This document shows, in pieces, positions 1 through 26,396 of a DNA stretch of 26,396 bases. The translations under genes were made by a program, and so were the position numbers. The notes beneath the pieces were generated by a model. It was not told the DNA's origin. It did not search any database and saw only the letters and a list, made by a program, of their open reading frames with translations. Positions within the stretch are counted from its first letter, which is position 1. Every line of letters begins with the position of its first letter. Where the stretch lies: IMG/VR virus record IMGVR_UViG_3300031754_000065, positions 1 to 26,396 of that record. The stretch is one strand, 5' to 3'. Source of the DNA: a virus.

Positions 1-1799
1 AACATATCCTGCTTGTCGCTCCAGATGATGAGCGAGCCAGGCAAATCAGCCATGCCTGAAATGTTGGCATTCTGGATTGGAAGCGTAACTTGATTAAGAG
101 GGGCGACGGATTCTTGCGGCAAGCCGGCAGTGGTGCTCTCGATATTGGTGAAGAAAAACGTTTGCCCTGGGATGGTGCCGCCGTAAATTAGTAAACGCGC
201 TTGATATTCCTTGAGAAAAGCACCTACCGGAGGTGGCACGTTAAAAAGCTGGCTGACTTCCGTGGTGAAAGGGAAATACGGAGGTTCGGAATTGGCGTTA
301 TCAAAGAACTGAAGGCCGCTACTGACAAGATTGGATGACATCGGATTGAACGCATTACGCTGTATCCGAAGATAGGTAGCGCCCCCGTCCGCTGAAGCGT
401 ACAAGCGGATGTGCGTGGCTTGCGGGTCGTAGATCTGAAACACAACATTCGTTAATGTCCCGCTGCTTCCAGTAACGGTCATAGAAGTCGCGCTGGCAAC
501 GGCAATGACGCGCCCCAGAGAATTTCCGCTTCCGCTTCCGCCCTGCCATACATAACGGCCTATCCACGCGGATGTGAACGCCGTGCCTATTCCAGTTATT
601 ACCGTAGGACCAGTGGCTTGGTTTGGAGCGGATATAGTTCCTTGTTCTACAAGTTGAATAACTCCATCCTGGGCGCTGTACTGGATAAACTGGGTTGCCG
701 GAGAAGGCGCTCCTACATGATTCTTATTGAAGTTCTCCCATGCATAAGCATAAGAACGGCCTACGGACTTCGTGATGTTGGTATTGACCGTTCCGGTTGG
801 CGTGAGAAGGGCCGTGTTCTGTCCAAGTTGCGCCCATGTCAGAGTCGCCGTGCCCGAGCCGGTCAGCACAAGGAAAGTTCCAACGAAGCTAGTATCTCCG
901 GTGGCGATCGTCACATTCACCATGCCTATGCCGTTCCCGCCAGGGACGGTCAAAGCTCCGCTTAGAGTGACTGTCACCACTCCATTGCTGCGCTGAATGT
1001 TCGTTATGGTTTGCGATGCACCAGCGCTGATAACCACTTGCGGGGAAACATCGGGAGCGTCCAACCCGAATCCTTCGATGGTTGCGGCATTAGCAAGACG
1101 CCCAGCCTGCTTCACTTGGCCGTTCATCTCATAAAGAATGTTTTGTAGTGCTTCGCGCGACCACGGCCCATTTAATGCAGCAACACCTTGCCCGCCAGGG
1201 TCCACCTGTATGTTGATGCGCTGAATCGCTGCATAGCTATTTCCAGAATCAAAGGAAAATAACTTTCCATTGGTATCTGCCAGCAAGTAATTGCTCAATC
1301 CAGGTAATGCAAAATATTTGAAAGTTGTGTAGGGAAGTCCTTGCGCTACATATCCAGGCGTGACCGTGCCAGTAGTTCCAACTCCGAGATTTAGAGCAGC
1401 AATCACATAAGTGAATTGCGTGGCGCTGTTGATGCCGAATACCACAAACAGACCGTTATATGCAGGAATGTTGGACCCGGAAACAGTTATGATTTGCCCC
1501 ACGGATAATCCGTGGTTGACGGTAGTAGTGACCGTCGCCAGGTTAAGTCCGGCTTGCTGTACTGTTCCTATTTCCGTTGAAATGGCAACGGCCGCTCCCT
1601 GCGTGGTGCCATTGAGCAGATTTGCAAATCTAGCCCGCTGTACAAATCCAAAAGCCCCGGAGAATACGTTTTGAGCGGCAGCCCATTGCCGTGGATTGCA
1701 AAGAGTTGGATCTGTGTAATTATTCAAGCCAAGATTCAGCGACGCCAGCGTTTCTGCTGGAGCCGATTGCTGTGCGCGAGTTGGAGATTTCTGAGCCAC
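1..1799 (-). CDS. Large tail-associated structural protein, partial (possible nozzle/tail-tubular-B-like)
   Basis: A single frame stays open from a GTG at 1799 through the left edge of the window, giving about 600 residues with no stop; the C-terminus is missing. The GTG lies one base after the TAA of the upstream gene and is preceded by GAGG. The sequence is rich in Gly, Thr, Val and Asn with alternating beta-strand patterns. A stretch around residues 165-185 (YLLADTNGKLFSFDSG) resembles blade repeats of beta-propeller phage tail proteins. It directly follows the adaptor-like gene, the order seen for adaptor then nozzle in short-tailed phages. The structural role is inferred from position and composition; I do not recognise the family with certainty. 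It could instead be a baseplate or fibre-attachment protein. Confidence 0.75.
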   Translation of the reverse strand, partial: MAQKSPTRAQQSAPAETLASLNLGLNNYTDPTLCNPRQWAAAQNVFSGAFGFVQRARFANLLNGTTQGAAVAISTEIGTVQQAGLNLATVTTTVNHGLSVGQIITVSGSNIPAYNGLFVVFGINSATQFTYVIAALNLGVGTTGTVTPGYVAQGLPYTTFKYFALPGLSNYLLADTNGKLFSFDSGNSYAAIQRINIQVDPGGQGVAALNGPWSREALQNILYEMNGQVKQAGRLANAATIEGFGLDAPDVSPQVVISAGASQTITNIQRSNGVVTVTLSGALTVPGGNGIGMVNVTIATGDTSFVGTFLVLTGSGTATLTWAQLGQNTALLTPTGTVNTNITKSVGRSYAYAWENFNKNHVGAPSPATQFIQYSAQDGVIQLVEQGTISAPNQATGPTVITGIGTAFTSAWIGRYVWQGGSGSGNSLGRVIAVASATSMTVTGSSGTLTNVVFQIYDPQATHIRLYASADGGATYLRIQRNAFNPMSSNLVSSGLQFFDNANSEPPYFPFTTEVSQLFNVPPPVGAFLKEYQARLLIYGGTIPGQTFFFTNIESTTAGLPQESVAPLNQVTLPIQNANISGMADLPGSLIIWSDKQDM

Positions 1800-1800
1800 T

Positions 1801-2823
1801 TTACCTCAAAAACGCCCTATTCCTGCGACCGATACCGTAGGGGAATCTTTGCTTAGTTGGAGGATTATTGCTTTGCCGCTCTATTAGCGAATCCAGCATC
1901 ATTTGATTGTTGCGCGTTGAAATCGCCGTCCATTCCGATACCCGTGAATCATCCCCAGCCAGAGAATACATGTTCCTGACGGCAAATGAAGCAATCACGC
2001 GGATGTGCTCACGCGGGATCTCCGGCAGCGCAGCAAGAACATAGGGAGAGCCAGTAGTTAGGGCGGGGGAGCAAGATGTCTGCGTAGTCAAAACTGTGTC
2101 GCTAGTGATGGCCGCAATGCGATAGATTTGATTCGGACCATTGACCTGCCCAGCGACAACCAATTCAGCTTGAATTTCTTCTTGTTGTCCGGTAGTCGGA
2201 ATTCCAGTTGCCTGGAAATCAGGCTGCAAAATCTGGGTGAAGTTTGTCCCTGACCCGGTTACCGTCGCACCGGAGGAAGAAACCGTGCCAGCGAAAAGAT
2301 AGTTCAGTGCCAGCGGCCAGAATGTGTACGTGAATTCAATGATAGTTCCTACAGCTAATGGCAGCGCCCACACAATGTTTCCGCGGCCGTTAAGCCACCA
2401 ATAATAAGGCCCGGTTTGCGTTGGCTGTGCCGCCGCATTGGCGGCCAGGGAAGTGAACTCGGGATCGTTCGGTGTCATTGAGCGCGTGCCCTGATACAAC
2501 CCTCCGTTTGGCGATTGCACACGAATCCTGGTAATTTGGTACAAGCGATTAGATAGCACTCCGCTCAATATGCCTACCGAGGAAGTGTTGAAAAGCAGGT
2601 CGAAAGAAAATCCAGAAGTCGTGACTGTTAATGTCTTGATATTCGTGAAATAGTGATTCTTGAGCTTTGAGACTTCTTCCCAGACGTGCACGTAAGCAGC
2701 GTTGATTTCGCGCAAGTACTCGCTAAAGTCGTAGCCTGGAACACGTTGAGCGCAATACTGCACCAAGCCAAAGACGTTCGTTGGCGGCGAAAGAAGAGTC
2801 GGAACTGGTTGGGCTACTGGCAT
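1801..2823 (-). CDS. Putative head-tail adaptor-like structural protein, 340 aa
   Basis: The frame is open back to 3171, but the first 116 codons are a shadow of the upstream gene. The supported start is the ATG at 2823, which overlaps the upstream TAA as TAATG and gives a protein beginning MPVAQPVPTLLSPP. The N-terminal 70 residues look helical (YDFSEYLREINAAYVHVWEEVSKL), as in adaptor proteins that bind the portal. The rest is beta-rich with Gly/Thr-rich segments, and the C-terminus is basic (GIGRRNRAFLR). Its location between the spike-like genes and a giant beta-rich protein fits a ring component of a short tail. The adaptor role is inference; a generic virion structural protein is the safe call. 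Confidence 0.75.
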   Translation of the reverse strand: MPVAQPVPTLLSPPTNVFGLVQYCAQRVPGYDFSEYLREINAAYVHVWEEVSKLKNHYFTNIKTLTVTTSGFSFDLLFNTSSVGILSGVLSNRLYQITRIRVQSPNGGLYQGTRSMTPNDPEFTSLAANAAAQPTQTGPYYWWLNGRGNIVWALPLAVGTIIEFTYTFWPLALNYLFAGTVSSSGATVTGSGTNFTQILQPDFQATGIPTTGQQEEIQAELVVAGQVNGPNQIYRIAAITSDTVLTTQTSCSPALTTGSPYVLAALPEIPREHIRVIASFAVRNMYSLAGDDSRVSEWTAISTRNNQMMLDSLIERQSNNPPTKQRFPYGIGRRNRAFLR

Positions 2824-3281
2824 TAAGGGACCACACGCACCGAATATGTCTTGCTTGCTGGCGTCAGCGTTACAATCGCCACGACATTCACTGTCACCGT
2901 GTTTGAGGCCGTCACCGTGCAGCCGACGTTCGCTCCCAGCGCGTACATATTTGTTCCGTCGCTCGGTTGCGCTATGCAGGCCATGCCGACTGTCGCGCCT
3001 GTGATTGTCACTGTTCCTGATGCGCTTGCGCCTACGGCAAGCAATCCACCGCCAATAGAGCCAGTTGTGCCACTCATTACGCCGGAAGTTGCGCCTAAAA
3101 CCCAAGCGCCTGCCTTGCAAGACCATGCATAGCCTGTAGAAGCGTCGGTATAAGTACTGCCCGAGATGCAAGAGCCAACCGGAGCGCCGCTACCGTTTGA
3201 AGTGGAAGTCCCGGCGAGTTGCGCTCCAAAGACTCGCAAAGCGATGATGAACAGACAAATTACAAGTATCGGCGCTCTCAT
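2823..3281 (-). CDS. Secreted tail-fibre head-domain-like protein, 152 aa
   Basis: ATG at 3281 follows GAGG with a 5-base gap, seven bases after the beta-helix gene stops. Residues 1-19 form a Sec-type signal peptide (MRAPILVICLFIIALRVFG) with a likely cut before AQL. The mature part has four Cys. Its C-terminal about 85 residues follow the pattern of a beta-sandwich domain seen at the ends of phage tail fibres and spikes: an IGGG start, a TVTITGATVGMA strand, a VTASNTVTVNV strand and a closing YSVRVV. The likely role is a small receptor-binding or spike-accessory protein. The signal peptide is unexpected for a virion part. Family recognition is from memory of the motif pattern, not a search. 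Confidence 0.8.
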   Translation of the reverse strand: MRAPILVICLFIIALRVFGAQLAGTSTSNGSGAPVGSCISGSTYTDASTGYAWSCKAGAWVLGATSGVMSGTTGSIGGGLLAVGASASGTVTITGATVGMACIAQPSDGTNMYALGANVGCTVTASNTVTVNVVAIVTLTPASKTYSVRVVP

Positions 3282-3288
3282 CTAATCC

Positions 3289-5709
3289 TCAATTTGCCGT
3301 ACACGTCGTTCGCCACGTATCGCTAGCTGCTGGCGCTGTTGCAGCGGCGACATCGCTAAACAATTGCAGTGTTACAGAAGTCGTACTCGCTCCATTGTCA
3401 GTTTGCTGGATGATAAAGTTTGTCGTTGAGATCGCGCTTGTATGATTCGCTTCGCAGTGCCAGTGATGAGCCGCTGCTGGCATTGTGATCGTGCAACCAC
3501 CAGAGGTCGGGGCGGTACCTGTAAATATATCAAATGACGAGGTGCCGTTGGCATTCTGGATGGCTGCTACTGTGCCGCCACATCCAGCACCGGCGATGGT
3601 GGGGGCGGTCGGGGAAATAAGAAGCGACGTAGCAGCGAGCGAGCCACCAGTCCCGATAGTCTGAGCGGCTGTCCAAGTATTCGCAATCCCAACTAGCGGG
3701 ACTCCTGAAGCCGTTCCATTGTTATACGCGCATTTAATCCCATGATATGTAGAATCGCCATAGCAGGTATCCGTACCGGCGCCGGTTGGATTTGGCGCAG
3801 TGCTTTCGGCCCAAATAGTGCCTACTTGCCCTACGCGGTCAGCATTACTTGGCTTTGAATCTCCGATATTCTGAAACCACATGTTTGTGTTTATAGCCAA
3901 TGTCCGCGTTACGCCGTCTGGAACTTGATTCCCAATAAACGTGCTATTTGTCACATTTGAGTCTACGATGTCGAGGGATGCTCCCAGCCCGCTGAATGTA
4001 TTTCCGACGTAGACTCCCTTATCGGCACCAGCCCCGAACGCCAAACCTCCACCAGTTGCTTGTCCGTTATCGTCCCAAATCTTTGCACCCATTATCACGG
4101 TATCTGAAGCCGCAACCGTGACGAGCGCCTGCGTGCCACGGGCATTGGCAAACTCGCCGCCGATTACAGTATTGTGCACATCGGTAGTGCCGATCTGAAG
4201 CTGATTATTCGTATTGAACTTTGCGGAACAGTTTACGAAAGTATTGTAGGTGTTGACAGTTCCGAAGGTGACGATTCCAGCACCTTGATTATCGTTGCTC
4301 TGTACGTTGGTAAAACGATTGTGGTTAGAATGGCTCTCGATGCTCACGCCGTTGAATCCGGTAGCCACAGCTTCCACCGATATGTTGGTGAAGAGATTAT
4401 AGGATGAGTTGAAAAGTTTAAATCCACGCCCTCCACCAGACTGCGTGTGGTTCAGCAATAAGTCAGAAAAAGCGCTGTCTTGTGTCTGCGTAAATGTATA
4501 TCCAAAAGACGAACTCGGTAAATGCTCGACTTGTACGTCATGCGCCGTATCGTGCGTCTGCTGAATCAAGTAAAGGCAGGCTGCTCCGGTATTCCCACAG
4601 TTGAACATCATTAATTCATGGATGTTGTTATTGTGGCCGTAGGTGGCATACACACCAGCACCCTGCATTCCAGTTAGATTGATTTGAGAAACCTCACAAT
4701 TCACGCAAGAAGTTAGTACAATGCCATTGGTATTGACATTGCTGTTACCAGTCGCGTCGATCTTCAAATTACGAACACGGATGCCGTTTGATACGGCAAG
4801 AATTTGCATTTTTGCTGTATTCGCCGTCGTGAATCCCCCAGCCACAAAGATTTGCTCGTCGCTTGTTATCACGTCTCCGGCAACCGAAGTGATGCGCCCT
4901 ACTTGACTGTTCACGATGGCCGCTGAATCAGTTAGGAGATAATATGCCCCGGCAGCAGCACCGATTGCCGCAGCGCCTCCAGCGGTAAGAGTAATTGTGT
5001 TCGAGCCTTCTGCTGAATTTGATGCAAGATTAGCGCTAGTTCCAGGCCCACTACCGGCAATATTCAATGCATTGATGGCTGAGGACCCAGTAAGTTGGAT
5101 AAGCGTACTATCACCACCGCCTTCCAAAAGCACATTGTTCAAATTGCTTAGAAAGGTAGTCGTTGAGCAAGAGAGTGTAAGATTTGGTGGAATCACGAAA
5201 TGGGAGTTTGATCCTCCAGCGGTAATCATGGAAGTCAACCCCGCGCAAGTCTGAGGATAAGTTACACCGTCAAGATAGAGTGTTTTATTGAATTGCGTCG
5301 TCGTCATTGCCCCCGTCAGCGTTGCTGTCCCGCTTACGGTGAGAGAGGTCAGAGAAGCCGCTCCAGATGCTCCTACAGATACATCGGGCTGCACGAAAGG
5401 CGTGGCGATAGCTGGTCCATAAATCTGTATCGTGTAGGTTCCAGGTACGGCATAAAAAAAGAAATTCCCGTTAATGTCCGTGGTTGTTGGATTGATTCCG
5501 CCGCTTGTTGTTATCGTGCTGGTTGCAAGGGTGGCCAGCGTCGAGCAAGGTGTAGTTGAAATATTGGCTGGCTGAGTACAAACGGCGACGTTCTGATTGG
5601 CCAGCGGGATGCCGCGCGAGTTTATGACTTGGGATTGAAACCTTGAACTCTGTGCCCAGACGCTAGGTGCCAACAGGAGCAGGCTGCTTAGGATGAGAAG
5701 CCTTCTCAT
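3289..5709 (-). CDS. Tail-spike-like protein with signal peptide and parallel beta-helix, 806 aa
   Basis: The start at 5709 is fixed by AGGAGG six bases upstream and by an immediate signal peptide (MRRLLILSSLLLLAPSVWA, cut before QSS). Residues about 20-105 look like a carboxypeptidase-regulatory or Ig-like domain, including GTYTIQIYG. From about 140 a pectate-lyase-like right-handed beta-helix begins. Through about 310-560 it shows repeated short turns rich in Asn, Gly and Ser, with strand motifs such as VRNLKIDATG, CEVSQINLTG and HNRFTNVQSNDNQGAG. A separate C-terminal domain with paired Cys (690-806) may trimerise or bind ligand. The fold is typical of polysaccharide-binding or -degrading tail spikes. 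Catalytic residues cannot be assigned from sequence alone. The first 47 bases overlap the upstream gene. Confidence 0.85.
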   Translation of the reverse strand: MRRLLILSSLLLLAPSVWAQSSRFQSQVINSRGIPLANQNVAVCTQPANISTTPCSTLATLATSTITTSGGINPTTTDINGNFFFYAVPGTYTIQIYGPAIATPFVQPDVSVGASGAASLTSLTVSGTATLTGAMTTTQFNKTLYLDGVTYPQTCAGLTSMITAGGSNSHFVIPPNLTLSCSTTTFLSNLNNVLLEGGGDSTLIQLTGSSAINALNIAGSGPGTSANLASNSAEGSNTITLTAGGAAAIGAAAGAYYLLTDSAAIVNSQVGRITSVAGDVITSDEQIFVAGGFTTANTAKMQILAVSNGIRVRNLKIDATGNSNVNTNGIVLTSCVNCEVSQINLTGMQGAGVYATYGHNNNIHELMMFNCGNTGAACLYLIQQTHDTAHDVQVEHLPSSSFGYTFTQTQDSAFSDLLLNHTQSGGGRGFKLFNSSYNLFTNISVEAVATGFNGVSIESHSNHNRFTNVQSNDNQGAGIVTFGTVNTYNTFVNCSAKFNTNNQLQIGTTDVHNTVIGGEFANARGTQALVTVAASDTVIMGAKIWDDNGQATGGGLAFGAGADKGVYVGNTFSGLGASLDIVDSNVTNSTFIGNQVPDGVTRTLAINTNMWFQNIGDSKPSNADRVGQVGTIWAESTAPNPTGAGTDTCYGDSTYHGIKCAYNNGTASGVPLVGIANTWTAAQTIGTGGSLAATSLLISPTAPTIAGAGCGGTVAAIQNANGTSSFDIFTGTAPTSGGCTITMPAAAHHWHCEANHTSAISTTNFIIQQTDNGASTTSVTLQLFSDVAAATAPAASDTWRTTCTAN

Positions 5710-6292
5710 TTTTGGCCTCCTGTTCCTTGTCGCGCCGCATCAGCAAGCGCTCAAGCGTCCCGGCAATCTGCTCTCCGACTGCTTCGCCTGGGTGGCGCTG
5801 CGCGCGCATGGCTTCGACTGAATAAGGCTTGGTGAGTCCCAAGATCGTGTAGCATTTGTCCTCGTATGGCGTGGGCTTGGTGCGGCCCTGGCCAGTTACT
5901 TCCTTTTCCCGCACCTGGTTTTCGTACCACTCGACTTGGCTCATTCTGAAAGCCAGGCTAAGCTTCTCGCAGTCTGCCGCCACCGCCTTTTTCTCATCTT
6001 CGCTTGGAGCATGGTCAAGCAGAACGACGCCACGCTTCCCGAACTTCGTGCGGATAGGCCCGGAAATATCCTCCATGTAAATATATTCCTGGTGGCCCTT
6101 TTTGTCTGTCCAGTCGTAATGCCGTATAGTTGAAATACGGCTTGGCAGCGCCATCCATTCCTTGCCAGGAAGAACGCCAACGCTGAACCCGCCATGCCGG
6201 ATATACTCGCCATCCGGTGTGTAGCCGGGAGTGCCCATTAAGTCCGGGTCAGGCAAAGATTCATGCGAGTAGATGTACCAGTTTCCAGCCAT
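5663..6292 (-). CDS. Hypothetical protein in structural operon, 209 aa
   Basis: ATG at 6292 follows the stop of the 131-aa gene by one base. The protein is soluble and mixed alpha/beta, rich in Trp/Tyr near the N-terminus (MAGNWYIYSHESLPDPDLMG). A charged helical middle carries the sequence SEDEKKAVAADCEKLSLAF, and the C-terminal tail is Lys/Glu-rich and probably disordered. There is no signal peptide, membrane segment or recognisable catalytic motif. It sits between two other small unknown genes and the beta-helix spike, so a role in tail or spike assembly (chaperone or capping) is plausible but only by location. The last 47 bases are shared with the spike gene in another frame. Confidence 0.8.
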   Translation of the reverse strand: MAGNWYIYSHESLPDPDLMGTPGYTPDGEYIRHGGFSVGVLPGKEWMALPSRISTIRHYDWTDKKGHQEYIYMEDISGPIRTKFGKRGVVLLDHAPSEDEKKAVAADCEKLSLAFRMSQVEWYENQVREKEVTGQGRTKPTPYEDKCYTILGLTKPYSVEAMRAQRHPGEAVGEQIAGTLERLLMRRDKEQEAKNEKASHPKQPAPVGT

Positions 6293-6293
6293 T

Positions 6294-6689
6294 CTAGTTC
6301 CTCCAAAGACTTTCCCACTTCTCCTGCGACATGCTCGGAAATCCCACCGTACATCCTTTGCGCTCGAACCCGGCGTGTACTATCGGCTCGGCGGCAGCAA
6401 TCCATTCATGGTCATCGAAAGATAGCTGCGCTTCGAGTTGCGCTTCCGGGCTTTTATCCTCTTGCGGCCCAATCAGGTTACTGACAAACTCCCGTGCTCC
6501 AGACTGCCTGTTGCTGTAACTCTCCCGATCGGCGGCGCGGAGTTCCGAAACGTCTTTTTCCGTTACATGGTCGGCGTCCGTCGTCCGCACCTTGTAGCTA
6601 TTACCGGCATCATCCTTGCCGATGATGTCTAGCGTTCCCTTGGCGTTCTTCTGCGCCTTCAGGCCCCAGGACTTAGGCAATTCGCTCAT
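6294..6689 (-). CDS. Hypothetical protein, 131 aa
   Basis: ATG at 6689 overlaps the preceding stop as ATGA, so translation is probably coupled. The first 60 residues include charged beta-like segments (GTLDIIGKDDAGNSYKVR). The remainder is acidic and helical, ending WESLWRN. It has no signal peptide, no transmembrane segment and one cysteine (in KGCTVGF). I do not recognise the family. Its place between a decoration-like gene group and the tail-spike group suggests a minor virion or assembly protein. Confidence 0.75.
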   Translation of the reverse strand: MSELPKSWGLKAQKNAKGTLDIIGKDDAGNSYKVRTTDADHVTEKDVSELRAADRESYSNRQSGAREFVSNLIGPQEDKSPEAQLEAQLSFDDHEWIAAAEPIVHAGFERKGCTVGFPSMSQEKWESLWRN

Positions 6690-6910
6690 GGGAAATTCCC
6701 GTGCGGAGCGGTTTCTTTGCCATGCTGCGCGAGAGAAGTCGTTCCCGTGCTTCCTGAAAGCACGTTGCTCAGTGCCGTGACTTCGGCGGAAGAAAGCGTT
6801 ATCACTGAACGGTTTGTGCTCATCGGGTAGTTCCCGAAGGCGAACTCCAGAAGCACCGTCCCATCGGCGTTCTTTGTGGCATTGAGCCAGCGTCCTATGA
6901 GTGTCGGCAT
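6686..6910 (-). CDS. Small structural-operon protein, 74 aa
   Basis: ATG at 6910 lies one base after the upstream stop codon, and the gene ends with an ATGA overlap into the next gene. The protein has a short beta-type N-terminal half (IGRWLNATKNADGTVLLEFAF) followed by Ser/Thr-rich sequence. No family was recognised. The close coupling on both sides supports it as a real gene rather than a shadow. Confidence 0.7.
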   Translation of the reverse strand: MPTLIGRWLNATKNADGTVLLEFAFGNYPMSTNRSVITLSSAEVTALSNVLSGSTGTTSLAQHGKETAPHGNFP

Positions 6911-7324
6911 CTACCCCACCAATGCCCAGACTACGGCAGTGGGAACACCAGCCCCGGCGAATCCAAACTTAAACCGAAGCCCGGAACCCATGCCGGAAAC
7001 GGTATAGCTGAATGCCAGCGTTGCCGCCGTATCGCCCGTCAACTGCCCAGTCACGGCAAACGTTTGCAACGCAGGGATGATGAACCATGTCGCGCCATCA
7101 TCAATCGAACCCTCAAGAGTGGGCGTGGTTCCAGCCGTACCCGTCACTTGCATGATAAGCACGCCCTGATTGTCGCGGGTCGGCTCTGGAATGGTAAATT
7201 CCACAGCCGTATTCGCAGCTACCAACGTCCCGAGGTTGACATTCTTTCCGCGAGTCAACTTGGTGATGAGCGCCGGAACCGCTACCCCACCGGGTATCAG
7301 CGTGTTGACTGTGGCTGAGGGCAT
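6911..7324 (-). CDS. Decoration-like beta-sandwich protein, 137 aa
   Basis: ATG at 7324 abuts the TAG of the upstream gene. The whole protein alternates hydrophobic and polar residues in strands separated by Gly/Thr turns. The segment PTLEGSIDDGATWFIIP matches the pattern (EGSxDGxTWF) often seen in small beta-sandwich proteins beside phage capsid genes. There is no cysteine, helix-rich region or signal peptide. A capsid decoration or head-fibre role is inferred from composition and from its place three genes downstream of the major capsid gene. Confidence 0.75.
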   Translation of the reverse strand: MPSATVNTLIPGGVAVPALITKLTRGKNVNLGTLVAANTAVEFTIPEPTRDNQGVLIMQVTGTAGTTPTLEGSIDDGATWFIIPALQTFAVTGQLTGDTAATLAFSYTVSGMGSGLRFKFGFAGAGVPTAVVWALVG

Positions 7325-7642
7325 CTATCGTTTTCCTGAAAAACGTGCTGGAGGGGTGTTTACCCCATCCTCGGCGGCAAGACTGACCGTGCGATGGCGA
7401 GGCGTGGACTTGCTGAAGTCCGAGTCCATGTTGCCGTCGTCTCCGGCTCCAGCCTTGAGGTTTGTCACCACGTCTACATCGCTCGGCTGAGGGTCTTTCA
7501 GGCCATCCCAGGAATTGGCCCTAGCGTCGCTGCGCCCACCCCAGTAATCCTCGCCGTTCCCTCTAGCGAGGGCATCAGAAGCGATGCCCTCAGCCATAGA
7601 AGTCGGGTCAGTACCATAAATGGAGTTGTTTTTGGCTGTCAT
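7325..7642 (-). CDS. Small acidic protein, paralogue of the 8362-8592 product, 105 aa
   Basis: ATG at 7642 overlaps the upstream stop as ATGA. The N-terminus (NSIYGTDPTSMAEGIASDAL) aligns without gaps to that of the gene at 8362-8592 (NPELYGGDPTGTAESLSSRA, followed by L), sharing YG.DPT..AE and the spacing to a hydrophobic helix. The rest is Asp/Gly/Ser-rich and probably disordered. The repeated gene order (short acidic protein next to a beta-rich protein) suggests a local duplication. The function is unknown; a minor capsid or linker protein is possible. Confidence 0.75.
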   Translation of the reverse strand: MTAKNNSIYGTDPTSMAEGIASDALARGNGEDYWGGRSDARANSWDGLKDPQPSDVDVVTNLKAGAGDDGNMDSDFSKSTPRHRTVSLAAEDGVNTPPARFSGKR

Positions 7643-7995
7643 AGCTGCTCTACGCTAACGAATAGGTTGTACCCAACACTGTTTGGGTCGGATACTGCAA
7701 CGGTAATCGCAGATGCCACAGAATGGAAGAAAATCTGCTGTTGAGTAAACAGGTGTTGTGTAGCCCCAGCTAGAGCTAGCGTAATCTGCATAGATTGCGC
7801 TTGATTTTCGTCTGTCCACGAAATGGTAACTACGGGATTTGACACCGCGCCACCATTTGGAACTGTATCGCCATACACAGCGACGCGGAAGTTACCCGCA
7901 CTAGCTGGCGTAAACAAGGTCGTCGTAGTCAGATTGCCAGTTTGGTTCAAAAATGATTGGCTAGCTACTTGATTAGGGATATCAACGTCAGGCAT
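7639..7995 (-). CDS. Beta-rich probable decoration protein, 118 aa
   Basis: ATG at 7995 is preceded by GAGGG about ten bases upstream. The sequence is made of beta-like stretches (NFRVAVYGDTVPNGG, VVTISWTDENQAQSMQITLA, SAITVAVSDPNSVGYNLFVS) with no cysteine, signal peptide or membrane segment. It lies between the two acidic paralogues near the capsid gene. A small virion surface protein is the best guess. The family was not identified. Confidence 0.75.
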   Translation of the reverse strand: MPDVDIPNQVASQSFLNQTGNLTTTTLFTPASAGNFRVAVYGDTVPNGGAVSNPVVTISWTDENQAQSMQITLALAGATQHLFTQQQIFFHSVASAITVAVSDPNSVGYNLFVSVEQL

Positions 7996-7996
7996 T

Positions 7997-8362
7997 TTAA
8001 TGCGCCCTCACTCTAAGTGAACAAGTAAACAAATGTAAGTCAGTGGTTGCTGTCACGTCTACTTGCGCTGTGGCAGCCCCGGCAACGGCTTGCGCTCTTG
8101 CAGCGACTTTATTGGTGGATTTAATCCACACGGCCATGAACGACGTGGTTCCGCTGTCCCACGGGTTGACGACATCCACGGATTCAATCATGGTGAATGC
8201 GCCGCCCGTCAGCGTGTTGATTTGCGTGATAGTGACAGGGTAGCCTCCAGCCGGGTAGCTGTTGTCTCCCGTCACCTCGACAATGGCATCGAAGTAGGCT
8301 CCAGGCACCTTCCAAGGGTTCTGTCCCTCGCCAGGTGCGCGGGCTGCAAGCATTGCCGCCAT
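7997..8362 (-). CDS. Capsid-adjacent small structural protein, 121 aa
   Basis: ATG at 8362 overlaps the upstream TAA as TAATG; a second in-frame ATG lies three codons in. The motif TGDNSYPAGGYPVTITQI followed by a strand and a linker resembles a family of about 110-130-residue proteins often encoded next to phage capsid genes (pattern G.YPTGG.P.T). The middle part (MAVWIKSTNKVAARA) and a beta-type C-terminus complete the fold. No signal peptide. A decoration protein is the likely role, inferred from pattern and location. Confidence 0.75.
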   Translation of the reverse strand: MAAMLAARAPGEGQNPWKVPGAYFDAIVEVTGDNSYPAGGYPVTITQINTLTGGAFTMIESVDVVNPWDSGTTSFMAVWIKSTNKVAARAQAVAGAATAQVDVTATTDLHLFTCSLRVRAH

Positions 8363-8592
8363 TAGGTGCCACCATCCATGCTCTGGTCAGCGGCATCAGC
8401 GCCAGATACCTTTTCACCTTGGTCGCCCCTACCACCGCCCTTGGTGCCCATGTTTCCTTCGCTCACGGCGCGAGGGTCTTTCTCGCCGTTGATGTCGAGC
8501 GTCGGAGCAGGGATACCGAGAGCGCGAGAGGAAAGGGATTCGGCGGTTCCTGTGGGGTCGCCGCCATACAGTTCTGGATTTAGTTTTGGCAT
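8362..8592 (-). CDS. Small acidic protein, paralogue of the 7325-7642 product, 76 aa
   Basis: ATG at 8592 follows AAGGAG with ideal spacing, and the Shine-Dalgarno sequence sits across the stop of the capsid gene. The N-terminal 24 residues match the 105-aa protein two genes downstream (YGGDPTGTAESLSSRAL versus YGTDPTSMAEGIASDAL). The C-terminal half is Gly/Asp-rich and probably unstructured (EGNMGTKGGGRGDQGEK). It is the first gene after the major capsid protein. The function is unknown; a short conserved helix plus a disordered tail suggests a binding peptide or spacer. Confidence 0.75.
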   Translation of the reverse strand: MPKLNPELYGGDPTGTAESLSSRALGIPAPTLDINGEKDPRAVSEGNMGTKGGGRGDQGEKVSGADAADQSMDGGT

Positions 8593-8601
8593 GATTTCTC
8601 C

Positions 8602-9867
8602 TTAGTATCCGGTCGGCACAGATAGGCCGAGTGTCTTTACATGGGCATTCGGAACGTAAGACCCCAGATTTCCACGGAAGATGAGGTACGCAACGAAGGC
8701 ATCCGTGTATTGGCCTGCGGTCGCAGACGGCACCTGCCGCAGAATCGAGCCTGTGCGGTCGTCAAAGCTGAGTTCCCTCGCCACGACTTTGAACATCACG
8801 TCGCGGTCCACGCCGAAGATGTGGTCCTTCGGGCTATCAGTGTCAATAATCCACGGGAAGCCTTCCCACTCTACGGCTGTATAGCCTAGGTCCAGTTTCT
8901 TGTTTGCGTCATTGAAGCGCTTGAGCGTCCAGCCCATGTCCATATAGGCATGAAGCTGTGATGGATGGCTCAGAAATTCGAGGGACGGAGAAACCCGGCC
9001 CTGCAAAATCTGAACCGTCGCAAGCATCCTGCGGAGATGATCGCGCGCCAAAGCCGGAGAGCCGGACAGAGAAATTACTCCGGCATTGTATTGCGGGTTG
9101 GTAGAGCGGTTGATGTTCTGGAACGTTGTCGATATAGCGCCGTTGTCCAGAATGACCTTCAGACCTGAAATGACGTTGTTGAAGGAGTCCGAAGCACCCG
9201 TAGAACCGGTGATAGTCACGATGTCGCCGCTGGCAGTGGTAAAAGCCACGTTGGTGGGGCCAATGACGAAGTTTGTCTGCGTGGCATCTTCAATGGCGCC
9301 AGTCATCGAAACGATTGTCCCGGTGCCGCGGACTGTCGAAGTCGCGCCGTTGTGAATAGCCACCTGCATCCCCGGCCGGAGCCAGTGCGTTCCCTCGATC
9401 GAGCCGGAAGCCACCAGCGTCGAGTTGACTGTAGTGGAAGTAAGGACGGCTGTGCCGAGAGTGGCGAGAGCGCCAGTACCGTCAAGGAACCCGTAGATAT
9501 TCAGGTATTTGATGGCGTTGATTGTCGCCATCTTGATGTTGAAAGCCAGGGCCCTTGCATACGTCACGGCATCATTGCCAGCCGCATCGAGCGCCGCGCC
9601 AGTCAGCTGAACGGAAAGCTCAAAACTGAAAAACGAAGCCAGCGCGGAGGCCAGGGACTCTGAACCGCCAGAAACGAGGTTGCCGCCATCGGAGTACCAG
9701 TTGAATGCGGCATTGGGGTTCAGGTGCGTCGGGATTTCCATGCCCCTGTTCGATATGGGAATGCCCTTGCCATCGGCGTAGCGGTTCCACAGAACTGCGG
9801 CACTATTGAACTGCTTGGAAATGCGAGGATTGAAAAATATTTTCATCAACGGCGCTGCGGCCGTCAA
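8602..9867 (-). CDS. Major capsid protein (HK97-fold type), 421 aa
   Basis: This is the main shell protein. The order portal, scaffold, capsid and the sequence style identify it: an N-terminal arm (SKQFNSAAVLWNRYADG), a helical spine region near residues 95-130, and a C-terminal A-domain-like part with SHPSQLHAYMDMGWTLKRF and DRDVMFKVVARELSFDD. A Gly/Thr-rich beta domain around residues 155-225 (HWLRPGMQVAIHNG) appears inserted. The longest frame begins with TTG at 9867; an ATG at 9846 would shorten the protein by seven residues. Neither has a clear Shine-Dalgarno sequence, which is odd for the most abundant virion protein. The capsid role is strongly supported by context; the exact fold is inferred. 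Confidence 0.88.
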   Translation of the reverse strand: MTAAAPLMKIFFNPRISKQFNSAAVLWNRYADGKGIPISNRGMEIPTHLNPNAAFNWYSDGGNLVSGGSESLASALASFFSFELSVQLTGAALDAAGNDAVTYARALAFNIKMATINAIKYLNIYGFLDGTGALATLGTAVLTSTTVNSTLVASGSIEGTHWLRPGMQVAIHNGATSTVRGTGTIVSMTGAIEDATQTNFVIGPTNVAFTTASGDIVTITGSTGASDSFNNVISGLKVILDNGAISTTFQNINRSTNPQYNAGVISLSGSPALARDHLRRMLATVQILQGRVSPSLEFLSHPSQLHAYMDMGWTLKRFNDANKKLDLGYTAVEWEGFPWIIDTDSPKDHIFGVDRDVMFKVVARELSFDDRTGSILRQVPSATAGQYTDAFVAYLIFRGNLGSYVPNAHVKTLGLSVPTGY

Positions 9868-9899
9868 GTTGAATTGTGAGATAGAACTACCCTACTTGG

Positions 9900-10757
9900 T
9901 TAGCGCGCGTTTTGCAGAGCCTTGGCCAGACCTTCCTCGGTGGCTTCCCAGGAATCCGAAATTGCTTCTGGGATTTTCAGTGATTCAGGGCCTCCCGAGT
10001 AGGTGAAACTTGCGCCATTCTGCACGTTATCGCGCTGTCTTTTTTCCGCTTCAGCGGCGGATTTCTTATCGGATGCCCAATCCTCGATGATGCGCTTGAA
10101 GGCCGGAGCCACATCCACGAAATTACCGTTGGAAACGCGGCGAACTGCTTCAGGATCGGCGGCAAGTTCCGTGTTTAGCAAAGCCCGCACTGCTTTCTGC
10201 TCGGTCTTTGTCATGCCAAGGTTCTTGATGCCGTCCTGTCCAAAGATGTCATCCACGCGGGCATTGAAGCGCGCTTGCGTTGCCGCAAGTGCCGTTGCCT
10301 GCTGGCGTCTTTGTTCCTGCGTTTCAAATCCGGTAACTCGCTCGGTGAGCGACCGTACCTGCTGCATCAACTCTGAGTCTTGAGCCTTTCCGTCTGCTTT
10401 CTTCTCGCCCTTGTCTCCGAAGAGTTCAACGTACTCTTCCGCAATCGCGTCGCGCAATTTGCTTGCGCCATCGGGATTGGCACTGGCGTAGTTTTTTACA
10501 AACTGCTTCGGATCGGTGTCCAAAAGCGCACGAATGCTGGCAAGCGCGTTGGGCGCTTCTAGCAACGTGTTGATTTGCGCTTTATTGTAGCCACTATGGA
10601 GAATGGTTCTTCCTATCTCAGCGGCTTCCGCCTCGGCCGGGTCAGCGATGACTGGCTTTGGTTCCTCGGCAGGTTTCGGTGGTTCCTTCGGCGCAGCAGC
10701 GTCCGCAGGATTCGGCGAAACAGTCACATCCTTGAGTGTCGCGTTCTCGTCGGGCAC
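9900..10757 (-). CDS. Scaffold-like capsid assembly protein, 285 aa
   Basis: GTG at 10757 is preceded by AAGGAGG with good spacing. The first 45 residues are Pro/Ala/Glu-rich and disordered (PKEPPKPAEEPKPVIADPAE). A long charged helical region follows, with coiled-coil character around ELMQQVRSLTERVTGFETQE, and then a helical C-terminus. No enzymatic motif is visible. Acidic, helical proteins of this size between portal and major capsid genes are normally scaffolds that guide procapsid assembly. A fused protease is not seen: there is no Ser/His catalytic signature. Confidence in the role is good from context. Confidence 0.85.
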   Translation of the reverse strand: MPDENATLKDVTVSPNPADAAAPKEPPKPAEEPKPVIADPAEAEAAEIGRTILHSGYNKAQINTLLEAPNALASIRALLDTDPKQFVKNYASANPDGASKLRDAIAEEYVELFGDKGEKKADGKAQDSELMQQVRSLTERVTGFETQEQRRQQATALAATQARFNARVDDIFGQDGIKNLGMTKTEQKAVRALLNTELAADPEAVRRVSNGNFVDVAPAFKRIIEDWASDKKSAAEAEKRQRDNVQNGASFTYSGGPESLKIPEAISDSWEATEEGLAKALQNAR

Positions 10758-10774
10758 TTAGCCCTCCTTGCGAA

Positions 10775-10791
10775 AGAGTGTAACATACTCT
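10775..10791 (-). promoter_or_regulatory. Small hairpin between portal and scaffold genes
   Basis: A perfect 5-bp inverted repeat (AGAGT, 7-base loop, ACTCT) fills the gap between the portal stop and the scaffold Shine-Dalgarno sequence. On the minus strand only two or three T residues follow it, so it is at most a weak attenuator or an mRNA processing site. It could also be chance. Confidence 0.25.
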
Positions 10792-10792
10792 G

Positions 10793-13372
10793 TCAAGTCA
10801 ATCTTTTCCGGTGCCATTGATTTCCCGAACTTGGCTGAGGTTTATTCGGCCGCGCCGCTTGTCCTTTTTCCGCTCGTTGCTGTCTTACGGTCGGATTTTT
10901 AGGGACTTGTCCGCCATGTTCTTGCTTCTTGTCCGTGCCGCCAGGCTGAGTAGCTCCTTGCTGCGGCTGGCTGCCTTCTCCTCCAGGTGCTTGTCCGCCA
11001 GCTCCGCTAATAGCCGCCATCATCATCTGGCTTTTTGCGGCGTTCATCATGTGCAGCTGGGCGTGTTCTAGTACTAGCTGCATCAGTTGCGGGCTGTCGT
11101 CGGCTTCGTCGGAGTTCATCCATGTCCGGCAAACCTGGATATGGGCCATATCGTTGTCGCGGATAAGCACTGGCTGGATCTGGCCTGGCAAAGGAACGTT
11201 TGGCGCTGGCTGCCCAGTAGCTTGAGCTACCTGGCTTCCCATCTGCCTCATAGCCAAAGCTTTGGCCCAATCCTGCGGGTTGGCTTGAGCAACGGAATTC
11301 TTCATCTGCTCGATTTCTTTCCATTGCTTCTTGGTATCTTCGTAGTTGGTATCGAGTTCGCTGTCTAGGTGCCATAGATCGAGGGCCTTACGTACAACCC
11401 TGGGATCTTGCGGATTCAAAACTCCTGCCGCCACGGCTTGAGAGAAGGATTCCTGCTCCGCTGGATCGATCGGCAGGATGCGCGTTACTAGCGTGAACTT
11501 GTCCATGTCCAGGGCGGCGCCGCGAAGCTTGGAAAACTCCCAGCGTCCGTTGATGCCATTCACGGCGCTTACCCTGGCGTCTATCCAGTTTTCTGACGCC
11601 AGTTTTAGTACCTGCATCCCCCAGTTTTCATCCGCCACTTTCCAGAGCATCAAATTCGGCAAAAGGGCGTTATCGCTCTTGGCTGCCGCCGATTCCTGGC
11701 CGCCAAACGTATTGGTTCCGGTTTCGTGCTGGCCCATTGCTGCGGGACTTACCTGGGCGTGGAACTGCATATCGGCAAGCTGCATGTTCCGCCACATCGC
11801 TGTTTCATTGCTGAGCGGCTTCGATTCTATTTCCGCGAAAGCATCCTTGATCGGCCGGCCGCCGCTCTTGCATTCGATAATCGTAGATGGGTCGTTGATG
11901 ATTTCGTTTTTGTCGATGCGCTGGCTATCGATGACCAACAGCGGAGCGGAGTTGTATCCCTGATTCCTCTGAATAAGCCTGTCGGTTTCATCCAGTTTTA
12001 ACTGCGGAGGAATCAAATCGTCGTCGCCGTCTCCCCAGATTCTTCCGGGGACTTTGTTGAACACATAATGCGTCCAGTGGTCGTCCATCGATTCGTTGCG
12101 GCCCTCGCAAAGAGTGTCTCCGGTCTTGCAAATGTACACGCCGTCAGGAAATCGCTTTACCAACTCTTTATCGAAGAAATAGGCGCTGGGCCTCAGCCAA
12201 ACTTCAATGAGTAGAGCTTTAGCCGCAGTCGTAGCACGTTCATACCAAGCCGCGTATTGCGTCGGGTCGCCCGGAAGATCGGCCAGGGATTGCAGGTAAA
12301 TGAGTCCCAAGTCTCCTCCGGTGGCATAAGCTTCCCCTCCTCCTTCATCACCAGCCGGGGCAAGCTGAATATCTGGGAAGGCCGATTGCAAGGCCAGCCG
12401 GTCCACAACACGGTTGCGGACAATGAACGGTGCGTGCCATAGATCATAAGAAGAACTCCTCAAATACACTTCAAGCGGATTCACTACTTCCGTTACGATT
12501 TCCCCTTTAGGATAACGCACAGTTCCGGCAAGCTGAGGGAGTCTCGACACAACGGGGGGCATAGTCTGATGAATAGGGGTTTGGCATCCTGGGCATTGGC
12601 TGAAATTTCCTTCCAAAGGTCCGCAGTTGCCGCAGACGCTTGCTCCGGGGGAGAGCAATACATCCGCATCTTGATACACAGGCGTTGTGACATAGCCGTG
12701 CCTCGGATCTTTGCTGAAATAGTTGAAGCGGAAGGAATTCCCGAACAGTCTTAGATTCAGCGCTTCCTCGACTCTGATTTGGTCGTATTTGACGCTCTTT
12801 TTGATGATTTCGAGCGCCGTTCTCGCGGCCTTGGCTGCGGCTTGCGCTTCCGCGTCGTCATTCGACGGCACGGGCTCCATGAGCGGTTCATTCTGGACAT
12901 AAGCTCTTATTCCCTGGCGGACAAGCGAGCGGTAATAATTGTTTGGGAAAGCATAGTCTCCTGAATCCTGCAACAAAATGTCCCAGGCGACGTTGATCTC
13001 GCTCCATTCCAGTTCGTGGTAACCCTGGTAGATCAGCGCGTTTCTCATCCACTTGCGGGCGAATTGTATTTTCTCGAAACTGCCTTCCCGATAGTAGTAA
13101 TCGGCCAAAAGCAACAGCCGCTTGTCGATGGCCTCATTGAACTTGTATTGCGGCTGAATATCTTCCGGGCGAGGCTTCTCTGTCTTGCTTCTTACTGGCT
13201 TGTCGCGGTTCCCGAATAAATCCTTAATACCGCCGCCAAGCCCGGATATGAGAGAGGAAAGCGGTCCTCCGCTTTTTCCTTTTTTGCCGTTGGAGCTTTC
13301 TCCGGGGACACCCGTGCCGAAGCTTGGTGAGCCGCTGCCTGCCGCCAAACCGCCTCGAGGGACTTCAGCCAA
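10793..13372 (-). CDS. Portal protein, 859 aa, with zinc-ribbon-like insert
   Basis: This is the dodecameric DNA-entry ring, the docking point for terminase and tail. A Gly/Ser-rich N-terminus (1-60) precedes a helical region, including LLLADYYYREGSFEKIQFAR, and a long portal core; the last about 100 residues are Gln/Gly/Lys-rich and disordered. Residues 247-263 form CGNC-X9-CPGC, a four-cysteine zinc-ribbon pattern that is unusual in a portal. The length is above that of typical portals (roughly 450-750). The only start in frame is TTG at 13372, directly following an in-frame TGA and preceded by an AGGAA-like sequence; the ATG three bases upstream is out of frame. The gene order terminase, portal, scaffold, capsid supports the call. 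Confidence 0.88.
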   Translation of the reverse strand: MAEVPRGGLAAGSGSPSFGTGVPGESSNGKKGKSGGPLSSLISGLGGGIKDLFGNRDKPVRSKTEKPRPEDIQPQYKFNEAIDKRLLLLADYYYREGSFEKIQFARKWMRNALIYQGYHELEWSEINVAWDILLQDSGDYAFPNNYYRSLVRQGIRAYVQNEPLMEPVPSNDDAEAQAAAKAARTALEIIKKSVKYDQIRVEEALNLRLFGNSFRFNYFSKDPRHGYVTTPVYQDADVLLSPGASVCGNCGPLEGNFSQCPGCQTPIHQTMPPVVSRLPQLAGTVRYPKGEIVTEVVNPLEVYLRSSSYDLWHAPFIVRNRVVDRLALQSAFPDIQLAPAGDEGGGEAYATGGDLGLIYLQSLADLPGDPTQYAAWYERATTAAKALLIEVWLRPSAYFFDKELVKRFPDGVYICKTGDTLCEGRNESMDDHWTHYVFNKVPGRIWGDGDDDLIPPQLKLDETDRLIQRNQGYNSAPLLVIDSQRIDKNEIINDPSTIIECKSGGRPIKDAFAEIESKPLSNETAMWRNMQLADMQFHAQVSPAAMGQHETGTNTFGGQESAAAKSDNALLPNLMLWKVADENWGMQVLKLASENWIDARVSAVNGINGRWEFSKLRGAALDMDKFTLVTRILPIDPAEQESFSQAVAAGVLNPQDPRVVRKALDLWHLDSELDTNYEDTKKQWKEIEQMKNSVAQANPQDWAKALAMRQMGSQVAQATGQPAPNVPLPGQIQPVLIRDNDMAHIQVCRTWMNSDEADDSPQLMQLVLEHAQLHMMNAAKSQMMMAAISGAGGQAPGGEGSQPQQGATQPGGTDKKQEHGGQVPKNPTVRQQRAEKGQAARPNKPQPSSGNQWHRKRLT

Positions 13373-13495
13373 TCATTTCCTGTGGAGCTGTCGATAAACG
13401 TCTTTGGCGTAATCCGCCACGGGAAGAGGGAAGCTCAGCCGTTTGCGATTGTCCACGGGCTTCGTCTTTTCTTCCTTTGGCTGATTAGCGTCCAT
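13373..13495 (-). CDS. Small protein upstream of portal, 40 aa
   Basis: ATG at 13495 overlaps the end of the 70-aa gene by 11 bases and is preceded by AGGGAAG at short spacing. It is polar and basic (MDANQPKEEKTKPVDNRKRL, with YRQLHRK at the end). The same frame is open further upstream to an ATG at 13654, adding 53 residues with a hydrophobic segment. That longer form has no usable Shine-Dalgarno gap and would lie over the 70-aa gene. The TGA stop is followed at once by the TTG start of portal in the same frame. Which form is made is uncertain. Confidence 0.5.
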   Translation of the reverse strand: MDANQPKEEKTKPVDNRKRLSFPLPVADYAKDVYRQLHRK

Positions 13496-13697
13496 ACTTC
13501 CCTGGGGAATCTCTAAGGACTTCACGGAGAAAATCCTCATCCACTGCTCTTCCCGCTCCTGGTGCATCCGCTCCCGGAGGTAGAGTAGAACGAGCGGCGG
13601 AAGGCTTCCCGCCAGAAAGCAAAGTAGCGAAATCATCGGCGTCATCAAAGGCATCTCCGTACTTTCTTGGACTTTCTACTGGAATTTCAGCCACCAC
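13485..13697 (-). CDS. Small acidic/Ala-rich protein, 70 aa
   Basis: Two consecutive GTG codons at 13697 and 13694 follow a strong GGGAGG sequence, and the start overlaps the end of the upstream gene. The protein carries a repeated element, SPRKYG near the N-terminus and SPGKYG at the C-terminus, separated by an acidic stretch (DAFDDADDFATLL) and a short helix (DEDFLREVLRD). This suggests a duplicated short peptide motif, possibly a binding site for a capsid or portal partner. The family is unknown. The strong Shine-Dalgarno sequence makes it more believable than the hydrophobic frame that overlaps it. Confidence 0.6.
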   Translation of the reverse strand: MVAEIPVESPRKYGDAFDDADDFATLLSGGKPSAARSTLPPGADAPGAGRAVDEDFLREVLRDSPGKYGR

Positions 13698-13902
13698 AGC
13701 ACCTCCCTCGGAATCTTTCTATCGGCGCGCCATTTGCCTGTTCGATCTTGTGAGTTTCAACCAGCGTCCGCTCTTCATGTTTCAGAATTCGCCCGCAGAA
13801 ATGGCATGTGGGAATCGAAACGCCGTGCATGATCGGCGGAGCGTTCTGGATTTCTTGAAACTCCGCGGCTACTTGTTTTACGAGTTCAGGGCTTGTATTC
13901 AT
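13687..13902 (-). CDS. Small Cys-containing zinc-knuckle-like protein, 71 aa
   Basis: The open frame begins with TTG at 13908, but an ATG two codons later (13902) is the better start, with AGAAG upstream. A CHFC pair in the middle (TCHFCGRILKHEERTLVETH) and CC at the end (RGRCCGG) could bind zinc, as CX2C plus later Cys/His. It overlaps both neighbours by short stretches, typical of this operon. No family is recognised. Confidence 0.6.
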   Translation of the reverse strand: MNTSPELVKQVAAEFQEIQNAPPIMHGVSIPTCHFCGRILKHEERTLVETHKIEQANGAPIERFRGRCCGG

Positions 13903-14035
13903 TGGCAACTTCTTTCATGGAGTACCAGATAAAAAGACGCGCATGGTCAAAAGAGAATTTAAGCCACGCCTTTTCTTTGTGGAAGACAACCCAAAACACA
14001 TCATCTAATTTTACTATGCGCCATTTATGGTTCAT
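13886..14035 (-). CDS. Small aromatic protein, 49 aa
   Basis: ATG at 14035 overlaps the stop of the 208-aa gene as ATGA and is preceded by AGGGAA. The frame extends upstream to 14074, but that part is a shadow. The peptide (MNHKWRIVKLDDVFWVVFHK and onward) is rich in Trp, Phe and Lys with two beta-like halves, and it ends in KEVANEYKP. It has the look of a small standalone domain. The function is unknown. Confidence 0.6.
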   Translation of the reverse strand: MNHKWRIVKLDDVFWVVFHKEKAWLKFSFDHARLFIWYSMKEVANEYKP

Positions 14036-14658
14036 GGCTTGCTTTCCCTGAATCTTTCTTGGACTTGCTGCCAAGTCAAGAGGTCATCGTCAACCCAGCA
14101 ACTACAGCAATCGAGATTAGCTGTAGTGTCCTGCTTCACGCGGCAGAAGCCTTCCTTGGCTTCCCGCTTGTCTCCGGTTTCTCCTTCAATGAGCCACAAG
14201 TCGCAATCGTCTCCTCCGCAGGCCCCTCCGCAACTCGTTCCAGATAATTCAAGCCCGACTTCCGGCGCATTGACCCAGCCGAGGCCGGCATCGTCCGGGC
14301 TGAGAGTGTGCTTCGTGAATTCTTCCGGCCCAAAATTTGGCGTTCCGTAAATCCAGTATCCGCATACTGGCCAGAACTCGATAGGCTTGGCTCCGTCCCT
14401 GGATTCTTTTGGCCAAGTGAATTTATGAATCTCCACGTCCTTGCCAAAATAGCGGCAAGACTTTTCGTAATTGAACATCGGGCAGTTATAGCAGGAACGC
14501 GGCTCGTTATGCGCCGAGGCAGCAGAAGAAAATAGCATGGATGCGTTGTCGAGTATTGGCGGGAGCCGGAGGTCGGGGCGGGACTGGCCGATGCGGATGG
14601 CGTTGACCTTCTTGACCAATCCGATCTTTGGTTTGTAGCGATAGAATCCTTCGATCAT
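14032..14658 (-). CDS. Cysteine-rich putative metal-binding protein, 208 aa
   Basis: ATG at 14658 overlaps the stop of the 38-aa gene. Eleven cysteines occur at about residues 56, 59, 68, 99, 143, 147, 152, 172, 184, 185 and 187. The N-terminal set (CYNC, then SC, then VCGYW) resembles four-cysteine iron-sulfur or zinc sites. The second cluster (TSCGGACGGDDC and DCCSC) could hold another metal. The cytoplasm is reducing and there is no signal peptide, so metal binding is more likely than disulfides. It lies between the terminase and portal genes, so a role in packaging or head completion is possible. The family was not identified. Confidence 0.75.
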   Translation of the reverse strand: MIEGFYRYKPKIGLVKKVNAIRIGQSRPDLRLPPILDNASMLFSSAASAHNEPRSCYNCPMFNYEKSCRYFGKDVEIHKFTWPKESRDGAKPIEFWPVCGYWIYGTPNFGPEEFTKHTLSPDDAGLGWVNAPEVGLELSGTSCGGACGGDDCDLWLIEGETGDKREAKEGFCRVKQDTTANLDCCSCWVDDDLLTWQQVQERFRESKP

Positions 14659-14771
14659 GCCTTCGGCTTCATTTTGATCTTCAAGGAAATTTTCTTGATC
14701 TTCCCGGCAGTCGCGGCTTTCTTGGCAAGGTCCGTTACCGGTTTCATTAGGTTGCTAGGATTGCTTGCCAT
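14655..14771 (-). CDS. Very small basic protein, 38 aa
   Basis: ATG at 14771 overlaps the upstream TAA as TAATG, and the TGA at 14655-14657 overlaps the next gene's ATG. The product starts MASNPSNLMKPVTDLAKKAA and continues with a Lys-rich amphipathic helix (KIKKISLKIKMKPKA). Strict coupling on both sides is the main evidence that it is translated. It could bind nucleic acid or a partner protein; nothing more can be said. Confidence 0.55.
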   Translation of the reverse strand: MASNPSNLMKPVTDLAKKAATAGKIKKISLKIKMKPKA

Positions 14772-15028
14772 TACGTTTCAAAGCCCATGTAGTTCGGATA
14801 GTCGCCGCGGTTGGCGTCCTGAGCGTAAGCCTTATTGAGTGTGGCGCCAGTGGACCCTCCATTCACCGTAGTATTAAACGAAGTGAAGTCAGCGGCGGGA
14901 ATGACTACTGCGAAACGAATGGAACTGTCCGTATTCACACCGTCAAATGAGCCGAAGAAAACCATTTGCACGTTGCCGGAAGCCATCTTAGTTGCGGTTA
15001 CAAAACACCCAGGAATATTGACTGCCAT
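14771..15028 (-). CDS. Small beta-rich protein, 85 aa
   Basis: The correct start is the ATG at 15028, six bases after GGAGG; 13 upstream codons in the same frame belong to a shadow. The product (MAVNIPGCFVTATKMASGNV and onward) is a compact beta-type domain with a Gly/Asn-rich C-terminus ending YMGFET. It resembles in style the small decoration-like proteins further left, but I do not recognise a family. Confidence 0.7.
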   Translation of the reverse strand: MAVNIPGCFVTATKMASGNVQMVFFGSFDGVNTDSSIRFAVVIPAADFTSFNTTVNGGSTGATLNKAYAQDANRGDYPNYMGFET

Positions 15029-15029
15029 C

Positions 15030-15284
15030 CTAAACCTCCACGATGCTTTTTGATTCCGCGGCGGCATTCACTTGCTCGGTTTTCTGTTCGAGCAAGCGCT
15101 TAACCTCCGCCATGAGTTCGTTGTCTTTTAGAAGCCCTTGCTTGACGAGCAACCCTTCCAGCGCTTCGATTGCCGTAGCGGTAGAAAGAATATTGGTGAG
15201 CAGGCGATCCTCCATCATGGTAGCTTCGCCGCGCGAAACGGGTTGTTGCATCAATTCTTTCCAGCGTGCTTGCCCTGTCAGCAT
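15030..15284 (-). CDS. Small helical protein, 84 aa
   Basis: ATG at 15284 overlaps the preceding stop as ATGA. The whole length is predicted helical, with heptad-like leucines (LLTNILSTATAIEALEGLLV and LMAEVKRLLEQK). This suggests an oligomeric coiled coil. It follows an Ala-rich coiled-coil gene, and the two may work as a pair. The function is unknown. Confidence 0.7.
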   Translation of the reverse strand: MLTGQARWKELMQQPVSRGEATMMEDRLLTNILSTATAIEALEGLLVKQGLLKDNELMAEVKRLLEQKTEQVNAAAESKSIVEV

Positions 15285-15670
15285 CAGACCGCCAGTTGAT
15301 CCTTGAGCTGTGTCGCCACGGCTGTTTTCTGCGCCAGGATTTCATCAGCTTTTTGCTTGTCGGCAATGGCTTGAGCGTCGGCGGCGCGCGCGGCGGCAGC
15401 AGCCTGGGCAGCATCAGAAACTTTCTTGGCGGCGTCGGCGCGTTCCTGGGCCGCTTGGGCTTCGGCCTGCGCGGCAAGAGTCGCGGCTTGCGCTCGAGCT
15501 AGCGCATCGTTTGCCGCAGATTCAGCGGCGGCAGCCGATTCGGCGGCCAGTTCCGAGGCGGGCTTCGGATCGGCATAGAGCCTCTGGAGTTCAGAAAGCA
15601 TGGCCTGCATATCGGATGGAGTGGCTAGCCCGCGGCCGATACGGGCTTGAATGTCAGCTAGATTGAGCAT
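15284..15670 (-). CDS. Ala-rich coiled-coil protein, 128 aa
   Basis: ATG at 15670 is preceded by AGGAGG with four bases between. After a short N-terminal domain (MLNLADIQARIGRGLATPSD, with a SELQRLY helix), residues about 38-118 are over half alanine with regularly spaced Glu, Lys and Gln, an uninterrupted long helix or coiled coil. Such proteins between terminase and portal are often virion-internal or scaffold-type proteins. The role is not established here. Confidence 0.75.
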   Translation of the reverse strand: MLNLADIQARIGRGLATPSDMQAMLSELQRLYADPKPASELAAESAAAAESAANDALARAQAATLAAQAEAQAAQERADAAKKVSDAAQAAAAARAADAQAIADKQKADEILAQKTAVATQLKDQLAV

Positions 15671-15678
15671 GAATCCTC

Positions 15679-17169
15679 CTACCGCCGCGAGAGTACTACG
15701 CTTGGTTTCAAAAATCTAGTGAATCTTGAGCGCGCGAACTGTACAGGGGCCTCTTTCTTATCGCCTTCGCGCTTGTGTTTCTCGGCTTCGTACCAGTAAA
15801 GGGCGCTCGTGGCGTTGAGCGCGGGGTTCTGCCATGCTTTGGCTGGAGCTATTTTTTCTGGCTCCGGCCTGAACGTGTGGATGGCGTAGCGGATGGCGGA
15901 AGGGCTATGGGAATTTTCGTGGGCTGGCTCGAATTTTGGATTTCCGCTGCGGTCTTTAGCCCACTTGTACGTTGCCATTTCCCTGATTGTGTGACGGCAT
16001 CGAGAAGAACAAAAATACCTAGGTGAACCCACAATCGCCGGATTGAATGGATGGGCGAGCCTGGGATCAATATGCATGTACTGCTCGGTCTTGAATAGTC
16101 CTGGAGTGACTTCCTTGATGGCTGGCTGGCCATAGATGCCGTGTTCTTCGAGCTCGAGGGCAGCCGCTCTTTGCGCATAGTCGTAGGCTATTCCTTCGAC
16201 AGGGTGATTTCCAATCTTAGCGTGCATTTCTTCGCTGATTGGACGGATTCTGAGCCCGGAACCATAAACCTCATCGTACTGATATAGGCGACCATCGGGA
16301 GCGACGGCGATGATTGGGATAGCCCATGGATCGCCTTCTTCACCTCCACCGATATCCATTCCCACAATAATCGGCCAGTCAGACGGGGGATTGACTCCTC
16401 CTGCAAAGATGTCGTATTCACGGGATTCGTTCCAGACATGAGTATCCTCCGAGAATTCTTTGAAGATCAGATCCGAAAAATCAGCAAAAGAGCCATGGAT
16501 GAACCTATCGGCCCAGTCCGGGGGATAGGTATTTAGCATGTTTTCGATGGTTTCGGACGGAAGGAACACGTTATCCATGCTCGACATGGTAATTCCGAGG
16601 TTCGTTTGCAGGGCTTTTTTGCGGTTGGGATCGAAAAAGTGCCTCCAAACCCAGTCGTGGCCGGCCGGATTCGATGCCAGCCTGATAATCCGGCGCGGGG
16701 CGGTCTTTCTGCGCACGCCGCCGAGGATTACGAAGTAAATTTCCTCGCTAATCTCCACGGCTTCATCGATAAAGGCCGCCGACAGGTTCATGCTCTTGAT
16801 ATGGCCGACTACTTTGGGGTCGGTGATGTCCAGGTGCTTGAAAATCGTCTGATGGCCGTTGCCCCACTGGAAAATCTTCTTCGATTCCTCCCATTTGCCC
16901 CAGCTTTCATCTACCAGCTCGAGGAAAATCTGCATAGTGGAGGTTTCAAGGGCTGGCATATTCAGGCGCCCTATCAAAGAAACGCCATTAGGGTCGGCTG
17001 CAGCAAACGTTATGGCTGCGCCCATGAGGACAACAGACTTCCCTGATCCGCGGCCGCCAACAATCGCCGCCATGCGGTTATCGGAAGCCAGGAATTGATG
17101 CTGTTTTGGAGCTTGTGGCAGGTTATCAATGAACTGCTTGAAAGTGAGTTCGCCTGTGCGGACGCCCAT
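15679..17169 (-). CDS. terL: Terminase large subunit (packaging ATPase and nuclease), 496 aa
   Basis: This is the motor that cuts concatemeric DNA and pumps it through the portal. Walker A is GGRGSGKS at residues 38-45, and Walker B with the catalytic Glu is AAFIDEA at 131-137. A coupling-type motif follows around LASNPAG. The C-terminal RNase H-like nuclease starts with VGMDIGGG (Asp272) and continues with a second acid in GIAYD (Asp330); near 418-430 the segment HENSHSPSAIRYAI replaces the more usual D..DALRY ending. The length fits the family. ATG at 17169 overlaps the upstream stop as ATGA. Confidence is high. Confidence 0.95.
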   Translation of the reverse strand: MGVRTGELTFKQFIDNLPQAPKQHQFLASDNRMAAIVGGRGSGKSVVLMGAAITFAAADPNGVSLIGRLNMPALETSTMQIFLELVDESWGKWEESKKIFQWGNGHQTIFKHLDITDPKVVGHIKSMNLSAAFIDEAVEISEEIYFVILGGVRRKTAPRRIIRLASNPAGHDWVWRHFFDPNRKKALQTNLGITMSSMDNVFLPSETIENMLNTYPPDWADRFIHGSFADFSDLIFKEFSEDTHVWNESREYDIFAGGVNPPSDWPIIVGMDIGGGEEGDPWAIPIIAVAPDGRLYQYDEVYGSGLRIRPISEEMHAKIGNHPVEGIAYDYAQRAAALELEEHGIYGQPAIKEVTPGLFKTEQYMHIDPRLAHPFNPAIVGSPRYFCSSRCRHTIREMATYKWAKDRSGNPKFEPAHENSHSPSAIRYAIHTFRPEPEKIAPAKAWQNPALNATSALYWYEAEKHKREGDKKEAPVQFARSRFTRFLKPSVVLSRR

Positions 17170-17405
17170 CAGCTAAATACCCGATGTAATGCGCTGGTTG
17201 TCTCAAATTGCTTGATTATTGCAGGTCGTAACGTAAACCACATTAGAGCATCCAGTTCATTCATGGTTGGGCGGAGAGGATGCTTGCCGCACTTTTTGCA
17301 GCGGTTGCGCCCGCGCCGATAAATGCGCTCTCCTGGATTGAGCCAGTGATTCGAGCACTGCGAGTTCCGGTACTCAAACTGTGCGAATGTTTCTTTGGCG
17401 CTCAT
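17169..17405 (-). CDS. Small Cys/Arg-rich zinc-finger-like protein, 78 aa
   Basis: ATG at 17405 overlaps the upstream TAA as TAATG. Three cysteines and nearby His residues (SQCSNHW, then RCKKCGKHP) fit a small zinc site, with a basic stretch between them (ERIYRRGRNRCKKCGKH). The C-terminal half is helical and hydrophobic-basic. It lies immediately before the large terminase and may help packaging or bind DNA. A nicking HNH role is not supported because the required His-Asn pattern is absent. Confidence 0.7.
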   Translation of the reverse strand: MSAKETFAQFEYRNSQCSNHWLNPGERIYRRGRNRCKKCGKHPLRPTMNELDALMWFTLRPAIIKQFETTSALHRVFS

Positions 17406-17623
17406 TAGCGGAGTGTACTACTAAAAATCATTGGCGAGTATGGAATCTGTTTTAAATCCGCCATTCCTTTGCACCTTGCGATGCTGGGACGATAACGGAT
17501 ATACCGCAAATCCCTCAACCTCGCCCATGCAGCTAGGAGTGCCTTGGCTGACAAGGAAGCTCCTAAAACGCCCTCTAATGCAAAAACGGCTGGACTTGGA
17601 TATATTTCGGCTTCTCGCGCCAT
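17405..17623 (-). CDS. Small hypothetical protein, 72 aa
   Basis: ATG at 17623 begins MAREAEIYPSPAVFALEGVL, and the gene ends in a TAATG overlap with the next. There is a helical Ala/Leu-rich middle (SLSAKALLAAWARLRDLRYI) and a basic tail. It overlaps the upstream membrane protein by 49 bases. The Shine-Dalgarno sequence is weak. Another frame (to 17666) covers the same stretch but has no interlocking start or stop, so this frame is preferred. Confidence 0.6.
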   Translation of the reverse strand: MAREAEIYPSPAVFALEGVLGASLSAKALLAAWARLRDLRYIRYRPSIARCKGMADLKQIPYSPMIFSSTLR

Positions 17624-17745
17624 GGATTCTTGATTGGCTCGACTTGCCCATTATCCAGCCAAGCAAACACCATCGCTAAAAGCCATGCCCCGCTAGCACA
17701 CAGAGCCACGATGAGTAAAATCTTCCCAAGGAATCTCAATGCCAT
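17575..17745 (-). CDS. Small single-span membrane protein, 56 aa
   Basis: The start is either ATG at 17745, with AAGGAG directly against it, or TTG at 17739, with AAGGAG six bases away and a TTGA overlap with the upstream stop. The TTG has the better spacing. Residues about 5-33 form one hydrophobic helix (LGKILLIVALCASGAWLLAM), followed by a polar tail (VEPIKNPWREKPKYIQ). Small membrane proteins like this may act in lysis (pinholin or spanin-like) or in superinfection exclusion. No lysin is nearby, so this stays speculative. Confidence 0.65.
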   Translation of the reverse strand: MALRFLGKILLIVALCASGAWLLAMVFAWLDNGQVEPIKNPWREKPKYIQVQPFLH

Positions 17746-18140
17746 CTCCTTAAATTGCGAGCTCCAAAAAACATATGGCTGGCGATTAAGCCGATCTGCG
17801 TGATATGCCGCAGTCTGCGGCTGGGAATCAACGAGACAGCAGCAGACTCGCCTGCAAATGTGAGCGCCAACCTGTACGGCGGGTTCACGTGATGCCCAAC
17901 CAAAGGCCATAAAGCCGGATTCTGTTCCCCGCAATACTTAGCCAGCGGAAAACCAGCAGGATAGCCTTTTAGCCCTAGACACTCACGGTCTGCTAAGCCT
18001 GTCGTAGAGTAATCGAATGCCGCGCTGCCCCAATGCGCCCGGGCTAGCCAACCGTAATCAAAATAGCTCCTGGAAGGTTCAATGCGACCATAATTCGGCG
18101 CAACCAAGCACATGAAACAAAATAGCAAAGCCTCGCTCAT
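17736..18140 (-). CDS. Membrane-associated hypothetical protein, 134 aa
   Basis: ATG at 18140 overlaps the regulator gene's stop as ATGA; codons upstream of it in the same frame are shadow. A hydrophobic N-terminus (MSEALLFCFMCLVAPNYG) could be a signal or anchor, and a second weakly hydrophobic stretch (HITQIGLIASHMFFGA) lies near the end. The centre (WGSAAFDYSTTGLADRECLG, then KGYPAGFPLAKYCG) recalls small bacterial membrane proteins with a D.xST..L...GyxEgNPL pattern. That resemblance is from memory and weak. The function is unknown. Confidence 0.7.
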   Translation of the reverse strand: MSEALLFCFMCLVAPNYGRIEPSRSYFDYGWLARAHWGSAAFDYSTTGLADRECLGLKGYPAGFPLAKYCGEQNPALWPLVGHHVNPPYRLALTFAGESAAVSLIPSRRLRHITQIGLIASHMFFGARNLRRWH

Positions 18141-18514
18141 TCGATTACCGCCATTCCACCGCACTGCCAGCATCTCCAGCCCTTCTCAATTCCGTGCTTG
18201 CAGAACTTTTTGCGAGAGGGCTCCGCGGCACCCTCCCACTCCCCGGCGCTAGCGGACGCGTCCGATTGTCCAGCTCCTCCAGAGTCTCCAACGATCGGTA
18301 ATCGCTCAAGCGCAGAAGGCCGCCTTCGTACCACACCCACTGGTCGAGTCTCCCGCACCGTCTTTGGTTCACCAAGTTCAAGCAATACCTCTCGCGCCCA
18401 TTCCACTACCGTCTTTCCCGCTTCTCGCGCCGTCGCCGTGATCCGTTCCAAATCAGCCGTCTCCATGTAAACTACTAACCGCGTCCGCTCTTGAAACATC
18501 CTGTGCCGTCCCAT
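18137..18514 (-). CDS. Ribbon-helix-helix/zinc-type putative regulator, 125 aa
   Basis: ATG at 18514 follows AGAGGTG and is the first gene after a promoter-like region. Residues 11-47 fit a ribbon-helix-helix fold: a short basic strand (TRLVVYMET), helix A (ADLERITATAREAG) and helix B (TVVEWAREVLLELG). A disordered linker follows. The C-terminus has C-X-H-X7-C-X2-C (Cys105, His107, Cys115, Cys118), a likely zinc site. First position in the late operon, and a DNA-binding fold beside a promoter, suggest autoregulation or late-gene control. The fold is inferred from pattern. Confidence 0.75.
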   Translation of the reverse strand: MGRHRMFQERTRLVVYMETADLERITATAREAGKTVVEWAREVLLELGEPKTVRETRPVGVVRRRPSALERLPIVGDSGGAGQSDASASAGEWEGAAEPSRKKFCKHGIEKGWRCWQCGGMAVIE

Positions 18515-18523
18515 TTCACCTCT

Positions 18524-18577
18524 TTTGTAGCACACTTTAGCCGGTTGTCAAGATAAATGTGTGACCTATTTTTGCAA
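18524..18577 (-). promoter_or_regulatory. Promoter-like region before the late/packaging operon
   Basis: Two sigma70-like pairs overlap on the minus strand. One is TTGACA (18551-18546), a 16-base spacer and TACAAA (18529-18524). The other is TTGCAA (18577-18572), a 16-base spacer and TATCTT (18555-18550). The first would start RNA almost at the ATG at 18514, giving a leaderless or nearly leaderless message; the second leaves about 25-30 bases of leader containing AGAGGTG. The 133-base gap 18515-18647 holds nothing else clear apart from a short direct repeat (TGGGACTC twice on the plus strand, 18642-18658). Confidence 0.5.
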
Positions 18578-18647
18578 AAGTTTGGCGGGAAACTCTAAAT
18601 CTAAACGTCGATGGGTGGGTTTTTGGCCGCTTGGATGGGCCTGGGAC

Positions 18648-18839
18648 TCATGGGACTCTAAGCATATTTCCGCCAAGAACAACAAGCCTTCTATTTAAGT
18701 TTAATGATTTTAATGCTTTACAGGCTAGAAGTGCTTGCGCGCTCGATTCAAACGGACCTGTAAGCAAGCCTCTAGGCACATCGTCAGCATCAAACCAGCC
18801 TACGTAGAACTGCTTTTCGCTGTATCCGATCCTTCGCAT
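18648..18839 (-). CDS. Small hypothetical protein, 63 aa
   Basis: ATG at 18839 starts MRRIGYSEKQFYVGWFDADD, and the gene overlaps the end of the terminase small-subunit-like gene by 40 bases. The pattern of a short antiparallel beta unit followed by a helix (LLTGPFESSAQALLACKALK) looks like a small domain found in many phage and bacterial proteins of unknown role. It is the last gene before the promoter-bearing gap. The Shine-Dalgarno sequence is weak. Confidence 0.65.
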   Translation of the reverse strand: MRRIGYSEKQFYVGWFDADDVPRGLLTGPFESSAQALLACKALKSLNLNRRLVVLGGNMLRVP

Positions 18840-19300
18840 GGCGTTGCTACTGCTGCAATTACAGGCTTTTCTGGCTGTGTTTGCTTGAACATAATGCCGA
18901 TGGCCTGGCTGAGCTCGATCTTGACTGGTCCTGTTGACTGCTTTGCATCCTTGCCTAATACGCCAATACCTTCGAGTAGCCTAAATGCCGCTGTTTCAGA
19001 GTTTTGCGAGAGCCTATGCTTTACAACTCGAATGGAATCCGGTATCAATGTCGCGCACTGCAATCGTCCAGCTTCGAGGTGTTGTTCAGCGTTGCTTTCC
19101 TCTAGGATTGCAGTGACCGTATTTCTTGCTATTCCCAAGTCTCTGCTAATGCTTGATTTGTCTTGGCCTTGCGAGCGTTTAAGGATTACTGCTGTTTTGA
19201 GCGAGGGGGATTTCCTTGAGCGGGGAGTTTTAATCGCTGGAATCGACTGTAATTGCGTTGGCGCGGCATTCTGCGAGCGGATCTCAACTGGATTACTCAC
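18800..19300 (-). CDS. Probable terminase small subunit (HTH DNA-binding), 166 aa
   Basis: The frame is open to 19363, but GTG at 19300 overlaps the upstream stop as GTGA, so I use it. Residues about 35-68 contain a helix-turn-helix typical of DNA-recognition subunits (KSSISRDLGIARNTVTAILE). A long helical region and a low-complexity C-terminus (TAKSSST) follow. Small terminases have this size and layout, and the large subunit is about 1.6 kb downstream in the same direction. The alternative is a transcription regulator with a resolvase-type HTH. The open frame on the opposite strand (18735-19406) is its shadow. Confidence 0.7.
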   Translation of the reverse strand: MSNPVEIRSQNAAPTQLQSIPAIKTPRSRKSPSLKTAVILKRSQGQDKSSISRDLGIARNTVTAILEESNAEQHLEAGRLQCATLIPDSIRVVKHRLSQNSETAAFRLLEGIGVLGKDAKQSTGPVKIELSQAIGIMFKQTQPEKPVIAAVATPCEGSDTAKSSST

Positions 19301-19518
19301 CGTGCGCTCGGAAGTGAAATGGCGAATACGCAGTCTTTTAAGCTCTTTTGCTGCGGTTTGCACGCGACTAGATGAATTTGGCTATATTGCGGCAGAATCT
19401 CACTAAGTACTTCGTAATCAACGCGCTGGTTATCGTAAAAGATGATTGTCTCGCCAGCCGAAACATCGATCGCTGCGTCCTTTAGTAGCCAAGTTGCGAG
19501 TTTGATGCGCCAGTTCAT
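19297..19518 (-). CDS. Small hypothetical protein, 73 aa
   Basis: ATG at 19518 begins MNWRIKLATWLLKDAAIDVS, and the gene ends with a GTGA overlap into the small-terminase-like gene. An amphipathic N-terminal helix is followed by beta/alpha alternation (ETIIFYDNQRVDYEVLSEIL). There is no clear Shine-Dalgarno sequence, but a promoter-like pair ends eight bases before the ATG, so the message may be leaderless. The family is unknown. Confidence 0.65.
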   Translation of the reverse strand: MNWRIKLATWLLKDAAIDVSAGETIIFYDNQRVDYEVLSEILPQYSQIHLVACKPQQKSLKDCVFAISLPSAR

Positions 19519-19526
19519 GCTTGTTG

Positions 19527-19555
19527 ATTTTGCGCCGGCCGCGGGCGTTAGTCAA
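19527..19555 (-). promoter_or_regulatory. Promoter-like pair before the 73-aa gene
   Basis: TTGACT (19555-19550), a 17-base GC-rich spacer and CAAAAT (19532-19527) lie on the minus strand. The ATG at 19518 begins eight bases after the -10 box. The surrounding gap 19519-19623 has no gene that I can support. The GC-rich spacer contains a partly palindromic CGCC/GGCG arrangement that could be an operator. Confidence 0.4.
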
Positions 19556-19623
19556 GCGCTATTTCTCGCTCCCTGGCCGTGGCCTACATAACTTGAATCG
19601 AACGTTCATCAACGAGAACGCGG

Positions 19624-19785
19624 TCAATCGCTCTGTCGCATCCTATACCATCGAATCTCACCCTTAAGCGAATCGACCATCAACTCGCAATACTGAATGC
19701 TGCTTGCTTGTTCGCAGCGCGTGAGTGGTCGTGGGTAGCAGTGGTCACAGAGCCAAACTCCAAGTTTGCCGAGTAATCGTTTCAT
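19624..19785 (-). CDS. Small Cys-containing protein, 53 aa
   Basis: ATG at 19785 overlaps the upstream stop as ATGA and has AAGGTGA six bases ahead. The product (MKRLLGKLGVWLCDHCYPRP, later RCEQ and YCELM) has Cys at 13, 16, 24 and 33, a possible small zinc site. The C-terminus is charged (GEIRWYRMRQSD). The interlocked start plus a good Shine-Dalgarno sequence make it credible. Confidence 0.65.
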   Translation of the reverse strand: MKRLLGKLGVWLCDHCYPRPLTRCEQASSIQYCELMVDSLKGEIRWYRMRQSD

Positions 19786-20051
19786 TTCTCACCTTCTGGC
19801 CGTGGCGCTGCGGCTTGGGCTAATAGTCCATGCTTTCTCGCTGGCCACCAATTCGGTTTAATGATGTGGATGTGGGAATACCGTGGCCAGTGTTCAGTCT
19901 TACCTGGGTAGTTTTCGCATAAGGTTGCGGTATGGCAAACAAAATTCCAGCCAAATAAAACACGTATACGATCCCACCAACCGAATATGATAGTCGTGCC
20001 ACTGTGAAGTGCGTCTTTGTAACCGTCAGGAAATTCTCTCTCTATGCTCAC
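19782..20051 (-). CDS. Small hypothetical protein, 89 aa
   Basis: GTG at 20051 overlaps the upstream TGA (GTGA) and is preceded by GGAGG with ideal spacing. This removes 17 shadow residues from the longer frame. The product (VSIEREFPDGYKDALHSGTT and onward) is rich in Trp, His and Ile (IIFGWWDRIRVLFGW) with a basic, Pro/Ala-rich C-terminus ending PRPEGEK. There is no signal peptide and no clear membrane span. The family is unknown. Confidence 0.65.
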   Translation of the reverse strand: MSIEREFPDGYKDALHSGTTIIFGWWDRIRVLFGWNFVCHTATLCENYPGKTEHWPRYSHIHIIKPNWWPARKHGLLAQAAAPRPEGEK

Positions 20052-20290
20052 TCCCCACCTCCGGCTGCACGTAAGTCTGGGATAAATTCTGAGTACCTCC
20101 AAAGACTGATTGTTAGAGGTAGCCAGCCAACTTGAAATAGCCAGTTCGGGCCTGCGCCATCCTCAATAATTCCACTTACATCGTGTTTGCCAACATAAGC
20201 GACTGGTAACAAATAAATCCGGCTCCAAGACCAATCTATTTCCCAGCGCCATTTAATAACTGCGGCTGTTCGTAGTCCTTCAGTGCTCAT
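20048..20290 (-). CDS. Small Trp-rich protein, 80 aa
   Basis: ATG at 20290 overlaps the stop of the 187-aa gene as ATGA. The first 18 codons of the longer frame are discarded. The product (MSTEGLRTAAVIKWRWEIDW and onward) has many Trp residues and alternating beta-like sequence (IYLLPVAYVGKHDVSGIIED). It may be paralogous in style to its downstream neighbour (both Trp/Ile-rich), but I cannot align them convincingly. The function is unknown. Confidence 0.65.
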   Translation of the reverse strand: MSTEGLRTAAVIKWRWEIDWSWSRIYLLPVAYVGKHDVSGIIEDGAGPNWLFQVGWLPLTISLWRYSEFIPDLRAAGGGE

Positions 20291-20850
20291 TCGCCCACCT
20301 GGCTCTGCCGTCGCAGGAGTCCGAGCAAATCGGCTAGCAGGCATTCGTAATTAGACGCACACGGAGTTTTGCTTTTCGCCCATTCGACAATAGTCCGCAC
20401 TTTGTTAAGAACATCCTGCTCGCCAGTAACAGGTTGGGCTGGACGGGCGAGTGCGGTGTTGAGTTCGTCTGCTATGAATTTTGCCTCATATTCTGAGGCA
20501 CTTCCTTGGATAAGCACTCGTCCTAACACTTTCTTGATGGCCGCTTGCACCTGCTCGCCAGTAACTTGCGGCGGCGCTGAGGCGGAATGAGCAAGTACGG
20601 CGGCTAGATACTCATCGAATCGCCGCTTCAAGTCATCGATAACATGTCCAGGACATTCGATGTAGGCACATTGGAACGCCGAGTTCAGTGCTTCCAGCTT
20701 CCCTGCTGCTTCGTTGCTCACTTTCGCTCCTCCGTGCCATGCATCTTCACACTTCTTGCGCGGGTAGCCTGGCGGGTAAATCAGTTCTTTCGCCGGTGCC
20801 TTGCAAGTTGGGCAATGGGTTGCTTCGTTGCTCACGCTCATGGCTCTCAC
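20287..20850 (-). CDS. Modular early protein with zinc-type N-terminus and nested start, up to 187 aa
   Basis: Starts at GTG 20850 or ATG 20841 give 187 or 184 residues. The N-terminus has a CPTC pair and a later Cys (HCPTCKAPAKELIYPPGYPR, then KKCEDAW). At residue 44 a GTG (20721), preceded by GGAGGAG at ideal spacing, begins the same SNEA peptide found at residues 7-10. A second product of 144 residues is therefore likely. The rest is helical, with two copies of VTGEQ (QVTGEQVQAAIKKVLG and PVTGEQDVLNKVRTIV). The first half may be a DNA- or protein-binding adaptor. The family is unknown. Confidence 0.75.
   Translation of the reverse strand: MRAMSVSNEATHCPTCKAPAKELIYPPGYPRKKCEDAWHGGAKVSNEAAGKLEALNSAFQCAYIECPGHVIDDLKRRFDEYLAAVLAHSASAPPQVTGEQVQAAIKKVLGRVLIQGSASEYEAKFIADELNTALARPAQPVTGEQDVLNKVRTIVEWAKSKTPCASNYECLLADLLGLLRRQSQVGE
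20415..20565. repeat. Two 16-base direct repeats encoding VTGEQ
   Basis: The sequence CCTGCTCGCCAGTAAC occurs at 20415-20430 and 20550-20565 on the plus strand. Both copies are read in the same frame of the 187-aa gene as VTGEQ. Perfect identity at the nucleotide level, including third positions, suggests a recent duplication rather than convergent peptide evolution. Confidence 0.8.
20707..20835. repeat. Two 15-base direct repeats at alternative start sites
   Basis: TGCTTCGTTGCTCAC is found at 20707-20721 and 20821-20835 (plus strand). On the coding strand this is GTGAGCAACGAAGCA, located at the two possible beginnings of the protein. It looks as if a start segment was duplicated, with a zinc-type module inserted between the copies. 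Confidence 0.8.
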
Positions 20851-20866
20851 GCTTCCTTTCCAGTTC

Positions 20867-21103
20867 TCAGTGCTTGCGCTTGGCCGCTTTACTCTCCGAG
20901 AACTCGATCACATCGTAAGGTACAGGCCGATTGGTCTGGCCGCTGACAAGCAGTTGCATCTTGACCGTTCGCAGAATCTCACGTGCCTGGGAAGCAATCG
21001 CATCGGCATGGCCAGGGAGCAGTCTCTTGTTCTTAACCTTGTTCAAGACTTCCCAAAGTGAGTTTTTCAAATTAACAGCCGAAAGATTCGTTGCTCCGTT
21101 CAT
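20867..21103 (-). CDS. Small conserved-type phage early protein, 78 aa
   Basis: ATG at 21103 has AAGGAG upstream. The sequence follows a pattern often seen in small early phage proteins: a leading NSLWEVLNKV helix, then ADAIASQAREILRTVKMQLL and a polar tail (VPYDVIEFSES). It appears helical and may form a dimer. I recall the pattern but no established function. Its start lies inside the end of the upstream basic-protein gene. Confidence 0.75.
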   Translation of the reverse strand: MNGATNLSAVNLKNSLWEVLNKVKNKRLLPGHADAIASQAREILRTVKMQLLVSGQTNRPVPYDVIEFSESKAAKRKH

Positions 21104-21482
21104 AGAGTTTTCTCCTTCTCCTTATTTGATTTGTTGGGTTCCATTGCTGTCTGCCAGACTGAGCATATCTCTCGAACCTATCCGGCATTTGCTTCCTGAC
21201 CTCTTTCACTAATTGCAAGAGCACTTTATAGGCATCAGCAAACGCGCCGAATCTACGCTCTCGCCGTAAGCGGTCATACTTTCTCTTCCACGCTCTGTAC
21301 CAAGGCTGGCGGCAGTACTTCATGTGATAAGGCATTCTCTTCTTGCGCTCCTTAGCCGCTTTAACAGGATCGTAGGTGCGCTGAAAGTAAGCAGCATGAT
21401 TGATCCGTATGCGCTCACGATTCAGCTTACGATACCGTTTGTCGTAAGCAGCTTTACGTCTGCGCTTGGCCCTTTCGCTCAT
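21072..21482 (-). CDS. Highly basic protein, 136 aa
   Basis: ATG at 21482 follows GGGAG by eight bases and is the first gene after a terminator. About a third of the residues are Arg or Lys (ERAKRRRKAAYDKRYRKLNR at the start), with a helical middle (FADAYKVLLQLVKEVRKQMP). The C-terminus is read through the Shine-Dalgarno sequence of the next gene (NQIRRRRKLYERSNESFGC). A nucleic-acid-binding role is the natural inference. There is no catalytic motif. Confidence 0.7.
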   Translation of the reverse strand: MSERAKRRRKAAYDKRYRKLNRERIRINHAAYFQRTYDPVKAAKERKKRMPYHMKYCRQPWYRAWKRKYDRLRRERRFGAFADAYKVLLQLVKEVRKQMPDRFERYAQSGRQQWNPTNQIRRRRKLYERSNESFGC

Positions 21483-21498
21483 CTCAGTGCTCCCGCTA

Positions 21499-21523
21499 AA
21501 AAGGCCGTGTCACTCGGCCCTTT
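21499..21523 (-). terminator. Rho-independent-type terminator after the secreted-protein cassette
   Basis: A 9-bp stem (AAAGGGCCG/CGGCCTTTT with one G-U pair) and a 7-base loop (AGTGACA) are followed on the minus strand by a short T run. It lies 11 bases beyond the stop of the 179-aa gene. It would end the transcript carrying the two secreted-protein genes and insulate the 136-aa gene, which must then use its own promoter or rely on readthrough. Confidence 0.7.
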
Positions 21524-21534
21524 GGACTGGCTCA

Positions 21535-22074
21535 CTAATTGATAGTCGTCTCTGAAACTGTCCCCGTTCCGCCCAGCAGTGCATACGTGTAGTACGTAGT
21601 GCATCGCCCATAGCGGCAAGTTGTGTGCTTCGTCACCGAGTAGCTTGCAATTACCCCCCAGCCGACGAGCAAATTATTGCTGTTCTCGTAGGTTCCGTAC
21701 TCGCCAGTGTAGTACGGGCAGGTCGTATCGCCTGGAACCATGAATTGATCGCCTGTATGCGTGCCGTCGCCCACCGTGTAAGCCTTTTGCCCCCATGCGA
21801 TGGGGTTGCAGTCGGCTAAGTAGCCATTGTTCAGAAAGCCTAGCTCGAACGGAACATCGATCGATGATCCCCAACCGCCGCCAAATGCGGTATTCAGCGA
21901 AACCGCTCCCATGTCAGCATAGGGCGGATTCGCCGGGTCGCTGCCGTTCCAGGTGGTGATTTGTGATGCTGCGTTGAATGTGAAACCCGCGGATAATGCG
22001 ACAGTCCCTGATTGCGCATAGACTACAGTGGCACCCAAGACAAGCAGGGCTAGGATTGCTGCTAGTTTCTTCAT
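21535..22074 (-). CDS. Secreted Cys-containing protein, 179 aa
   Basis: ATG at 22074 follows AGGAGG. Residues 1-20 are a clear Sec signal peptide (MKKLAAILALLVLGATVVYA, cut before QSG). The mature part is beta-rich with four cysteines (DCNP, TTCPYY, TTCRYGRCTT) and a Thr/Tyr-rich tail. The pattern suggests a small exported, disulfide-stabilised beta protein. It is coupled to the 269-aa secreted gene upstream and followed by a terminator, so both form one unit. The function is unknown; a periplasmic or surface effector, or lysogenic conversion, is possible. Confidence 0.8.
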   Translation of the reverse strand: MKKLAAILALLVLGATVVYAQSGTVALSAGFTFNAASQITTWNGSDPANPPYADMGAVSLNTAFGGGWGSSIDVPFELGFLNNGYLADCNPIAWGQKAYTVGDGTHTGDQFMVPGDTTCPYYTGEYGTYENSNNLLVGWGVIASYSVTKHTTCRYGRCTTYYTYALLGGTGTVSETTIN

Positions 22075-22092
22075 TTGTTCCTCCTCAGATTT

Positions 22093-22902
22093 TTACTGCC
22101 CCTCGTACAGGATTTGGCCGTTATAAACACATTCGTCAGCGTCGCAGAGCGAGCCTAGCCCGCATTGCGTGTTGTAGTCGTCGTCGAGCATGTTGGGAGA
22201 AACGCCGCCAGTGTTCTCGTAGACTTTCCAGCCGTCAATGTGCACTGTCGCTGTCGTATTGCATGGCGTGTTCGGGTCCGCAACGAGAAAGCCTGTGTTG
22301 ACGTTGCCGCTGACAGGATAGCTGAAGCTGACGGTGCTGGTCCAAGTTACTCCGTCAGTGCTGTACTGCAAGTCGAATCTGGCTGTGTCGCAGACGAAGT
22401 TCTGTCCCCAATGCGTGCAGTTCTCGCTGAAATACATCCACATCTTGATGGACTGGAAATTGGTGAAAGCGTAAGTGCTGCCGCTGTAGAGCAGATTGTT
22501 CGTGAAAGCCACACGATCGACGTGGTACAGCTCCACGGTCGCCGTCGCATTGCAGATATACTGGTGGAATTTGTTGTAGTAGCAGGACTGCCTGGCATAG
22601 ACGCAAGCGTCCAGCTCGTCCCGGCCATCCGAGCCTACTTGATGGCAGACGAGCGTTTCCGGGTGCATGCCGACGTAGCCGTTGAAAGTGAAATTGTCGA
22701 ACTCTTCCTGCCACTGGGGCATGCAGAGATACAACCCGCCAGTAGAGCCGCAATCCGGCTGCGCGTGAGCGATGTTATAGCCCACATCCAGCGAATTGCC
22801 GCTGTTGAAGAGCCCTTGCCCGCTGCCAGTCTGATACCACTGCGCATTAGCTGAAAACGAGCCCAAAAGAACCACCAGTAAAGCTAGTACTAGTCTTTTC
22901 AT
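22093..22902 (-). CDS. Secreted Cys-rich beta protein, 269 aa
   Basis: ATG at 22902 overlaps the stop of the frameshifted gene upstream (ATGA) and has AAGGGA ahead. Signal peptide residues 1-20 (MKRLVLALLVVLLGSFSANA, cut before QWY). The mature protein has about 13 cysteines and strands resembling a concanavalin/LamG-type sandwich (TGFLVADPN, then VHIDGWKVYEN, and ARFDLQYSTDGVTW). These are features of carbohydrate-binding or secreted adhesin domains. No enzyme motif is certain. Size, signal and cysteines imply folding outside the cytoplasm. Confidence 0.8.
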   Translation of the reverse strand: MKRLVLALLVVLLGSFSANAQWYQTGSGQGLFNSGNSLDVGYNIAHAQPDCGSTGGLYLCMPQWQEEFDNFTFNGYVGMHPETLVCHQVGSDGRDELDACVYARQSCYYNKFHQYICNATATVELYHVDRVAFTNNLLYSGSTYAFTNFQSIKMWMYFSENCTHWGQNFVCDTARFDLQYSTDGVTWTSTVSFSYPVSGNVNTGFLVADPNTPCNTTATVHIDGWKVYENTGGVSPNMLDDDYNTQCGLGSLCDADECVYNGQILYEGQ

Positions 22903-23037
22903 GCTGTTTTGTCCCTTCTATGATTTTTACTTGGCCTACCACCTAGCTTCCCATTCTTGCGCGACGCCGCCGCTTTCTTGGGAGTCTTAATTTTGCCGAG
23001 AGCTACGGCGGCGGGATTCTTGCGAGCTTTTTGTCAA
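22899..23037 (-). pseudogene. Frameshifted small basic gene (NPAAVALG/NGKLGGRPSK type)
   Basis: Reading back from the TGA at 22901-22899, which overlaps the next gene's ATG, a frame gives RKNPAAVALGKIKTPKKAAA followed by SRKNGKLGGRPSKNHR. This is the pattern of a common family of small basic bacterial/phage proteins. It lacks a start codon because of a run of five A (plus strand T, 23028-23032). With four A, TTG at 23037 would begin MTKARKNPAAV. A GTG-started 23-residue frame (23074-23003) runs into the same spot and would join it by a -1 shift. This could be sequencing error, real inactivation or programmed slippage. Confidence 0.6.
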
Positions 23038-23070
23038 TCAGGTTGATTGCGTAGAATAAAAGGCGAAAAC

Positions 23071-23208
23071 TCACGCTTTGTCCCTTTCCTTTTCGATTAG
23101 CTGCAAAAGCTCTTCTGCTTGCACCAGCGGCAAGTAGTCCCAAATGGCTCGAGTGACGTAGGCTGGCAACTCGACCGGCTGCTCTTCAGGTTGCGGTTTG
23201 TCGGTCAT
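23071..23208 (-). CDS. Small acidic protein, 45 aa
   Basis: ATG at 23208 overlaps the nuclease gene's stop as ATGA. The product (MTDKPQPEEQPVELPAYVTR and onward) is acidic and helical, ending LLQLIEKERDKA. Its TGA overlaps a GTG (GTGA) that opens the short frame leading into the frameshifted gene. Interlocking at both ends is the evidence; there is no known family. Confidence 0.6.
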   Translation of the reverse strand: MTDKPQPEEQPVELPAYVTRAIWDYLPLVQAEELLQLIEKERDKA

Positions 23209-23549
23209 GCCGCCTTCTTTCTGGTCAGGTGCTCTGCCAGGAAGGCCTTTGCTCGCCCACGCAGGCAGTCTGCCGTGCTAAATCGGAAGGGCAGGTACCC
23301 ACAGGCTAGGGCATGGTTATTCTTGTCTATATCGCGCTGTAGCCCGTTTATGCTGTTGTGGCCTCCAACGCCGCGGTAGAAGCCCCCCTCAATCTCAATC
23401 AGCACCATTTGGCCGTTCAAAAGCACGTTGGTAATGCGATAGTCGGCCAGCCACTTTCTTATCGGGTGGAACCTGAACTCCCGCTCGAACTCCAGCCCTA
23501 GTTCATGTAAGTGCTTCTCAAGTAAGATATTTGCTGGTTGGTGCTTCAT
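23205..23549 (-). CDS. PD-(D/E)XK-like nuclease, 114 aa
   Basis: ATG at 23549 overlaps the HNH gene's stop as ATGA. The pattern is that of small very-short-patch or DUF559-like nucleases: an N-terminal helix, then FREFRFHPI-type strands, an acidic residue in ADYRI (Asp36), the core IEIEGG (Glu52/Glu54), GGHN, and DIDKNNHALACGY leading to FRFST. A catalytic Asp-Glu-x-Glu arrangement is plausible. It may resolve or nick DNA. Next to an HNH gene it forms a two-nuclease pair in the early region. The subfamily is uncertain. Confidence 0.8.
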   Translation of the reverse strand: MKHQPANILLEKHLHELGLEFEREFRFHPIRKWLADYRITNVLLNGQMVLIEIEGGFYRGVGGHNSINGLQRDIDKNNHALACGYLPFRFSTADCLRGRAKAFLAEHLTRKKAA

Positions 23550-23872
23550 GCTTTCTCCGTCCACATGGGCTTACGCTTATCCAACAGCGAATGATGAAAA
23601 TGACATAAAGCCTGTAGGTTCAATAGTCTATCGTCCCTTTTTATGCTGCGCCTAATGACATGATGCGGTTCTTCGGCTTCTCGCTGGCAACGCCAGGGCG
23701 TCACGCCAATGATCTCTAGCTGTGCCTCGCATCGGCCGCCGCACCGCTCCCACAACTCCGCCTTGCGCTGCTCCCAATCAGCTTTGTAGAGAACTTCACG
23801 CCCATCCGGCGCCACAAAGCTCCTGTAATCTTTGAAATGCGCTGCAAGAGTCAAATCACGATCAGCTTTCAT
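23546..23872 (-). CDS. HNH endonuclease, 108 aa
   Basis: ATG at 23872 follows GGGAGGGGG with close spacing. The frame extends to GTG 23911, but that stretch is Arg/Gly-rich shadow. Conserved positions are Cys44 and Cys48 (ERCGGRCEA), Cys62, His70-His71 (EPHHVIRRSIKRDD), Asn86 (LLNLQALC), Cys90 and His94, matching the beta-beta-alpha metal HNH fold with its zinc-type cysteines. Such enzymes often cut near cos or terminase sites or act as homing nucleases. It is free-standing here. Confidence in the fold is high. Confidence 0.9.
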   Translation of the reverse strand: MKADRDLTLAAHFKDYRSFVAPDGREVLYKADWEQRKAELWERCGGRCEAQLEIIGVTPWRCQREAEEPHHVIRRSIKRDDRLLNLQALCHFHHSLLDKRKPMWTEKA

Positions 23873-23911
23873 CGCCCCCTCCCTAGAAGCCCCGCCGCGC
23901 CGCCGCAGCAC

Positions 23912-24211
23912 TCAACTCTTTTTACTCTCGACTGGCAGGCCACGTGCAACGTAACGCTTGCTTTGCTCAACCAGGAATTGCTCAATGTTCATGTGGCCTG
24001 AAGTGGCGGAGCGTGGACTCACCAAACAAGACTCAGGGGAAACTTTCCCTATTACTTTTGATTTATAAAACTCCCACTTGTTGCGATCGTACCATTCAGG
24101 CCAAACAGCCCACATAAAAGCCTTCAGAAAAGAGTCTGCGGCCCTGCGGTGAATGGCCTTATGCAGAATCCTCGATAAGCAATTTAGTTCACCAATTGTC
24201 GGTGCTTTCAT
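23912..24211 (-). CDS. Small helical hypothetical protein, 99 aa
   Basis: ATG at 24211 has AAGGGG five to six bases ahead. It begins MKAPTIGELNCLSRILHKAI and is helical and Trp-rich (FMWAVWPEWYDRNKWEFY), with a Ser/Lys C-terminus. It is soluble, with no motif found. It lies between the small basic 57-aa gene and HNH. The family is unknown. Confidence 0.7.
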   Translation of the reverse strand: MKAPTIGELNCLSRILHKAIHRRAADSFLKAFMWAVWPEWYDRNKWEFYKSKVIGKVSPESCLVSPRSATSGHMNIEQFLVEQSKRYVARGLPVESKKS

Positions 24212-24220
24212 CTCGCCCCT

Positions 24221-24394
24221 TCACCTTCCTCGCGGCAAACCTTTCTGCCAAGTGTAAACAAGTGTTCTGCGATGCCAACCCTTGTGAGCATGTTGAAGCT
24301 GGCACTGCGCTCTGTACCCGTCAGCGTCGCGCATAAAAGACTGGCACTGCTTCTTCTTCTTGCGGCGCACGCTGGATGCTGCCTCGCGGGTCAT
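24221..24394 (-). CDS. Small basic protein, 57 aa
   Basis: ATG at 24394 overlaps the stop of the 83-aa gene as ATGA. The product starts MTREAASSVRRKKKKQCQSF and contains a Lys/Arg-rich N-terminus, two Cys (QCQSF and QCQLQHAHKGWH) and His-rich spacing that could chelate zinc as CX14C plus HxH. Good interlocking and composition suggest a nucleic-acid-binding mini-protein. Confidence 0.6.
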   Translation of the reverse strand: MTREAASSVRRKKKKQCQSFMRDADGYRAQCQLQHAHKGWHRRTLVYTWQKGLPRGR

Positions 24395-24642
24395 GCGACC
24401 CCCTGCTTAATGCTTTCTGCGAACGCTTCACATTTGGTATTTAGGTCGCTTAACATCTGCAAATCTTCCGGCTTTGCATCCTCTCCCTCGCTGACGCCAT
24501 TGACAAGCATGCAGAAAATCATGTGCGCTCCAGCGTAGAAAGCTCGCCGCATCTCTTTGCGCTGGATGTCCGAGCAATCCTTTGGCAGCACGGCTTGCGC
24601 GAAAGTGTTCCACTGTTCAGCTACGCGATTACGTCGCATCAC
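24391..24642 (-). CDS. Small phage early protein, 83 aa
   Basis: The start is GTG 24642 (GTGA overlap) or ATG 24639 (TGATG overlap). The sequence MRRNRVAEQWNTFAQAVLPK followed by MRRAFYAGAHMIFCMLVNGV and a helical acidic C-terminus (LQMLSDLNTKCEAFAES) matches a recurring pattern of helical early phage proteins. The role is unknown. Confidence 0.75.
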   Translation of the reverse strand: MMRRNRVAEQWNTFAQAVLPKDCSDIQRKEMRRAFYAGAHMIFCMLVNGVSEGEDAKPEDLQMLSDLNTKCEAFAESIKQGVA

Positions 24643-24779
24643 GGCAGCCCTATCCAGTTCCAGCGCACATATACGCCTAAGATTTCTACCAGCTTATGCC
24701 GGTAGCAGCGCATCCACAGCCGGTTCTCGCGCCGGTGCGCTCGCTTGTATTTCCGCTGGTAGGCTTGCTTTTTCGTCAT
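24639..24779 (-). CDS. Small basic aromatic protein, 46 aa
   Basis: ATG at 24779 overlaps the upstream stop as ATGA. The product (MTKKQAYQRKYKRAHRRENR and onward) is strongly basic at the N-terminus and ends in an aromatic stretch (LGVYVRWNWIGLP). This may be a short DNA- or RNA-binding peptide. Both ends interlock with neighbours. Confidence 0.6.
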   Translation of the reverse strand: MTKKQAYQRKYKRAHRRENRLWMRCYRHKLVEILGVYVRWNWIGLP

Positions 24780-24901
24780 GGCCGCACCAGCCCAAACACC
24801 TTCAGCTTGTAGAAACGCTTTGGCTTCGTAGTGCGCTTGTGGCCGTCAGTCACTTTCAGCACTTTCGCCAGCACTAGCAGTGCTTGTCGCTGTTCTTTCA
24901 A
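24776..24901 (-). CDS. Small basic protein with TTG start, 41 aa
   Basis: The frame is open to 24964, but that portion lies over the 109-aa gene. TTG at 24901 overlaps the upstream TGA (TTGA) and has AAGGTG six bases away. The product is helical then basic (LKEQRQALLVLAKVLKVTDG, then RTTKPKRFYKLKVFGLVRP). The start choice is inference; the frame itself is supported by the ATGA overlap at its end. Confidence 0.55.
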   Translation of the reverse strand: MKEQRQALLVLAKVLKVTDGHKRTTKPKRFYKLKVFGLVRP

Positions 24902-25227
24902 GATGGCACCTTTTTTGCTAGCAAGGCAATCTTGAATCTTAGCCATTCGTTGACTTTCTTCCATCGCTGATGCGGTGTGGCTGTTTCGGGAACTGAATCG
25001 TTGACGGCAGCAACTTCGTCAATCAAAGAAGAATTCAGGACCCTGTCAGGATTGTCAGCCCAAAACGCTCCAATGGCACAGTGTTCTCCTTTGCCATCAT
25101 GCAGCCTCCCATAAATCAGGCTACCGCGCCTTGCTACGGCATCACGTATCAGAAAGAGTGCCGTGTCATCCGGCAGCGCCTTCTCATCACCGTGGTACGT
25201 CATGCATTCTGGTCTCAATTTGCTCAT
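24898..25227 (-). CDS. Conserved-type phage protein with HCAIGAFW motif, 109 aa
   Basis: ATG at 25227 starts MSKLRPECMTYHGDEKALPD. The core (IYGRLHDGKGEHCAIGAFWA, then DEVAAVNDSVPETATPHQRW) is a pattern I recall in several phage genomes with no assigned function. It ends with a helical basic segment (KKVNEWLRFKIALLAKK). The Shine-Dalgarno sequence is distant. A catalytic Cys-His pair (EHC) is conceivable but not shown. Confidence 0.75.
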   Translation of the reverse strand: MSKLRPECMTYHGDEKALPDDTALFLIRDAVARRGSLIYGRLHDGKGEHCAIGAFWADNPDRVLNSSLIDEVAAVNDSVPETATPHQRWKKVNEWLRFKIALLAKKVPS

Positions 25228-25351
25228 GATTTGCTTTCACCCTTTCCGCTTCTTCTTTGTCGAGACAAGCTCCCCTGAATCCGCATGTGCAAATTACACC
25301 CCAGGGCCTAGCCATGAAACGCTCGTCAAATTCAATCTTCACGTTGTGCAT
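25187..25351 (-). CDS. Small Cys-containing protein in a double overlap, 54 aa
   Basis: ATG at 25351 lies inside the end of the 113-aa gene and the stop lies inside the start of the 109-aa gene. The product (MHNVKIEFDERFMARPWGVI, then CTCGFRGACLDKEEAERVKA) has CTC and a third Cys with Gly/Phe spacing, typical of a zinc ribbon half, then a helix. It fills a gap of about 100 bases. It is real if both overlaps are tolerated, as elsewhere in this region. Confidence 0.55.
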   Translation of the reverse strand: MHNVKIEFDERFMARPWGVICTCGFRGACLDKEEAERVKANHEQIETRMHDVPR

Positions 25352-25673
25352 TTATTTTTGCTTGCTCCCGCAGCATCCAAAGCGCATCACTCAAATTCTC
25401 GGTTACCGCTTCGCGCGTTTCATCAAAATACTTTTTGAGTTCATCTCGCCTTCGCTGATCTTCTGCTTTTAGAATTCTGCAGCCAGCAGGAATATTCATT
25501 ACAAGCCCCATGTGCCGTTCCATTGGCTTGCGCCGGGGCCCTGTTTGTCCACAGTGCGGACACTTGTAAGCATTCATCGAATCCTTGCCATCATAAACAT
25601 AAATCGGGCCCTTTAAATGCTCGCCAATCTTTCCTGGCTCGCATGGAATCACGATTTCAAGCTCTTTACTCAA
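25332..25673 (-). CDS. Zinc-ribbon-containing small protein, 113 aa
   Basis: TTG at 25673 begins MSKELEIVIPCEPGKIGEHL and overlaps the upstream stop region. A CPHCG pair (AYKCPHCGQTG) with later Met/His/Cys (ERHMGLVMNIPAGCRIL) suggests a zinc-binding module. The C-terminus is a charged helix (RRRDELKKYFDETREAVTEN). It is a possible nucleic-acid-binding early protein. The start is uncertain because of the rare TTG. Confidence 0.65.
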   Translation of the reverse strand: MSKELEIVIPCEPGKIGEHLKGPIYVYDGKDSMNAYKCPHCGQTGPRRKPMERHMGLVMNIPAGCRILKAEDQRRRDELKKYFDETREAVTENLSDALWMLREQAKINAQRED

Positions 25674-26217
25674 TAGGACGCCTTTTCTTTCCCGGTCCCT
25701 CTTCTCCTGCTTTTGACTTCGGGGTGCGAGGGGCAGAGCCCCTAAGCGTTACAAAGTCAGTTAGCGCCAGCGATGATTTAAAGCCAGCACCAGCAAGATG
25801 TGAATTGGAAACCGCTTGAAAGTTATGTCGAACTCTGGCGCAACCTTCCCGCCGCTCAATTCGTTCACGTGCGTCATTGGTGGTACGTGAATCGCCGGAT
25901 GAGCGCTTATCTGCACTTTGGCAGACGGGCAGTTTAAGGCGACCGCTCGGAAGTTGCAGGTCGGCTGGACGGCAATAGCGGAGAGTCCGGGTTTCAAGGC
26001 AGACCACCAGACCTCGAGTCTCCGCTCCCATTGCCTTGTCGCAGCGTAAAGATGGAAAACAGTTTTCAGCCAGTTGAAAGTCGAAAGATTTTTCAGCAAT
26101 TTCGCCGGTCGTCTTTCTAGCTGAGGAATTGGGGTGAAGGCGGTCCTGGCGACAACCGGCGAAGGCAATCTTACCGGGAGCCGCCCCAACGCCCAACGCC
26201 TCGGAAGCTAGCACCAT
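25666..26217 (-). CDS. Hypothetical early protein, up to 183 aa
   Basis: ATG at 26217 follows AGGAAAGGA with good spacing. The product begins MVLASEALGVGAAPGKIAFA and has four to six Cys, Arg/Ser-rich segments and a basic C-terminus (EEGPGKKRRPIE). A competing frame (25761-26189, TTG start) covers most of it and cannot be ruled out. A promoter-like -10 box overlaps this ATG, which would exclude it from that particular transcript. The sequence is not clearly domain-like. Confidence is moderate at best. Confidence 0.45.
   Translation of the reverse strand: MVLASEALGVGAAPGKIAFAGCRQDRLHPNSSARKTTGEIAEKSFDFQLAENCFPSLRCDKAMGAETRGLVVCLETRTLRYCRPADLQLPSGRLKLPVCQSADKRSSGDSRTTNDARERIERREGCARVRHNFQAVSNSHLAGAGFKSSLALTDFVTLRGSAPRTPKSKAGEEGPGKKRRPIE
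25729..25743. repeat. Short perfect palindrome AGGGGC-N3-GCCCCT
   Basis: A 6-bp stem with a 3-base loop lies within the 183-aa frame (reading RGSAP). It has no T tract, so it is not a standard terminator. The flanking CTTAGGGGCTCTGCCCCTCG has the style of dispersed bacterial palindromes. Confidence 0.4.
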
Positions 26218-26243
26218 GTTAAATCCTTTCCTCTAAAAGTCAA
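26216..26243 (-). promoter_or_regulatory. Promoter-like pair overlapping a start codon
   Basis: TTGACT (26243-26238), a 16-base spacer and TAACAT (26221-26216) lie on the minus strand. The -10 box shares its last bases with the ATG at 26217. A 9-base direct repeat (CTAAAAGTC, plus strand) at 26233-26241 and 26269-26277, each next to a TCAAGCC element, may be an operator pair. The gap 26218-26297 holds nothing else that I can support. Confidence 0.4.
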
Positions 26244-26297
26244 GCCTTTTTCTCGCGCCCTTCAAGCCCTAAAAGTCTCTCAGCCGCGCTGGGCCGC

Positions 26298-26396
26298 TCA
26301 GCCCCATTGATGCTCAGTCACAAGCACGTCGTCAAAGTTGCAGGCCCCGCCAAGAACGTCTCGCATCGCTTCTATAAAGCGGATTGCATCGCTGCG
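26298..26396 (-). CDS. C-terminal end of a gene running off the right edge
   Basis: An open frame enters at the window edge and ends with TGA at 26300-26298, giving RSDAIRFIEAMRDVLGGACN and a further 12 residues ending EHQWG. The sequence is helical then acidic. The start is outside the window. It is too short to identify. Confidence 0.5.
   Translation of the reverse strand, partial: RSDAIRFIEAMRDVLGGACNFDDVLVTEHQWG

Follow-up and report, generated by a model that had tools for sequence, protein, structure and literature searches.

The window analysed here is a fragment of 26,396 bases from an IMG/VR virus, and the arrangement of its virion operon appears podovirus-like (Table 1). Identification of the terminase large subunit and of the major capsid protein through PHROGs and Pfam bears out the virion-operon setting given in the initial annotation. 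The gene under study codes for a tail-spike-type protein, hereafter the spike, and shares its strand with these two genes, a position in the virion structural operon that is characteristic of tail spikes. The ORF, its start, the AGGAGG motif and the signal peptide that had been described without mention of the strand are all present on the minus strand, where the frame runs from 5709 to 3289 with its ATG at 5709-5707; the same interval read on the plus strand has no open frame. The smaller signal-peptide protein encoded next to the spike has a homologue that also comes after a spike in a related locus (L004).

Table 1. Position of the genes, domains and signals identified in the window.
Feature	Position	Strand	Remarks
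Probable tail nozzle protein, cut by window end	3..1799	-	Size, gene order, resemblance
Probable head-tail adaptor	1801..2823	-	Gene order, resemblance
Second signal-peptide protein, 152 aa	2823..3281	-	Directly downstream of spike; MRAPILVICLFIIALRVFGA, cleavage before QL
Signal-peptide tail-spike-type protein, 806 aa	3289..5709	-	15 Cys, all in mature part
C-terminal domain of spike, residues 699-806	3292..3615	-	4 Cys; common to other spikes
Beta-helix-like region of spike, residues 328-518 (weak)	4156..4728	-	PF13229, E=0.0017, below cut-off
Transthyretin/CarboxypepD_reg-like domain of spike, about residues 20-115	5365..5652	-	AlphaFold2, Foldseek, family alignment
Sec signal peptide coding region, residues 1-19	5653..5709	-	Cleavage between VWA and QS; divergent sequence in relatives
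Conserved 209-aa gene directly upstream of spike	5663..6292	-	End overlaps spike start by 47 nt
Shine-Dalgarno AGGAGG	5716..5721	-	6 nt before ATG
Major capsid protein	8602..9867	-	0 Cys; PHROG 14242, E=1e-31
Probable portal, 859 aa	10793..13372	-	Size, gene order, resemblance; no PHROG or Pfam match
Terminase large subunit	15679..17169	-	PHROG 2, E=1.6e-40; PF04466

Residues 1-19 of the spike (MRRLLILSSLLLLAPSVWA, then QS) fit a Sec signal, with a charged n-region (RR), an uncharged hydrophobic core of 12-14 residues and an AxA-type cleavage motif, VWA, followed by Q at +1. A predictor built on simple rules, which asks for a positive n-region, a hydrophobic core free of charges and small residues at -3/-1, is positive for 0.27% of shuffled N-termini versus 6.4% of the called gene starts in these phages. 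Among the genes of at least 200 aa of P22, T7, Microbacterium phage Shocker and Tunturi_3, taken together with those in the first 50 kb of Tunturi_5, it is positive for 0/127. The reading of the first 19 residues as a Sec signal is thus upheld both by motif anatomy and by comparison with shuffles and control phages; these, together with recurrence across the clade, rule out a chance signal. The cleavage region is uniform in 38 non-redundant signal proteins (Ala at -1 in 34/38, Gln at +1 in 30/38), whose signals have a median length of 19 and cores of a median 14 uncharged residues. Such uniformity favours cleavage over a retained anchor. The initial annotation had also considered that the signal is retained as a membrane-insertion segment of the virion; a variant of this reading has the uncleaved N-terminus ejected. 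Hydrophobic N-termini in all close relatives and a 425-aa protein without clear cleavage site (G015) are compatible with this proposal, which is nevertheless disfavoured by the short cores, the near-invariant cleavage motif and the even-cysteine bias of the mature parts, and is very unlikely.

An even number of cysteines is a mark of proteins that pair them in an oxidising compartment. The mature count is even in 35 of the 38 non-redundant signal-bearing proteins of at least 200 aa (binomial p=3e-8), compared to 27/48 signal-less proteins with at least 6 Cys and 36/95 with at least 3 Cys, and the cysteine content is 2.4% in signal-bearing versus 0.66% in signal-less proteins. The window spike, with its odd count, is one of only three exceptions among the 38.

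The most widely shared part of the spike is the domain found right after the signal (residues 20-115), which carries Cys44 (codon 5580-5578) and Cys55 (codon 5547-5545). HMM searching identified 24 distinct signal-bearing copies, 20 recognized by the predictor and four by eye (L034, L043, L046, L002), along with 33 that lack a signal. The two cysteines, in the motif VCTQPAN...PCS or one of its variants, are present in 24/24 signal-bearing versus 0/33 signal-less copies, a few of the latter covering the C-terminal half of the domain alone, where the motif is unreadable. The second cysteine is usually replaced by proline in the signal-less copies with a readable motif (VCTQPAN...PPS), and these relatives often have a single cysteine in the whole protein. 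In several of them the frame starts only at the domain itself, so that a signal would have no space. Some of the signal-less relatives occupy the same virion slot as signal-bearing ones, and two are encoded between adaptor- and nozzle-like genes (L010, L013). These two continue into TVTSVAMTVP-type repeats, which resemble those of tail fibres. The signal state requires at least two changes in the tree, and the association between signal and cysteine pair, as read from the aligned sequences, appears strong as a pattern but made of few independent events. Homologues beginning downstream of the signal, named in the initial annotation as an argument against it, do exist in part, in the form of the 33 signal-less relatives, but these make up a largely separate group without the cysteine pair. 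They indicate that in other phages the domain is a normal component of virion tails, and are no evidence that the spike signal is spurious. Note that two phages with the signal-less domain have sugar-nucleotide/glycosyltransferase-like genes just after the fibre gene (L014, 9483-16345; L016, 7479-13934), a gene run possibly involved in surface-glycan modification.

Disulfides are also known from phage Milano, whose virion proteins, receptor-binding ones included, are disulfide-linked (PMC10811340). This precedent supports a reading in which no cysteine pairing occurs before release, by analogy with the disulfide-locked Milano virions, and the N-termini are unused for export. The two systems are alike in that disulfides occur in tail and receptor-binding proteins, as proposed for the window spike; the Milano bonds are however intersubunit bonds of sheath and baseplate, and signal peptides are no part of that account. 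Pairing after release leaves unexplained the signal peptides with their cleavage motifs, the cysteine pair that tracks the signal within one domain family, and the rarity of cysteine among those virion proteins of the clade that have no signal. Its probability is very small.

Structure prediction, proposed in the initial annotation, was successful for the N-terminal domain alone (AlphaFold2, pLDDT 89.6), while the full-length model is unusable (pLDDT 35.5). Foldseek matches the N-terminal domain to transthyretin-like/carboxypeptidase regulatory domains in the PDB. Among the named entries of a viral library it best matches members of the pectate-lyase superfamily from uncultured Caudovirales phages, together with the Pantoea phage Vid5 tail spike and with tail collar/fibre proteins. 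The spike thus has an N-terminal domain of virion-anchor type and a conserved end with a variable remainder, as tail spikes do. The beta-helix of the initial annotation, which in tail spikes is right-handed, corresponds to a Pfam match below cut-off in the middle of the protein and, since full-length modelling failed, stays a weak claim. PHROGs and PDB sequence searches with the spike gave nothing useful. The C-terminal domain recurs in 14 other loci with its four cysteines in all of them; the predictor finds a signal in 11/14, one more has a signal-like start (L144), and in L140/L141 the signal-like stretch sits inside a longer frame. A further locus (L003, 3733-6339) has a signal-like stretch and spike domain in frame with an upstream fibre-base-like stretch; the two parts may be fused in this frame of 869 aa, or translation of a separate protein may begin at a GTG at 4114.

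The window spike shares with podovirus spikes (P22 gp9, pectate-lyase-like) its virion-operon position, a tail-spike-like N-terminal fold, a variable middle and conserved ends, and perhaps, on a weak match, a beta-helix. It differs from the tail proteins of P22 and T7, which have no signal peptide, by its signal, cleavage motif and paired cysteines, and so departs from the usual signal-free state of tail spikes, seen in the tail genes of P22, T7 and Shocker.

The signal-bearing spike is a recurrent element of the clade. Relatives were retrieved through the portal-like protein, so that contigs were not picked for signals, and some operons adjoin a contig obtained in this way; those counted are the ten operons of the clade that reach past a large Cys-free ejection-protein-like protein (561-792 aa). 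All ten have, within the next few genes after this protein, one to four large signal-bearing Cys-rich proteins in the tail-spike slot. The highest number is found in G018, with four consecutive signal-bearing proteins of 767-1016 aa. Signal-bearing genes are also found between the portal and major capsid protein genes in some relatives (G003, L024) and, as in the window, before the adaptor gene in G010. Some relatives also carry signal-less fibre-like genes (567 aa in G017; 352 and 390 aa in G011), which rules out that all fibres of the clade are exported; the exported proteins therefore need not be the sole receptor-binding proteins of these phages. Close homologues of the spike were found only in other IMG/VR contigs. 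In cultured phages, tblastn gave no match to the spike, to its C-terminal domain or to the N-terminal domain in its signal-less form, and scans of bacterial genomes found no relative of the spike, hence no host link by homology. Note that G010 (78.7 kb; L097/L098, L084/L085) carries two complete related virion operons in succession, each with its own signal-bearing spike, an arrangement explained either by two neighbouring genomes or by chimeric assembly. No flanking host DNA was seen in this contig, the remainder being the second phage operon.

Large signal-bearing proteins with even cysteine numbers are likewise found among the tail genes of three phages cultured on Acidobacteriota, Tunturi_1, Tunturi_2 and Tunturi_4 (PP887698, PP885685, PP885687). 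Tunturi_1 is a podovirus of Tunturiibacter, of the Acidobacteriota (PMC11924767), a paper whose main text does not mention signal peptides. Its signals are carried by gp12 (1190 aa), gp13 (675), gp14 "tail spike" (919), gp16 and gp17 "virion structural protein" (1184). Every large spike/fibre-type gene in the examined part of the genome has a signal. The podovirus Tunturi_2 has the same signal-bearing set, with gp14 annotated as pectin lyase. In the siphovirus Tunturi_4 signals are found in gp113 and gp114, and also in gp111 if this gene is read from a start upstream of the annotated one. The latter, a "tail fiber" (L094, PP885687, 10076-13171), appears misannotated, since its frame can be followed upstream from the annotated GTG over 119 codons to a TTG at 10076, and the longer product carries a signal peptide. 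There are no signals among the genes of at least 200 aa of Tunturi_3 and of the first 50 kb of Tunturi_5. As Tunturi_3 shares its host strain with Tunturi_1, the trait belongs to certain phages and not to the host. The core virion proteins of the Tunturi phages have no detectable homology to those of the window's clade; the trait thus occurs in unrelated lineages.

In tailed phages that have been well studied, spike assembly takes place in the cytoplasm. The window spike, in contrast, would follow a pathway that begins with its translation late in the virion operon, as judged from gene position. It would then be exported by the host Sec machinery with cleavage of the 19-residue signal, and the mature protein would fold in the oxidising periplasm, where the cysteine pairs of its N- and C-terminal domains would form disulfides. 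These two steps, which derive from sequence statistics and comparison, are taken together as very probable. Export of a tail-spike-like virion-operon protein before lysis, as the initial annotation had suggested, is well supported and extends far beyond one genome. When the inner membrane is breached at lysis, the spike would meet virions assembled in the cytoplasm and could dock on them by its transthyretin-like N-terminal domain, perhaps on a fibre-base protein without signal whose gene, in related phages, immediately precedes the spike genes. Attachment to virions is suggested by the gene slot, the anchor-type fold and the signal-less tail homologues; docking across compartments needs a post-lysis step, which is a counter-point to the pathway. 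The complete chain, in which a receptor-binding or depolymerase-type tail spike is exported and joins virions, is assigned a probability of roughly 0.5. In its general form the proposal, which has slightly less than an even chance, is that virion assembly may draw on two compartments in several lineages of tailed phages that infect diderm soil bacteria, Acidobacteriota at the least. Heads and tail stubs would come from the cytoplasm and receptor-binding spikes, Sec-exported and disulfide-folded, from the periplasm, to be joined only when the envelope breaks.

The main rival reading, close to the display or release considered in the initial annotation, has the same export and disulfide bonding but places the protein outside the virion, as a secreted or surface-displayed polysaccharide binder or depolymerase built of tail-spike domains. 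Its target would be the infected (or lysogenic) cell or the surrounding matrix, with roles in spread of the progeny, receptor blocking or superinfection exclusion. The signal, cysteine and module evidence fits it equally, and it is favoured by the presence of multiple copies within one phage (four consecutive genes in G018), the separate signal-less fibre gene of some operons (G017, G011) and the pectin lyase annotation of Tunturi_2 gp14. There are also precedents. Pantoea WceF is a glycosidase with a tailspike-like fold from a bacterial EPS cluster (PMC7949094), in which this fold works outside a virion, and lambda Lom is an exported outer-membrane protein encoded between tail genes (PMC12309495). 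The wceF gene is however chromosomal, while the spike gene lies in a virion operon. Lom, fOg44 Lys44 and SAR endolysins (PMC6116005, PMC12309495) likewise use the host Sec pathway before lysis, but they are lysis enzymes or lysogenic outer-membrane proteins and the window protein is of tail-spike type. The N-terminal domain has a tail-spike-like fold and occurs without a signal in tail modules of other phages, signal genes fill the spike slot in every operon covered, and all large spike/fibre-type genes in the examined part of Tunturi_1 bear signals, all of which argues against a role away from the virion; such a role is somewhat less probable than virion attachment.

Searches of open-access papers found no report of signal-bearing tail spikes, and in one paper absence of a signal peptide is used in support of a phage origin of receptor-binding proteins (PMC6199706). 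If the spikes are exported, this rule fails for whole groups of soil phages, and genes that determine host range may be overlooked or taken for secreted enzymes of the host. Export would also introduce a new step of assembly or host manipulation, testable in the cultured Tunturi_1, _2 and _4, and disulfide-stabilised spikes would offer a possible route to environmental stability. The assembly route would be categorically new if virion attachment is true. The recurrence of the export signal in many related soil phages and in three cultured phages of Acidobacteriota suggests that in some tailed phages a part of the tail is folded beyond the cytoplasm, for which textbook assembly has no place.

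Other features of the window lie away from the spike gene. Two further signal-peptide proteins are encoded in tandem upstream of the terminase region on the minus strand, a product of 179 aa with 4 Cys (21535-22074) and another of 269 aa with 12 Cys (22093-22902). The portal-like protein carries a CxxC...CxxC insertion (CGNC...CPGC) that is zinc-ribbon-like.
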